A stretch of 64,000 nucleotides of DNA from Gilliamella sp. ESL0441 (GTDB lineage Bacteria; Pseudomonadota; Gammaproteobacteria; Enterobacterales; Orbaceae), in contig NZ_CP048264.1 in assembly GCF_019469185.1 (NCBI RefSeq), positions 372,001 to 436,000 of the forward strand. Direction: 5' to 3'. Of the stretch, positions 1 to 64,000 are shown one piece after another. Under the pieces are notes generated by a model that worked only from the letters and a program-made list of their open reading frames with translations, had not been told where the DNA came from and did not search any database. The translations under genes and the position numbers were made by a program. Positions within the stretch are counted from its first letter, which is position 1. Each line of letters opens with the position of its first letter.

Positions 1-2
1 AG

Positions 3-134
3 TTACGTAATACCTCCTTAGAGGAAATCCTAAATAAAGGGGCTTTATTAACAGGATCATCATGTTGGAAAAATAGCCATCAAGCTAAAACCGCAATCCA
101 AAATATTTTGGCTTTGGTTAATCAACGAGATTAA
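3..134 (+). CDS. C-terminal end of an unidentified protein (cut by window edge)
   Basis: An open frame enters from the left edge and runs 43 codons to a TAA at 132-134. It reads LRNTSLEEILNK near the start and AIQNILALVNQRD at the end. I do not recognise the family. The only signs that it is coding are the uninterrupted frame in AT-rich DNA and the hairpin that follows. Too little is visible to propose a function. Confidence 0.5.
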   Translation, partial: LRNTSLEEILNKGALLTGSSCWKNSHQAKTAIQNILALVNQRD

Positions 135-162
135 TTTGTGGTTCTAATCAGTGGCTATTTAG

Positions 163-191
163 TTAACCCCTATCTAAATAGGGGGTTAATT
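163..191 (+). terminator. Putative terminator hairpin after the partial gene
   Basis: TTAACCCCTAT (163-173) can pair with ATAGGGGGTTAA (178-189), leaving one bulged G and a short loop. No strong T-run follows on the + strand. It lies between the end of the partial gene and the 3' end of cas3, which points the opposite way, so it may serve both directions. Confidence 0.45.
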
Positions 192-300
192 ATGAGTATA
201 GCTACCTGATTTATATTTGAAATAATGACTTAGTCTATCATTATCAATTTTATCCAACGCATTCCAAGTTAAACGTGTTTATTTTTAAATTTGAATTAAA

Positions 301-3006
301 TTAATTTAAATAAAAGCCCAATTCTTTAGAGTAAAAAGATGATTCCTTGTCTGTCTCAACTAAAACAATAATTGCGTTCGGTCTGTGTATTTGTTGTCTG
401 AGTTTTTCTAAACTCGTTTGATCCAGTTGAGGAATCTGATTTTTGATTTTTTCCCATTTTGCACGTCTTAGCGAAATTCGACTTTGCTCCCAAGCATATT
501 CGCTATTACTACAGTAAGGAATAATTTTTTCATTTTGTTGATAAGCTAAATAGATATCAACGCTATCTTCTGATAAACGAGTCGCTACTTCGACTTCGTT
601 ATCCCATCCATTGGTTGAATCACGCTTATAACCTGCATTCAAATTTAATACGCTTTGATTGGCGATTGACGATTTACTTAAATTAGCTCCTTGAGCACCA
701 TAATAACCTTTTTGTAATCCTGCTGGTGGTTCAAGATTTTGTTTATAAACGAATTCAATTAATTGCCTTGCATCATCCGGCATTTTAATGCAACCTTGCT
801 CGGATAGTATTTTTTGGGTATACCATAAATGAGCCGGATTAGGATAAACATAACTGGTATTTCGAAAGGCTGGTTCGTTAAGCCAATTCGCGTTTGGTTC
901 AGCTTGCCAATCTGGGGCAAGCACGGTTAGGGAAGGGGGATGGCGTTCATCTAACGATTGATTTTTTTCATCATATGGCTTGATATTACCCTGTTTATCG
1001 CGAACATGTCGCTGTAAACGTCCAGCTCGTTGTATCAATAAATCTATCGGGGCAATATCGCTGATCATTTCGTCAAAATCAAGATCCAAGGATTGTTCGA
1101 TCACTTGTGTTGCTATAATGACTTTTCCTGCACGGATTTGATGATTGGATGTTTTTCCTGCCCATTGTAATGTTTTTTCTTCAATGTCCAAACGGTCACA
1201 ATAGGCAAAACGGCTATGAAAAAGTAGGATTTGTGTATGATCCAGTTGTAAGTTGAGTTGAATTTGTTGATATAGACTAATTGCATCTTGTACACTGTTT
1301 TTGATCCAACAAATAATTTTACCTTGTTGTATAGCTTTGCTGATTTTGTCTATACCTGCTTCAATATTGTTAATCCATTCGATATTTACTTGGCGTTTCA
1401 CTTCTGGTCGGGTTTCAATCGCTTGTTCAACTAAGCCGTTATGATTAAGCTGTGTCATAAGTGGAAAAGGTAATGACTGTTCTAATTTCAAAGCTTGTTT
1501 ATTGCCAGTTAAGGCTTTATAAAAGGCATCGAGTAGTTTTTGACGCAGAAATAAAGGTAATGTTGCTGTCAAAATAATAACACTGCCACCTTGTAACGCA
1601 TGGTAATGTAATAAGTTTTCGAGTAATTTTACCATGTAACTGTCATAAGCATGAACTTCGTCTAATATCAGTAATTTATGGCGTAATCCTAATAAACGTA
1701 ACGATTGATGTTTGAAAGGCATAATTGCCATTAACGCTTGATCTAACGTGCCAACTCCTACTTCAGCTAATAACGATTTTTTTCGAGTATCAACAAACCA
1801 TTCATTACATTCTCCACTCACTGATTGTTCACCCTTGGGGTATTTTTGCTGGCTAATTTCATCGTGATTTAAAATTGTTTGAGTAAAATGCGGATTCATA
1901 TAGCTAGAGCCATGAGCCAGTACCAGCGAAGGATGGCTATCAGCTTGATATAATTGTTCGTAGACTTGAGCAGTGCGCTGATAAATAGCATTAGCTGTTG
2001 CTTGTGTTGGTAAGCCGATATAGATACCCTGTGCTTTTTTAGCTGTCATAAGCCGATGTGCTAAAATCATTGACGCTTCCGTTTTTCCTGCACCAGTCAC
2101 ATCTTCCATAATAAAAAGTTCTGCGCCATTATCAGAAAGTTGGCAGGTTAATGCTTGTTGCTGTAGTGGTGTTGGTTTTTCAATGAAAGGAAACAAATTT
2201 TTAATATCATTAAAAGGGGTGATTGGCGATGCTGTTGGTAAAGTGGCAATGGCTTTTTCTGCTTTCAACATCGCATGATTGTGCCAATATTCATCAAGAG
2301 GCATGGGCTGTGAACAAAACGGAAAAAATTGTTCATTTGAACCAAGCCAATCACTGATTACGGTCAAACCCGCAATTAACCAACTTATTTGTTTTAATTT
2401 TTTATGATAATTTATATCAAAAAAATGGCAAGCATGGTGTGCTAGATTGCTATCGACAATAAACAATTGATTCAGTGCGATAATATAGTCTAAAGCCGCT
2501 TGTTTATCTTGTTCATTAAATGATAAATTACCATAAGCTTCTCGTTCTGGTGGCTTGCCATGATGTCCCGTCATAATAAGCAGCCATGTGTCATATAATT
2601 CATCAATATCTTCACTATGTTGTTCAAGCTTAACGTTTGGTTGGTGTTTAAGTGAGTTATTCCATAACCAAAAACCAAGCGAATCATGTCTGGATTTATA
2701 GCTTTTAGATGTATCGATGCTGACAAGTTGTGGATTATTATGTTTAAATAATGCTTGGAATCCATTCGCAAATTTGCCAATATCATGCCAAGCTAGAAAA
2801 TAAGCAAACCATAGTGCTGCTTGGTCGACATCTTTTGCAGAAAAACCAATATGTTCAAATAATTGTGATGAGTTAAATATATTTTGTTTAACTATTTGAT
2901 AACCACATGCGGCGACATCTAAATTATGGTAAACAAGTAAGTGATAACTATTATTGTCGGGATTTTGTCGGCATTTTCCCCAATACCGGTAAAACTGCTG
3001 AGTCAC
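301..3006 (-). CDS. cas3: CRISPR-associated helicase-nuclease Cas3 (type I-E)
   Basis: Cas3 is the effector that Cascade recruits to unwind and degrade target DNA. At 901 aa it is close to the family length. The N-terminal HD nuclease shows His27, the HDIGK motif around residues 74-78 and TGHHGKPP near residue 147. The superfamily 2 helicase follows with Walker A TGAGKTEA, the DEVH box (ILDEVHAYD), LTATLP and the late motif QRAGRLQRH. No frameshift is seen. The start is GTG at 3006, with AGGA about nine bases upstream. The gene is odd in position: in E. coli cas3 sits just upstream of cas8e on the same strand, but here it is inverted and separated from cas8e by yejABEF, a YnfC-like gene and frdDC, so it must be transcribed separately from the Cascade operon. 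Confidence 0.96.
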   Translation of the reverse strand: MTQQFYRYWGKCRQNPDNNSYHLLVYHNLDVAACGYQIVKQNIFNSSQLFEHIGFSAKDVDQAALWFAYFLAWHDIGKFANGFQALFKHNNPQLVSIDTSKSYKSRHDSLGFWLWNNSLKHQPNVKLEQHSEDIDELYDTWLLIMTGHHGKPPEREAYGNLSFNEQDKQAALDYIIALNQLFIVDSNLAHHACHFFDINYHKKLKQISWLIAGLTVISDWLGSNEQFFPFCSQPMPLDEYWHNHAMLKAEKAIATLPTASPITPFNDIKNLFPFIEKPTPLQQQALTCQLSDNGAELFIMEDVTGAGKTEASMILAHRLMTAKKAQGIYIGLPTQATANAIYQRTAQVYEQLYQADSHPSLVLAHGSSYMNPHFTQTILNHDEISQQKYPKGEQSVSGECNEWFVDTRKKSLLAEVGVGTLDQALMAIMPFKHQSLRLLGLRHKLLILDEVHAYDSYMVKLLENLLHYHALQGGSVIILTATLPLFLRQKLLDAFYKALTGNKQALKLEQSLPFPLMTQLNHNGLVEQAIETRPEVKRQVNIEWINNIEAGIDKISKAIQQGKIICWIKNSVQDAISLYQQIQLNLQLDHTQILLFHSRFAYCDRLDIEEKTLQWAGKTSNHQIRAGKVIIATQVIEQSLDLDFDEMISDIAPIDLLIQRAGRLQRHVRDKQGNIKPYDEKNQSLDERHPPSLTVLAPDWQAEPNANWLNEPAFRNTSYVYPNPAHLWYTQKILSEQGCIKMPDDARQLIEFVYKQNLEPPAGLQKGYYGAQGANLSKSSIANQSVLNLNAGYKRDSTNGWDNEVEVATRLSEDSVDIYLAYQQNEKIIPYCSNSEYAWEQSRISLRRAKWEKIKNQIPQLDQTSLEKLRQQIHRPNAIIVLVETDKESSFYSKELGFYLN

Positions 3007-3448
3007 TGAATATTAATCCTTTATGAAACTGTTGTGGCATGATATAAATTAATTATTTGTTATTGATTCAATTTTAAAAAATCTTATTTTTCATTGACAA
3101 TAATTATACTTAATAAATGAATTAATATAACCAATCTAGTATAAAATTATTTTTATGCTTTAAAACCATTATGAACAAGACTTTTGTCAAATATTTGCAT
3201 AGTATTGTTATGATCTGATAAATATAGATTATAATATCGAATAATTTTTAGTTAACTTAAAAAAACGTATTAAGTTTAAAGTTCGGTAAAGCTATATTAA
3301 GGGTTGATTAATTAGGTTTTGCTCATTTTGTTGAAGTTTGGCAAAATGGAAATATAAAATTAAAAAGGTGAAATTCAATTAAGGTCGGTAAAATTAAGGC
3401 TGACAAAATAAATAAAACAAAGTTGATAAATACAGGAATCAAATTAGG
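3007..3448. other. Divergent intergenic region between cas3 and yejA
   Basis: This very AT-rich stretch of about 440 bases must hold the promoters of both cas3 (minus) and yejA (+). On the + strand, TTGTTA (3205-3210) and TATAAT (3230-3235) with a 19-base spacer form a possible but long-spaced promoter. TTGACA at 3094-3099 has no good partner. On the minus strand a TATAAT (3103-3108) could serve cas3, but I see no clear -35 at the right distance. I see no reading frame and no CRISPR repeat fragment. Confidence 0.35.
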
Positions 3449-5407
3449 ATGATTAACCAAATCAAACAAAACATATACGCCATCCTCATATCTACTTGTA
3501 TGATGGGATTTGTGATTATTCCCTCATCTGTTTATGCCGACCAAAAACAAACAATATCAAAGCAAGCTGAACAACCCAAGGATATCAGTTCGTCTAGCAA
3601 ATTATCTGATCATGATAACCAAGTAAATGTGGATAGCTCAAATCAAAACGGTGAACAGATTTATCATAAATCTGTTTTTTCTCTGTTAGGTGAACCTAAA
3701 TATCCTGATAATTTTGAACATTTAGATTATGTTAATCCTGATGCACCAAAAGGTGGAGTAATTAAACTTGCTGAAATAGGATCGTTTGATAACTTTAATC
3801 GCTATGCTAGTCGTGGTGCTCCTGAAAAAAGTTCAGGCGCTTTATATGATTCCCTTTTTACCAATACAGCGGATGATATCACCAGTTTTTATCCCTTGAT
3901 TGCAACATCGATAACTTATTCAGATAGCTATCGTTGGGCTGAAGTTTCCATTAATCCCAAAGCGCTTTTTCAAGATGGTAAACCTATAACTGCCGAAGAT
4001 GTTGAGTTTACCTTTCATAAATTTATGACTGAAGGTGTGCCTCAATATAAAGTCTATAATCAAGGCGTTACCGTGAAGGCTCTAGATACTTATCGAGTTC
4101 GTATTGAGTTACCTAAATCAGATCGCGAAAAATTATTTTCGTTTGTCGGCAGTATGAGAGTTATTCCTAAGCATTTTTGGCAAAATCTTAATTTTTCTGA
4201 ACCATTAACAACACCACCCATTGGTAGTGGGCCTTACTATATTAGCGATTATAAAATGGGGCAATATGTAATTTATCAGCGAAATCCTAACTATTGGGCA
4301 AAAGATTTACCTGTTAATAAAGGGTTAGATAATTTTGATGAAAAACGTATTGAGTACTATATGGATAGCAGTATTGCATTAGAAGCCTTTAAAGCAGGTG
4401 AGTATGATTTTCGGGGAGAGTCACAACCCAAAAATTGGTTTACGCAATATCAAGGTAAATATTTTGATTCGAATGATATTATCAAACAGGAAAAACCAGT
4501 ACAAACAGCAACAGATACCAGATGGTTAGCATTTAATTTGCAAAAAGATCTATTTCAAGATGTTAAAGTCCGTGAGGCAATTACATTAGCGTTCGATTTT
4601 GAATGGTTAAATCACGCATATTATTATGATAGTTATAAAAGACCTTTTAGTTTTTTTGAAAATACCATTTATGCTGCACATGGCGTTCCTACTGAGCAAG
4701 AATTGAAATGGCTTACAAATTTTAAAGATATTATCCCTGAAAGTGCGTTTGGAAATGCTTATTCGTTGCCTAAAAGTGATGGACTCGGTTTCAATCGTAA
4801 TAATTTATTAAAAGCGACAGCTTTATTAAAACAAGCAGGCTGGAAGATAGAAAATGGAAAGCTGCTTAATGCTAAAAACCAACAACCTTTTGAATTTGAA
4901 TTGGTGACCTTTCTTGGTGATGATATAAAATATGCGATCCCTTTTCAGCAAAATTTAGCTCGTTTAGGTATTAAGATGAATATTGTTACATTAGATTCAG
5001 CTCAATATTTACGTCGAATGCGTGAGCGTGATTATGACATGATGCCTCGTAACTATAATGCTGTTGAGTATCCTTCCTCGGATCTTATGATCCTTTGGGG
5101 AAGTGAATATCTTAATTCATCATGGAATGGTTCTGGTTTGCATAATAAAGCAATTGATGGAATTATTGGTGAAATTACCAAAAATGTAGATAATCAAGAT
5201 GCATTAATTCCTTTAGGTCGTGCACTAGATCGTATTCTTACACATGAATATCCCATGATTCCTATGTGGTATAACGCTAACACTTATTATGCATATTGGA
5301 ATAAATTTGGACAACCTACCAAACAGCCAACTTATGCCGTTGGTGTTGACAGTTGGTGGTATGATGCAGACAAAGTAGCTAATTTGTCTAAAAATAAGGA
5401 ACGTTAA
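3449..5407 (+). CDS. yejA: Periplasmic substrate-binding protein YejA of a peptide ABC importer
   Basis: This is a family 5 extracellular solute-binding protein, the periplasmic receptor of the YejABEF importer known for microcin C and other peptides. It has a Sec signal peptide (residues 1-30, cleavage after VYA) and then the family's typical openings [13 protein letters not shown] and GSFDNFNRY. The body holds [22 protein letters not shown] and the C-terminal lobe. It is 652 aa, which I recall as about 45 longer than E. coli YejA. The extra length is a Lys/Gln/Ser-rich linker at residues 31-70 between the signal peptide and the folded domain. One base separates it from yejB, so yejABEF is an operon. 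Confidence 0.92.
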
Positions 5408-5408
5408 T

Positions 5409-6497
5409 ATGTTAAATTACTTAATCCGACGTTTGTTACTTATCATTCCTACGTTGTTTGTTATTTTGACTATCAATTTTTTTATTGTACAAGTAGCTCC
5501 TGGGGGGCCGGTTGATCAAGCTTTAGCTATGCTTGAAAGTGGTCCAAATGCAGGTCAAAGTTTATTGCCTGGCGGAGATAGTTCGTCTTCATTATCGCTG
5601 CATCAAAAAAGTGAATCAAATTATCGAGGTGCACGAGGACTTGATCCGCAAGTTGTTGCCATGATTGAAAAACAGTTTGGTTTTGATAAACCAATATTTG
5701 AACGTTATTTTGAAACATTAAAAAAATACGTTTTATTTGATTTCGGTAATAGTTTTTTCAAGAGTGAATCTGTTTTAGGGTTAATTGGCAAAAGTCTACC
5801 TGTCTCTATTTCATTGGGGCTGTGGAGTACGTTAATTATTTATATTATCTCGATTCCGTTAGGTATACGCAAAGCTGTAAAAGATGGTTCAGCTTTTGAC
5901 TTTTGGTCTAGTACCTTAATTATTATTGGATATGCAATACCTGCTTTTTTGCTAGCAATTTTATTAATAGTTTTATTTGCTGGGGGGAGTTATTGGGATA
6001 TCTTTCCGCTGCGAGGATTGATTTCGAATGATTTTGCCCAATTAGATTTTTGGGGAAAAGTAAAAGATTATGCTTGGCATATTTGTTTGCCAACTATTGC
6101 TATGGTGATCAGCGGATTTGCGTCACTGACAATGTTGACTAAAAACTCATTTTTAGACGAGATTCGTAAACAGTATGTCATTACTGCTCGAGCAAAAGGA
6201 TTAACTGAAAGTGCAATCTTATACAAACACGTTTTTCGCAATGCCACGTTACTTATTGTTTCAGGCTTTCCTGCGGCATTTATTGGTATTTTGTTTACAG
6301 GCTCGTTATTAACTGAAATTATTTTTTCACTTAATGGCCTTGGATTATTAGGTTATGAAGCGATTATACAACGCGACTACCCGGTAATCTTTGGTTCACT
6401 TTATATATTTACTCTAATTGGACTCATCACCAAATTGTTATGCGATTTATCTTATATGATGATTGATCCACGTATTGACTTTGAGGCTCGTAACTAA
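5409..6497 (+). CDS. yejB: Inner-membrane permease YejB of the YejABEF importer
   Basis: This is the first of two permease subunits (BPD_transp_1 / DppB type) of the peptide/microcin C importer. An N-terminal membrane helix ([20 protein letters not shown]) is followed by a periplasmic insertion at about residues 45-105 and five further hydrophobic segments. The ATPase-contact EAA loop reads [20 protein letters not shown]. At 362 aa it matches the E. coli protein length that I recall. It starts one base after the yejA stop, and its own stop overlaps the yejE start (TAATG), so translation is probably coupled. Confidence 0.92.
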
Positions 6498-7528
6498 TGA
6501 CCATGCATTATTCTATCAATCAACAACGCTGGCAGCGATTCAAACATAATCGTCGTGGTTACTATTCGCTTTGGGTTTTTTTAATTTTCTTTATTATTAG
6601 TTTGTTTTCTGATTTTATTGTGAATGACAGACCGATTTTCATTAAATATCAGGATAATTATTATTCACCTATCTTCCATTTTTATCCTGAAACAGAGTTC
6701 GGTGGACAATTGGACACTCAAACTAATTACTTAGATCCTCAGGTACAAAATCAAATAGAACAAGATGGTTGGATTTTATGGCCACTATTCCGATATACAT
6801 ATAATACGTTAATCTATGATACTCAAAGTACTTTTCCAACGCCACCTTCTGCATCGCATTGGTTAGGTACTACCGATGCAGGATTTGATGTATTAGCCAA
6901 TATTCTATATGGATTTCGCATATCGATGTTTTTTGCCATTCTGTTAACTTTATTTACCACTATTATTGGAATAATAATTGGTGCAATCCAAGGTTTTTAC
7001 GGTGGTAAGGTAGATTTAATAGGTCAACGATTTATTGAAATTTGGTGTGGTTTACCTGAGTTATTTGTGATTATCTTATTAGCCAGTATTCTACCTCTCG
7101 ATTTTTGGTGGTTACTTGGTATAACTGTATTATTTGGTTGGATGGGTTTAGCTGGTATTGTGAGAACGGAATATTTACGAACACGTAATTTTGATTATAT
7201 TCGAGCAGCAAAAGCAATGGGTATTAGTGATAGTAAAATAATGTTTCGTCATATATTACCTAATGCAATGGTGGCAACATTAACTTTTTTACCTTTCATT
7301 CTTTGTGGCTCAATTACAACATTAACATCGCTCGATTTTTTAGGTTTTGGTTTACCGATTGACTCACCATCTTTAGGGCGTTTATTGTTACAAGGTAAAA
7401 ATAATTTACAAGCCCCTTGGCTAGGAATTAGTTCATTTTTAATTATTGCAACTCTGCTTTCACTGTTAATTTTTATTGGTGAAGCAGTAAGGGATGCATT
7501 TGATCCAAACAAAGGAGTGTATCAATGA
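6497..7528 (+). CDS. yejE: Inner-membrane permease YejE of the YejABEF importer
   Basis: This is the second permease subunit (DppC/OppC type). Early residues HYSINQQRWQRFKHNRRGYY followed by a hydrophobic helix are typical of YejE. A long periplasmic loop follows, containing HWLGTTDAGFDVLANILYGFR, which is family-typical. The EAA loop is YIRAAKAMGISDSKIMFRHI. It is 343 aa, as expected. It overlaps both neighbours: yejB ends in TAATG here, and yejF starts inside the last codons of this gene (ATGA). Confidence 0.92.
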   Translation: MTMHYSINQQRWQRFKHNRRGYYSLWVFLIFFIISLFSDFIVNDRPIFIKYQDNYYSPIFHFYPETEFGGQLDTQTNYLDPQVQNQIEQDGWILWPLFRYTYNTLIYDTQSTFPTPPSASHWLGTTDAGFDVLANILYGFRISMFFAILLTLFTTIIGIIIGAIQGFYGGKVDLIGQRFIEIWCGLPELFVIILLASILPLDFWWLLGITVLFGWMGLAGIVRTEYLRTRNFDYIRAAKAMGISDSKIMFRHILPNAMVATLTFLPFILCGSITTLTSLDFLGFGLPIDSPSLGRLLLQGKNNLQAPWLGISSFLIIATLLSLLIFIGEAVRDAFDPNKGVYQ

Positions 7529-9243
7529 GTTCCACTTTATTATCTGTACAGGATTTGAGTATTGCTTTTAAAGGTTATGCTCAATCAATTTCGCAAGTGG
7601 TTAGCAATATTAATTTTGATATCGATGAACAAGAGACACTGGCATTAGTGGGGGAATCAGGTTCTGGCAAAAGTATTACTTCATTATCAATATTACGTTT
7701 GCTACGCAAAGAACAAGTGATATATCCAACTGGAGATATCCTTTTTGAAGGAAAATCATTACTACATGCACCAGAAAAACAGTTAAGAAAAATTCGTGGA
7801 AATCAGATCAGCATGATTTTCCAAGAACCCATGGTATCACTTAATCCTCTGCATACGGTTGAAAAACAACTGTATGAAGTTTTGTCATTACATCGAGGCA
7901 TGCGACGTAACGAGGCCAGAAGCGAAATATTGCAATATCTTGATCGGGTCGGAATAAAAGAACCTAAAAATAGATTGTCAGCCTATCCTCATCAATTATC
8001 TGGTGGTGAAAGACAACGTGTTATGATTGCTATGGCAATATTAACACATCCTAAATTATTAATTGCTGACGAGCCAACTACAGCTTTAGATGTGTCAGTT
8101 CAAGCGCAAATTATTCAATTACTCAAGGAGTTAAAGACAGAATTAAATATGAGTATGTTGTTTATTTCGCATAATTTAGCTATTGTGAAAAAATTAGCTG
8201 ACAAAGTGGCGGTGATGCAACAAGGTAAAATTGTTGAATATAATAATAAACAGCGTATTTTTTTACGTCCACAACATAACTATACCCAAACACTTTTAAA
8301 TGCTGAACCTAGTGGTGAGCCAATGCCATTACCTGAGATTCCAGGTATCCTGCTCAATGTCAATCGTCTAAATGTTGAAGTCATAACTCAAAAAAGATTA
8401 TTTAGCAGTAAAAAGAAAAAAATTGTGGATAATGTTGGTTTTACTCTTCATCAAGGAGAAACAGTCGGGATTGTTGGTGAATCTGGATCTGGCAAAAGTA
8501 CAACAGCACTAGCTATTTTACGCCTGATTAAATCACAAGGTGATATTTTATTCGATAGTCATCCAATACATAACTTATCGGGTAAAAAATTACTACCATT
8601 TCGTAGCCGAATTCAAGTCGTATTTCAAGACCCTTTTTCTTCTCTTAACCCACGTTTCAATGTTGAACAAATTATAAGTGAAGGTTTACTAACACATAAA
8701 AAACTCAGTAAAAAAGAATGTGAACAAGCCGTTATTGATATTATGTCTGAAGTTGGTTTAGAACCTAATATGCGCTTTCGAAATCCAATGGAGTTTTCAG
8801 GCGGACAACGTCAACGGATTGCTATTGCTAGAGCATTGATTTTACAACCTGAATTACTGATTCTTGATGAACCGACTTCGTCGTTAGATCATACCACTCA
8901 ACAACAAATTATAAATTTACTCAAATCATTACAAGAAAAATATCAATTAAGTTATCTGTTTATCAGTCATGACCTCGGTGTCATTTATTCAATGTGCCAT
9001 CAAGTGGTTGTAATGCAAGATGGTCAAGTTATAGAACAAGGCGCAAGGGAGAAAATCTTCTTTGAACCAGAAAACGAATATACTAAAACTTTATTATCTT
9101 TTTGGGATAAACCTGCTAGGTTAAAGTCTAAAAATAAAACATTGCTTTATTCTGAAAAAATGAATGAGCAAGAAGAAAAAGATGATCAAAAGTTCAAAAA
9201 TAAAGTCGATTGGGGTGATGCCTTATTAATGCGAAAAGATTAA
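7525..9243 (+). CDS. yejF: Duplicated ATPase YejF of the YejABEF importer
   Basis: This protein carries two fused ABC ATPase domains and powers peptide import through YejBE. Domain 1 has Walker A GESGSGKS, signature LSGGERQR and Walker B LLIADEPTTALD. Domain 2 has GESGSGKSTTA, FSGGQRQR and LLILDEPTSSLD. Each ends in its own switch His region (ISHNLAIV, ISHDLGVI). At 572 aa it is about 40 longer than E. coli YejF as I recall it. The extra part is a charged Lys/Glu/Asp-rich tail after SFWDKPARLK, beyond the second ATPase domain. It is the last gene of the yej operon. Confidence 0.93.
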   Translation: MSSTLLSVQDLSIAFKGYAQSISQVVSNINFDIDEQETLALVGESGSGKSITSLSILRLLRKEQVIYPTGDILFEGKSLLHAPEKQLRKIRGNQISMIFQEPMVSLNPLHTVEKQLYEVLSLHRGMRRNEARSEILQYLDRVGIKEPKNRLSAYPHQLSGGERQRVMIAMAILTHPKLLIADEPTTALDVSVQAQIIQLLKELKTELNMSMLFISHNLAIVKKLADKVAVMQQGKIVEYNNKQRIFLRPQHNYTQTLLNAEPSGEPMPLPEIPGILLNVNRLNVEVITQKRLFSSKKKKIVDNVGFTLHQGETVGIVGESGSGKSTTALAILRLIKSQGDILFDSHPIHNLSGKKLLPFRSRIQVVFQDPFSSLNPRFNVEQIISEGLLTHKKLSKKECEQAVIDIMSEVGLEPNMRFRNPMEFSGGQRQRIAIARALILQPELLILDEPTSSLDHTTQQQIINLLKSLQEKYQLSYLFISHDLGVIYSMCHQVVVMQDGQVIEQGAREKIFFEPENEYTKTLLSFWDKPARLKSKNKTLLYSEKMNEQEEKDDQKFKNKVDWGDALLMRKD

Positions 9244-9301
9244 TAAAATTGTCACTAGCAATATTTATAACTTATTTAAACAAAGAGTTTATTAATAAAT
9301 T

Positions 9302-10162
9302 ATGCAAAAAATAAAGTTACCTTTTATAGCAATGCCGTTGATAGCATTGATTTCAACTAATACTTTAGCATTAAATTGTGGTGATAATATCACACAAAAT
9401 CAAGTTGAAGCCAATAATTATATTTTTCAACTTTATGATTATATTGAAACTTCAGCAAAAGGTGTCAAACAAGAAATTAGAACGATAGTGAATACTAAAA
9501 CAGACGAACCAGCTCATCAAACGACAGCTCATCACACTTTAGACTATGATCCTGAAGGATTAATCTTGCTAAGCCATTATGAACTCTATTCGGATCAAAA
9601 TAAGCAGTTGTACTCTGAACATCTTCAAAAAATAAATACTGGTTGGGAAAACATTATTGAAGATTTTGAAGATAAAACCAATAGTATTACGCAGTTTACG
9701 ACGGATAAAGAAGGTAAAATTATTCAGTCTCATCAAGTTAAAAAAGCGGTTGATTTTATCTTTATTCAAAATGATAGCTATCAATACGACAATAATAATT
9801 GCTTGATTAATAAGCGTGTTCAATGGCAATTGAAAGAAACGGATAAAAATAGTCAATATACTGGTAAAGACTTGAGTGGAGCATCATCATTTGTTTTTGA
9901 GTATCAAGATCAAAAACTTGCTAAAATGATTTCTCAATTTAGTAATGGGTTGCAAAAAGAAAATAATTACTCATACCAATATGATAATAATCAACTTACT
10001 ACGATACAATCTAATGAGTTTACCAATGGTAAAGAATCGGCTAATTATCTGATTGAATTGTTAACTTTCAATGATAAACACGATTGGCTTTCAGCAAGTA
10101 AAGTTAATAAATTTCAAGAAAACAAACAATCAACTATTATTAGAAAAATTACATATTTTTAA
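9302..10162 (+). CDS. Secreted protein, possibly YnfC-like (UPF0257)
   Basis: The 286 aa protein begins with a signal peptide (KLPFIAMPLIALISTNTLA), with cleavage probably just before LNCG. The Cys does not sit in a good lipobox, because Asn is at -1. The mature part has repeated aromatic pairs (SYQYDNNNC, YSYQYDNNQL) like the beta-strand pattern of YnfC-type envelope proteins, and it ends in RKITYF, similar to that family's C terminus. This resemblance is weak and from memory. It lies 58 bases after yejF and could be co-transcribed. Function unknown. Confidence 0.65.
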   Translation: MQKIKLPFIAMPLIALISTNTLALNCGDNITQNQVEANNYIFQLYDYIETSAKGVKQEIRTIVNTKTDEPAHQTTAHHTLDYDPEGLILLSHYELYSDQNKQLYSEHLQKINTGWENIIEDFEDKTNSITQFTTDKEGKIIQSHQVKKAVDFIFIQNDSYQYDNNNCLINKRVQWQLKETDKNSQYTGKDLSGASSFVFEYQDQKLAKMISQFSNGLQKENNYSYQYDNNQLTTIQSNEFTNGKESANYLIELLTFNDKHDWLSASKVNKFQENKQSTIIRKITYF

Positions 10163-10175
10163 TTTTTTCATAAAA

Positions 10176-10200
10176 TTAGCGTTATTTCATATAACGCTAA
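10176..10200. terminator. Bidirectional terminator between the YnfC-like gene and frdD
   Basis: A perfect 10-bp inverted repeat, TTAGCGTTAT (10176-10185) and ATAACGCTAA (10191-10200), has a 5-base loop. It lies between convergent genes. Read on the minus strand it is followed by a T-rich run (TTTTATGAAAAAATT), and on the + strand by TGTTAATATT. Confidence 0.75.
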
Positions 10201-10231
10201 TGTTAATATTAATTGTAGAAGAATCGAAATA

Positions 10232-10585
10232 CTATTTGATAAACAAAATAAAGATGGCGTGAATAGTCCAAGCTAGTGCTAATCCAACAATAATGAGTTT
10301 CCCACGTTTAGGATAAATTTTAAAATGATGCAACATACTCAAAATTTGTAATAATCCACACCAAATCGGTAAGCATATCATCAACAGCAAAAAGATTTTA
10401 CCCAGTTCGCTACTAACTAATTTCAAAATATAGGAACGAGTTTGAGCATCGCCAAAAGGAATAATCAATCCAATGATAATCATCACAACTGGAACAAAAA
10501 CAGCTGCCCACGTACCGCCTAAGGCATATAATCCTTTGATAACAGTATTATTCGAATGTTTATTTTCTGTTTCTTGAATTTTCAT
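10232..10585 (-). CDS. frdD: Fumarate reductase membrane anchor subunit D, divergent
   Basis: FrdD anchors the FrdAB catalytic dimer to the inner membrane and, with FrdC, forms the menaquinone site. The 117 aa sequence aligns with E. coli FrdD through GLYALGGTWAAVFVPVVMII, LGKIFLLLMICLPIWCGL and KRGKLIIVGLAL, with three membrane helices. The E. coli segment CGLHRMHH, which carries quinone-site residues His80 and Arg81 (numbering from memory), is CGLLQILS here, so His and Arg are replaced. No frdA or frdB is in the window, so the pair is an orphan. It is transcribed with frdC, 14 bases downstream of it, on the minus strand. The fold assignment is firm; activity is doubtful. Confidence 0.82.
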   Translation of the reverse strand: MKIQETENKHSNNTVIKGLYALGGTWAAVFVPVVMIIIGLIIPFGDAQTRSYILKLVSSELGKIFLLLMICLPIWCGLLQILSMLHHFKIYPKRGKLIIVGLALAWTIHAIFILFIK

Positions 10586-10599
10586 GATTTAAACACCAT

Positions 10600-11037
10600 T
10601 CATCTTAATATCAATTTAATTAATAACACTGATACGGCAATTGTGATTATCCATAAACAGGCGATGAGTAACCAAGCTTTAATTTGCTTATTATCAGTTG
10701 TTAATAATAATGCTTTAGGGGCTTTTATAAACCATATTATGCTATGTAATAGAGCCGACAAGAGTGCTACACAATTAAGTATGACCACAACAGGTTTTTG
10801 TAAAAAGAAAATAAAGCGGTAAAACTCATCTTGCCCAACCGCATTCGTGTACATACAAACTACCCCATAAGTTAAAACAAAACTGATCCACAACATTGAA
10901 AACGGCGTTATTATGCTAATGATCGAAAAAATCAAGGATACCTTGGTTTTTATCTGCCCTTTATTAGGTTGATGAGGATTGTCTAGGAGATTTTGATGAT
11001 TATTTAGTGGAAATTTAGTGTTATTTTTAGGATTCAT
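10600..11037 (-). CDS. frdC: Fumarate reductase membrane anchor subunit C, divergent
   Basis: This is the partner anchor of FrdD (145 aa). It aligns with E. coli FrdC from the first helix onward. FLQKPVVVILNCVALLSALLH matches [21 protein letters not shown] and keeps the conserved His (His82 in E. coli as recalled), and APKA follows in both. The E. coli stretch containing Arg28-Glu29, where Glu29 acts in quinol proton transfer, falls on IFSIISIITPF here, so both charged residues are missing. The N terminus is polar and unrelated. Upstream on this strand, where frdA and frdB would lie, there is only about 450 bases of noncoding DNA and then cas8e pointing the other way. Confidence 0.8.
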   Translation of the reverse strand: MNPKNNTKFPLNNHQNLLDNPHQPNKGQIKTKVSLIFSIISIITPFSMLWISFVLTYGVVCMYTNAVGQDEFYRFIFFLQKPVVVILNCVALLSALLHSIIWFIKAPKALLLTTDNKQIKAWLLIACLWIITIAVSVLLIKLILR

Positions 11038-11491
11038 AACTCTCTCAGCATTAGGTTTATCTACCCGCTTTTACATTTTATATCAGTTTCATAATAGCTT
11101 TAAACTAGCAATTATAGTGGCAAACCGACGTGATGTCGCTAGTTTAATGTAAGTAATGTTAAAGGTTTTGCCGTTATAAGGTTGCACATAATGTGCGTGA
11201 TTTTAATTAATTAGAAAGCTATATAAAAAAATTAAAATATCCAATAATACAAGCTGTTATATGTAAATTTTTAAAAAATTTGTGCTAGATCACATTTTTA
11301 TCATTAATTTATCGTAAAAAATGTAATTTTTGGTTAAATAAAATTTAATACTGTTAAATAAATTGATAGCAAAGATACATAATCAATTTATATTAATAAA
11401 TCAAATTTGTGATGAATTAATGGTTTATTAATAAATAGATAATCGGTGTCGGATCATAACATCGATTTTATATGAAATTAAGGAGTAAAAT
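11038..11491. other. Divergent regulatory region between frdC and cas8e
   Basis: About 450 bases of AT-rich DNA separate frdC (minus) from the Cascade operon (+). It contains a CRP-like site at 11276-11297. I found no intact reading frame, and nothing I would accept as a remnant of frdB. A possible -35 TTGATA at 11363-11368 has no well-spaced -10. The cas promoter must lie here, because there is no gene upstream on that strand. Confidence 0.4.
11276..11297. promoter_or_regulatory. CRP-like binding site upstream of cas8e
   Basis: The 22 bases match the symmetrical E. coli CRP consensus at 19 positions. The right half, CTAGATCACATTT, is perfect. The left half keeps AAAT, the inner TG and the central C, but not the full TGTGA core. 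The Crp encoded at 37981-38613 has the same recognition helix (RETVGRI) as E. coli. The site is about 195 bases before the cas8e start and 240 before frdC, so it could act on either. CRP is known to repress the cas operon in E. coli. Confidence 0.5.
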
Positions 11492-13687
11492 TTGTCTACT
11501 TTATCTTTATTAGACGAAAACTGGATACCAGTTGTTCATTTCGATGGTCATCTTAGTAAAATTCAACCTAGCCAATTGGTTGATGAAACCATTTCAGATT
11601 TAGCTTATTTAAGACCCGATTTTCAAGGTGCGGCTTACCAGTTTCTTATTGGTTTATTGCAAACCACACTATCGCCCGAAGATAATTCAGAGTGGCGAAA
11701 ATATTGGAATAATGGTTTTTCATCACAGCAACTAACCGAAGCGTTTAAACAAGTCAGAACCGCCATGCAATTTGGCGCAACAAAACCTTCTTTTATGCAA
11801 GATTTTGCACTGTTAGATGGAAGAAATAAAGTACCTATATCGGGTTTATTAATTGAAGCCCCGGGCGAGAATGCATTAAAACGAAATACCGATCACTTTA
11901 TTAAAAGAGATTTCGTCAAGGCAATGTGCCCACACTGTGCTGCTATGGCGCTATTCACTTTGCAAACTAATGCTCCGTCGGGTGGTCAAGGACATCGAGT
12001 GAGTTTGCGTGGTGGGGGGCCTATCACAACCTTAATCATGCCAGAACTGAATAAACCGACACCATTATGGAAAAAGTTGTGGTTAAATGTGATCCCTTTA
12101 GACGATGAAGAAAGACCACAGCAGTTTGATGCATCAGTCTTTCCTTGGTTAGCCCCGACAAAGACCAGTGAACCACCAAAAAATTTAAGTCTATTTCCTG
12201 ATCAAGCTAATTACTGCCAATCTTTTTGGGGAATGCCTCGGCGAATTGAGTTAGATTTTCATCAAACTGAGCAAGGGCAATGTGATATTTGTGGTGAAAC
12301 CTCAACACAACTAATTACCCAATATCAAACCAAAAATTATGGCATTCAATATCAACATTGGCTACATCCACTAACACCCTATCGAACAGATAAAAAGACA
12401 GGTGAGCAACTTGCCATTAAAGGGCAACCGGGCGGCTTAATATATCGAGATTGGTTAGGTATGGTGAGTGCCAATGATGATACGCATTCGGCTAGAGTGG
12501 TTACCACTCATCTTGATCAGAACTTTAAAGATAAACAACACTATCATTTATGGTGTTTTGGTTACGATTTCGAAAATATGAAAGTACGTTGTTGGTATGA
12601 ACACACTTTTCCTGTCTACCCAGATTTTGCGGATCCTAACAGTGATTTAAAAGAGATAATCGCTCAAGTTTTAGCACTCAGTAAAGATACATTCCCGATT
12701 TTGAGTAAAGCGATGACGACAATCAATAAGCAGTCAGATATCCTTGAAATTGCCTTTTGGAAGGAGACTGAATTGCCATTTTATCAGTTTGTAAAACAAT
12801 TGATTGAACAAAAAGATAATTCCAGTGGTCGGCAACTATTGTTAGTTGATTGGGCTAAGACATTATTAGATTATATTATCCAAGTTTATGATAAAGCTGC
12901 TTTTGGCGATCCCAATCAACCTTTTAAATACCTTAAGAATAATAAAACGAATCAAGAAGTTTGTATTCAATTCAGTGCCAGAGAAGAGTTGTTTTCTAAT
13001 TTTTATAAACTTACCTATTTTAAGAAAATAAAAATAGCAAATAACCTTGCTTGTAAAATGGAGAACAAGATGTCTAACAGTTTTATGAAAAAGTCGATTA
13101 TACTCAAAGAAAACCACAAAATAATTATTGATGATTGGTTTTCGATGTTACAACAACGGCAATATGGATTTAATGGGGGTACCTACAATGGAAGACACTT
13201 ACGTGCAAATCTACGTCATGTAACGGACTTTTATGAAATATTCTCTCAAGAAGGCTATCGTATTTTAAATCAAGCTTTGGTTGATCAAGATAATGCATTC
13301 AATGATGACCAGATTCATCAACAAGCATTAGTTTATTTTTCCTGGGTTGCATCATTTGCCGATTCCAACAATGCTAATGCTCCTTTTGCATCACAATTAA
13401 GTGAAAAAGTTCGAGGTGGTGAACGTAACTTTTTATCTCGTTTATGCTTCGAACAACTTTTAGCCAGCCAAACGCCCGAAGAGTTTTGTTATCTCTTAAT
13501 TCAAGCGATAAAAACACGGGGTAAAAATGGTGTCAATCTCTTTTCATTGGCTGATGGCATCTTTTTATGGGTACAAGAATGGCATGAACGTCAACAAAAT
13601 TTACCTTCCAATTCTGATCCATTTAAACGTCTTTCTGTTCGTTGGGCAATGGATTATAACTCAACTAAAAAAACATCAAAGGAATAA
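11492..13687 (+). CDS. cas8e: Cascade large and small subunits fused: Cas8e-Cas11 (Cse1-Cse2)
   Basis: One 731 aa frame carries two Cascade subunits that are separate genes in E. coli (CasA about 502 aa, CasB 160 aa). Residues 1 to about 520 are Cas8e, which recognises the PAM and recruits Cas3. They include the opening LLDENWIPVV, a four-Cys metal site (Cys146, Cys149, Cys264, Cys267), the RGGGPITTL segment and the C-terminal helical bundle. From about residue 545 (DWFSMLQQRQYGFNGG) the protein is Cas11-like, with family-like features in ASQLSEKVRGGERNFLSRL and GVNLFSLADGIFLWVQEW. No separate cas11 lies between this gene and cas7. The start is TTG at 11492, with AAGGAG (11480-11485) six bases upstream. 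The gene opens the cas operon. Confidence 0.9.
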   Translation: MSTLSLLDENWIPVVHFDGHLSKIQPSQLVDETISDLAYLRPDFQGAAYQFLIGLLQTTLSPEDNSEWRKYWNNGFSSQQLTEAFKQVRTAMQFGATKPSFMQDFALLDGRNKVPISGLLIEAPGENALKRNTDHFIKRDFVKAMCPHCAAMALFTLQTNAPSGGQGHRVSLRGGGPITTLIMPELNKPTPLWKKLWLNVIPLDDEERPQQFDASVFPWLAPTKTSEPPKNLSLFPDQANYCQSFWGMPRRIELDFHQTEQGQCDICGETSTQLITQYQTKNYGIQYQHWLHPLTPYRTDKKTGEQLAIKGQPGGLIYRDWLGMVSANDDTHSARVVTTHLDQNFKDKQHYHLWCFGYDFENMKVRCWYEHTFPVYPDFADPNSDLKEIIAQVLALSKDTFPILSKAMTTINKQSDILEIAFWKETELPFYQFVKQLIEQKDNSSGRQLLLVDWAKTLLDYIIQVYDKAAFGDPNQPFKYLKNNKTNQEVCIQFSAREELFSNFYKLTYFKKIKIANNLACKMENKMSNSFMKKSIILKENHKIIIDDWFSMLQQRQYGFNGGTYNGRHLRANLRHVTDFYEIFSQEGYRILNQALVDQDNAFNDDQIHQQALVYFSWVASFADSNNANAPFASQLSEKVRGGERNFLSRLCFEQLLASQTPEEFCYLLIQAIKTRGKNGVNLFSLADGIFLWVQEWHERQQNLPSNSDPFKRLSVRWAMDYNSTKKTSKE
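13060..13072 (+). promoter_or_regulatory. Possible internal ribosome binding site and ATG for a free Cas11
   Basis: Inside the fused gene, GGAG (13060-13063) stands six bases before an in-frame ATG (13070-13072, codon 527). Initiation here would give a 205 aa protein, MSNSFMKK..., covering the whole Cas11 part. This is right at the domain boundary. Internal translation of the small subunit from a large-subunit gene is established for several type I subtypes (I-B, I-C, I-D). Its use here is inference. Confidence 0.5.
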
Positions 13688-13692
13688 TTAAT

Positions 13693-14757
13693 ATGAGTAC
13701 ATTTATTCAATTACATTTACTAACGGCTTATGCCCCTTCTAATTTAAATCGTGATAGCTTTGGACGACCTAAAACCGCTGTAATGGGTAATAGTAATCGT
13801 CTACGGATTTCTTCTCAAAGTTTAAAAAGAGCATGGCGTACCTCAGATTGTTTTTATCAATCTTTAAGTGATCATATTGGTGTGCGTTCGCGTCAGTTTG
13901 CAAAAGATTGGGTATATGATCCGATGGATAAACACGGAATTTCTGAAAAAATAGCCAAAGAAAGTGCCATTAAAATTGCAGGACAATTTGGTAAACTTAA
14001 AAATGAAAAAAAACCAAAAGATCCATTGACTAATATCGAAATTGAACAGTTAGTCCATATCAGTAACGATGAACAACAAGCAATTGCCTCGTTAGTTAAA
14101 CAATTGATTAGCGAAAAAAGGGTTCCAACAGATGACGAAGTTAAACTTTTACGCAAACAAAATAGCAGTGTTGACATAGCCCTGTTTGGTCGAATGTTAG
14201 CGGATAGTCCTGCATTTAATGTTGAAGCTGCATGTCAAGTTTCCCATGCTTTGAGTGTTAGTGCTGTTGCGGTCGAAAGTGATTTTTTTACTGCTGTTGA
14301 TGATTTAAACAATAAACAACAAGATGCTGGCTCTGCCCACCTAGGTGATCGTGGATTTGCCTCGGCGCTGTTTTATACTTATATCTGTATTAGTCGTGAT
14401 TTACTTCTTGATAACTTAAATGGTGATGAAGCATTGGTTGAAAAAACACTAAAAGCATTAACCGAATCTGCTGCCAAAGTGGCGCCAACTGGTATGCAAA
14501 ATAGCTTTGCATCACGTGCTTATACCTCTTATTTATTGATTGAAAAAGGTACTCAGCAACCACGTTCACTTGCTGTTGCTTATTTCAATCCCATCCACAG
14601 CCAAGATATGGTGAATGATGCTATTACAAGATTAGAGCAACAGTTAGATAAGTTTGATCAAGTTTATGGTCAATGTGCGGATGATCGCTACAAACTCAAT
14701 ATTGAAAGTGGAGAAGGGACACTTGCAGCTGCATTAACGTTTGTTGCGCAAAAATAA
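13693..14757 (+). CDS. cas7: Cascade backbone subunit Cas7e (CasC/Cse4)
   Basis: Cas7e polymerises along the crRNA spacer to form the Cascade backbone and cuts nothing itself. Family landmarks are the opening FIQLHLLTAYAPSNLNRDSFGRPKTA, RLRISSQSLKRAWR, SVDIALFGRMLADS, DFFTAVDDLN and SAHLGDRGFASALFY. At 354 aa it is close to E. coli CasC (363 aa). It starts five bases after the cas8e-cas11 stop and 12 bases before cas5, so the genes form one operon. The Cas7 C-terminal part (ARAYTSYLLIEKG) is more diverged from E. coli. Confidence 0.95.
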   Translation: MSTFIQLHLLTAYAPSNLNRDSFGRPKTAVMGNSNRLRISSQSLKRAWRTSDCFYQSLSDHIGVRSRQFAKDWVYDPMDKHGISEKIAKESAIKIAGQFGKLKNEKKPKDPLTNIEIEQLVHISNDEQQAIASLVKQLISEKRVPTDDEVKLLRKQNSSVDIALFGRMLADSPAFNVEAACQVSHALSVSAVAVESDFFTAVDDLNNKQQDAGSAHLGDRGFASALFYTYICISRDLLLDNLNGDEALVEKTLKALTESAAKVAPTGMQNSFASRAYTSYLLIEKGTQQPRSLAVAYFNPIHSQDMVNDAITRLEQQLDKFDQVYGQCADDRYKLNIESGEGTLAAALTFVAQK

Positions 14758-14769
14758 GGAGCGGTCAAG

Positions 14770-15513
14770 ATGATAAAACATCTTATTTTTCAGATTTATG
14801 CACCGCTCACATCGTGGGGAGAACCGGCTGTTGGCGAAGTTCGTCACAGCAATATTATTCCTTCCCGCTCGGCTGTATTAGGTTTTTTGGCGGCAGCATT
14901 AGGTATTCGGCGTGATGATGAGTGTATTGATGCTTTCAATCAGCATTATCATGTTGCAGTTCGCCCTTTTGTTGATAAGAGTCGTTGGTTTAGTGATTTT
15001 CATACTGTCCAGATGCCAAAAGCGAATAAAAAAGAGGTATTTTATACGCGTTTTGATGAAATACGTCGTAACCCCCAAGATCTTGAAACTTTACTTACCA
15101 AGCGTGAATATTACAACGATGTCTATTATCAAATTGTTATTACCGAAACAAAAGGTGCCCCTTATTCTGTAGAACAGATAAAGCAGGCATTATTAACCCC
15201 TGTATTTCACCTTTATGTAGGTAGAAAGAATTCCCCATTGTCATTGCCGTTAGCCCCCGTAATTTATGAAGGGCTGCTTAGTGATGCTTTTGTCTTCGCT
15301 AATGAACATTATCATCAATACCACCAATTAGATCCTGTCCTAAAGTATTTAGTTGATAGTGATGCTAACGAATATTATTGGGATCATCCTGATCAAGAAG
15401 CGCATTTTGACGTAATGAAAATACAACTTCGACAAGATCAGCCCATTAATCGGAAGCGTTGGCAATTTATCAATCGTCAGCAATATTCAGGACACTTAAA
15501 AAGGAGCGAATAG
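14770..15513 (+). CDS. cas5: Cascade subunit Cas5e (CasD)
   Basis: Cas5e caps the 5' handle of the crRNA and contacts Cas8e and the last Cas7. The RAMP-type start (HLIFQIYAPLTSWGEPAVGE) and RHSNIIPSRSAVLGFLAAALGI are the family signature. LYVGRKNSPLSLPLAP is also typical. The length of 247 aa is only slightly longer than E. coli CasD. It follows cas7 with a good GGAG, and cas6e begins right after its stop. Confidence 0.94.
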   Translation: MIKHLIFQIYAPLTSWGEPAVGEVRHSNIIPSRSAVLGFLAAALGIRRDDECIDAFNQHYHVAVRPFVDKSRWFSDFHTVQMPKANKKEVFYTRFDEIRRNPQDLETLLTKREYYNDVYYQIVITETKGAPYSVEQIKQALLTPVFHLYVGRKNSPLSLPLAPVIYEGLLSDAFVFANEHYHQYHQLDPVLKYLVDSDANEYYWDHPDQEAHFDVMKIQLRQDQPINRKRWQFINRQQYSGHLKRSE

Positions 15514-16185
15514 ATGTATTTTTCGAAAGTCGAGCTAAAACTTGAGCGGCTTCCTTATGTGATGCAACAAAAAAGGTTATCTGCTGGTGAATATGCTATG
15601 CATCAATGGTTATGGCAACTGTTTCCTGATGAAAATAAACGTTCTTTTTTATTTCATGAAGATCTTAAGGCTAAAAAACCTCAGTTTTATCTCTTATCTG
15701 AAGTTGCACCGCTTGCCAATCATGAATTATTTAAAGTCGATACAAAACCTTATGCCCCACAATTGACAACAGGGATGAAGTTAAGTTTTTTATTACGTGC
15801 CAATCCTGTTGTTATGAAACAAGGAAAACGTTGTGATGTGATGATGAACGCTAAGTATCAGGCTAAACAACAGGGATTATCATCTAATGAGATAAAATCT
15901 CAGCAATATCAAGCGGCCATAGATTGGTTGATTAAGCAAAGTGAAAAACGTGGATTTTCATTACAACAAAATGATCATTCAGCAGTCTGCTGTAATGTTA
16001 TCAGTTACAATCAACATCTGCTTAATAAAAAGTCAGAACTTAAACCAATTCGTTATAGTAGTGTTGATTTTGAGGGGGTGTTGACTGTTACTGATCCTAA
16101 TCTATTTTTAGCTACACTTTATCAAGGTATTGGTAAAAGCAAAGGATTTGGCTGTGGACTATTTTTAATCAAACACTGTCAATAG
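15514..16185 (+). CDS. cas6e: crRNA-processing endoribonuclease Cas6e (CasE)
   Basis: Cas6e cuts the pre-crRNA at the base of each repeat hairpin and stays bound to the 3' hairpin. Family features: Tyr27 and His30 in GEYAMHQWLWQLFPDE correspond to the E. coli catalytic pair Tyr23 and His26. LLRANPVV is conserved, as is the glycine-rich C-terminal loop GIGKSKGFGCGLF. It is 223 aa against about 199 in E. coli, the difference lying mainly in loops. It starts immediately after the cas5 stop. Its substrate is the 6-bp stem in the array repeats. Confidence 0.95.
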   Translation: MYFSKVELKLERLPYVMQQKRLSAGEYAMHQWLWQLFPDENKRSFLFHEDLKAKKPQFYLLSEVAPLANHELFKVDTKPYAPQLTTGMKLSFLLRANPVVMKQGKRCDVMMNAKYQAKQQGLSSNEIKSQQYQAAIDWLIKQSEKRGFSLQQNDHSAVCCNVISYNQHLLNKKSELKPIRYSSVDFEGVLTVTDPNLFLATLYQGIGKSKGFGCGLFLIKHCQ

Positions 16186-16195
16186 GATATTTGAT

Positions 16196-17409
<1,214 letters not shown>

Positions 17410-17493
17410 GTTAACGTTCTTTAAAAATTTAAAAAATCTGGTAGAATTTTATGGTCGCTATAAGTTTAAATAAAACAAATAGCTACGTTTAGA
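17410..17493 (+). promoter_or_regulatory. CRISPR leader
   Basis: This 84-base AT-rich stretch between cas2 and the first repeat is the integration-proximal leader. It shares short blocks with the E. coli leader as I remember it: GTTCTTTAAAAATT, TGGTAGA at 55 to 49 bases before the first repeat, and TTTAGA directly before it. TGGTAGA falls near the position of the Cas1-2 anchoring motif of E. coli. I do not see a clean IHF consensus. Confidence 0.7.
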
Positions 17494-18254
17494 GAGTTCC
17501 CTGTATACACAGGGATAAACCGTTGTAGTATTCACAACTATACAACCCGATAAAGAGTTCCCTGTATACACAGGGATAAACCGCCTGAAAAATTACCCCT
17601 CATCATTTGTGTCATGAGTTCCCTGTATACACAGGGATAAACCGCAACATTAAATCAATTTTTAGCACTCTAATTGGAGTTCCCTGTATACACAGGGATA
17701 AACCGGAGGCGATTAATGAAATTAACTAAAAATTTCAGAGTTCCCTGTATACACAGGGATAAACCGGGACGAAGACCGTTGCGGGTAATCGTATTATAGA
17801 GTTCCCTGTATACACAGGGATAAACCGTCAAAAATTCTGAAGACAGCCCCCTCGGGAATGAGTTCCCTGTATACACAGGGATAAACCGCATCCGCAACAG
17901 CTTGCCCTTCGCCCTTTTTAGAGTTCCCTGTATACACAGGGATAAACCGAAAACTACAAATTTATTTTCATGGACACAGGGGAGTTCCCTGTATACACAG
18001 GGATAAACCGCTCTCGAATTCGACTCTACGGGGACGATGGCAGAGTTCCCTGTATACACAGGGATAAACCGCACGGCAAGATGCGCTCAGGAGCGATTTA
18101 AAAGAGTTCCCTGTATACACAGGGATAAACCGCCGTCCCTAAATCTTGTCCGCTTTTAGTTAATGAGTTCCCTGTATACACAGGGATAAACCGCCCACGA
18201 ATTCGCTCACTACAAAAATTAAACCGAGTTCCCTGTATACACAGGGATAAACCA
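17494..18254 (+). CRISPR. Type I-E CRISPR array, 13 repeats and 12 spacers
   Basis: Thirteen 29-base repeats start every 61 bases (17494, 17555, 17616 and so on to 18226), with twelve 32-base spacers, all different. The repeat opens with GAGTTCCCTGTATACACAG and ends with GGATAAACCG. CCCTGT (repeat bases 6-11) and ACAGGG (16-21) form a 6-bp stem with loop ATAC. The last eight bases, ATAAACCG, equal the 5' handle of E. coli crRNAs. The last repeat differs only in its final base (A for G), marking the leader-distal end. All other repeats look identical, which suggests an intact array. I found no spacer match within this window by eye. Confidence 0.98.
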
Positions 18255-18338
18255 CTATCTATATCATAAAAACTCAATTTGTAAAATTTATGGAATTTGA
18301 AATTATCAGAATATCTAGAATCGTTAATGCATTAGGGA

Positions 18339-18869
18339 TCATTTCAATTTTTCATCCATCTTTTCATAGATCTTAATTGGCTTAATGGGGAGTAATGTTT
18401 TGCCTTTTACTTCAAACTCAGAATTATTACTGGAGACAACTATTATCTGTCCTCTTTCTAAGTTAAAATCTAAAAGTGCATATGGTTCTACAAAACCTAA
18501 AAGAGAAAACTCCCTATCCCTGTTATCCGGAGGAAATTCGTAATAGACAACTTTTTTATTATATACGTATACAACTGTATTAGAAAGATGTTGAGCTATT
18601 CCAAAGTCAGGATTCTCATCAGAAAATTCTACTTTTTTGACATCAATATTTTGTTCCCGCATTAATGTAATATAAAGTCCACTAATACTGCCACTGATTA
18701 ACCAAACTTCATCCCATTTAAAATTAGTATAATCAGAGAGTGTTATGGTTTGAGGGTGATTTTCTTCTATATCTTTTAATGCTTTTTCTAAAGGTCTTTT
18801 ACTATTGCAACTGGTTAATGTTACTATTGATATGAATGTTATCACTAATAGTATTATTATTTTATTCAT
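18339..18869 (-). CDS. Lipoprotein, paralog 3 of a putative immunity family
   Basis: The 176 aa protein has a lipoprotein signal (IIILLVITFISIVTLTSC, lipobox LTSC). Its core is shared with the two genes upstream: DYTNFKWDEVWLISG, NTVVYVYNKKVVYYEFPPD, LLDFNLERGQIIVVSSNNS and PIKPIKIYEKMDEKLK. I do not recognise a named family. Three tandem copies interleaved with short broken reading frames that resemble one another is the pattern of immunity genes left behind with toxin C-terminal fragments. A lipoprotein immunity factor would point to a toxin acting in the periplasm or envelope. This role is inference. Confidence 0.75.
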   Translation of the reverse strand: MNKIIILLVITFISIVTLTSCNSKRPLEKALKDIEENHPQTITLSDYTNFKWDEVWLISGSISGLYITLMREQNIDVKKVEFSDENPDFGIAQHLSNTVVYVYNKKVVYYEFPPDNRDREFSLLGFVEPYALLDFNLERGQIIVVSSNNSEFEVKGKTLLPIKPIKIYEKMDEKLK

Positions 18870-18879
18870 TTCTAATTTC

Positions 18880-18966
18880 TTAATATTTTTTTGCTTTAGG
18901 TATGGCCATAAACCAGACTATGTCTTCTTGTTTAACCCCTAAATTGTTTAAAACAATTTGTTGGCA
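18880..18966 (-). pseudogene. Toxin-tail-like fragment B (truncated)
   Basis: A 28-codon frame ends LGVKQEDIVWFMAIPKAKKY and stops at 18880. It matches the end of the fragment at 19467-19733 (LGVSEENIAWFKSIPKAKEH). It has no start and no upstream part; the lipoprotein gene at 18969-19463 ends just before it, in a different frame. It is best read as a leftover C terminus from a duplication of a toxin-tail/immunity unit. Confidence 0.55.
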
Positions 18967-18968
18967 GT

Positions 18969-19463
18969 TTATTTCAGTTTTTTATCCATATTTTCATAGA
19001 TCTTAATTGGCTTAATGGGGATTAATGTTTTGCCTTTTACTTCACACTCAGAATTATTACTTGAAAGAACTATAATTTGTCCTCTTTCTAAATTAAAATC
19101 TAAAAGTGAAAATGGCTCGGCAAAACCAAAAATCTCGCCGCTCCTATTATCCGGAGGGAATTCGTAATAAACAACTTTTTTATTATATATGTACACTATA
19201 GTATTTGAAAATTCCTTCCACATTTTGATGGTATCATCTATTCTTTCCACATTAATATTTTGATCTCTCATGAAGTTTAAATAACTTACGCCAACATTTC
19301 CATAGATTAACCATGCTTCATCCCATTTAAAATTAGTATAATCAGATAAGGTTATGGTTTTAGGATGATTGTTTTTTACATCTTTTAAAACCTTTTCTAA
19401 AGGTGTTTTGTTACAATTGGTTAGAAATAAACACACAAGTAACAATAGTATGATTTTTTTCAT
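18969..19463 (-). CDS. Lipoprotein, paralog 2 of a putative immunity family
   Basis: The 164 aa protein has the signal MKKIILLLLVCLFLTNC (lipobox LTNC). It shares DYTNFKWDEAWLIYG, NTIVYIYNKKVVYYEFPPD, LLDFNLERGQIIVLSSNNS and PIKPIKIYENMDKKLK with its neighbours. The middle section (residues about 65-90) is the most different part among the three copies, as expected if it determines binding specificity. The start lies three bases after the end of toxin-tail fragment A. Function not recognised. Confidence 0.75.
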   Translation of the reverse strand: MKKIILLLLVCLFLTNCNKTPLEKVLKDVKNNHPKTITLSDYTNFKWDEAWLIYGNVGVSYLNFMRDQNINVERIDDTIKMWKEFSNTIVYIYNKKVVYYEFPPDNRSGEIFGFAEPFSLLDFNLERGQIIVLSSNNSECEVKGKTLIPIKPIKIYENMDKKLK

Positions 19464-19466
19464 TAT

Positions 19467-19733
19467 TTAATGCTCTTTTGCTTTAGGAATGCTTTTAAAC
19501 CATGCTATATTTTCTTCACTAACACCTAGTTTTTTCAATTTTTCATCCCAAGCATTTTCTAAATAATAGCCATAGCGATTCATTAGGTTGACTGCTTGTT
19601 TGAGTTCATCGTATTGTTTATTAGGCAATTTAGTTTGTACTGCTAGATATTTTCCTTCTTCTGTTTTTCTAGCCTCCCATAAGCCATGTTCATGATAATA
19701 ATCTAACACTTTGTCTGATAATTCATTATCGGT
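19467..19733 (-). pseudogene. Toxin-tail-like fragment A (lacks its N-terminal part)
   Basis: The frame opens directly after the stop of the lipoprotein gene at 19734 and runs 88 codons (TDNELSDKVLDYYHEHG at the start, WFKSIPKAKEH at the end). An ATG occurs at 19709, which would give an 80 aa protein, but the frame continues upstream of it without a start. It looks like the C-terminal end of a longer protein, such as a polymorphic or secreted toxin. The family is not recognised. It could also be a small intact gene started at 19709. Confidence 0.5.
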
Positions 19734-20246
19734 TTATTTCAATTTTTCATCCATGTTTTCATAGATTTTAATCGGCTTAATGGGAACTAAATCTCCATCT
19801 TTTACTTCACATACAGAATTATTACTGGAAACAACTATAATCTGCCCTCTTTCTAGTTTAAAATCTAAAAGAGCTAATGCTCCTTCTGAAGCTAAACCCA
19901 CATAATCCCTGGCATCTGGAGGAAATTCGTAATAAACTACTTTGTTATTATATACATATACAACTGTATTTGAGAATTCTTGAGCAATTCCATATTTCAA
20001 TTTAGGTATTTTTATTTTTTTGACATCAATATTTTTTTCTCGCATTAATATGATATACCTTCCACCAATACTGCCACTGATTAACCAAACTTCATCCCAT
20101 TTAAAATTAGTATAATCAGATAAGGTTATGGTTTTAGGATGATTGTTTTTTACATCTTTTAAAACCTTTTCTAAAGGTGTTTTGTTACAACTGGTTAATG
20201 TTACTATTGACATAAATGTGACTAATAGTAGGAGTATTTTTTTCAT
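19734..20246 (-). CDS. Lipoprotein, paralog 1 of a putative immunity family
   Basis: This is a 170 aa protein if started at the ATG at 20246, which gives a clean lipoprotein signal, MKKILLLLVTFMSIVTLTSC. An upstream in-frame ATG at 20282 would add 12 residues (MLRKKINLECQR) that spoil the signal. It shares DYTNFKWDEVWLISGSIGG and NNKVVYYEFPPD with the other two copies and ends PIKIYENMDEKLK. In another frame, the bases just upstream read LIWNAKE-stop, loosely like the end of the toxin tails, so a third, more decayed tail may precede it. Confidence 0.75.
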   Translation of the reverse strand: MKKILLLLVTFMSIVTLTSCNKTPLEKVLKDVKNNHPKTITLSDYTNFKWDEVWLISGSIGGRYIILMREKNIDVKKIKIPKLKYGIAQEFSNTVVYVYNNKVVYYEFPPDARDYVGLASEGALALLDFKLERGQIIVVSSNNSVCEVKDGDLVPIKPIKIYENMDEKLK

Positions 20247-20328
20247 TCTTTGGCATTCCAGATTAATTTTCTTTCGCAACACAGTTTTAAATACTCATTA
20301 ATACTACTATGAATTGTTTATTAAACAA

Positions 20329-20586
20329 ATGATAAGTGAGTGAAAAATATCAATCGATATCTCTTTTCTAGAAGGCAATAAATACAAAGTTCATATACTC
20401 AATGATTTTCCTATTAATGGACAACATCAAACTATTTTGATTTATTTCGATGTTATAAACGAATTGCTAATAAGTAAACAGGATGTTCTACTTTGTCGAT
20501 ATATCAAAAAGTACTCATATTTGATAAGTATTAACAAGGTATTTACGATACGAACTAAAATAATTGGTAAAAATAGCGTACAATAG
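20329..20586 (+). pseudogene. Possible decayed ORF upstream of tmk
   Basis: An ATG at 20329 is followed after four codons by TGA (20341-20343). The same frame then stays open for 80 codons to a TAG at 20584, reading NKYKVHILNDFPINGQHQ and later LLCRYIKKYSYL. Eighty open codons is long for noncoding DNA this AT-rich, so it may be a gene inactivated by an early stop. No family is recognised, and a chance ORF is quite possible. Otherwise the 350 bases between the lipoprotein genes and tmk hold nothing I can identify. Confidence 0.25.
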
Positions 20587-20632
20587 CGCAATGTTTACTC
20601 TTTCATCAGCTTAATTAGTTTAGGAAATAAGT

Positions 20633-21274
20633 ATGGCAGGCAAATTTATTGTCATCGAAGGTTTGGAAGGCGCCGGTAAAACGACTGCCATAAATACTGT
20701 TGCGCGTGTTTTGAATCAACATCATATTTGCGATCTGCAATTTACTCGTGAACCGGGTGGTACACCGATTGCTGAAGCGTTACGTGATATTATTAAAAAT
20801 GGTTTACAAAATGAACCACTAACCGATAAAGCCGAATTATTGATGTTATATGCTGCTCGTATTCAACTTATTGAAAACGTGATTAAACCTGCACTAAACA
20901 AAGGTAATTGGGTTATTGGTGATCGCCACGATTTATCAACACAAGCGTACCAAGGCGGAGGGCGCCAGCTTGATAGGCACTTTATTGAAACTTTAAAGAA
21001 ACAAGTTTTAGGGGATTTTAAACCCGATTTAACATTATATTTGGATATTGATCCAGAAATTGGCTTAATGCGAGCTAAATCACGTGGAGAATTAGATCGG
21101 ATTGAACAACAATCATTAGCATTTTTTAAACGTATACGTCAACGTTACTTAGAGCTCGCTAATCAAGATGCTACTATCATTACTATTGATGCTGCTCAAT
21201 CAATTGATGCGGTAACCCAGCAAATTGAAGAAATTTTAACTAAATGGTTAACAAGACAGGTTAATAACACATGA
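20633..21274 (+). CDS. tmk: Thymidylate kinase
   Basis: Tmk phosphorylates dTMP to dTDP in dTTP synthesis. The 213 aa protein has the P-loop GLEGAGKTT (residues 10-18), the DR(H) motif in [31 protein letters not shown] and a lid region with SRGELDRIE. Length and layout match E. coli Tmk. The stop overlaps the holB start by four bases (ATGA), as in the tmk-holB pair of many gammaproteobacteria. Confidence 0.96.
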
Positions 21275-22257
21275 TTTGGGATGACTATCCTTGGCTTACA
21301 ATGCCTTATCAGCAATTAGCAACGAGTATATTACAAAATCGTGCTCATCACGCGTTGTTAATTAATTATGTTCAGGGTAGTGGAGAGGATAAATTAATTA
21401 AAAGATTGGCTAATCGTTTATTGTGCCAAGCATCACAGAATTTAATGCCTTGTTTGCAATGTCATAGTTGTCAGCTATTTGTATCTCATCACCACCCTGA
21501 TTATTATCAAATAACGCCTGAGCAGGGTAAGCAGTCGATTGGTATCGACCAGATACGAAATATGACAGCGAAAGTTTACGAAAAATCACAGCAAGGTGGC
21601 AATAAAGTCATTTGGATAAAATATGCAGCATTAATGACAGAAGCAGCGGCTAATGCATTACTTAAAACATTAGAAGAACCACCTGCAAATACCTATTTTA
21701 TTTTAAGTGATGATCATAATAGTCATTTATTACCTACTATTCAAAGTCGTTGTTTTTCTTATTTTTTGCCGATTCCAAAACTTGAACAATCAGTAGATTG
21801 GTTAAAAAAACAACACGATAAGGTGTATAGTGATAATGAACTTGCTTCTGCGCTATTATTGAGCGAAAATGCACCACTAGCTGCAAAGTTTTTAATAGAA
21901 CCAGAAAGATGGCAGCAGCGTAAAATTTTTTGTGAAAACTTACTCAATGTGATTCCTAAAAATGATTATTGGTCACTAGCAGCTACGTTTGAGCATGAAA
22001 ATTTTTTAGACCGTGTTATTTGGTTTTGTGCGCTATTAAGCGATGCATTAAAAGCTAAACAAAAAACAGGACGATATATTATTAATCGAGATCAAGTACC
22101 TTTGATAAGATTATTGGCTACATTTAGCAATGAAAAGATTTTTTCGCTCTATGAACTTTGGTTGCACGCCAGACGCCAATTAATATCAATAACTGGTTTG
22201 AACAAAGAATTGATTGTTTATAATGTATTAGCTCAATCAGAGTTAATTTGTCAGTAA
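21271..22257 (+). CDS. holB: DNA polymerase III delta' subunit
   Basis: HolB is a clamp-loader subunit that helps place the beta clamp on DNA. It is 328 aa, with the Zn module [60 protein letters not shown] and the SRC-type sensor motif [10 protein letters not shown]. As usual for delta', the P-loop is degenerate ([10 protein letters not shown]). It is translationally coupled to tmk. In E. coli tatD (ycfH) follows; here an MBOAT gene does. Confidence 0.93.
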
Positions 22258-22315
22258 TAGTGTTATTTTTTTAACAGAGTTTTATTTAAGTATAAGTTTA
22301 GTATAAAGGATTGTA

Positions 22316-23713
22316 GTGAGTTACTTATCTATTGAATTTGGGCTTTTTTTTATCTCTTTTTTGGCATTATATTGGGGATTAAATGCGTTTCCTAAAATTC
22401 AAAATTGGTTATTGTTAATTTCAAGTTATTTAATTGTTTTCAGTTATAGTTGGCAGTTTGCTACAATTCTTTTTGTTTATACCTGCATAATTTACTTATT
22501 TTCGATACTTATTTCATCATTAAAGCATGCCAAAACTTGGTTGATTATAGCAATAATTGTTGCAATAGCTAATTTAGCTGTATTCAAATATTTTGATTTC
22601 TTTAGACATGAGCTACAAACTTTACTTAATTATTTAAATATTCCCATACTTATACCATTAGTCTCAGTATTGATTCCTATTGGTATTTCTTTTTATACTT
22701 TTCATTCAGTAAGTTATTTAGTTTCAATAAGGAAACGAGAAATCGCCGTTGCCAATTTTTGGGATTTTGCGCTTTTTTTATCATTCTTTCCTAGTATTAT
22801 TGCTGGACCTATCAATCGAGCAAAAGATTTTTTGCCTCAAATTACAGTTAATCAACCCCGTCAAATTATTGAGCCTTATCGTGCATTGATGTTGATTGTT
22901 GTTTCAATCATTAAGGTTTACTGTTTGGGGGAATTAATAAATGAAAACTGGGTTAAACCAATATTTGCTAATCCCTTCGAATTTAATAGTCTGGATTTAT
23001 TTGTTGGGCTTTATGCGTATGCAATTCAGATCTATCTAAATTTTTCAGGTTATACTGACTTAGTCACCGGTATTTCGTTATTATTAGGTTTTCGTCTTCC
23101 TATAAATTTCAATTTTCCTTATTTATCATTAAATTTAAGGCAATTTTGGGAACGTTGGCATATCAGTTTATCAAGTTGGATTCGTGATTATATTTATATT
23201 CCTCTTGGCGGAAATCGCAAGGGATTTATACGTACGCAAATTAATGTGCTATTAGCAATGTTACTATCTGGTTTATGGCATGGTTCCGGTCTTAATTTTG
23301 TTATTTGGGGAGCTTGCCACGGTATAGGTATCGTTGTGTTAAATGTGGGTGATCGGTACTTAGGTCGAGAATACCTCATAAAACGTTTTTCTTGTATTGC
23401 CCGATTGATAACTTGGCATTATGTCTGCTTTACATGGCTATTTTTTTATTGTGTCACTTTATCCGATGCCATGGATTATTTAACAGCATTAACGCATAAC
23501 TTTGCGATAAAGTCGCAATACTGGCAAGCATTTTTAATAATCATCGTTATTTATATAATTTACCCAAAATGTAAACATCTTCCGGTGTTGTTTACAACAC
23601 TACTTATAAGATTAAATAAGTTATTTTTACCGTTTATATTTATTTTTATATTATGGTTAGCTATCTATTTTGCACCATCAGGTATGCCAAATTTTATTTA
23701 TGCCAATTTTTAA
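22316..23713 (+). CDS. MBOAT-family O-acyltransferase (AlgI/PatA type)
   Basis: This is a polytopic inner-membrane acyltransferase that would move acetyl groups across the membrane for transfer to a periplasmic polymer. It is 465 aa with many hydrophobic segments. It shows the family core ISFYTFHSVSYLVSIRK, FFPSIIAGPINRAKDFLPQ, FSGYTDLVTGISLLLGF, NFPYLSLNLRQFWERWHISL and the presumed active-site region LSGLWHGSGLNFVIWGACHG with two His. The start is GTG at 22316, with AAAGGA six bases upstream. Two SGNH-domain genes follow on the same strand. That set matches peptidoglycan O-acetyltransferase (PatA/PatB) or alginate-type (AlgI/AlgX) cassettes; the acceptor is unknown. Confidence 0.87.
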   Translation: MSYLSIEFGLFFISFLALYWGLNAFPKIQNWLLLISSYLIVFSYSWQFATILFVYTCIIYLFSILISSLKHAKTWLIIAIIVAIANLAVFKYFDFFRHELQTLLNYLNIPILIPLVSVLIPIGISFYTFHSVSYLVSIRKREIAVANFWDFALFLSFFPSIIAGPINRAKDFLPQITVNQPRQIIEPYRALMLIVVSIIKVYCLGELINENWVKPIFANPFEFNSLDLFVGLYAYAIQIYLNFSGYTDLVTGISLLLGFRLPINFNFPYLSLNLRQFWERWHISLSSWIRDYIYIPLGGNRKGFIRTQINVLLAMLLSGLWHGSGLNFVIWGACHGIGIVVLNVGDRYLGREYLIKRFSCIARLITWHYVCFTWLFFYCVTLSDAMDYLTALTHNFAIKSQYWQAFLIIIVIYIIYPKCKHLPVLFTTLLIRLNKLFLPFIFIFILWLAIYFAPSGMPNFIYANF

Positions 23714-23774
23714 TAATCGTTGTTAAGATTAATAAAATATAAACATAGGGTTAAAAAGTAAGTTGAAGAAGTGT

Positions 23775-24980
23775 ATGAAAACAAATAAAGATATCTCAGT
23801 TACAGTTGAAAAAACGCTACCTACCTGGTATATCGTTATGATGTTATTTTTTATAGCTTTATGTTTAATAACCATTTTTCATAAGTCCATATTAGTCTAT
23901 TGTCAGCAGACGTATCATGATGATTTTTACTATTTAATAAAACTTTTAGAAAAAAATTCAATTATTCAGAATGTTAAAGATATGAATAATGATGATTCCG
24001 ATGTCGATGAAAAAGGTAACGCTTTGATAATTAGTGATAACGATTTAATAGAACCTAATGTCATCACGAATCCAATTCAAAAAAAACATGAGCGGAAACC
24101 TGTAAATCAGAGTGATAAGATTTCGAATTTAAATAATAATAAAAGTATTGTTCACAATATGTCTTCTCAAGATATATTAAGTCAGTTGGTTAAAATAACA
24201 AATGATATACTTGCTAATAACAACCTAAAAGATAATAAAACAACTAAGATTGCCATAAAAGCATCCAAAAAACCGGTTGAAAAGCATGTGTATAAGACTT
24301 CAGAAAATGATGAGTTATCACTGATAACCTTAAATCAGAAAGATAGGGTGCTTTTTGCTGGGGATTCTTTAATGCAAGGGGTTGCACCATATGTTAAAAA
24401 AATGTTATTTAAACAATATAAGATAGAAAGTATTAATTTAAGTAAACAGAGCACTGGACTGGCTTATCCAAAAGCCTTCAACTGGCCTAAAACTATCAAT
24501 GATAGCTTAGTTGCAAATCCATCTATTAAATTGTTAGTGATGTTTTTAGGACCTAATGATCCTTGGGATTTTGCGGTAAAGGGATATGCTAAATACGCAA
24601 AATTTAAATCTGAATTGTGGGAAGAGCAATATCGTTTACGAATCGTATCTATTTTGGAAATTGCTAAACAAAACCATGTTCACGTTCTCTGGCTAGCTCC
24701 TCCTTGCATGCGTAAACCAAAATTAAATGATGGAATGATTTATTTAACTCAATTATATAAATCAGAAGTGGAAAAAGCTCAGCAACATTTTCTCGAAACT
24801 AATGAATTATTAGGTTGCGATTATGATGAATTTAAAAGTTTTATTGAGACTGAGAAACAAAAAGTTAAAGTAAGAGTTGATGATGGTATTCATTTCACTC
24901 CAACTGGTCAAAAAATCTTAGCCGAAGCTATTATGAAACAAATCACAATCGAAGAATTAGAGGATACTCAAATTGATTAG
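23775..24980 (+). CDS. Membrane-anchored SGNH/GDSL hydrolase-like protein
   Basis: The start used is ATG at 23775 (MKTNKDISV); a TTG four codons upstream is the alternative. One N-terminal membrane helix (WYIVMMLFFIALCLITIF) is followed by about 130 polar, Asn/Lys/Asp-rich residues that look like a periplasmic linker. The SGNH domain then shows block I LFAGDSLMQGV, LGPNDPWDF for the Gly/Asn blocks and the C-terminal VDDGIHFTPTGQ with the catalytic Asp and His. This is like the soluble transferase or esterase partner of an MBOAT protein. The stop overlaps the next gene by eight bases. Confidence 0.8.
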   Translation: MKTNKDISVTVEKTLPTWYIVMMLFFIALCLITIFHKSILVYCQQTYHDDFYYLIKLLEKNSIIQNVKDMNNDDSDVDEKGNALIISDNDLIEPNVITNPIQKKHERKPVNQSDKISNLNNNKSIVHNMSSQDILSQLVKITNDILANNNLKDNKTTKIAIKASKKPVEKHVYKTSENDELSLITLNQKDRVLFAGDSLMQGVAPYVKKMLFKQYKIESINLSKQSTGLAYPKAFNWPKTINDSLVANPSIKLLVMFLGPNDPWDFAVKGYAKYAKFKSELWEEQYRLRIVSILEIAKQNHVHVLWLAPPCMRKPKLNDGMIYLTQLYKSEVEKAQQHFLETNELLGCDYDEFKSFIETEKQKVKVRVDDGIHFTPTGQKILAEAIMKQITIEELEDTQID

Positions 24981-26151
24981 ATTTTTTAAATATATTATTT
25001 CGATATTTATGGTGAGTTTCTCAGTTGCTTGTAGCGTAGCTGAAAGTAAACCAAGTTCTTCATCTGGTGTGATTGATTTTGGTGATCCAAATGCTAAACA
25101 ATTTGCCACTCAATTAAAATCATTATTAAAAAATAAAAAATCTAATAAAGTTATTAATATTATTCAGTTTGGTGATTCTCATACAGCGGCGGATTTTTTT
25201 ACGGGTGAATTTAGAACGTTAATGCAAAAAAAATATGGTGATGCAGGTATTGGTTGGATTACACCTATTGCAATCAAAGGGCAAAATCATATAGGGGTGA
25301 ATTGGAATAGCAAACATTGGGAAGTATTAAGTAGCCGAGTATTAAGTAATATTGATTTCCCTATGGGTGGATTTATTGCTAAACCAATAAAGGATACCGC
25401 GACAATTCAAATTACGCCAAAAATACAAGATAATCAAATTTGGCAAATGAAAATAAGTTTTAAAATATTAGAAGATATGACTAATCCTTTTAATATTCTT
25501 GATGCTAATAAAAGAAAAATTAATTATAGTGCAGTATCAAAAAAAGATGTCTGGCAAACTACATCATTTAAATCCCACCTTCCAATTGTGATAAATGGAA
25601 AAGAAAATACAGAAATCGGAGGGGTTTGGTTAACACGTGAAAAAAAATCTGGAGTGACTGTTTCGGCAATTGGCTCTAATGGGGCGAAGCAGACAATATG
25701 GCAAAAATGGAGCCCAAATTGGTATAAAGAGTTGTCTTCCTCTCAGGTTGATTTGGTGATTTTAGAATATGGTACGAATGAAAGTTTTGATGAAACACTT
25801 GATGCTAATGAATATCGTACTAATTTAGTAAATAATATTCGTAAAATTAGGAAGTTATTGCCTAAAGTTTCAATTTTATTGATCTCACCACCAGATACGA
25901 TGATCAATGAAAATGAAATACCTAAATCCTATAACTTAGTTAAGCATATTCAACAACAAGTTGCAAAATCAGAAAAGACGCTATTTTGGGATTGGCAAGC
26001 AGCAATGGGTGGAAAAAAGTCAGTGATAAGTTGGCAAAAGCAGGGGCTTGCTCGACAAGATTTAGTACATCAAACCTTGCAAGGCTATAAAGAAAGTGCC
26101 AAAATCTTTTATAATGATTTAAATGAGTTTGTTAAAAAAAATAGCGATTAG
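24973..26151 (+). CDS. Second SGNH-domain protein of the O-acetylation cassette
   Basis: The 392 aa exported protein has a hydrophobic start and Cys at about 20 (SVAC, a weak lipobox, so possibly a lipoprotein). SGNH block I is [16 protein letters not shown], followed by [11 protein letters not shown]. Later motifs are [12 protein letters not shown] (Gly/Asn block) and [13 protein letters not shown] with the likely catalytic Asp/His. GDSHTA is the form that I recall in PatB- and Ape-type peptidoglycan O-acetyltransferases and esterases. It overlaps the previous gene and precedes pyrF by 26 bases. Confidence 0.8.
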
Positions 26152-26177
26152 TTATTAATAAAAGGAATAAATCTGTT

Positions 26178-26882
26178 ATGTCTTCACCTATTATCGTTGC
26201 TGTTGATTTTGCTGATGTTAAATCAGCATGGAATTTTATTGATCGTGTTGAGCCAAACGATTGTCGTTTGAAAATTGGCAAAGAACTTTTTACGCATGCC
26301 GGCCCCGATTTTATTAAACAGATTATGAATAAAGGCTTCGATGTTTTTTTGGATCTTAAATTTCATGATATTCCAAATACTGTAGCTAAAGCTATTAACG
26401 CAGCGGCTGATTTAGGTGTTTGGATGACCAATGTTCATGCTAGTGGTGGCGCTCGGATGATGGAAGCGGCTAAAGATGCACTCTATCCATATGGTAAAGA
26501 TGCGCCTCTTTTAATTGCGGTAACTGTTTTAACCAGTATGGAGGCGGTGGATCTTCAAGAAATTGGAATTCATGTATCGCCTTTGGAACAAGCCACTAAA
26601 TTAGCTTTGTTAGCCAAAAATTGTGGGCTTGATGGTGTAGTTTGTTCAGCTAAAGAAGTGCAAAGTTTTAGAACTCGCTTAGGAAGTGATTTCAAGCTAG
26701 TGACGCCTGGTATAAGACCCGCCGGTTCTAATCCAGATGATCAGCGTCGAATTATGACACCACAACGTGCGCAAGCGGCTGGTTCCGATTATCTCGTTAT
26801 TGGTCGTCCAATCACGCAAGCAGAAGATCCTTCTTCAGCATTACAAGATATTTTATCAACCCTTGATTTAAGTAAGAGTTAA
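26178..26882 (+). CDS. pyrF: Orotidine 5'-phosphate decarboxylase
   Basis: PyrF makes UMP from OMP, the last step of de novo pyrimidine synthesis. It is 234 aa, with the catalytic loop [17 protein letters not shown] (Asp-Lys-Asp pattern), Lys in [30 protein letters not shown] and the phosphate-binding [14 protein letters not shown]. Length and motifs match E. coli PyrF. It is four bases upstream of yciH, the same pair as in E. coli. Confidence 0.96.
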
Positions 26883-26886
26883 TTTA

Positions 26887-27210
26887 ATGATGTCTGATAA
26901 CCCACTTGTTTATTCAACCGATCAAGGTCGAATTAAATCGGTTGAAGTAAAAGAATCTCGACCAAAAGGGGATGGGATTATTCGAATCCAACGCCAAACA
27001 TCAGGACGGAAAGGCAAAGGTGTGTGTGTGATTTCAGGATTTGATTTTGACGATGCCCAACTGCAAAAATTAGCAGCAGAACTTAAAAAACGCTGTGGTT
27101 GTGGTGGTGCAGTTAAAGAAGGCTGTATTGAAATTCAAGGTGATAAACGCGATTTACTCAAATCATTGCTAGAAGATAAAGGCTTTAAAGTTAAGCTAGC
27201 AGGTGGTTAA
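26887..27210 (+). CDS. yciH: SUI1/eIF1-family translation factor YciH
   Basis: The 107 aa protein has the SUI1 fold: RIQRQTSGRKGKGVCVISGF, LAAELKKRCGCGGAVKEGCIEIQGDKRD and the final LLEDKGFKVKLAGG. This family resembles eukaryotic eIF1 and can influence start-site selection. Two ATGs are adjacent at the start (26887 and 26890). It is co-transcribed with pyrF and ends before a strong hairpin. Confidence 0.94.
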   Translation: MMSDNPLVYSTDQGRIKSVEVKESRPKGDGIIRIQRQTSGRKGKGVCVISGFDFDDAQLQKLAAELKKRCGCGGAVKEGCIEIQGDKRDLLKSLLEDKGFKVKLAGG

Positions 27211-27224
27211 GTTATTGTAATAGT

Positions 27225-27254
27225 ATTTACTCCCACTAACCAATGGGAGTAAAT
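27225..27254. terminator. Bidirectional terminator between yciH and tmaR
   Basis: ATTTACTCCCA (27225-27235) pairs with TGGGAGTAAAT (27244-27254) around an 8-base loop. It lies between convergent yciH (+) and tmaR (minus), with A/T-rich flanks on both sides. Confidence 0.8.
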
Positions 27255-27264
27255 AATTTGAGTA

Positions 27265-27585
27265 TCAGTGAGAACGGTAGCTACGCATTTTGTTGCTGAT
27301 TTCACGGCGTTCTTTTGAAATTTCTGCATTTTTGATAATATAATCGTCAACGCGATCATCATAATCACTTTTCATATTAGCAATAATCGCTTGAAGTTCA
27401 TCATAAGTCATATCTGGTTTTATATAATCACTTAAATTTTCAAGTAATAATACTCGTTTTTGATTATCTCGAATTTTTTTCTCATTGTCTGAGATTTCAC
27501 GTTTTAATTTATTTAAACGACGTGATAAACGAATATATTCTAATACATCTTGAAATGATGGTGCGGCAGTTTTTTCCTTGTCCAT
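27265..27585 (-). CDS. tmaR: PTS-associated polar protein TmaR (YeeX, DUF496)
   Basis: The 106 aa, largely helical, charged protein is nearly collinear with E. coli Yee[41 protein letters not shown] and [20 protein letters not shown]. In E. coli TmaR clusters at one pole and controls the activity of PTS Enzyme I. The pattern predicts a long coiled coil. A single-gene unit is likely, with the terminator just after it. Confidence 0.92.
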
Positions 27586-27874
27586 CTATAACCCCTTATT
27601 TCTAAAAAATTGAAAAAACACATTAATACTAATTATATACTAATAAATTTATAGATGATAATTAAATCTGTTATAGTTTTTTGTAACTTTTGAGCCGTAT
27701 ATAGTATTAAATTAATTAAATTTCAATAAGTTGATATCCTTCAATTTAAACACTGTTTTAGTCGAAATTGCTAATTATTTTCATTAGCCGTTCTTGATAA
27801 AAAACATCAATACTTATTATTTCGTTTTGAATTTACGAGATTAGTTATTTTGAATAACTTATCACTCAGATGAA
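27586..27874. other. Intergenic region between tmaR and ubiD
   Basis: About 290 bases of very AT-rich DNA lie upstream of tmaR (minus) and downstream of ubiD (minus). The tmaR promoter must be here. I see no reading frame, repeat or convincing hairpin. Confidence 0.3.
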
Positions 27875-29338
27875 CTACAAGCCAAGTTTATCCCATATTT
27901 CATCAATATAAGCTACGATTTTTGTGTCTTTTTTGATGATTTTTCCCCATTCTCGCTGAGTTTCACCTTGCCATTTATTGGTCGCATCTAATCCCATTTT
28001 TGAGCCAAGCCCTGAAACAGGCGAAGCAAAATCTAAATAATCAATCGGCGTATTATCAATAAATGTAGTATCACGATGAGGATCCATACGCGTTGAAATA
28101 GCCCACATAACATCTTTCCAGTCACGGGCATTGATATCATCATCACACACAATAACAAATTTGGTATACATAAATTGGCGTAAGTAAGACCAAACGCCCA
28201 TCATGACTCGTTTAGCATGACCAGGATACTGTTTTTTTATGGTGACTATCGCAATCCGATAAGAACATCCTTCTGGCGGTAAATAAAAATCGACAATTTC
28301 AGGAAATTGTTTTTGTAAAATAGGGATAAAGACTTCATTTAAAGCGAGTCCCATTACGGCCGGTTCATCAGGTGGACGACCCGTATAGGTAGAATGATAA
28401 ATCGCATCTTTTCGGCGAGTTAAATGCGTCACCGTGAAAACAGCAAATTTTTCGACCTCATTATAATAACCAGTATGGTCGCCATAAGGACCTTCTGGCG
28501 CCAATTCATTCGGATCGATATAGCCTTCTAAAATAATTTCAGCCGATGCCGGTACGTCTAATTCATTGGATAGCGATTTTACCACTTCAGTGCGACTATT
28601 GCGTAGTAGACCGGCAAAGGCATATTCTGGTAGTGTATCGGGTACTGGTGTAACAGCACTTAAAATGGTTGCTGGATCAGCACCAATTGCAACACTAACT
28701 GGGAATTTTTCATTAGGGTGTGTTTGTTGCCATTCTGCAAAATCAAGCGCCCCACCACGATGAGATAGCCAGCGCATAATCAACTTATTCTTACCTAATA
28801 ATTGTAAGCGATAAACACCGACATTTTGTCTTTCTTTATAAGGACCTTTCGTTATGGTTAGTCCCCAGGAAAGAAGTGGTGCAACATCATCAGGCCAACA
28901 GTGCATGATAGGTAAACGAGTTAAATCAACCTCTTCATTTTTAAAAATTAGTTCTTGGCAAGGTGCAGAAGATCGCCGTTTTACTGGCATATTTAGTATC
29001 TGTTTATATTTGGGTAATACATTAAAAAATTGTTTAATACCTTTTGGTGGTTCTGGTTCACGCAAAAAAGCTAATAACTCACCGATTTTACGAAGTTGCG
29101 ATGTGTCTTCTTGGCCCATTCCAATTGCAACACGCTTCGCTGTTCCAAATAAGTTACAGAGCACCGGCATATCATAACCTACAGGGTTTTCGAATAATAA
29201 GGCAGGGCCTTGGGAACGCAACACGCGATCTGCAATTTCGGTCATTTCCAAATAAGGATTAACAGGATAGGTAATTCGTTTTAACTCACCTTGTTCTTCA
29301 AGATAAGTTAAAAAATCACGAAAATCGGTAAAATTCAT
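27875..29338 (-). CDS. ubiD: 4-hydroxy-3-polyprenylbenzoate decarboxylase UbiD
   Basis: UbiD is the prenylated-FMN-dependent decarboxylase of ubiquinone synthesis. It is 487 aa, with [17 protein letters not shown], the cofactor/metal region [35 protein letters not shown] with family-typical acidic residues, and [28 protein letters not shown]. Length matches E. coli UbiD. It needs the UbiX flavin prenyltransferase, which is not in this window. It appears to be transcribed alone on the minus strand. Confidence 0.95.
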
Positions 29339-29423
29339 AAAATAATTACTCCCTATTAAACTGCTTTTTTAAAAGATTAAAGCGAGTTTAACATCCTAAA
29401 TGTTAAAGTTATTTTGTTATCAA

Positions 29424-29840
29424 CTAATCAGTGTAAAAATTTTCACTATAGATAGGGATTTCTTGATTAGCGTTACATCCAACAATTTTAGGTAATAATG
29501 TTTCAAATTGTTGTTGATTTATATTGGTAAATTTATTTTCATCAACTTGATAAAAAAGATATAGAGAATTTTGATCTTTTAATTGAAAAGAAGCAAGCCA
29601 ATAATTTCTATCCTCACTATTATCATTAGTGAAAATTTTTATGACAGTGTTTTCTCGTATATCAGGTTGATTATATAATTGATGATCAATAATATTTTCA
29701 ACAATTTGAGAATCACTTTCATCAAAGATGATATAGTTCATTTTATAAATTTTGCACTGTTTTAAGTTTATTTCTGCCTGACTGTTGGGTATAAAAAGCA
29801 ATAAGCTGAACAATATAGCTACATACTGATTTAACTTCAT
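29424..29840 (-). CDS. Small secreted protein of unknown function
   Basis: The 138 aa protein starts with a signal peptide (MKLNQYVAILFSLLLFIPNSQA, cleavage after QA). The mature part contains two Cys (LKQCKIYKM near the start, VGCNAN near the end) that could form a disulfide. I do not recognise a family. It is 21 bases downstream of nudB on the same strand and may be in the aspS-nudB transcript. Confidence 0.65.
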   Translation of the reverse strand: MKLNQYVAILFSLLLFIPNSQAEINLKQCKIYKMNYIIFDESDSQIVENIIDHQLYNQPDIRENTVIKIFTNDNSEDRNYWLASFQLKDQNSLYLFYQVDENKFTNINQQQFETLLPKIVGCNANQEIPIYSENFYTD

Positions 29841-29861
29841 TTTAACTCCTTACACTTTACC

Positions 29862-30299
29862 TCAACAACCAATTTTATTGATGGCTTCTTGATTGTTTGG
29901 TGATGCAGTAATTTTAGCTGCGTCATCTATTGGTAACCATTGATAAGCTAAATGTTCAGTTAGTGTTGGAGTTATTTCATCTTCAAGTGGTAAATAAAAC
30001 CAATGTTCTTTATTTATTTCAACTTCTGGCGCATATCGGTGCCTAAACTGCGGAAAAATCTTGAATTCAATCGTATGGTTTGTATCGATTAAATTAAGAT
30101 TTTTACCCAGAATATCAATACCTGTTTCTTCATAAACCTCACGAATGGCTGTTTCTATTGGCAATTCGTTATCTTCCATGCTACCTGTTACTGATTGCCA
30201 AAAATTGGGATCATCCTTGCGTTGTAGCATGAGACAACGCAAAGTTTTTTGACAGTAAATAACAACTAATACAGATTCAGGTTTTTTGAATTTTTGCAT
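29862..30299 (-). CDS. nudB: Dihydroneopterin triphosphate diphosphatase
   Basis: NudB is a Nudix hydrolase that removes pyrophosphate from dihydroneopterin triphosphate in folate synthesis. The Nudix box reads GSMEDNELPIETAIREVYEETGI. RHRYAPEVEINKEHWFYLPL and EHLAYQWLPIDDAAKI match E. coli NudB. The start is set at ATG 30299 (MQKFKKPESVLVV), which aligns with the family. A longer frame from 30335 would overlap the end of aspS and adds 12 unrelated residues. It follows aspS by 10 bases, the same aspS-nudB order as E. coli. Confidence 0.92.
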   Translation of the reverse strand: MQKFKKPESVLVVIYCQKTLRCLMLQRKDDPNFWQSVTGSMEDNELPIETAIREVYEETGIDILGKNLNLIDTNHTIEFKIFPQFRHRYAPEVEINKEHWFYLPLEDEITPTLTEHLAYQWLPIDDAAKITASPNNQEAINKIGC

Positions 30300-30309
30300 T
30301 AAAACATCA

Positions 30310-32067
30310 CTATTTTTTGCTAACTTCAATGCCAAGCTCTGCTAATGCATTAGGATTTGCTGGGCTTGGAGCATCCGTCATTAAACAGGTTGCCGCTGTT
30401 GTTTTTGGAAATGCGATAACATCTCGGATATTATCGGTACCTGTTAATAACATACTTAATCTATCCAAACCAAATGCGAGTCCTGCATGTGGTGGAGTAC
30501 CATATTTTAGCGCATCAAGTAAAAAGCCAAATTTTTCGCGTTGATCGTGCTCGTTAATGCCTAAAATAGAAAAGACAGCTTGTTGCATTTCGCTACGGTG
30601 AATACGTACTGACCCTCCACCTACTTCATAACCATTAATAACCATATCATAAGCGTTAGCTATCGCGCTTTCAGGATTTTGTTTAAGCTGTTCCGGAGTC
30701 ATGTCTTTTGGTGATGTAAATGGATGGTGCATCGCACTAAGTCCTTCATCCGTTTCTTCAAACATTGGGAAATCCACTACCCAAAGCACCGCCCACTTAT
30801 TTTCATCAGTCAGATTTAAATCTTTACCTACTTTTAATCGTAGAGCACCTAACGCATCGCTGACAACTTTATAACTATCTGCTCCAAATAATAAAATATC
30901 TCCATCTTTGGCATTAGCACGATTCAATAGTGCTTCCATTTGCGTTTCATTAAAGAATTTAGCAACCGGACTTTGTACCCCTTCAAGACCTTTATTGCGG
31001 TCATTGACTTTAATCCATGCCATACCTTTAGCGCCATAGACCGAAATAAATTGTGTGTAATCATCTAACTGTTTACGGGTTAACTGGGCTCCGTTTGGTA
31101 CGCAAAGTAGTGCAACTCGACCTTTTGGATCATTTGCTGGAGTAGAGAATACGTTAAAATTGACATCTTTTACTAAATCGGCAACATCTATTATTTCTAA
31201 CGGATTTCGTAAATCAGGTTTATCGCTACCATAACGGCGCATCGCTTCGGCAAACGTCATGATAGGGAATTGACCTAAATCCACATTTTTAACATGTAAC
31301 CAAAGTTCACGGATCATTTGCTCCATAACTTCACGAACTTGCTCCGCGGTCATAAACGAAGTTTCAACATCAATTTGAGTAAATTCTGGTTGGCGATCTG
31401 CACGTAGATCTTCATCACGGAAACACTTAACAATTTGATAATAGCGGTCAAAACCAGACATCATTAATAGTTGTTTAAATAATTGTGGTGATTGTGGCAG
31501 TGCATAAAACTCACCGTTATGAATTCGACTGGGTACAAGGTAATCACGTGCACCTTCAGGCGTAGCTTTGGTTAACATAGGGGTTTCAATATCAAGAAAA
31601 CCATGCTCATTCATAAAGTTACGTACAAATGCAGTAATTTTAGCGCGGGTTTTAAAGATGTTTGTCATTTCAGGACGACGTAAATCAATATAGCGATATT
31701 TTAAACGCTGTTCTTCACTGTTGTTTTGGTTAAAATCAAGTGGCAGCACATCACTGCGATTGAAAATTGTCAGCTCAGTGGCTAAGATTTCAACTTCACC
31801 TGTAGCCATATCTTTATTCGCTTGTCCTTCTGGTCTCGCTCTCACTTTACCTTTAATTTGAATGCAAAATTCATTACGAAGTTCACTGGCAAGTTGATAA
31901 GCTTGTTGATATTCAGGATCAAAAAATACTTGGACAATCCCTTCGCGATCACGCATATCAATAAATATCATACCGCCAAAATCTCGACGCTTATTGACCC
32001 AACCGCATAATGTGACTTCTTGATTAATATGAGATGCTGTTAAATGACCACAATAAATTGAACGCAT
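30310..32067 (-). CDS. aspS: Aspartyl-tRNA synthetase
   Basis: AspS is the class II synthetase charging tRNA-Asp. It is 585 aa. The N-terminal OB fold holds [26 protein letters not shown]. Motif 2 is [23 protein letters not shown]. The bacterial GAD insertion domain spans the middle, and motif 3 is [15 protein letters not shown]. Length is close to E. coli (590 aa). The coding strand is minus. A TATAAT on that strand (32112-32117) about 45 bases before the ATG could be its -10, without a good -35. Confidence 0.97.
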
Positions 32068-32339
32068 AAAATATCCTGTTTAAATACCAAACTTATAAAA
32101 AAATATGAGGTATTATAAATCAAATAGTGTCCTTATAAAGGCATTTGTTGAGATTTATTCTTTAATTATTTTTGCGTCATTGAAATATATTGGTTGGTTA
32201 TGTGTATTTAATGGTAGATGCGTGTTGACGCAAGTAATCTGGGTTATGTATATTAGCTGTGCAAAATAATAATTATTATGATAATAGTTGTCATGGATAG
32301 TTTTATTGACCGGAAATTTATGTAAAGAGGCGTGAAAGG
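32068..32339. other. Divergent intergenic region between aspS and the DUF3100 operon
   Basis: 270 bases of AT-rich DNA hold the promoters of aspS (minus) and of the membrane protein/amidohydrolase operon (+). A run of AAT/ATTAT units at about 32267-32291 looks superficially like a Fur box but is not convincing. AGGCGTGAAAGG just before 32340 supplies the ribosome binding site of the + gene. Confidence 0.35.
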
Positions 32340-33131
32340 ATGGAAATTTTAAAAGACTATAGAGTGCATTTGCTTGCGCTGATAGTTGTTTTAGTATGTG
32401 AGTTTGTTGGTAGGCAGTCTATCTGGATTATCATGTTGTATCCTATGCTATTTGCCATGATTATTGGTGGTCTTATCAGTCTTCCTAAATTAAAAATCTT
32501 AAAACATAAAAATATGCTTCATGCGAGTTCGGTGATGATTGTGACGTTAATGTTACTGATTGCCAAATTAGGCGTTGCGGTGGGGCCTAAAATTGATATG
32601 ATTTTGCATGATGCTAAGTTGGCATTGATTTTCCAAGAATTAGGGCATTTTGCAGGGACCATTTTACTCGGTTTACCGTTGGCAATGATGTTAGGAATGA
32701 AGCGTGAAGCGGTCGGAGCAACCTATTCTGTTGCACGTGAACCCAATATTGCCATTGTAGCTGATAAATATGGACTGGATTCGCCCGAAGGTCGTGGTGT
32801 CATGGCAATGTATGTTTGTGGTACGCTCTATGGGGCGATTTGGATGAGTATTCTTGCTAGTATAATGGCAAAATTAGACGTTCTTCATCCTTATGCATTA
32901 GCCATGGGGGCAGGGGTTGGTAGTGGTAGTATGATGGCGGCATCACTTGCGCCGATAAGTGACCTTTATCCTAATATGGCGAGTGACATCAAAGCTTATG
33001 CAACAACGGCTAATTTAATGTCTAGTATAGTTGGTATTTATATTTATACATTATTCTCACTACCGTTTGCTTCTTTTCTCTATAATGTTTTTGCTCGTTT
33101 CCAAAGTAGTAAAAGGAGTTCACTGTCATGA
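32340..33131 (+). CDS. DUF3100-family inner-membrane protein
   Basis: The 263 aa polytopic protein has about seven hydrophobic segments. It carries LGHFAGTILLGLPLAMMLGM, YSVAREPNIAIVADKYGLDS and GSGSMMAASLAPISDLYP, which I associate with DUF3100 proteins. The next gene starts four bases before its end (ATGA). The pair plus a cytosolic amidohydrolase suggests a transporter for a substrate that the enzyme then hydrolyses. The substrate is unknown. Confidence 0.72.
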   Translation: MEILKDYRVHLLALIVVLVCEFVGRQSIWIIMLYPMLFAMIIGGLISLPKLKILKHKNMLHASSVMIVTLMLLIAKLGVAVGPKIDMILHDAKLALIFQELGHFAGTILLGLPLAMMLGMKREAVGATYSVAREPNIAIVADKYGLDSPEGRGVMAMYVCGTLYGAIWMSILASIMAKLDVLHPYALAMGAGVGSGSMMAASLAPISDLYPNMASDIKAYATTANLMSSIVGIYIYTLFSLPFASFLYNVFARFQSSKRSSLS

Positions 33132-33577
33132 AGATTTTCGAAACGGTTTTTTTATTGATTTTAGTCGCAATTATCATGGCTGCTGGCAATACAGTCGGTT
33201 ATCATGTTGATTTTATGCTGTCATTACAAGCTTTAGCTGTGCTTGTTGCAATATCGGTTATTGGTTTTTTTATAAGCAAAGTGCCAGTATTCAATAAACT
33301 TCCTGTTATTTTGTGGGTGTCAGTCGTGGCGGCTGTGGCTTCTTCACCAATATTTCCATTTCATGAGCAAGTTGTTGCGATAACTGACAATGTCTCTTTA
33401 CTTGCTGTTTGTACGCCAGTGCTTGCTTACGCGGGATTAGCCATTGGTAAAGATCTTGCTTTATTCAAAAGTATCTCTTGGCGAATCATTCCCGTTTCAT
33501 TAGCGGTGTTTTCAGGTACTTTCCTTTTTGCCGCCATCATTGCCCAAATTACCTTAAAGTGGGAAGGTGTGATTTAA
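33128..33577 (+). CDS. Small inner-membrane protein, partner of the DUF3100 protein
   Basis: The 149 aa protein has four to five hydrophobic segments, among them VFLLILVAIIMAAGN, LQALAVLVAISVIGFFIS and VSLAVFSGTFLFAAIIAQ. The short motif LAYAGLAIGKDL lies between helices. The family name is not recognised. Overlap with the upstream membrane gene implies coupled translation and probably a two-subunit carrier. Confidence 0.72.
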   Translation: MKIFETVFLLILVAIIMAAGNTVGYHVDFMLSLQALAVLVAISVIGFFISKVPVFNKLPVILWVSVVAAVASSPIFPFHEQVVAITDNVSLLAVCTPVLAYAGLAIGKDLALFKSISWRIIPVSLAVFSGTFLFAAIIAQITLKWEGVI

Positions 33578-33597
33578 TATTAGGTAGGATTTAATGT

Positions 33598-34917
33598 ATG
33601 ACAAAAGAAGAACTAAAAAGACAAGTTTGCAGTGCTATTGCTAATCGTAAAGCGGATATAAAAGCGATTGCTGAGGCAATTTGGGCTGAACCTGAACTGG
33701 GCTATAAAGAACACAAAACCGCAAAAAAAGTTGAAGAAGCTTTTGAAAATCTTGGTGTACCCTATAAAAATAAATTGGCGTTAACAGGGGTGAAAGGGCG
33801 CTTAAAAGGTGGAAAAGGGAGCCAATGCAGTGTCGCAATTATTGGTGAGCTTGATGCCATTATCTGTGCTGACCATCCTGCAGCCGATGAAACCTCTGGC
33901 GCTGCCCACTGCTGTGGTCATAATGCTCAAATAGCGAATATGATGGCCGTCACCATGGGATTAATCGATTCTGGAGCGATGCAATTTTTAGCCGGTGATG
34001 TCGTTCCTTTTGCAGTACCTGCCGAAGAATACGTTGAAATTACTTATCGTAATCGTCTGATTGAAGAAGGTAAAATTAAGTATATTGGCGGTAAACCCGA
34101 ACTTATTTCACGGGGTGAATTTGATGATGTGGATATGGCACTTCAAATTCATTTAACCAGCGTACCAAACGATCGCCAAGACGGATTTATTGAGATTTCA
34201 ACCACAAGTAATGGATTTATCGGTAAATTAATCAAGTACAAAGGTGAAGCTGCACATGCGGCGGCGGCTCCTCATGCTGGTGTTAATGCGTTAAATGCAG
34301 CAATGATGGGGATGATGGGCGTTCATGCTATACGTGAAACGTTTCAGGAAAAAGATTATATTCGTTTTCATCCAATCATTACCCAAGGCGGTGATTTGGT
34401 AAATGTTGTACCAAGTGATGTCAGAATGGAAAGCTATGTTCGAGCGGGTAATGTTCCGGCAATGATTGATGCTAATGAACGAATTAATCAGGCATTAAAT
34501 GCTGGGGCAATGGCTGTAGGGGCAACTTGTGAAATTAAAGATTTACCGGGTTATCTCCCATTGCAAAATAATCCAACCTTAAATGCATTTTTGAAAGCAA
34601 ATGCTGAAGCGTTAATTGGCGAGGAAAATGTGTCGGTTGCACCGCATATGACCGGTAGCACAGATACGGGCGATTTATCGCATATCATGCCTGTTAGTCA
34701 TCCGTGGATAGGATCCGTTAGAGGTGTGTTACATGGGAAAGATTATACGGTATTCGATGAAGAGATGGCTTATATTCGTCCTGCTCAAATGATGGCATGT
34801 ACCATTATCGATTTGCTGTATGATGACGCAAAACCAGCTCAAACATTATTATCAAACTATAAACCACTGATGACCAAAGACGAGTATTTAAGCTTCTTAG
34901 CGAGTTTTGATAAATAA
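33598..34917 (+). CDS. M20-family amidohydrolase
   Basis: This 439 aa cytosolic metallo-amidohydrolase belongs to the group that removes acyl or aminoacyl parts from amino acids (AbgA/AbgB, hippuricase-like). Visible features are WAEPELGYKEHKTAKKVEE, GELDAI, the metal site HCCGHNAQIANMMAV, VPAEEYVEI, the dimerisation-domain AHAAAAPHAGVNALNAA and TGSTDTGDLSHIMP. The neighbouring membrane genes suggest that it acts on an imported amide such as an N-acyl amino acid or dipeptide. The exact substrate cannot be told. Confidence 0.85.
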   Translation: MTKEELKRQVCSAIANRKADIKAIAEAIWAEPELGYKEHKTAKKVEEAFENLGVPYKNKLALTGVKGRLKGGKGSQCSVAIIGELDAIICADHPAADETSGAAHCCGHNAQIANMMAVTMGLIDSGAMQFLAGDVVPFAVPAEEYVEITYRNRLIEEGKIKYIGGKPELISRGEFDDVDMALQIHLTSVPNDRQDGFIEISTTSNGFIGKLIKYKGEAAHAAAAPHAGVNALNAAMMGMMGVHAIRETFQEKDYIRFHPIITQGGDLVNVVPSDVRMESYVRAGNVPAMIDANERINQALNAGAMAVGATCEIKDLPGYLPLQNNPTLNAFLKANAEALIGEENVSVAPHMTGSTDTGDLSHIMPVSHPWIGSVRGVLHGKDYTVFDEEMAYIRPAQMMACTIIDLLYDDAKPAQTLLSNYKPLMTKDEYLSFLASFDK

Positions 34918-34925
34918 TGTTTATG

Positions 34926-34953
34926 ACTTGGCACAATGCTGTGCCAAGTTTCT
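34926..34953 (+). terminator. Terminator after the amidohydrolase gene
   Basis: ACTTGGCACA (34926-34935) and TGTGCCAAGT (34940-34949) form a perfect 10-bp stem with loop ATGC, followed by TTCT. It is ten bases after the amidohydrolase stop. Confidence 0.75.
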
Positions 34954-34961
34954 GCTATAAT
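34953..34961 (+). promoter_or_regulatory. Extended -10 promoter of moeB-dusC
   Basis: TGCTATAAT is a perfect extended -10 (TG-N-TATAAT). It lies right after the terminator and 35 bases before the moeB ATG. The -35 region overlaps the terminator stem and is not well conserved, as is common with extended -10 promoters. Confidence 0.6.
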
Positions 34962-34996
34962 AGATTCTTTATGATTAATCACGATGATGATTCCCT

Positions 34997-35758
34997 ATGC
35001 TAGCACTAACCGATCAAGAATTACTTCGTTATGACAGGCAAATTTCCTTACTAGGCTTTGATATCGATAAACAGCAAATGTTAAAAAATAGTGCGGTATT
35101 GATCATCGGGCTAGGCGGTTTAGGGTGCGCAGCTTCGCTTTATTTGAGTCGTGCAGGTATAGGAAAATTGACGCTAGTTGATTTTGATACCGTATCAGAA
35201 TCCAATTTGAATCGACAAATTTTATATACTAATCAAGAAATTAACCAGCTGAAAGTAGATGTGGCGAAACAAACATTAATTAAAATGAATGCTGACATTA
35301 AAATCGATACTATTAATCAGAAACTTGATGATGTTTCGTTAACTTCTCTTATAAAACAACATAATCTTGTCATTGATTGTACCGATAATTTATCTTCGAG
35401 AGAACAGATAAACCGCTGCTGTTTCCAAGTAAAAAAACCGTTAGTGTCAGGTGCTGCAATTCGAATGGAAGGCATATTAACGACTTTTACTTATCAAGCA
35501 AATGAGCCTTGTTATCACTGTTTAAGTCGATTGTTTGGGCAAGATCAACTGACTTGTGTTGAAGCGGGGGTAATGGCGCCTTTAGTTGGCATGTTTGGTT
35601 CCATGCAGGCATTAGAGGCAATTAAAGTTTTGACTGATTATGGTCAACCTTTGGTTGGTCGTGTACTGATGATTGATGCAAAAAGTATGCATTTTAATCA
35701 CGTATCTTTGTCGAAACAGCCAGATTGTCAGGTTTGTGGAAACAGTCATAAAATATAG
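34997..35758 (+). CDS. moeB: Molybdopterin-synthase adenylyltransferase MoeB
   Basis: MoeB adenylates the C-terminal glycine of MoaD so that it can be loaded with sulfur for molybdopterin synthesis. At 253 aa it has the start RYDRQISLLGFDIDKQQML, the nucleotide site VLIIGLGGLGCAASLYLSRAGIG, LNRQILYTNQEI, and two CXXC pairs for zinc (CYHC and CQVC). Its partner moaD is at 56964-57209. ThiF is the closest alternative; the start and length favour MoeB. It is followed after eight bases by dusC. Confidence 0.85.
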   Translation: MLALTDQELLRYDRQISLLGFDIDKQQMLKNSAVLIIGLGGLGCAASLYLSRAGIGKLTLVDFDTVSESNLNRQILYTNQEINQLKVDVAKQTLIKMNADIKIDTINQKLDDVSLTSLIKQHNLVIDCTDNLSSREQINRCCFQVKKPLVSGAAIRMEGILTTFTYQANEPCYHCLSRLFGQDQLTCVEAGVMAPLVGMFGSMQALEAIKVLTDYGQPLVGRVLMIDAKSMHFNHVSLSKQPDCQVCGNSHKI

Positions 35759-35766
35759 GTAACACA

Positions 35767-36720
35767 ATGAACATCGATCGTATTATTTTAGCGCCAATGG
35801 AAGGGGTACTTGATTATCATGTCCGGCAAATTTTGACTGAAATAAACGCATTGGATTACTGTGTGACCGAGTTTGTGCGCATTACTCATCATAAATTATC
35901 CAATCGAACTTTTTATCGACTTTGTCCCGAGCTGCATCATGGCGGCAAAACGGCATCCGGTACTCCAGTTCGTGTGCAGATTCTTGGACAATCACCCGAA
36001 TGGATGGCAGAAAATGCCGTTAAAGCAATTGAATTAGGCTCGTATGGGGTAGATATTAATTTTGGTTGTCCAGCTAAAACCGTTGTTGGTAGTCATGGTG
36101 GCGCATATCTATTGCAATATCCAGATCAAATCTTCAATATTGTTAAGCAAGTCAGACAGGCAATGGGAACATCCGAAATATTATCCGTTAAGATTCGTTT
36201 AGGTTGGGCAGATAAATCTTATTGTTATGAAATTGCTGACGCCATTGCACTTGCTGGCGCAAATGAGTTGGTTATCCATGGTCGAACAAAAGCGGATGGT
36301 TATAAAGCCGATAAAATTGATTGGCAAACAATTGGAAATATAAAGCAACGGGTCAATATTCCGATCATAGCTAATGGCGAGATTTTTTCTAAACAACATG
36401 CGCAAGATTGTGTAAGACAAAGCCAAACAAGCGATATTATGCTAGGTCGTGGAATATTAACTATACCAAATTTAGCGAATATGCTACGTTTTAATGAAGC
36501 GCCTTTAAGCTGGAAAAACGTATTAAATATATTAATGCGTTACGCAACCACGACGATAGAGGATGTAAAACCGTTATATCACTCAGCTCGCATTAAACAG
36601 TGGCTTGCTTATTTTCGGCAATACTATGCGCCAGCATCAGACTTACTTAGTCAGATTAGGACACTAAAAACCCAAAAAGAGATTTCCGAACATTTAAAGC
36701 GAATCATAGAACAATCATAG
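35767..36720 (+). CDS. dusC: tRNA-dihydrouridine(16) synthase DusC
   Basis: DusC is an FMN-dependent enzyme that reduces U16 in tRNAs. It is 317 aa, with LAPMEGVLDYHVRQILTEIN, VQILGQSPEWMAENAVKAIE, GVDINFGCPAKTVVGSHGGA (active-site Cys), VKIRLGW, ELVIHGRTKADGY and IMLGRGILTIPNL. The alignment to E. coli DusC is continuous, including the C-terminal RIKQWLAYFRQYY, which separates it from DusA and DusB. Confidence 0.92.
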   Translation: MNIDRIILAPMEGVLDYHVRQILTEINALDYCVTEFVRITHHKLSNRTFYRLCPELHHGGKTASGTPVRVQILGQSPEWMAENAVKAIELGSYGVDINFGCPAKTVVGSHGGAYLLQYPDQIFNIVKQVRQAMGTSEILSVKIRLGWADKSYCYEIADAIALAGANELVIHGRTKADGYKADKIDWQTIGNIKQRVNIPIIANGEIFSKQHAQDCVRQSQTSDIMLGRGILTIPNLANMLRFNEAPLSWKNVLNILMRYATTTIEDVKPLYHSARIKQWLAYFRQYYAPASDLLSQIRTLKTQKEISEHLKRIIEQS

Positions 36721-36876
36721 CATTTTTGATGTTATCGTTATTTCATTGGTCATTGATATTGCTTACAATGACCTCTATTTGTCACAACGTTTATTGAATG
36801 ATAATTAAAATTAAGACAATATATTTTGCAACTAATTAATTCTTAAAAGTTTTAATCGGTGTTTAAATTAGATTCA

Positions 36877-37788
36877 CTAATCCATTTTTTTACCTGTTAG
36901 AATTCTTAAAGTAACTCCCCACAAGAATGATTGAATCATCAAAATTAGAAGGAGCAATAGCCAATATCTTTGATTTCCAAATATAGTTTTAACTAAAATG
37001 TCAAAAAATATTGGAGAGAAGCAAAGACTTATAATTAACAACAAGAAATTTGCTAAAAAAGCTAATTTAATTATCAGTTTTGCTTGAAGCTGATTACTTG
37101 TTTTTGTGAAGCGATTTTTTAACATCAAAATAGGAATAGGCGTACTTATAATAATGTATAATATTACTACTATATAAAATACAAGTGATATGTCTGATTG
37201 CAAATAATTGGTATCCTTTGGAATCATAAAGAAATAGAGTTGAATCAGAATAGCGAAGAAAAAGATAATAAATAAATTACGATGGATTTTGGTACTGTTT
37301 TGACTGTCAATCCTAAAAGGTTGATAATTTTTATTAAAAATATTTTTCATATTTTTTAATAAATAATAGGTAAATAAGCCTATAATACAATAGATTATAC
37401 ATTCTTGAACTATTCGAAAGAAAAGGCCTACCCAAATATCATAATCTGTTTCAAACATAATCCATTGTATATCGAAGCTTATAAAATAGTGAACTATACT
37501 GATAAGTAATCCGATTAAACAAACAAGGATAATATTAAATTGTGAAAAGTTATGAATATTGATTTTATAAAGTGTAATAGCTGAAATCGCTAATATGAAT
37601 AAAAAATAGGGGAGGATTATAATCGATTTTATGAAAACAAAATAAGTGAAATGATTTTTAATAATGAATTCAATGTGATAACTATAACCAATTTGATATA
37701 AAAATATCATCAGTGAAAAAAATACATATGATAGTGCGAGAACAAAAGGTAGTTTAAAAAAAGAGAGTTTTTCCAATCCATTTTTCAT
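36877..37788 (-). CDS. Polytopic membrane protein of unknown function
   Basis: The 303 aa protein has about eight hydrophobic segments spread over its length, short charged loops and no recognisable motif. Codon use is extremely AT-rich even for this genome (Ile, Phe, Leu, Asn). It stands alone between dusC and crp. No family assigned. Confidence 0.65.
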   Translation of the reverse strand: MKNGLEKLSFFKLPFVLALSYVFFSLMIFLYQIGYSYHIEFIIKNHFTYFVFIKSIIILPYFLFILAISAITLYKINIHNFSQFNIILVCLIGLLISIVHYFISFDIQWIMFETDYDIWVGLFFRIVQECIIYCIIGLFTYYLLKNMKNIFNKNYQPFRIDSQNSTKIHRNLFIIFFFAILIQLYFFMIPKDTNYLQSDISLVFYIVVILYIIISTPIPILMLKNRFTKTSNQLQAKLIIKLAFLANFLLLIISLCFSPIFFDILVKTIFGNQRYWLLLLLILMIQSFLWGVTLRILTGKKMD

Positions 37789-37980
37789 CGTTATCTTCCA
37801 AAAATCGTGTAAAAATCAAACTTAAATATTTAGTCCTGATATTATAGAGATAATAAGTGATATAACAAAGATTTATCCATAATAAAATGCGGATTATCTT
37901 CATTGTGAGTATATAATTTATTGTGTAATTTTGTTATAGTGTACAAGTTGTAAATTGTAAAATAGTATAGAGAGGACTGA

Positions 37981-38613
37981 ATGATTATTGGTAAACCACA
38001 ATCGGATACAACGTTAGAATGGTTTTTGTCTCACTGCCATATTCATAAATATCCAGCAAAAAGTACCTTAATCCACCAAGGTGAAAAAGCAGAAACTCTC
38101 TATTATATTGTTAAAGGTTCAGTCGCCGTTTTAATAAAAGATGATGAAGGCAATGAGATGATTTTGTCTTATTTAAATCAAGGTCAATTTTTAGGCGAAT
38201 TAGGCCTTTTTGAAGAAGGAACCGAACGAAGTGCTTGGGTGAAAGCAAAAACAAGTTGTGAAGTTGCAGAAATATCGTATAAAAAATTTAAGCAACTTGT
38301 CCAAGTCAATCCCGATATTTTAATGCGACTGGCAAGTCAAATGGCAAGTCGATTACAAGTGACTTCTGAGAAAGTCAGTAATTTAGCTTTTTTAGATGTT
38401 GCCGGTCGTATTGCGCAAACATTATTGAATTTGGCTAAACAACCTGATGCGATGACACATCCTGATGGTATGCAAATCAAAATTACTCGTCAAGAAATAG
38501 GTCAAATTGTTGGTTGCTCACGTGAAACAGTAGGGCGTATTTTAAAAATGCTTGAAGATCAGCATCTCATTTCCGCACATGGTAAAACAATTGTTGTATA
38601 TGGAACACGTTGA
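37981..38613 (+). CDS. crp: cAMP receptor protein (CRP)
   Basis: Crp is the global regulator of catabolism genes. The 210 aa sequence is nearly identical in layout to E. coli CRP: cAMP-binding residues in [15 protein letters not shown], the activating-region surface [15 protein letters not shown], and the helix-turn-helix [19 protein letters not shown] with recognition residues Arg-Glu-Arg intact. It should bind the same 22-base consensus, which is relevant for the site upstream of cas8e. Its own upstream region has TGTTATAGT (37932-37940) as an extended -10 candidate. Confidence 0.98.
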
Positions 38614-38677
38614 TTAGAAAAATGGCAAAAGTATTTAGTTTAATTCATAAAATGATTAAGATTATGCGAGATATAAC

Positions 38678-39409
38678 GTGACAAAAGAAAGATGTATTCC
38701 AAGTCATGTGGCTATAATTATGGATGGAAATGGTCGCTGGGCACAACAACGAAAACAATTACGAGCTTTTGGTCACCGAGCTGGTCTTAAAGCGGTGCGT
38801 GAAATAGTTTCTTACGCAGCAAGTATAGGCATAAAAGTCCTTACGTTATACGCTTTCAGCAGTGAAAACTGGAAGCGTTCATCAAGTGAAGTCTCAGCGC
38901 TAATTTCGTTGTTTATTTATGCATTGAATCGAGAAACTAAAAATTTGCATAAAAATAATATCCGTTTAAATATTATTGGTGATGTAACACGTTTTAATGA
39001 TCAACTTCAATCAATGATTTTCAAAGCAGAAACTTTGACCAAAGATAATTCAGGTTTAATCTTAAATATTGCAGCCAATTATGGTGGACGCTGGGATATA
39101 ATGCAATCTGTTCATAAAATAACCCAAAAAGTTAAAAATGGAGAGTTGAGGTTAGATGAAATTACCGAAGAAAGGATAGGAGCAGAAATGAGCATGGGAG
39201 AGTTTCCTGATGTTGATTTAGTTATTCGTACCGGTGGAGAATATCGAATAAGTAATTTTTTATTGTGGCAGATTGCTTATGCTGAGTTCTATTTTACTGA
39301 TACTTTTTGGCCTGATTTTAATCAAACACAATTTGATAATGCAATTAATGAATTTAATCAGAGAGAGCGTCGTTTTGGTGCTGTTTTAACTGAGGAACTA
39401 ACATGTTAA
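38678..39409 (+). CDS. uppS: Undecaprenyl diphosphate synthase
   Basis: UppS is a cis-prenyltransferase making the C55 lipid carrier for peptidoglycan and O-antigen. It is 243 aa with a GTG start (38678). Motifs are the catalytic IMDGNGRWAQQR, GHRAGLKAVREIV, LTLYAFSSENWKRS and the C-terminal DLVIRTGGEYRISNFLLWQ. The first gene of the uppS-cdsA-rseP-bamA-skp-lpxD run, it overlaps cdsA by seven bases. In E. coli dxr precedes uppS; here crp does. Confidence 0.95.
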   Translation: MTKERCIPSHVAIIMDGNGRWAQQRKQLRAFGHRAGLKAVREIVSYAASIGIKVLTLYAFSSENWKRSSSEVSALISLFIYALNRETKNLHKNNIRLNIIGDVTRFNDQLQSMIFKAETLTKDNSGLILNIAANYGGRWDIMQSVHKITQKVKNGELRLDEITEERIGAEMSMGEFPDVDLVIRTGGEYRISNFLLWQIAYAEFYFTDTFWPDFNQTQFDNAINEFNQRERRFGAVLTEELTC

Positions 39410-40245
39410 TTCAAAGAATACTTGCTGCCATTATACTTTTACCTTTAGTTGTTGTGGCACTATTTTATGCACCGTTTTCCATTTTTGTTTATATTATTAT
39501 ATTAATTTGTGGTCTTGCTGCTTTTGAATGGGCACAATTTTTAGCTCTTACCAAAAAGCAATCTAAACTGCTTTTTGCTTTAGGGGTGGTTGTTTTTCTG
39601 GGTATTCTTTATTTTTTACCTTTTCCCATCGAGCTAAAATCAAAAATTTATATTTCAATCATGTCACTATCAATCGTTTGGTGGTTATTAGCACTGATTT
39701 TAGTGTTGAGTTATCCTAATAGTGCAAAATATTGGCGTAATTCTTTTATTGCAAAATTGCTTTTTGCTTTTTTCACTTTAATTCCTTTTTTTATCGGAAT
39801 GATTCAACTTAGGGCAATTAATTATCCAACCAATTCTTATACCGGAGCATTTTTGCTTCTGTATGTTTTTGTTTTAGTGTGGGCAACAGATACCGGTGCG
39901 TATTTTGTTGGTAGAAGTTTAGGTAAACATAAATTATCCCCAAAAGTTTCACCAGGAAAAACATTAGAGGGTTTTTTAGGTGGCGTAATTGTTGCTGTAG
40001 TGATTAGCTTAATCATTTATGCAACGAATTTTTTTACAATAAGTTTTACAACATTTATTATTAGTTCTCTATTTGCTATATTTGTGTCAGCATTAGGTGA
40101 TCTAACAGAAAGTATGTTTAAACGTGAAGCAGGAATAAAAGATAGTGGAAACTTGATTCCAGGGCATGGTGGTGTTTTGGATCGAATCGATAGTTTAACA
40201 GCAGCTGTTCCTATTTTCGCGACATTATCTTTGCATTTATTATAA
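39403..40245 (+). CDS. cdsA: Phosphatidate cytidylyltransferase CdsA
   Basis: CdsA makes CDP-diacylglycerol from phosphatidic acid and CTP, the common precursor of membrane phospholipids. It is 280 aa with about eight membrane helices. WATDTGAYFVGRSLGKHKLS and the CDP-diacylglycerol signature FKREAGIKDSGNLIPGHGGVLDRIDS near the C terminus are diagnostic. It overlaps the 3' end of uppS and ends 14 bases before rseP. Confidence 0.95.
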   Translation: MLIQRILAAIILLPLVVVALFYAPFSIFVYIIILICGLAAFEWAQFLALTKKQSKLLFALGVVVFLGILYFLPFPIELKSKIYISIMSLSIVWWLLALILVLSYPNSAKYWRNSFIAKLLFAFFTLIPFFIGMIQLRAINYPTNSYTGAFLLLYVFVLVWATDTGAYFVGRSLGKHKLSPKVSPGKTLEGFLGGVIVAVVISLIIYATNFFTISFTTFIISSLFAIFVSALGDLTESMFKREAGIKDSGNLIPGHGGVLDRIDSLTAAVPIFATLSLHLL

Positions 40246-40259
40246 AAAGGTTATAGATT

Positions 40260-41579
40260 TTGCTTTGGTCACTGTTGTTATTTATCATTACAATCAGTAT
40301 ATTAGTTACTGTACACGAATTTGGGCATTTTTTCGTCGCTCGATTATGCGGTGTACATGTTGAATGTTTTTCAATTGGTTTTGGTAAAAAAATTTGGTCG
40401 CATAAGTTTTCGAGTGGAACAGAATTAGTCATAGCTATGATTCCACTTGGCGGTTATGTTAAAATGCTTGATGAAAGTACCAAAAAATTAACAGCAGACG
40501 AAGAAAAGAAAGCTTTTAATAGGAAGAAAATTTGGCAACGTGCCGCAATTATATTTGCAGGTCCCTTTGCCAATTTTATATTAGCGCTTATTCTTTATTG
40601 GATTATTTTTATGCTTGGAGTAGTAACCTATCCGGTTAAAATCGGTGGTTCGATACCCAATACCCCAATGTCGACTGTTAATATACCGTCAGGCGCTGAG
40701 TTAAAAAAGATTAATCAAATTAGCATAGAAAGTTGGAATGATGTAAATTTAGCATTAATTTCTGTTCTTGGTCAGAAAAATGTTACATTAACTTATATCG
40801 ATAATAATGGTTATAATAACTCAAAAGAAGTTTCAAAAAACGTTGATATCAGTCATTGGCGTTTTGATATTGAAAAAGAATCTGCGATAAAGACCTTTGG
40901 TTTTATACCTAAAACACTGGAAATTTATCCAATTATGAGTAAAATTGTACCTAATTCTGCGGCAGAAAAAGCAGGATTGCAGGTTGGTGATAAAATAATA
41001 AGTTATAATAATCACCCATTTGTAGATTGGAATGATTTTTCCGCTATAATAAAAAAAGGTAATCAAATAAGATTAAAAGTTGAGCGTAATAATCAATACC
41101 TTTACTTGGAACTTAAGCCGGTAATTCAGGCTAATGGAGAAGGTATCGCTGGGTTATATCCTACTTCGGAAGCCATCATTAAGCAGTATGGATTTTTAGC
41201 AGGATTTAGCAAAGGATTAGAGCAGACGTTGTTAACTACTCAGTTAACGGTTCGTTCTTTTTATCAGTTGGTAACAGGTGTTATTGGTCTTAATAATTTA
41301 TCTGGACCAATAACAATAGCAAAAAGCGCAGGGCAAACAGCAAGTTATGGTTTTACGCCTTACTTATATTTTCTAGCATTTATCAGTATAAGCTTAGGTG
41401 TAATCAATCTTGTTCCATTACCAATGTTAGATGGCGGTCACCTTATTTTTTTATTTTTTGAAAAAATAACAGGTAAAAGCTTATCAGATAAAGCAAAAGA
41501 AAGATTTTATCGTCTTGGATTTGTTTTATTAATTGTAATAATGGGAATTGCACTATTTAATGATGTTTTACGATTGTGA
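40260..41579 (+). CDS. rseP: Site-2 intramembrane metalloprotease RseP
   Basis: RseP cleaves anti-sigma factor RseA in the sigma-E envelope stress pathway and removes leftover signal peptides. It is 439 aa. The zinc site is VHEFGHFFVARLCG in the first helix, tandem PDZ domains occupy the periplasmic part (AEKAGLQVGDKIISYNN), then NNLSGPITIAKSAG and the second metal ligand motif MLDGGHL. The start codon is TTG at 40260, placed by alignment to E. coli. It precedes bamA. Confidence 0.94.
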   Translation: MLWSLLLFIITISILVTVHEFGHFFVARLCGVHVECFSIGFGKKIWSHKFSSGTELVIAMIPLGGYVKMLDESTKKLTADEEKKAFNRKKIWQRAAIIFAGPFANFILALILYWIIFMLGVVTYPVKIGGSIPNTPMSTVNIPSGAELKKINQISIESWNDVNLALISVLGQKNVTLTYIDNNGYNNSKEVSKNVDISHWRFDIEKESAIKTFGFIPKTLEIYPIMSKIVPNSAAEKAGLQVGDKIISYNNHPFVDWNDFSAIIKKGNQIRLKVERNNQYLYLELKPVIQANGEGIAGLYPTSEAIIKQYGFLAGFSKGLEQTLLTTQLTVRSFYQLVTGVIGLNNLSGPITIAKSAGQTASYGFTPYLYFLAFISISLGVINLVPLPMLDGGHLIFLFFEKITGKSLSDKAKERFYRLGFVLLIVIMGIALFNDVLRL

Positions 41580-41604
41580 TGGAATGAGGTTATAAACATT
41601 TACA

Positions 41605-44028
41605 ATGAAAAAAATAAATAAATTACTTATAGCATCTTTGCTGTTTAGTACAACAGCAGTATACAGTTCCAATGCATTTTGTGTTGATGAATTCGTGGTT
41701 AAAGGCATCAGATTTGAAGGTTTGCAACGCGTAACTTTAGGTGCAGCATTACTTGAAACACCCGTTCAAGAAGGGGATTATATCAGTGAATCTGATGTAG
41801 GACATATTATCAAATCGCTTTATGCTAGTGGTAATTTTGACAATGTCACTGTATCTCGTGATGGTGATGTTTTAATTATCAGTGTCGAAGAACGTCCAAC
41901 AATTGCAAGCATCAGCTTTTCTGGTAATAAATCCATCAAAGATGAAATGCTCAAAAAGAACCTTGATAGTTCAGGAATTCGAGAAGGTGATGCGCTTGAT
42001 CGAACCATGCTTTCTGCGATGGAAAAGGGGCTAGAGGATTTTTATTATAGTGTTGGTAAGTACAATGCACGCATTAAAGCGGTTGTAACGCCATTATCTC
42101 GCAATCGAGTTGACCTAAAACTGGTTGTGGCTGAAGGTAAATCAGCTTTAATCGACCAAATTAACATCGTGGGTGCTAATGCTTTTTCTTCTGAAGAACT
42201 TGTTTCTCGTTTTTCGTTGCGTGATCATGTGCCGTGGTGGAACTTTTTTGGTGATCGCAAATACCAAAAACAAAAGTTAGCTTCTGATTTAGATGAATTA
42301 CAAAGCTTTTACTTAAATCGTGGTTATGCACGGTTTAATATTGAATCAACGCAAGTAAGTTTAACGCCGGATAAAAAAGGTATCTACGTTACCATCAATA
42401 TTCACGAAGGTGATCAATATAAACTCTCTGACTTAGACTTTATAGGTAATTTTGCTGGACATAAAGACGCTATTACTCAAATAGCTAATGAGCGAGTCGC
42501 TATTGGTGAACTTTATAGTGGCAAAAAAGTGACAGAAATTGAAGATAAAATTAAACAACTTCTCGCTAATTTTGGTTATGCTTATCCAAAAGTCTCTGTT
42601 CAACCTGAAATGGATGATAAAGCACACACAGTAAAATTGAATGTTATAGTTGATGTTGGACAACGTTATTATGTCCGTAATATCAACATTGAAGGAAATT
42701 CGGTAACCAGTGAAGGTGTTGTTCGTCGTGAACTTCGTCAAATGGAAGGTGCTTGGCTAAGTAATGGATTAGTTGAATTAGGAAAAGATCGTTTAAATCG
42801 ATTAGGTTTTTTTGAGACAGTTGAAGTTGAAACGCAGCGTGTTCCAGGAATTGATGATCAGGTAGATGTGACTTATAAAGTTGCTGAACGTAATACAGGT
42901 AGTATTAAACTTGGTATAGGTATTGGTTCTGATAGTGGTATTAGTTTCAATGCTGGTATCTCTCAAGATAACTGGTTAGGTACTGGTAATAGTGTTTCAT
43001 TTGATATCAATACTACCGATACAGATAAAACCGCTTCAATATCGATTGTAAATCCATATTTTACTATTGATGGTGTTAGTTTAGGTGGAAGCGTCTATTA
43101 TAATACCTATAAAGCAGATAGTGATGACGATGAATCTGTCTATTCAAGTAAAGTATGGGGCGCAGCGGCAAATTTAGGGTTCCCAATTAGTGAAAATAAC
43201 TTTGTTCGCTTTGGGACTGAATTTGCAAATCGTAAATTATCAGATATGCGACCTCAATATGGAATGTGGCGTTATTTTGACTCAATGGGTGAAAAAACCA
43301 AAAATAAAAACTCAATGACTTATAATACCAATGATTTATTATTGAATGCGAATTGGACCTATAACTCGCTTGATCGTGGTTACTTTCCTACTGAAGGTTT
43401 GAAATTAAACGCAAATGCCAAAATCACAGCGCCAATATTTGAGAATCGATTCTATAAAGTGGTAGCTGATGCTTCATACTATCTACCAATCGATAATGAT
43501 CATAATTGGGTGTTCTTAACTCGAGGTCGATTAGGTTATGGAAGCGGTTTTGGTGGAAAAGAATTACCATTTTATGAAAACTTCTATGCCGGCGGTTCTT
43601 CAATCCTAAGAGGATTTAAATCAAATACGGTTGGTCCTAAAGCAGTATATTTTAATAAAGACTATTGTACTGATTTGAGTAATACAGCTGGATGTACAGA
43701 ATCGAAAGATTCCGTTGGTGGTAATGCACTAGCATTTGCGAGCGCGGAATTAATTGTACCAACTCCTTTTGTTGGTGAAAAATATTCAGATAGTATTCGA
43801 ACATCTTTATTTGTTGATGCGGGTACTGTTTGGGATACTGAGTGGGATTTAAAAGGACATAACATTCCTGATTACAGTTCTTTCTCTGATATTCGAGTAT
43901 CTGTTGGTTTTGCTGTCCAGTGGATGTCTCCGTTAGGACCATTAGTCTTTTCTTATGCTGTACCAATTAAGAAGTATGATGGTGATTCCTCACAACAATT
44001 CCAATTTAATATAGGTTCAACATGGTAA
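41605..44028 (+). CDS. bamA: Outer-membrane protein assembly factor BamA
   Basis: BamA is the core of the BAM machine that inserts beta-barrel proteins. It is 807 aa (E. coli 810). A signal peptide (residues 1 to about 24) is followed by five POTRA domains to about residue 425 (start [14 protein letters not shown]), then a 16-strand barrel. The barrel lid motif is LRGFKSNT (VRGF in E. coli), and the C terminus ends in the beta-signal FQFNIGSTW. It is followed directly by its periplasmic chaperone partner skp. Confidence 0.97.
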
Positions 44029-44066
44029 TAACATGTTATGATAACGTAAAACACAAGGTGAAAAAA

Positions 44067-44555
44067 GTGAAAAAAATTATTTCGATTATTGGTCTTAGTG
44101 CAGTAATACTGTTTTCAGGTATGGCAAGTGCAGAAGTAAAAATTGGTGTTATAGATGTTATGTCTGTACTACAACGTATGCCTCAACGTGAAACTGTAGG
44201 TAAGGCTTTAGATAAAGAATTTGATTCAAAAATTAAATCAATGCAGGAGTTAGAAACCAAAGCTAAAGATGCGAATGCTCGTCTAAAAAAAGAAGGACCA
44301 ACACTTTCTGCATCTGAAAAAAACAAATTAAATAAAATAATTTCTGATTTTGAAAGTAAAGCGAAAGCATTTTCTATTGAATACCGTAAACGTGAAACAG
44401 AAGAAGCTGAAAAATTATTAGTCAAAATTCAAGAAGCAGTTAAAAGTATCGTAGCAACTGAAAAATACGATCTTATTTTAAAAGCTGAAGCTGCATTGTC
44501 TGCTTCTGATGCCGTTGATATTACTGAAAAAGTATTGGAAAAGGTCAAAAATTAA
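44067..44555 (+). CDS. skp: Periplasmic chaperone Skp (OmpH)
   Basis: Skp holds unfolded outer-membrane proteins on their way to BamA. The start is set at GTG 44067, nine bases downstream of AAGG (44055-44058), which gives a clean signal peptide ([21 protein letters not shown]). A longer frame from the ATG at 44022 overlaps bamA and adds 15 charged residues. The mature part starts [19 protein letters not shown] and is mostly coiled coil ([16 protein letters not shown]). It is 162 aa, as in E. coli. The stop overlaps lpxD by one base. Confidence 0.92.
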
Positions 44556-45583
44556 TGTTAGCTTGTCGTTTAGAGCAACTAGCAAAGCATCTTGATGCGA
44601 AATTACACGGTGATGGTGATTTAACTATCACCGGTTTAGCATCAATGAAAAGTGCAGTATCAGGACAGATCACTTTTTTGGCTGATAAAAAATTAAAAGA
44701 TAACTTATCAAATTGTAAAGCATCAGCTGTCGTAATGACCGAAGAGTGTTTGGAATATTGGCAAGGAGCAGCACTGATAGTAAACAATCCTTATCTTGCT
44801 TATGCGAAATTAGCTCAGTTTCTTGATACTACACCGGTACCGGCAAAAGATATTGCACCATCAGCTGTTATTGATGAAACAGCTCAATTAGGTTCAAATG
44901 TCTCTATTGGAGCGAATGCCGTTATCGAAAGTGGGGTAAAATTAGGTGATAATTGTATTATAGGCGCAGGTTGTTTTGTTGGTAAAAATACAACAATAGG
45001 TGCTGGTACAAAATTATGGGCTAATGTGTCTGTATATCACAATTGTATTATTGGCGATAATTGTTTAGTTCAATCAGGAACTGTCATTGGCGCAGATGGA
45101 TTTGGTTATGCTAATGATAAAGGGGTATGGATTAAAATCCCTCAATTAGGGCGAGTTGTTATAGGCAATAATGTTGAGATTGGGGCATCGACCACTATAG
45201 ATCGTGGCGCACTTGATGATACTATTATTGGAAATGGTGTTATCATTGATAATCAATGTCAAATTGCACACAATGACATTATTGGTGATCATACCGCAAT
45301 AGCGGGTGGTGTTATCATGGCAGGAAGCCTAACAGTAGGTCGTCATTGTTTAATTGGTGGAGCAAGTGTAATAAACGGGCATATGGAAATTTGCGATCAA
45401 GTTACTGTTACCGGTATGGGAATGGTAATGCGTCCTATCACGAAGCCGGGTGTCTATTCGTCAGGAATTCCATTGCAGGAAAACAAAGTCTGGCGAAAAA
45501 CAGCTTCATTAGTTTTACATATTGACGAAATGAATAAACGCTTGAAATCGCTTGAGAAGAAACTATTAAATAGCTCGACGTAG
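44555..45583 (+). CDS. lpxD: UDP-3-O-acylglucosamine N-acyltransferase LpxD
   Basis: LpxD adds the second acyl chain in lipid A synthesis. It is 342 aa, with an N-terminal uridine-binding domain, then a left-handed beta helix of hexapeptide repeats ([20 protein letters not shown]), [19 protein letters not shown], the catalytic-His segment [22 protein letters not shown] and a C-terminal helix. It is normally followed by fabZ-lpxA-lpxB in E. coli; here tig follows instead. Confidence 0.96.
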
Positions 45584-45603
45584 ACGGTTTCGGTCGGTAT
45601 AAT
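45575..45603 (+). promoter_or_regulatory. Promoter of tig
   Basis: TCGACG (45575-45580) and TATAAT (45598-45603) are separated by 17 bases. The -10 is perfect and the -35 matches four of six. It overlaps the very end of lpxD. The start point would be about 80 bases before the tig ATG. Confidence 0.55.
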
Positions 45604-45691
45604 GCCTGCCTATTTATAAATTTTTAAAGCTCAATTATCACGTTTAATGTATTTATGAGCAAAATATATTCAATAATTCCGAGGTATAAAG

Positions 45692-46993
45692 ATGCAAGTT
45701 TCGGTAGAAACAACTCAAGGTTTAAGTCGACGTTTGTCAATCACGATTAAAGCTGATGAAATAAAAAAAGCTATTAATAAAGAACTCATTGATACTGCAA
45801 AAAAAGTACGTATTGATGGTTTCCGTAAAGGAAAAGTACCTTTAAAACTCGTTGAACAACGTTATGGGGCTTCTATTTTACAAGAAGCATTAAGTGATTT
45901 AATGCAAAAAAACTTTGTGGATGCGATTATTAAAGAGAAACTCAATCCAGCCGGAGCTCCAACATATACACCGACGCAGTATAAAGATGGTGAAGATTAT
46001 ACTTACACTGTTGAATTTGAAGTTTATCCTGAAATTGAAGTTAAAAATTTAGATAAAATTGAAGTTGAAAAACCTGTTGCAACAGTTGAAGATGCTGACG
46101 TTGAAACCATGATTGAAACTTTACGTAAACAACAAGGTACATGGAAAGCAACTGAGCAGGCAGCTGCAGAGCAACATCGTGTAACGTTAGATTTTATTGG
46201 TAAAGTTGATGGTGAAGAATTTGAAGGTGGCAAAGCTAACGACTTCGTTCTCGTTTTAGGTCAAGGGCGAATGATTCCTGGTTTTGAAGATGCGATTATT
46301 GGTCACAAAGAAGGTGATGAATTCGAAATCAATGTAACTTTCCCTGAAGACTATCACGCTGAAAATTTAAAAGGTAAAGCAGCTGTATTTGCGGCTACTT
46401 TGAAAAAAGTCGAAGAACTTGAACTTCCAGAATTAACGAGTGATGTGATCAAACGTTTTGGAATTGCTGATGGTACTGTTGAAAGTTTACGTAATGAAGT
46501 TCGTAAAAATATGACGCGTGAACTTAATGCGACAATTCGTAACAAAATTAAAACCCAAGTAATTGATGGTTTAGTGAAGAATAACGAAATTGACGTTCCT
46601 AATGCAATGGTTGATCGCGAGATTGATGTATTACGTCAACAAGCTTTATCGCGTTTTGGTGGTAATGTAAAACAGCCTATGGAACTACCAAAAGAATTAT
46701 TTGAAGCTGAAGCAAAACGACGAGTAAGTATTGGATTGTTATTTGGTGAAATCATCGAAAGCAATAAATTAAAAGCAGACGATTCGCGCGTGCAATCATT
46801 AATTGATGAAATTGCGAGTGCTTATGAAGATCCAAAAGAAGTGATAGAGTATTATCGTCAAGATAAGAAAGCAATGGATAATATCCGTGCGGTTGCATTG
46901 GAAGATCAAGTTGTCGATCTTTTATTAGCAAGTGCAAAAGTAACGGATAAAAATTGTTCATTCTCTGAATTAATGAATCAGCAAGTAGCTTAG
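45692..46993 (+). CDS. tig: Trigger factor
   Basis: Tig is the ribosome-bound chaperone and prolyl isomerase. It is 433 aa. The N-terminal ribosome-binding domain holds the signature GFRKGKVP, then comes a PPIase domain ([42 protein letters not shown]) and a helical C-terminal chaperone arm. It heads the tig-clpP-clpX-lon order known from E. coli. Confidence 0.97.
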
Positions 46994-47012
46994 TCTATTT
47001 TACTGTATACAT

Positions 47013-47040
47013 CTTAAAAAGATTATTTAAAAGCCCAAAT
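47013..47040 (+). promoter_or_regulatory. Possible sigma-32 promoter of clpPX
   Basis: CTTAAA (47013-47018), a 15-base spacer and CCCAAAT (47034-47040) resemble the heat-shock consensus CTTGAA-N13-15-CCCCATNT with mismatches. E. coli clpPX is sigma-32 controlled. The -10 part overlaps the hairpin that follows, so the call is tentative. Confidence 0.35.
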
Positions 47041-47067
47041 AAGGATTATCTGTTTGGGCTATTTTGT
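47032..47067 (+). terminator. Hairpin between tig and clpP
   Basis: AGCCCAAA (47032-47039) pairs with TTTGGGCT (47053-47060), with a 13-base loop, followed by ATTTTGTT. It probably acts as a terminator or attenuator of tig transcription. The clpP ATG is 17 bases further on. Confidence 0.55.
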
Positions 47068-47083
47068 TAGTAAGGAGATAAAA

Positions 47084-47686
47084 ATGCCTTTAGAGCCATT
47101 TATGAGCGTAGTTCCAATGGTTGTTGAGCAGAGTTCTCGAGGTGAGAGAGCTTATGATATTTACTCGCGATTATTAAAAGAGCGAATTATATTTTTAACT
47201 GGTCAAGTTGAAGATAATATGGCTAATCTTATCATTGCTCAAATGTTATTTTTAGAAGCAGAAAATCCTGAAAAAGATATCCATTTATATATTAATTCTC
47301 CTGGTGGAGTGGTGACAGCGGGAATGGCTATTTATGATACCATGCAGTTCATAAAGCCGGATGTCAGTACAATTTGTTTAGGGCAAGCTTGTTCAATGGG
47401 CTCATTACTTTTAACAGCTGGTACAAAAGGTAAACGTTATTGTTTACCGAATGCCCGAGTAATGATTCACCAACCACTTGGTGGTTTTCAAGGTCAAGCT
47501 TCAGATATTCAAATCCATGCTCAAGAGATCTTACAAGTAAAAAGTCGTCTGAATAAAATTATGGCTATGCATACTGGGCAAGATATAAGTGTAATTGAAA
47601 AAGATACTGATCGGGATAATTTTATGTCTGCTGAAAAGGCAGTTGAATATGGTTTAGTTGATGCCATATATAGCAAACGATCTTAA
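47084..47686 (+). CDS. clpP: ATP-dependent Clp protease proteolytic subunit
   Basis: ClpP is the serine peptidase barrel that degrades proteins fed in by ClpX or ClpA. The start is ATG 47084 ([20 protein letters not shown]), preceded by AAGGAG. An upstream in-frame ATG at 47054 lies inside the hairpin region and is unlikely. It is 200 aa. The catalytic triad is Ser104 in GQACSMGS, His in VMIHQPLGG and Asp in [11 protein letters not shown]. It is followed by clpX after 24 bases. Confidence 0.96.
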
Positions 47687-47710
47687 TAAAAGACTAGGTA
47701 GGTGGTTAAA

Positions 47711-48988
47711 GTGAACAAAACAGATTCCGAAAAATTACTTTATTGTACTTTTTGTGGTAAGAGCCAGCATGAAGTTCGTAAGCTCATTGCAGGACCATCA
47801 TCTATTTATATCTGTAACGAATGTATTGGATTGTGTAATGATATTTTGAAAGAAGAGACTAAAAATTTTCTTTCACATGAAGAGTTTGTTAGTAAACCTT
47901 TACCTACTCCTCATGAGATTCGAGCACATCTTGATGAATATGTGATTGGACAAGACCGAGCTAAAAAAGTCTTATCCGTTGCGGTATATAATCATTATAA
48001 ACGATTACGTAGCTATTCTAATCCAAGAAATGTTGAATTAGGTAAAAGTAATATTCTATTAATTGGTCCAACTGGTAGTGGTAAAACACTATTGGCTGAA
48101 ACATTAGCTCGTTTTTTAGATGTACCCTTTGCCATGACTGATGCCACAACTTTAACGGAAGCAGGATATGTCGGTGAAGATGTTGAAAACATTATTCAGA
48201 AATTATTGCAGAATTGTGATTATGATGTTGAAAAGGCACAACGAGGCATAATTTATGTAGATGAAATCGATAAGATCTCACGTAAGTCTGATAACCCTTC
48301 AATTACACGTGACGTATCTGGAGAAGGTGTTCAACAAGCGTTATTGAAAATTATTGAGGGTACAATTGCATCAGTTCCACCAAAAGGTGGTCGTAAACAC
48401 CCGCAACAAGAGTTTTTACAAGTTGATACTTCTAAAATACTCTTTATCTGTGGTGGAGCATTTAGTGGTCTGGACAAAGTAATTGAAAATCGTGTATCAA
48501 CAAATACTGGTATCGGTTTTGGTGCAAATGTAAAAAGTATCAAAAATAAGGCAACAGAATCAGAGTTATTTGCTCAAATAGAGGCTGAAGACCTAGTTAA
48601 ATTTGGCTTAATCCCAGAATTCATAGGTCGATTACCTGTAATAGGTACATTGTCTGAACTTGATAAAAAAGCATTAATTAGCATTTTAACTGAACCTAAA
48701 AATGCGTTAACTAAACAATTTCAGGCATTGTTTGATTTAGACGGTGTTGAACTTGAGTTTTCTAATGAAGCACTTGAATCTATTGCGGTAAAAGCAATGC
48801 AACGTAAAACAGGTGCTCGTGGTTTACGTTCAATAGTTGAAAATATTTTATTAGATACCATGTACGATTTACCATCTGAGAAGAATATTAAACAAGTCAT
48901 AGTTGAAAAGGAAACAGTAGAAAAATCTCAATCACCTAAATTAGTGTATAAAGATAATACTGAGCTTCTGCTTAATTATAACAACTAG
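47711..48988 (+). CDS. clpX: Clp protease ATPase subunit ClpX
   Basis: ClpX is an AAA+ unfoldase that delivers substrates to ClpP. The start is GTG at 47711 ([16 protein letters not shown]), with AGGTGG five bases before it; an in-frame GTG at 47702 is the alternative. The N-terminal zinc domain has CTFC and CNEC pairs. Walker A is [12 protein letters not shown], Walker [11 protein letters not shown]. The pore loop GYVGED and the IGF loop ([10 protein letters not shown]) for ClpP docking are present. 425 aa, like E. coli. Confidence 0.97.
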
Positions 48989-49108
48989 CTGCTATTAAAA
49001 TGGCAGTTAGTAACATTTAGTGTAGTCTAATATCAAAATAAAATTATAAATAATTAAGATTGTCAGAATTATTAAGGAATAAAATATTATAAACAATAAT
49101 AAAATAGG

Positions 49109-49136
49109 CTTGAATATCTCAAAACAATCCCAATAT
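49109..49136 (+). promoter_or_regulatory. Sigma-32 heat-shock promoter of lon
   Basis: CTTGAA (49109-49114), a 14-base spacer and CCCAATAT (49129-49136) match the heat-shock consensus CTTGAA-N13-15-CCCCATNT closely. It is 35 bases before the lon ATG, and lon is a classic member of the RpoH regulon. Confidence 0.72.
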
Positions 49137-49171
49137 CTACCTAATAGGTTTGTACTACTAGAGAGAACAAA

Positions 49172-51607
49172 ATGAAAACAAAACAAACTAAACAAATGAT
49201 TATGCCTATTTTGCCATTACGTGATGTTGTTGTGTTCCCACATATGGTAATCCCTCTCTTTGTCGGACGAAATAAATCAATACGTTGCCTTGAAAGCGCA
49301 ATGGAAATGGATAAACAAGTTTTTCTTGTCACCCAGAAAAATCCATCACAAGATGACCCTGATGTTGAAGATTTATATGAAATCGGCACTATTGCTAATA
49401 TTTTGCAGTTACTGCAATTACCGGATGGTACTGTAAAAGTTTTAGTTGAGGGGGTAGAGCGTGCCAAAATATTAGATATTGTTGATCATAATGACGATGA
49501 TTTTCTAATAGCAAATATAAAGCCACTCAAAGAGAAAAAAAGTGCACAAAATTTAAATGAAGCACTGGTACGAGTTGTATTATCAAATTTTGAAGAATAT
49601 TCAAAACTTAACAAAAAGATTACTCAAGAAGTTGTTGATTCTATTCGCTTAATTAAAGAGCCATCACAACTTTCAGATTCGATAGCAGCCACTTTATTTT
49701 TAAAAGTTGAACAGAAACAACAAATTTTGGTTACAGCGGATCTCGAAAAACGCTTTGAATTGCTGATTGCAATGATGGAAGCTGAAATAGATCTGTTGCA
49801 AGTTGAAAAAAATATTCGTCAGCGCGTTAAACAACAAATGGAAAAAGCGCAAAAAGAATATTACTTAAATGAACAAATCAAAGCTATTCATAAAGAATTA
49901 GGTGATATTGATAATAAGCCTGATGAATATGACGAGCTAAAAACCAAAATTACTAAAGCAAAAATGCCAAAAGAGGCTACAGAAAAAGCATTAGCTGAAC
50001 TGAACAAACTTAAGATGATGCCAGCAATGTCTGCTGAAGCGACAGTTGTTCGTGGTTATATTGATTGGATGATCCAAATTCCTTGGTTTAAACGTAGCAA
50101 GGTCAAAAAGGATATTGAAGCTGCCCAAAAAACGCTTGATAAAGATCATTATGGTCTTGAAAGAGTTAAAGACAGAATTTTAGAGTACCTAGCAGTTCAA
50201 GGGCGAGTAAATAAAGTAAAAGGTCCTATATTATGCTTAGTTGGTCCTCCAGGTGTGGGGAAAACTTCATTAGGTCAGTCAATTGCGAAGGCGACAGGAC
50301 GTCATTATGTTCGTATGGCACTGGGTGGTGTTCGTGATGAAGCTGAAATTCGTGGACATAGACGTACTTATATTGGCTCTATGCCAGGAAAACTAATCCA
50401 ACGTATGGTAAAAGTAGGGGTTAAAAATCCATTATTTTTGTTAGATGAAATTGATAAAATGGCATCAGATATGCGTGGGGATCCTGCATCGGCATTGCTA
50501 GAAGTCCTTGATCCAGAACAGAATAATGCATTTAGTGACCACTATTTGGAAGTTGATTACGATTTGTCTGATGTAATGTTTGTTGCAACAGCAAATTCAA
50601 TGAACATACCTGCTCCATTGCTTGATAGAATGGAAGTTATTCGACTTTCTGGATATACAGAAGACGAAAAATTAAATATTGCTAAACAGCATTTAATTGC
50701 AAAACAGATGGAAAATAATGGTTTGAAAGCCAGAGAGATTAACATCGATGATTCTGCAATTATTAGCATTATTCGTTATTATACTCGTGAGGCTGGTGTT
50801 CGAAGCTTAGAGCGAGAAATTGCAAAAATTTGCCGTAAAGTTGTTAAACAATTGGCTTTAAATAGTAAATTGAAAAAAATCTCCGTAACTGAAAGTAATT
50901 TAGGTGATTTTTTAGGAATAAAACGCTTTGATTATGGAAAAACCGATAATGAAAATCGAGTTGGACAGGTTATAGGTTTAGCTTGGACAGAAGTCGGTGG
51001 TGATTTATTAACAATTGAATCAATTAGTGTACCCGGTAAAGGTAAACTTACCTATACAGGTTCACTAGGTGATGTTATGCAAGAGTCTATTCAAACAGCA
51101 TTAACCGTAGTACGATCACGAGCAGAAAAATTGGGTATCAATAGCGATTTTTATGAAAAGCGGGATATTCATGTTCATGTTCCGGATGGAGCAACGCCAA
51201 AAGATGGGCCAAGTGCAGGTATCGCTATGTGTACTTCACTAATTTCAACATTGACTGGCAATCCAGTTCGTTCTGATGTAGCAATGACAGGTGAAATCAC
51301 TTTACGCGGTGAAGTATTACCGATTGGTGGTTTGAAAGAAAAATTACTGGCAGCTCATCGAGGTGGTATTAAAACGGTACTTATTCCGATGGACAACATC
51401 AAAGATCTTGAAGAGATTCCTGAAAATGTCAAATCAGAAGTTGAAATCAGACCTGTAAAATGGATTGATGAAGTGATTACCATCGCACTTCAAAATAATC
51501 CATTTGGGATGGAACCTGTAACCAAAAAGGTGAATTTAAAACAACCTGCTAAAAAAGCAATTAAAAAAGTAAAGAGTAATGTTGAAGTTCCTACGCATTT
51601 AAATTAA
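49172..51607 (+). CDS. lon: ATP-dependent protease Lon
   Basis: Lon degrades misfolded and regulatory proteins. It is 811 aa. The N-terminal LON domain starts with PILPLRDVVVFPHMVIPLFV. The AAA+ domain has Walker A GPPGVGKTS (Lys364) and Walker B LFLLDEIDKM. The protease domain carries the catalytic Ser681 in KDGPSAGIAM and the Lys partner in GGLKEKLLAAHRGG. The C-terminal tail is Lys-rich (KKAIKKVKSN) and longer than in E. coli. It ends before a strong terminator; hupB does not follow as it does in E. coli. Confidence 0.97.
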   Translation: MKTKQTKQMIMPILPLRDVVVFPHMVIPLFVGRNKSIRCLESAMEMDKQVFLVTQKNPSQDDPDVEDLYEIGTIANILQLLQLPDGTVKVLVEGVERAKILDIVDHNDDDFLIANIKPLKEKKSAQNLNEALVRVVLSNFEEYSKLNKKITQEVVDSIRLIKEPSQLSDSIAATLFLKVEQKQQILVTADLEKRFELLIAMMEAEIDLLQVEKNIRQRVKQQMEKAQKEYYLNEQIKAIHKELGDIDNKPDEYDELKTKITKAKMPKEATEKALAELNKLKMMPAMSAEATVVRGYIDWMIQIPWFKRSKVKKDIEAAQKTLDKDHYGLERVKDRILEYLAVQGRVNKVKGPILCLVGPPGVGKTSLGQSIAKATGRHYVRMALGGVRDEAEIRGHRRTYIGSMPGKLIQRMVKVGVKNPLFLLDEIDKMASDMRGDPASALLEVLDPEQNNAFSDHYLEVDYDLSDVMFVATANSMNIPAPLLDRMEVIRLSGYTEDEKLNIAKQHLIAKQMENNGLKAREINIDDSAIISIIRYYTREAGVRSLEREIAKICRKVVKQLALNSKLKKISVTESNLGDFLGIKRFDYGKTDNENRVGQVIGLAWTEVGGDLLTIESISVPGKGKLTYTGSLGDVMQESIQTALTVVRSRAEKLGINSDFYEKRDIHVHVPDGATPKDGPSAGIAMCTSLISTLTGNPVRSDVAMTGEITLRGEVLPIGGLKEKLLAAHRGGIKTVLIPMDNIKDLEEIPENVKSEVEIRPVKWIDEVITIALQNNPFGMEPVTKKVNLKQPAKKAIKKVKSNVEVPTHLN

Positions 51608-51618
51608 TTGCCCATTTT

Positions 51619-51652
51619 AAAAAAGATCAACATCTGGTTGATCTTTTTTTTT
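51619..51652 (+). terminator. Rho-independent terminator of lon
   Basis: AAAAAAGATCAAC (51619-51631) pairs with GTTGATCTTTTTTT (51637-51650) around ATCTG. The T-run makes this a textbook terminator, ending the lon unit before ppiD. Confidence 0.9.
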
Positions 51653-51736
51653 CGCTTAACATTCTGATAATAGCCTATTTTACTAATTATGCTATACTTG
51701 CAAGATTCAACGTTATTTTATGGAGAATCGTAAGAA

Positions 51737-53587
51737 ATGATGGAAACAATCCGAGCAGCGGCAAATCATGTAGCTGTTAAAATTATTTTTGCAATAATCA
51801 TCATCAGTTTTATATTCACAGGTGTTGGTTATTTTGGTTTTGGTGGTAATAGCGTACGAGATGAACAATTGTATGTTGCTAAAGTCGACGGAGAGGGGAT
51901 AAGTCGAGCTCAATTCGAAGCAATAGCAAAACAACAAACATCCAGAGCGATGGGTGATAGTGCTTTCATTAACCAAATTCGTCAAGAAGTACTCTCAGGT
52001 CTAATTGATAATTATTTAGCCTATAAATTAGCAAAGGATCTAAATATCCATGTTAGCGATGCTAAAATTAAAGAAACGATAAGCAAAGAAAAAGTGTTTT
52101 TTGAAAACGGTAAATTTAATAATCAGAAATATTTGAATACACTTGCGGCAAATGGATATACACCCGATAGTTATGCTGAAAATTTAAGAACACTTTTACA
52201 ACAACAACAATTAATGAATACGCTTGTTTATAGTGAATTTTCTTTACCCGTTGATTCTGAAGTATCGTTACTAGAAAATCAAACAAGAAAAGTTTATGTT
52301 TCTCCAATTAATTCTTCAATAATCAATATGGATGATGTAAAAATTTCAACCGAAGAAGAACAAAAGTATTATGATGAAAATAAAAATTTATTCTTCAAAA
52401 AAGAAAGAGTTAAATTTAAATATATTGTTAATGCTAAACAAGATTATTTAAATGAAGCTGAAATTACTGATGATTTAGTAAAACAAGAATATAATTCACA
52501 TATTAAAGATTATACATTCCCAGCAAAAAAATCATTTAGTGTTATTTTTGTAACAAATCAAAATCAAGCTGAAGATATCATAAAAGATCTTTCTACGGGG
52601 GCAGAATTTGCAACGGTAATAAAAAATATTGATCAGAATAAAGATAATGAATCACCTTATGGCAAAAATGGTTCATTAGGTTGGTTTGCTGATGATGATT
52701 CTTTACCACAAGAGTTTAAGGATGCCAATTTACAAAAAGTTGGAGAGATATCTAAACCTATAGCGGTTAATGGTGGTTATTTAATCGTGAAATTAGATGA
52801 TTTACAAGAAGCGAAAACCATGGATTTTGATTATGCAAAATTTGATATCAAATCAAAATTAATGAATGAACGAGTAAATCATGCTTTCGAAAACAAAGAA
52901 AACAAAATTATTTCAGCACTAAGTAATCAGCCGAACGATCTTGATGCTATTGCAAAAGAAGCCGGTCTGATAGTTAAAGAATCAGATTGGACTTATTATA
53001 ATGATCCTAATTCTATTTTACGTTATCCTGAATTAAAAGATGTTGCTTTTGGAAACGAAATGATTGAAGAAGGTAAAGCGACAAATAAAGTTTCCGATAT
53101 GATACCTGTTGGTCGAGACATGGGTATGTCTGATTTTGTTATACAAGTCATTGACTATAAACCTGAAGGTATTGCAACCTTTGATGAAGTAAAAGATGAA
53201 ATTCACAGTAAACTTTATAATAATATTTTAGAAGAGCGTTTTAATTCAAAAGTAGATGGAATTGTTAAAGAATTAAATGAAAAAGGGAATTCGCCTAATA
53301 TTCAGTTCACTCAAAATTATACGTTAAATAGAAACTCAACTGAACTTGATAAAAAAGTTGTTGATATGGTATTTAATCTCGTCCCTTCTGTAACGAACAA
53401 ACGCGTATATGGCGTAGAATATATCAACAGTAAAAATGCTTATATTGCCGTATTAACGGATGTGATAAATTCACAAGAACAAACTGATATTTCATCAAGT
53501 TTATTACCGATGTTATTCCAAAATACTTATTTTTCATTAACAGACGATATTCGTTCTCAAGCTAAAATTGAGATTATGCCAAATTAA
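51737..53587 (+). CDS. ppiD: Periplasmic folding chaperone PpiD
   Basis: PpiD is an inner-membrane-anchored chaperone near the Sec translocon. It is 616 aa. One N-terminal membrane helix (VKIIFAIIIISFIFTGVGYFGF) is followed by a SurA-like chaperone region (DGEGISRAQFEAIAKQQ) and one parvulin domain (about residues 255-355; NGSLGWFADDDSLPQEF). In E. coli it follows hupB after lon; here the hupB gene is absent. It is transcribed with a hairpin after the stop. Confidence 0.92.
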   Translation: MMETIRAAANHVAVKIIFAIIIISFIFTGVGYFGFGGNSVRDEQLYVAKVDGEGISRAQFEAIAKQQTSRAMGDSAFINQIRQEVLSGLIDNYLAYKLAKDLNIHVSDAKIKETISKEKVFFENGKFNNQKYLNTLAANGYTPDSYAENLRTLLQQQQLMNTLVYSEFSLPVDSEVSLLENQTRKVYVSPINSSIINMDDVKISTEEEQKYYDENKNLFFKKERVKFKYIVNAKQDYLNEAEITDDLVKQEYNSHIKDYTFPAKKSFSVIFVTNQNQAEDIIKDLSTGAEFATVIKNIDQNKDNESPYGKNGSLGWFADDDSLPQEFKDANLQKVGEISKPIAVNGGYLIVKLDDLQEAKTMDFDYAKFDIKSKLMNERVNHAFENKENKIISALSNQPNDLDAIAKEAGLIVKESDWTYYNDPNSILRYPELKDVAFGNEMIEEGKATNKVSDMIPVGRDMGMSDFVIQVIDYKPEGIATFDEVKDEIHSKLYNNILEERFNSKVDGIVKELNEKGNSPNIQFTQNYTLNRNSTELDKKVVDMVFNLVPSVTNKRVYGVEYINSKNAYIAVLTDVINSQEQTDISSSLLPMLFQNTYFSLTDDIRSQAKIEIMPN

Positions 53588-53633
53588 AATGTGTGACGTA
53601 TCTCGAATAATTTGAGAAAAGGATGTTAACATT

Positions 53634-53660
53634 AAAAGCCACTTACGTGGCTTTTCTCAT
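53634..53660 (+). terminator. Terminator of ppiD
   Basis: AAAAGCCAC (53634-53642) and GTGGCTTTT (53647-53655) form a 9-bp stem with loop TTAC, followed by CTCATTTTTA. Confidence 0.75.
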
Positions 53661-53747
53661 TTTTATGCTATATAAATTTTTTTTAGTTATGTTTCTGAGA
53701 TAGTGATAACGCAAATTTGTTGCGTAACTATTTTAGAGGTTAATTAA

Positions 53748-54068
53748 ATGAAGTTATTTTCACTATTATCAATTTTATTATCCACACTTGCTTTTTCAAC
53801 AATGTCTTTGGCTGATTCTTCTACAGTAGAAACAACGAAACAAGAATCAGTTAAACAAGAACAAAAGCAAATTATTCAGGTAAATATAAACACGGCAACG
53901 GCAGAAGAATTAACGAAGATATTAACAGGAATAGGTAAAAGTAAAGCCATAAAAATTGTTGAATACCGTGAAAAATATGGTCCATTTGTTTCGATAGAAC
54001 AACTTAAAGAAGTATCGGGTATAGGTCAAGCGACATTAGATAAAAATGCAGGAAAAATAACATTATAA
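53748..54068 (+). CDS. ybaV: ComEA-family helix-hairpin-helix protein (YbaV-like)
   Basis: The 106 aa exported protein has a signal peptide (MKLFSLLSILLSTLAFSTMSLA) and a Gln/Lys-rich linker. Two helix-hairpin-helix motifs follow: VNINTATAEELTKILTGIGKSKAIKIVEYRE and IEQLKEVSGIGQATLDK. This is the DNA-binding fold of ComEA, a periplasmic DNA receptor in natural transformation. The E. coli gene after ppiD is ybaV. Whether this one binds incoming DNA is unknown. Confidence 0.88.
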   Translation: MKLFSLLSILLSTLAFSTMSLADSSTVETTKQESVKQEQKQIIQVNINTATAEELTKILTGIGKSKAIKIVEYREKYGPFVSIEQLKEVSGIGQATLDKNAGKITL

Positions 54069-54077
54069 TCATGTATA

Positions 54078-54107
54078 TTCCACCAATTTTGATTGGTGGA
54101 AATTTTT
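54078..54107. terminator. Bidirectional terminator between ybaV and priA
   Basis: TTCCACCAAT (54078-54087) and ATTGGTGGAA (54092-54101) form a perfect 10-bp stem with loop TTTG, followed by ATTTTTG. The genes on each side converge. Confidence 0.85.
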
Positions 54108-54110
54108 GAG

Positions 54111-56279
54111 TTAAGCTTCAACGGGATCTACATCGATATTCCATCTAACTCTTGAACTTTCATTCCAATTTAGAATAATAATGAGTAACTCATCCAATAT
54201 TTGTTGAAGTAAGGTTCGATTATTATGCTGTAAAAGTAATTGCCATCGATGGTAGTCTGCTTTTTTGGCCTGATTTGCAGGCATCGGGCCAAGTTGCCAT
54301 AAACCTGAATCACAGTTTACTTTTAGCCAATCATGAATTTTTTGTAAAAAAATGGGTGCATAACGATTATTACGATCCGCTGCACGGATCAGTACTTGAT
54401 AGCTAAAAGGAGGTAACTGCGTTATTTGACGTTCTTGTAGCGTTACGCTTGCAAATTTCTGATATCCTTCATTTAATAAAATATTAAGAAGAGGATGATC
54501 TGGATGATAAGTCTGTAAAATAACTTCACCTGCTTTTTTTTCACGACCTGCACGACCAGAAACTTGAGTATAAATTTGAGCGAATCTTTCGGTCGCTCTA
54601 AAATCACTTGAAAATAAAGCGCCATCTACATCGATAATTCCGACCAAGGTAACATCAGGAAAATGATGCCCTTTTGCTAAAATTTGAGTACCAACCAAGA
54701 TATGAGCACCACCTTGATGAATATCATTTAAATAATTATTCAACGCGTCTTTTTTACTGACTGTATCGCGGTCAATGCGACTAATTTTAATATTGGGGAA
54801 TAAAACTTCGAGCTTTTTTTCCAGCTGTTCTGTCCCAAATCCAATTGGTACAAGATGAGTCGAGCCACATTTAGGGCATTGTTGAGGAACAGCTCGTGGT
54901 GTATCGCAATGGTGGCAACTTAATTTATGCTGTTTATGATGATATGTATAGGGTCTGTCACAACGAGGACATTCTGCAATCCAACCACAGTCATGACAAA
55001 TCAATAATGGAGAAAAACCACGTCGGTTTAAAAAGAGCATGACTTGATTATTATTAGTTAAATGTTTCTGTATCTGCTCAATTAATGGCTTTGATAGCCC
55101 CGCTTCAAGCGTTAAGCCTCGAATATCTAAAATAGACTGTTTAGCCAACGTTGCATTACCCGCTCTTTCTGTAAGCTGTAGTAACTGATATTTGTGATAG
55201 AAAGCATTTTTGAGCGTTTCAAGGGAAGGCGTTGCAGAACCTAACAAAATTGGTACATTTTCAATTTTGGCTCGGATTATTGCCAAATCTCGGGCATGAT
55301 AGCGCCAACCTTCTTGTTGTTTATAAGAGCTATCATGTTCCTCATCGATAATAATGATACCTAAATCTTTAAATGGTGTAAAAAGTGATGATCGGGTTCC
55401 AACGACAATGGCATTTTCACCATTTCGACTTCTTAACCATACGCTAAGTCTTTCTTTAGCAGATAATCCAGAGTGTAATATATCAATCGGTGCATTGAAT
55501 CGTTGTTTAAATCGTGCAATTGTTTGTGGTGTCAGACTAATTTCAGGTACTAAAACCAGTGCCTGTTTACCTATTGATAATACAGAAGATAAAATATTTA
55601 AATAAACTTCGGTTTTACCTGAGCCAGTTACTCCCTCTAATAGAAATACGTTAAAACTATTTAACTGTTCATTGACGCTTTGTATGGCATTTGATTGCTG
55701 TGCATTGAGTTCAATTGACGTTGTATTTGTTGTATAGCAAGTTTGCCATTCATTACTTTCTGGTAAACAACGGACTTGTTCTATTAACTGTTTTTTCTGT
55801 AATGCAAGATAGACAGCTGAATTGAAGTCGGTTTCTTGTAGCGTATTATTTTTTAAGGCTAATAATAGTTGTTTTTGTTTGGTTGCACGAGGCATTGAGT
55901 CAATATTGAACTCATTACCAAGCTCAGTTAATTGCCATCTCTTAATTTCATCTTTACTTGCTGCTCGCCCTTGTCTTAATAAAATGGGTAAAGCATGGAA
56001 TAACACCTCACCTATTGGGTAATGATAATAACTTGCAGCCCAATTTAATAATTGCCATATTGAATCATTAAATACGGGTGTTTCATCAACAATTGATTTT
56101 ATGGATTTCAAATGATTAATATCAATATCGGTATGTTTATCGATACTAACAATAATACCAATAGCATCACGATACCCAAAAGGAACCTTGACCCGCATAC
56201 CAATTTGAGCAGGCATAGTTAATTGATAATCATAAAGTTGGTGTAATGGTACAGGTAAAGCTACATGAGCGATAAGCAT
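54111..56279 (-). CDS. priA: Primosomal helicase PriA
   Basis: PriA restarts stalled replication forks. It is 722 aa on the minus strand. The N-terminal 3'-DNA-binding domain is HVALPVPLHQLYDYQL. The helicase has Walker A LEGVTGSGKTEVYL, DEEH (IIIDEEHDSSYKQ) and GSATPSLET. Paired Cys form the zinc-binding insertion (CHDCGWIAECPRCDRP, CHHCDTP, CPKCGS). Late motifs are VGTQILAKGHHFPDVTLVG and SGRAGREKKAGEV. Length is close to E. coli (732 aa). Confidence 0.96.
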   Translation of the reverse strand: MLIAHVALPVPLHQLYDYQLTMPAQIGMRVKVPFGYRDAIGIIVSIDKHTDIDINHLKSIKSIVDETPVFNDSIWQLLNWAASYYHYPIGEVLFHALPILLRQGRAASKDEIKRWQLTELGNEFNIDSMPRATKQKQLLLALKNNTLQETDFNSAVYLALQKKQLIEQVRCLPESNEWQTCYTTNTTSIELNAQQSNAIQSVNEQLNSFNVFLLEGVTGSGKTEVYLNILSSVLSIGKQALVLVPEISLTPQTIARFKQRFNAPIDILHSGLSAKERLSVWLRSRNGENAIVVGTRSSLFTPFKDLGIIIIDEEHDSSYKQQEGWRYHARDLAIIRAKIENVPILLGSATPSLETLKNAFYHKYQLLQLTERAGNATLAKQSILDIRGLTLEAGLSKPLIEQIQKHLTNNNQVMLFLNRRGFSPLLICHDCGWIAECPRCDRPYTYHHKQHKLSCHHCDTPRAVPQQCPKCGSTHLVPIGFGTEQLEKKLEVLFPNIKISRIDRDTVSKKDALNNYLNDIHQGGAHILVGTQILAKGHHFPDVTLVGIIDVDGALFSSDFRATERFAQIYTQVSGRAGREKKAGEVILQTYHPDHPLLNILLNEGYQKFASVTLQERQITQLPPFSYQVLIRAADRNNRYAPIFLQKIHDWLKVNCDSGLWQLGPMPANQAKKADYHRWQLLLQHNNRTLLQQILDELLIIILNWNESSRVRWNIDVDPVEA

Positions 56280-56468
56280 GAAAAATCACATCAATGGTTA
56301 AATTAAATTCGTATTGTACGTAAAATTGAATAAACTCGCAAAAGCTACGCCATGAAATCTAATTTTGATATATAAAGAATATTTATCAAAATTGAAAAGT
56401 GGTTTCAAGTTGTAAAATTTGTTATCTTGATCTTATCGGATTTTTTATGACTATAAAAGGAATAAAAT

Positions 56469-56951
56469 ATGTCAGAGATATTTTCACATATTAATCAGCG
56501 TGGTGATGCGCACATGGTTGATGTCTCAGCAAAAGAAATAACAACGCGAGAAGCAAAAGCAGAGTCAATAATTTTAATGAATGAAAAAACATTAAATATG
56601 ATCCTTCAAGGAAAACATCATAAAGGTGATGTTTTTGCAACAGCCCGAATTGCCGGGATTCAAGCTGCAAAAAAGACTTGGGATCTCATTCCTTTATGTC
56701 ATCCATTATTATTAACTAAAATTGAGATCAATATTCAAGCAGATATCGATAATAGTTGTATAAGAATTGAATCTTTTTGCCGATTAAATGGGCAAACCGG
56801 CGTTGAAATGGAAGCGTTAGTTGCTGCCTCGGTTGCCGCATTAACCATTTATGATATGTGTAAAGCTGTACAGAAAGATATGGTAATAACACAAGTAAGG
56901 TTGCTATCAAAAACCGGTGGAAAATCCGATGATTTTGTTGCAGAAACATAG
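56469..56951 (+). CDS. moaC: Cyclic pyranopterin monophosphate synthase MoaC
   Basis: MoaC makes cPMP, an early step of molybdenum cofactor synthesis. It is 160 aa, with [54 protein letters not shown] (catalytic Lys/His region), [31 protein letters not shown] and KTGGKS. It is first in a moaC-moaD-moaE run. MoaA, which supplies its substrate, is not in the window. Confidence 0.96.
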
Positions 56952-56963
56952 AAATAGAAAATC

Positions 56964-57209
56964 ATGAATAAAATTATTTTTTTTGCTCAAACCAGAGAGT
57001 TAGTTGGAACAGATACTATTGAAGTAAATGCCGAACAATGGTCTATTTCCGAACTTATTGAACAACTAAGTCAACGCGGGGATAAGTGGGCATTGGCTTT
57101 AAAAGAAAAAACAGTATTATGTGCAGTGAATCAAACATTCGCTGATGTTAACTATATTATTCAATCAGGCGATGAAATTGCATTTTTCCCGCCCGTAACG
57201 GGAGGATAA
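56964..57209 (+). CDS. moaD: Molybdopterin synthase small subunit MoaD
   Basis: The 81 aa ubiquitin-fold protein carries the sulfur on its C-terminal Gly-Gly (PPVTGG). IIFFAQTRELVGTD and the overall length match E. coli MoaD. It is activated by MoeB (encoded at 34997) and works in a heterotetramer with MoaE, encoded immediately downstream. Confidence 0.94.
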   Translation: MNKIIFFAQTRELVGTDTIEVNAEQWSISELIEQLSQRGDKWALALKEKTVLCAVNQTFADVNYIIQSGDEIAFFPPVTGG

Positions 57210-57210
57210 A

Positions 57211-57654
57211 ATGGATCTAATTAAAATTGACGATGAATTGATTAATACTAATGAAATGATTAACTGGCTTTCTGAATTACCACAAGATGGCGCTGTAGTG
57301 ACATTTATTGGTAAAGTTCGTAGTGCAGAAAAAAAGATCTCTGGACTTTATTTGGAGCATTATGCGGGAATGACAGAAAAGGTAATAAACAATATTGTTG
57401 TTCAAGCTAGACAACGTTGGCAATTGAGTCGAGTCGCTGTCATTCACCGAGTGGGTGAAATTAAGACCAATGAAAAAATTGTGTTCGTGGGCGTGAGTAG
57501 TGCACATCGCTCAGATGCATTTGCTGCGGCTGAGTTTATTATGGATATATTAAAAAATGAAGCGCCATTTTGGAAGAAAGAAAATACTATTAATGGTAAT
57601 AATTGGGTTGAAGCAAAAAAATCTGATGTTGATGCATTGAAAAAATGGTATTAA
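57211..57654 (+). CDS. moaE: Molybdopterin synthase catalytic subunit MoaE
   Basis: MoaE inserts two sulfurs from MoaD into cPMP to form molybdopterin. It is 147 aa, with GAVVTFIGKVRS, LYLEHYAGMTEKVIN, AVIHRVGEIKTNEKIVFVGV, HRSDAFAAAEFIMD and KNEAPFWKKE with the conserved active-site Lys pair. It starts one base after moaD. ybhL follows, as in E. coli. Confidence 0.95.
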   Translation: MDLIKIDDELINTNEMINWLSELPQDGAVVTFIGKVRSAEKKISGLYLEHYAGMTEKVINNIVVQARQRWQLSRVAVIHRVGEIKTNEKIVFVGVSSAHRSDAFAAAEFIMDILKNEAPFWKKENTINGNNWVEAKKSDVDALKKWY

Positions 57655-57713
57655 TTACTATTTACTATATAATAGTAGCGTTATTTCAATTAATTTTTAA
57701 TGAGAGGTAAGGA

Positions 57714-58412
57714 ATGGCAGGATATACTCCTAATGGTTCAATTATTGAACAGTCTGGTAGCCGTGTACAAACATATATGAGTCATGTCTATGGATGGATG
57801 ACGGTCGGTTTGCTTTTAACGGCAATTATTGCGTGGTATGCATCGACAAATACACAGCTTCTAAATGTACTATATAACATGATGTGGGTTTTGTTGATTG
57901 CTGAACTCGGATTAGTGTTTGTTATTTCTGGTTTGATAAATCGTTTATCTGGTGCGGCAGCGACAACATTATTTATGCTGTATTCAGTTTTAAATGGTTG
58001 TACATTCTCTATTTATTTTAAAGTTTATACTTCATCTTCAATTGCAAGTGTATTTTTTATCACAGCTGGTATGTTCGGTGCACTTGCATTTTATGGCTAT
58101 ACGACAAAACGTGATTTATCCGGTTTTGGGCGTTTTCTATTTATGGGATTAATTGGTATAGTTATTGCTTCTATCGTTAACATATTTTTAAAAAGTGAAC
58201 CATTGATGTGGGCAGTTACCTATATTGGTGTTTTTGTTTTTGCAGGGTTAACAGCGTATGATACTCAAAAATTAAAAGAGTTAGGTGAAAATATATCACA
58301 AGATGATCAAAACGAGTTTAGACGTTTTGTTATTTTAGGTGCATTAACACTTTATCTTGATTTCATCAATTTATTTATTATGTTATTAAGAATTTTTGCA
58401 GATCGTCGATAA
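57714..58412 (+). CDS. ybhL: Bax-inhibitor-1 family membrane protein YbhL
   Basis: The 232 aa protein has seven membrane segments. It is collinear with E. coli YbhL: RVQTYMSHVYGWMTVGLLLTA, GMFGALAFYGYTTKRDLSGF, EPLMWAVTYIGVFVFAGLTAYDTQKLK and ALTLYLDFINLFIMLLRIF. This family has TMBIM channel-like proteins with a conserved Asp pair near the C terminus. The moaE-ybhL adjacency matches E. coli. A terminator follows. Confidence 0.92.
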   Translation: MAGYTPNGSIIEQSGSRVQTYMSHVYGWMTVGLLLTAIIAWYASTNTQLLNVLYNMMWVLLIAELGLVFVISGLINRLSGAAATTLFMLYSVLNGCTFSIYFKVYTSSSIASVFFITAGMFGALAFYGYTTKRDLSGFGRFLFMGLIGIVIASIVNIFLKSEPLMWAVTYIGVFVFAGLTAYDTQKLKELGENISQDDQNEFRRFVILGALTLYLDFINLFIMLLRIFADRR

Positions 58413-58428
58413 ATTCATTTAAAGAATA

Positions 58429-58456
58429 AGGGGCTCTTTAGAGCCCCTATTTTTTA
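58429..58456 (+). terminator. Rho-independent terminator after ybhL
   Basis: AGGGGCTC (58429-58436) and GAGCCCCT (58441-58448) form an 8-bp GC-rich stem with loop TTTA, followed by ATTTTTTATT. Confidence 0.9.
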
Positions 58457-58554
58457 TTCCTGTGTTCTAACTTTCAATAAAAGGAATTTTTTAAGTATTA
58501 ATTACTATATTATCTGATTGATATATGGTTTAAATATTTATTTATCAATTTGTT

Positions 58555-60393
58555 ATGAAAAAATTATATACATTTATTTTAATCAATACGTTTATATCAT
58601 CTTTAATTGCAATAAGATATTTTTTAGTTTCAGGAGTTTCGTTTTCTTGGTTAAGCGGTTTGTTTTCTCTTTTTGCTGTACTAGGGCATTTTTTCTCATT
58701 ATACCTCTTAATTTTTCTGATACTTCTTACTTTACTTTGGCTAAAAAATTGTTTGTTTAATATTGTTGTAGCTTTGTTGTTAAGCTTTGGTCAGATATTG
58801 TTATTTTGTGATACCATTGTTTTCCAACAATATCGTTTTCATATCAATCAATCAGTTATTTCATTAGTATTTTCTGGACAAGTCGTAGACTTTTCGGCTA
58901 TTACTTATCTTTTAATGTTTGCACTTGTAATGGTTGTTTTTTGTATAGAATTATTGATATTGCGTTTTTTAGATAAAAGAATGGCTATCGTCAATAATTC
59001 AGAGAAGAAAACTCGAATTGTTTTGTTCACTACATTAACTCTATTAGGATCCATTTTAATGAGTCATTTAGTACACATGGTGGCTTTTTATTATGCTTAT
59101 TCTCCTATTATGGTCATTAAAGAGTATATTCCTCTTTATCGTCCTTTTACTTCAAAAAAAATTATGGGATTTTTTGATAAAGAAGGTGAACGTAAAGTAG
59201 TTAATCAAAACGTTAATTTTAATACTAATGCCAGTATTTTTTATCCTAAAAATGATTTAGTGATTAATCCCGAAAATAAACAAAATATGAATATCATGTT
59301 TATCGTACTTGATTCATGGCGATACGATACTTTCAATGAAGATAATTCACCTAATACATTTCGATTTGTAAAAGAAAACAATGGTGTTATTTTTGATCAC
59401 CATTATTCAACTGGAAATGCTACTCGTACTGGAATATTTGGTTTATTTTATGGCATTCCTGGTACTTATTGGGATACTTTTTTACGTAACAGTATACCTT
59501 CTCTTTTTATTACAACTTTACAAAAACAAAATTATAATATTGGTATTTTTACATCGGCAAAAGTATCTTCTCCTGAGTTTGACCGAACGGCATTTGTCAC
59601 TATTGAAAATTTGAGAATTAGCAGTAAAAATGGTTCTCCTTCAAATCGTGATAAGCAAATGACGGATGATTGGTTAACATGGTATAAAAATCGAGATGAA
59701 TCTAAACCAACTTTCTCCTTTTTATTCTATGATGCTCCTCATGGTTATGATTTTCCTGATGACTTCGAAGTGAAATACAAACCAGTCGGTGATATAAATT
59801 ATTTAACATTGAATAATAATACTGATCCACTTCCGATTCTTAATCGTTATAAACAAAGCGTATATTATGACGACTATTTAATGCAAAATATTTATGATGA
59901 ACTTGAAAGATCAGGAACACTCAATAATACAATAATCATTATTACAGGCGATCATTCTCAAGAAATAAATGATAATAAACTTGGTTTTTGGGGACATAAT
60001 GGTAATTATACCGATGCACAAACGAAAGTACCTTTTATCATTGTGGGAGCTAAAGATTTAAAAAACCTTCAGGTTAATAGTCAGCGATTGACTAGTCATG
60101 AAGATGTTGTACCTTCACTAATGAAACATTATTTACATGTTGAAAATGATATATCTGACTATTCAACAGGGTATGATTTATTTAGCCCAATCACAGATCG
60201 TAATTGGTTATTAATGTCAAATTATAGCTCTTATGCAGTGAGAACATTAGACAAAATTTACTTCGTTAATCGAATAGGTATTAGCCATTATATGGATTCT
60301 CATAATCATGAAATTGATGAGACACCAAATTATCAGTATATACATGATGCAATGAATAAGATGCGATATTTTTATCAGGAAGGTAAACAGTGA
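58555..60393 (+). CDS. YejM/PbgA-type inner-membrane protein with a sulfatase-fold periplasmic domain
   Basis: The 612 aa protein has five N-terminal membrane helices (DUF3413-like; GHFFSLYLLIFLILLTLLWL), a linker with YIPLYRPFTSKKIMGFF and a periplasmic alkaline-phosphatase/sulfatase-fold domain. The overall order matches E. coli YejM (PbgA, LapC), which senses LPS and controls LpxC turnover. Positions shared with active sulfatase-fold enzymes are kept: Asp253 (VLDSWRYDTF), Thr290 in STGNATRTG where a nucleophile would sit, Asp466-His467 (TGDHSQE) and His481 (GHNGNY). E. coli YejM has lost several of these, from memory. It could be a PbgA ortholog or an active lipid-modifying enzyme such as a phosphoethanolamine-type transferase. 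Confidence 0.82.
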   Translation: MKKLYTFILINTFISSLIAIRYFLVSGVSFSWLSGLFSLFAVLGHFFSLYLLIFLILLTLLWLKNCLFNIVVALLLSFGQILLFCDTIVFQQYRFHINQSVISLVFSGQVVDFSAITYLLMFALVMVVFCIELLILRFLDKRMAIVNNSEKKTRIVLFTTLTLLGSILMSHLVHMVAFYYAYSPIMVIKEYIPLYRPFTSKKIMGFFDKEGERKVVNQNVNFNTNASIFYPKNDLVINPENKQNMNIMFIVLDSWRYDTFNEDNSPNTFRFVKENNGVIFDHHYSTGNATRTGIFGLFYGIPGTYWDTFLRNSIPSLFITTLQKQNYNIGIFTSAKVSSPEFDRTAFVTIENLRISSKNGSPSNRDKQMTDDWLTWYKNRDESKPTFSFLFYDAPHGYDFPDDFEVKYKPVGDINYLTLNNNTDPLPILNRYKQSVYYDDYLMQNIYDELERSGTLNNTIIIITGDHSQEINDNKLGFWGHNGNYTDAQTKVPFIIVGAKDLKNLQVNSQRLTSHEDVVPSLMKHYLHVENDISDYSTGYDLFSPITDRNWLLMSNYSSYAVRTLDKIYFVNRIGISHYMDSHNHEIDETPNYQYIHDAMNKMRYFYQEGKQ

Positions 60394-60397
60394 TCAA

Positions 60398-60425
60398 AAT
60401 GATGCCACCAATCGGTGGCATTTTC
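60398..60425. terminator. Bidirectional terminator between the YejM-like gene and sppA
   Basis: ATGCCACC (60402-60409) and GGTGGCAT (60414-60421) form an 8-bp stem with loop AATC, extended by A/T pairs. T-runs follow on the + strand and, because the flanking AAAA is complementary, on the minus strand too. Confidence 0.8.
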
Positions 60426-60427
60426 AT

Positions 60428-62257
60428 TTAACGCACATCAGCACAATTCAAACAATATATATAGCGATTTTGTTTGTCTGTAAATTTATCCCATAAAGAT
60501 ATGTGTTGTTGGAGTTGTTTTACTTCTGGTAATTTTTCAAACAAGACTTCGGCAGTTGATTTTGGTAGCATAGCAATCATATCTGAATAAAACGCACTAA
60601 ACCAATTCATTTCCGGTTCTTGCCAATCAATTCGATAGTCAGTCAGATTTGCTAATGTTGCAGCCATTTCAACGGCATCATCGAAATCACCTAACTTATC
60701 AACTAAACCAATTTTATTTGCTTCTGAGCCTAACCATACTTGACCTTGCCCAATTTTGTCTACTTGTTCGGGAGTCATATTTCGAGATTTTGCAACTAAC
60801 GAGATAAAAGTATTATAACCATTATCAATATTCAGTTGAATAAGTTGATTCATTTCGTCTGGTAAGTCTTCAGCAAAATTATTACTTGCTAGTGGTGATG
60901 TTGATACTCCATCACTATAGACACCAATATGAGAAAGTGAATTTTCAAATGTAGGGATAATACCAAAAATACCGATAGATCCTGTTATAGTGTTTGGGCT
61001 AGCCACTATATAATCAGCCGCTGATGATATCCAATAACCACCTGAGGCAGCCATATTTCCCATTGAAACAACTACTGGTATTTGATAATCACGTAACGCT
61101 TCTAATTCACTGCGAATTGCTTCAGAAGCATCGACACTTCCACCTGGACTATTAACACGTAAAACAACGGCTTGAATATTCTCATTTGCCAAATTTTCTC
61201 GAATTGATTTAAGCTGATCAACAATATCTTGGCTTCCAGCTATGTTGTTACTGCTTTCACCATCAGAAATAGTACCATTGACAAAGACAACGGATATAAG
61301 AGGTTTATTACTATTTTTAACATCTAATTCATCATTTTCTTGTTTCAATTGATAATCATAGATGCTTATAGTATTTTTACTTTTTAATTCTTGTTCGAAT
61401 TGATAATTCGATACGATAGAATCTATTAAACCATTGGATAATGCATATTGTCCCATATTACCATTAACGGCTTTTAGCTCAGATAACATTTTTTCTGGAC
61501 TTGGTACGAGTTGAGTCGCTGCTTTTTTTCGTCCAGCAGAAATATCATCTAGATAATTATTCCACATTAGTACCAGCCATCGAGTCGCATTACTTCTTGC
61601 TTCTTCTGACATATCATCACGAATAAATGGCTCAATTGCCGATTTATAAGTACCGACTCGGAAAACATGAGTATTAATTTTTAACTTGTCGAGCAGTGTT
61701 TTATAATACAGATTATTAGCAGCAAGCCCATAAACATTTACCGAGCCTTGTGGCGTTAAATAAATTTTATTGGCATAACTTGCTAAGTAATATTGACTTT
61801 GATTGAAATTTGAACCAATAGCTAAAATAGATTTGTTATTGTTCTTGAATTTATTTAGATATTTACCTACATATTGAAGTGAACTTATATCAGCACCAAC
61901 AAAATTATCTAACTTTAATACCATATTTTCAATGTTAGGATCGGTGGCGGCTTGATCAATTTTTTGAGTTAATACAAATAAACTGTTTTCACGCGATAAA
62001 TTTATTCTTTTACCATAAATTTTATTTTGTAGTGCATAAATATTATCATTATAACTAGTTGTATCGACAATCGTTCCTTCCAGATCTAATACTAACGTAC
62101 CATATTGTGGAAGGATATCTTTTTTATGTGCGTCTTTAAACAACGCTATACAGCTAAAAATTAAAAGAATAAAAAGTAAAAATATAATGTTAAGAAAGAT
62201 TTCTCTAAATAAATTGATAGCTTTCCACACGGATTTAACGACAGATAAAACAGACAT
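60428..62257 (-). CDS. sppA: Signal peptide peptidase SppA (protease IV)
   Basis: SppA degrades signal peptides left in the inner membrane after secretion. It is 609 aa and double-domain like E. coli (618 aa). An N-terminal membrane helix (IFLNIIFLLFILLIFSCIAL) precedes two tandem protease-like repeats. The catalytic Lys lies in RVGTYKSAIEPFIRDDMS of the first half and the catalytic Ser in MGNMAASGGYWISSAADYI of the second. It is transcribed from the minus strand, with apaH 14 bases upstream. Confidence 0.94.
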   Translation of the reverse strand: MSVLSVVKSVWKAINLFREIFLNIIFLLFILLIFSCIALFKDAHKKDILPQYGTLVLDLEGTIVDTTSYNDNIYALQNKIYGKRINLSRENSLFVLTQKIDQAATDPNIENMVLKLDNFVGADISSLQYVGKYLNKFKNNNKSILAIGSNFNQSQYYLASYANKIYLTPQGSVNVYGLAANNLYYKTLLDKLKINTHVFRVGTYKSAIEPFIRDDMSEEARSNATRWLVLMWNNYLDDISAGRKKAATQLVPSPEKMLSELKAVNGNMGQYALSNGLIDSIVSNYQFEQELKSKNTISIYDYQLKQENDELDVKNSNKPLISVVFVNGTISDGESSNNIAGSQDIVDQLKSIRENLANENIQAVVLRVNSPGGSVDASEAIRSELEALRDYQIPVVVSMGNMAASGGYWISSAADYIVASPNTITGSIGIFGIIPTFENSLSHIGVYSDGVSTSPLASNNFAEDLPDEMNQLIQLNIDNGYNTFISLVAKSRNMTPEQVDKIGQGQVWLGSEANKIGLVDKLGDFDDAVEMAATLANLTDYRIDWQEPEMNWFSAFYSDMIAMLPKSTAEVLFEKLPEVKQLQQHISLWDKFTDKQNRYIYCLNCADVR

Positions 62258-62271
62258 AATAAATGATCCTT

Positions 62272-63105
62272 TTATAGTAGTTTATCTAACTTCTTGGCTT
62301 CAATATTTCTTTTTTTGAAATATTTTTTATCTTCAAATCGTAAACAAGTTAATTTTCCTCCCCAGCAACAACCTGTATCTAATGCATAGATATTTTCTGG
62401 GGTACCCTTACCGTTTAAAGCTGCCCAGTGACCAAAAGCAATACTATATTCAGGCGAGATTTTACTTGGTATTAAAAACCATGGTTTTAGTTTTGCCGGC
62501 ACTTGTTCAGGTAATCTTTTATAATAAAAATCCAATCGACCATCTTCATAACAAAAACGCATTCGAGTTAATGCATTTGCCGCAAAACGAAGGCGATCAA
62601 ATCCTTGTAAGTTAGTTGACCATTCATCTGGAAAATTACCATACATTTTATCTAAAAAAAGAGGATATGAATCACTCGATAAGATGACGTTTAAATCATA
62701 AGCACACTTTTTTAATGTTTCCATATCCCATTGTGGGGTAATACCTGCATGAGTCATAATCAGCTTCAAAGAATCATCAATTTGAACCAATGGTTGCCTA
62801 CGTAACCAATTCATTAATTCATCATAATCGTGTGCATTAATAACATCATCTAGATTATCTTTTTTCTTGGGAAGGGTAATACCTGCATAAATAGATAACA
62901 AATGAAGATCATGATTTCCTAATACTAACCGGATTTGTTGAGAATTATGTTTAACAAATCTCAACACTTCAAGTGAATTAGAACCTCTTGCGACAAGATC
63001 ACCAGTAAGCCATAATGTATCAGATGATGAAAACTTAGCTTTTTCAAGCAAACGCATAAATTCATCATAACAACCGTGGATATCGCCGACAAGTAGGTTT
63101 GCCAT
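62272..63105 (-). CDS. apaH: Diadenosine tetraphosphatase ApaH
   Basis: ApaH hydrolyses Ap4A and can remove Np4 caps from RNA. The start is ATG 63105 ([16 protein letters not shown]), which aligns with E. coli and lies one base after the rsmA stop. A longer frame from 63147 runs into rsmA and adds 14 unrelated residues. It is 277 aa. Metallophosphatase motifs are [25 protein letters not shown] and a later [11 protein letters not shown]. In E. coli apaG lies between rsmA and apaH; it is absent here. Confidence 0.95.
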
Positions 63106-63106
63106 G

Positions 63107-63907
63107 TTATTCTTTCCAAGAATTAGCCAGAATACAATACTGTTCAACAGTTAAATTTTCAGCACGTAAAGAGGGAGCAATATCTAATGCAACTAATTGC
63201 TCTACAGTGAACATATTACTTAAGCTATTACGAATGGTTTTACGTCTTTGATTAAAAGCTTCAGTTGTTATACGTGAAAGTACTTTAACATCGCTTACCT
63301 TGTAAGGTTTTTCTTGATAAGGGATTAATTTAACTACAGCCGAATCAACTTTAGGTGCAGGTTTAAAAGATGTTGGAGGCACTTCTAAAACAGGTATAAT
63401 TTGGCAATAATATTGTGCCATCACACTTAATCTACCATAATCTTTGCTGTTTGGCGCAGCGACCAAACGAGTTACCACCTCTTTTTGCAACATAAAATGC
63501 ATATCAACAATCTTATTTGCGTATTCAAAAAGATGAAACATTAAAGGCGTGGAAATATTATAAGGTAGATTACCAAATACTCTTAATGGCTTGCCTAACT
63601 CATCGGCAAGTTTATAAAAGTCAAATGTGAGTGCATCTTGCTCTATAATAGTGAGCTTATTATTTAAAAGAGGATTTTGTTTAAGTCTTTCAGCTAAATC
63701 ACGGTCAATTTCGATAACAGTAAGATGATCAAGCTGTTCACTTACAGGTATCGTTAATGCGGCAAGCCCTGGCCCAATTTCAACCAAAGCCTGATCTTTT
63801 GTTGGTTGTATGGCAGAAACGATACTTTCAATAATATAGTCATCATGCAAAAAGTTTTGCCCGAATCTTTTTCGGGCGAAATGTCCTTGGTGAACTCGAT
63901 TATTCAT
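63107..63907 (-). CDS. rsmA: 16S rRNA dimethyladenosine transferase RsmA (KsgA)
   Basis: RsmA methylates A1518 and A1519 of 16S rRNA. The start ATG at 63907 gives [20 protein letters not shown], the E. coli N terminus; the longer frame from 63943 lies in the end of surA. It is 266 aa. The SAM site is [12 protein letters not shown], with the catalytic [16 protein letters not shown] and [15 protein letters not shown]. Its start overlaps the surA stop by eight bases, so the surA-rsmA-apaH genes are tightly coupled. Confidence 0.96.
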
Positions 63908-64000
63908 TCTTGCCTTCACCTGTAATTCTGATATATGCGTCACCTTTTAATTCTTGCATCCATATTTGTGCTTCTTCAGCAAATTTACGGTTAAATATTA
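63900..64000 (-). CDS. surA: C-terminal end of the periplasmic chaperone SurA (cut by window edge)
   Basis: The frame enters from the right edge and reads [20 protein letters not shown] to a TAA at 63900-63902. It resembles the last residues of E. coli SurA ([20 protein letters not shown]). SurA escorts outer-membrane proteins to BamA. In E. coli pdxA lies between surA and rsmA; here surA runs straight into rsmA. Confidence 0.85.

Follow-up and report, generated by a model that had tools for sequence, protein, structure and literature searches.

A Cas8e-Cas11 fusion with a retained internal start site in a type I-E CRISPR-Cas locus of Gilliamella

We found that cas8e and cas11 of a type I-E CRISPR-Cas locus were joined in one reading frame in a 64,000-nucleotide stretch of the Gilliamella sp. 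ESL0441 genome (hereafter the window). The ribosome-binding sequence and start codon of the former cas11 gene were retained inside the fused frame. We lean, with moderate confidence, towards the explanation that the gene would yield both the fusion and a free Cas11 from the internal start, which together would make up an ordinary Cascade with one Cas8e and two Cas11. We consider the finding to be of moderate interest: the fusion is a solid fact and the mechanism is testable, while the function is what we infer from sequence, with near-neutral tolerance as a real rival.

The fused gene and its CRISPR-Cas locus

The features of the locus were as follows (window coordinates).

301 to 3006, minus strand: cas3, HD nuclease and helicase, 901 amino acids, apart from the other cas genes (TIGR01596 and TIGR01587 above cut-off)
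11492 to 13687, plus strand: cas8e-cas11 fused gene, 731 codons in one frame, TTG start (TIGR02547 and TIGR02548)
11492 to 13027, plus strand: Cas8e part, residues 1-512, with Cas8e itself at 4-512
13024 to 13034, plus strand: A-rich tract that lacks one base relative to the split sister G027, so that the frame runs past the old cas8e stop
13028 to 13105, plus strand: linker, about residues 513-538 (about 26 residues), with pLDDT below 50 at 519-534
13060 to 13063, plus strand: internal Shine-Dalgarno GGAG, retained, with six bases between it and the internal ATG (13070)
13070 to 13687, plus strand: Cas11 (Cse2) part, residues 527-731, starting at the ATG of the former cas11 gene
13693 to 14757, plus strand: cas7 (Cse4/CasC; TIGR01869)
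14770 to 15513, plus strand: cas5e (TIGR01868; Cas5 families alone at E up to 0.001)
15514 to 16185, plus strand: cas6e (TIGR01907)
16196 to 17113, plus strand: cas1e (TIGR03638)
17116 to 17409, plus strand: cas2e (TIGR01873)
17494 to 18254, plus strand: CRISPR array of 13 repeats of 29 bases and 12 spacers of 32 bases

The original prediction had placed Cas8e and Cas11 in one frame, and this was borne out. NCBIfam profiles matched Cse1/CasA at residues 5-483 and Cse2/CasB at residues 546-722 of the 731-codon frame, both above their curated cut-offs (384.3 bits against 70.05 for TIGR02547), and Pfam was concordant on both parts. The second match lies in the C-terminal stretch of about 200 residues for which a profile search had been proposed, and it assigned this stretch to the Cas11 (Cse2) family of type I-E (TIGR02548). 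The two proteins, which a type I-E system is expected to encode as separate genes, were thus in a single frame in the window.

In the structure model, the junction was predicted to be disordered and to lie between two folded domains, and in the fold comparison both parts aligned to chains of E. coli Cascade. The top 10 Foldseek rows for the Cas11 model were CasB/Cse2 or Cascade entries, the best with an E value of 0.017 and none reaching 0.001. By sequence, the Cas11 part matched no PDB chain at E up to 10, although the folds match.

The fused frame was also found in independent copies. A database protein (P0001; 731 amino acids, 98-99% identical to the window fusion, both Pfam domains) represents 16 member sequences, and strain wkB308 (L001), which we took as one genome with G013, has the fused frame in its own assembly at 87% identity over residues 1-731. 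Relatives of the window at 66-87% identity were Gilliamella. Residue 50 of the window Cas11 (residue 576 of the fusion) is His, as it is in P0001, and was Arg in 11 of the 12 aligned Cas11 rows. The window Cas11 had the lowest TIGR02548 score among the 20 Gilliamella matches.

Cas7, Cas5e, Cas6e, Cas1e and Cas2e each scored above the cut-off of the type I-E families listed above. Cas3 carried both the HD and the helicase domain, and scored 465.9 bits with the Cas3 equivalog NF007248, below its cut-off of 569. The system differs from I-E2 (Cas5-HNH), in which Cas3 is usually absent, because Cas5 matched Cas5 families only (E up to 0.001), without an HNH match, and Cas3 is present. In all four Gilliamella loci found to be fused, cas7, cas5, cas6, cas1 and cas2 were full-length, and decay of the system was rejected since none of these genes was broken. 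The cas3 gene was open and full-length in all 12 Gilliamella genomes searched, the four fused ones included; in these 12 it was on the strand opposite to cas8e, at a distance of 8.2-9.4 kb (301-3006 in the window, and 11 others).

The four fused loci had arrays of 13, 5, 14 and 17 repeats, or of 13, 6, 14 and 18 when one additional mismatch was tolerated. Among ten arrays from the 20 Gilliamella loci, no spacer was shared at up to 3 mismatches, so that arrays turn over in the fused lineages too, which speaks for adaptation, not for interference. No target was found when the whole window array was compared with 50,697 phage records at E 0.1, or when 3 of its 12 spacers were searched as exact patterns in viral contigs.

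Between cas3 and cas8e lay genes for a putative peptide transporter, judged by eye, and for fumarate reductase subunits C and D (PF02300 and PF02313; 10232-11037, minus strand), which end 455 bases before cas8e. The frdC gene was the sole PF02300 match in the genome, no frdA was found in the genome above the TIGR01176 cut-off, and the CRISPR locus sits as though in place of frdAB. Adjoining the CRISPR array, at 18339-20282 on the minus strand, were three small lipoprotein-like paralogues and, between them, an 80-codon frame, with no Pfam match. Their layout is reminiscent of the immunity-gene arrays of polymorphic toxins.

Distribution and origin of the fusion

A TIGR02548 match was present in 20 of 35 Gilliamella genomes, and in four of the 20 (the window genome G000, G013, G015 and G016) it lay in a frame of more than 700 codons. 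Reading of the loci gave the same four as fused and 16 as split; the outgroup B14 was split. Each fused genome had one Cas11 match, with G015 only 74% complete.

Beyond the genus, TIGR02548 matched 37 of 394 genomes in an Enterobacterales sample (23 of them outside Gilliamella), 35 others above the cut-off in a class sample of 369, and 19 further ones above the cut-off, not counted before, in a phylum sample of 398. Judged by frame length, the fusion was present in none of the 77 distinct non-Gilliamella Pseudomonadota genomes with a match. The longest Cas11 frames among the 77 were 567 codons (G360) and 416 codons (G908), and the remaining 75 were at most 372. G360 was rejected as a fusion because its cas8e is in a different frame from the one holding Cas11, and G908, by length alone, because its frame is too short for a whole Cas8e and Cas11. 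Two long-frame candidates below the family cut-off (G126 and G124) were matched by none of four queries, which were Cas8e or fusion sequences. The difference between 4/20 and 0/77 gave a Fisher p of 0.0014 assuming independent genomes, which they are not, and 0.007 with three events.

In another genome (G229, L040:2748-3797), two TIGR02548 stretches were found in one 350-residue protein, possibly a covalent Cas11 pair. The preceding frame looked Cas8e-like by eye, yet did not match any of the four queries.

The protein search scored 4,499 relatives, and of the 120 best, which were listed, five had both Pfam domains: P0001 and P0016-P0019. The latter four are 716-744 amino acids long, exceed the cut-offs of both the Cse1 and the Cse2 NCBIfam families, and are known as protein only; one is labelled Serratia rubidaea and three are without a name. 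The fused frames of G013, G015 and G016 were absent as fused from the best 120, so 90%-identity clusters or database gaps hide fused members. When the Cas11 part of P0017 served as the query, only P0017 and P0018 were returned and P0016 and P0019 were missed, so that such searches overlook fusions; fusions can also carry the plain Cse1/CasA name in databases, as P0017 does. Of 40 records obtained in a plasmid search with P0017, 4 had at least 80% coverage, and H1 and H5 were annotated with separate casA and casB.

Next to the former cas8e stop lie three different one-base indels. Compared with G027, G000 and G013 are one base short in an A-run; in G015, an additional base disrupts the TGA present in G012 and G005; and G016 carries one additional base near an A-run compared with G021. 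Separate trees of the two parts, Cas8e and Cas11, with 21 rows in each, both gave three state changes, which well-supported branches force, and holding the four fused rows together was rejected on either tree. The fusion is therefore not fixed in the lineage, a question that the original prediction had left to the comparison of related genomes. Three changes could equal one gain and two losses, and membership of the fused group was set by the trait itself, after a quick tree; the DNA lesions, however, speak for separate gains. Each of G015 and G016 is an isolated tip with split sisters. G000 and G013, which lack the same base, likely share one event, though not firmly so; their fork was not resolved on either tree, and the split G025 falls in the same Cas8e fork. 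Between G025 (L021) and the window, dS was 0.26 in cas8e, 0.93 in cas11 and 1.51 in cas7, and recombination near the cas8e-cas11 junction is likely in G025.

The fused frame has remained open in both G000 and G013, which are separated by a dS of 0.19 (cas8e) and 0.37 (cas11), and their 34 linker codons differ by 6 synonymous and 7 non-synonymous changes, with no stop and no shift. In the 16 split Gilliamella genes, the frame offset between cas8e and cas11 was 0 in 3, 1 in 3 and 2 in 10.

We also compared end-branch lengths on a fixed topology of 19 Gilliamella (without G025 and B14). The cas11/cas8e ratio was 2.8-5.1 for the four fused genes and 0.3-4.5 for the 15 split ones (U 57 of 60, p 0.004), and the cas7/cas8e ratio was 1.7-2.5 and 0.3-1.5, respectively (U 60 of 60, p 0.0005), in a test that was chosen post hoc after the trees and whose rows are related. 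The faster change of cas11 and cas7 on fused branches is not specific to cas11, and could fit relaxed constraint and adjustment to a tether alike.

The retained internal start and the products of the fused gene

All four fused genes kept a Shine-Dalgarno sequence (GGAGA) and an ATG at the site where split relatives begin cas11. An in-frame start with a ribosome-binding site before the Cas11 domain, of the kind known in types I-B, I-C and I-D, was thus present in 4/4. The primary paper on internally translated Cas11 is reportedly McBride 2020. Predicted duplex energies with the 16S tail were -6.4 (G000), -6.4 (G013), -6.4 (G016) and -8.9 (G015) kcal/mol, compared with -5.2 to -9.3 in the 16 split Gilliamella genes, and in G000, G013, G016 and G015, respectively, 1 of 47, 1 of 50, 3 of 46 and none of 52 further ATGs equalled this energy. 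The linker keeps ATG GAG and AAG ATG between G000 and G013; in the window, another ATG lies at 13058, four codons upstream of 13070. A Met near the start of the Cas11 part was found in each of P0016-P0019, as known from the protein alone.

RNA folding predicted the internal start region to be more paired than most other ATGs in G000, G013 and G015, where 36 of 43, 43 of 45 and 35 of 48 other ATGs were equally or more open, and to be more open in G016 (6 of 40). RNA accessibility thus gave no support for the internal start in three of the four fused genes (three split genes were run alongside).

We propose that the full frame would give a Cas8e-Cas11 fusion, which would act as the Cas8e subunit and hold one Cas11 on a tether. 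Each type I-E Cascade contains one Cas8 and two Cas11 (PMC12235044). In E. coli, the four-helix bundle of Cse1 touches Cse2.2 and Cse2.1 contacts Cas6e (PMC5965380), which makes a tether at Cse2.2 plausible. The tethered Cas11 would therefore probably be the copy next to Cas8e, and the 26-residue linker could reach the Cse2.2 place. A free Cas11, which could still be made because GGAG (13060-13063) and ATG (13070) are intact, would be translated from the internal start as the second copy. The original prediction had reasoned that a covalent link must either alter the stoichiometry or fix the first Cas11. The link itself stands, but with the start signal of the former cas11 intact, neither consequence can be deduced from the sequence, and a forced change of stoichiometry is not supported.

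Two products from one gene are suggested by the start kept in 4/4, the open frame, the intact cas genes, the predicted disorder of the junction and the precedent of types I-B, I-C and I-D. Against them speak the RNA folding, a possible relaxed constraint on the fused branches, the His and low score of the window Cas11, the reported dispensability of Cas11 in E. coli and the absence of spacer targets in our searches; the start signal may also have been kept merely since the fusions are young. A further reading, which we regard as doubtful, is that the tether plus free Cas11 is favoured in these Gilliamella lineages, that cas11 and cas7 are adapting to the tether, and that the genus thereby shows, repeatedly and at present, how the large and small subunits become one gene with an internal start. 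If true, one base change in a type I-E operon could suffice to produce the I-B/I-C/I-D arrangement.

The main rival is a near-neutral accident, a possible explanation that we nevertheless hold to be on the unlikely side. Indels in the A-rich junction would fuse the genes at times, and the fusion would be tolerated owing to a flexible linker and a largely dispensable Cas11 and usually lost again, with no functional gain. All the lesions are one-base indels, G015 and G016 each form a lone tip next to split sisters, and the frame offset is already variable in the split genes. E. coli Cas11 was reported to be dispensable for silencing and plasmid interference (PMC12235044), and the faster change of cas11 and cas7 fits as well. 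This explanation, however, does not sit well with a frame that is open in both G000 and G013 at dS 0.2-0.4, with the full-length remaining cas genes of the four fused loci, or with a fusion in 4/20 loci of the genus against 0/77 other Pseudomonadota genomes sampled.

It is improbable that only the fusion is made, the internal start being silent and Cascade consisting of one Cas8e and one Cas11, which is the 1:1 case of the original prediction. The fused frame is real and the start region is rather paired in G000 and G013, but the Shine-Dalgarno and ATG are kept in 4/4, and a single copy would leave a gap, because in E. coli Cse2.2 contacts Cse1 and Cse2.1 contacts Cas6e (PMC5965380). Far less probable is phase variation or programmed slippage, in which an A-tract would toggle the fused and split states via replication slippage or frameshifting. 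The lesions of G000/G013 and G016 are in or beside A-runs, but the frame offset varies among split strains, so no single conserved shift would fuse them, and a programmed frameshift is disfavoured for this reason. A sequencing or assembly error in a homopolymer was rejected as having a negligible chance: the window lesion is a one-base A-run difference and G000 is a one-contig genome, but P0001, from other data, and wkB308, in its own assembly, are both fused.

Comparison with known systems

The locus resembles the E. coli type I-E system in its core genes and cas3, in the 29-base repeat and 32-base spacers, and in the alignment of both parts of the fusion to Cascade chains. It differs in that Cas8e/Cse1 and Cas11/Cse2 are separate in E. 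coli and in one frame here, and in that cas3 lies apart on the other strand.

Joined large and small subunits have been described in other subtypes. In an early analysis, the large subunits of several type I subtypes were proposed to end in small-subunit regions, with the small subunit encoded separately in I-E (PMC3150331). The 2025 classification notes fusions of small to large subunits across several type I subtypes (PMC12669027). In types I-D, I-B and I-C, Cas11 is produced from an in-frame internal start of the large-subunit gene (PMC10212523, PMC9123187, PMC11899642). The Gilliamella genes share with these types a large and a small subunit in one frame with an internal start site. The arrangement is widely conserved there, whereas in Gilliamella it is patchy within one type I-E genus with split sisters, and the internal translation is putative.

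A cas8-cas11 fusion is mentioned in one sentence for some HNH-nuclease type I systems (PMC10910872). Those systems have an HNH domain and are mostly without Cas3, whereas the window has Cas5 families only and Cas3. I-E3 also has a Cas11 fusion in type I-E, with a PD-(D/E)xK nuclease as the partner in place of Cas8e (PMC12669027). P0016-P0019 are likewise fused Cse1-Cse2 with both families, at about 40% identity. In the partial text of the open-licence literature on fusion, internal translation, structure and Gilliamella, we found no description of fused Cas8e and Cas11 in a type I-E system that has Cas3, lacks HNH and has split sisters; the sentence in PMC10910872 was the nearest.

Split and fused forms occur side by side in one genus, and the reading frames of sister pairs differ by one base at the junction. 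Because such pairs coexist, direct tests become possible of the fusion step, of whether the internal start is used and of how the tether affects the make-up of Cascade. A review of type I-D states, from comparison, that cas11d appears to have been fused onto cas10 with its start site retained (PMC10212523), and the Gilliamella pairs show a fusion step of this kind.
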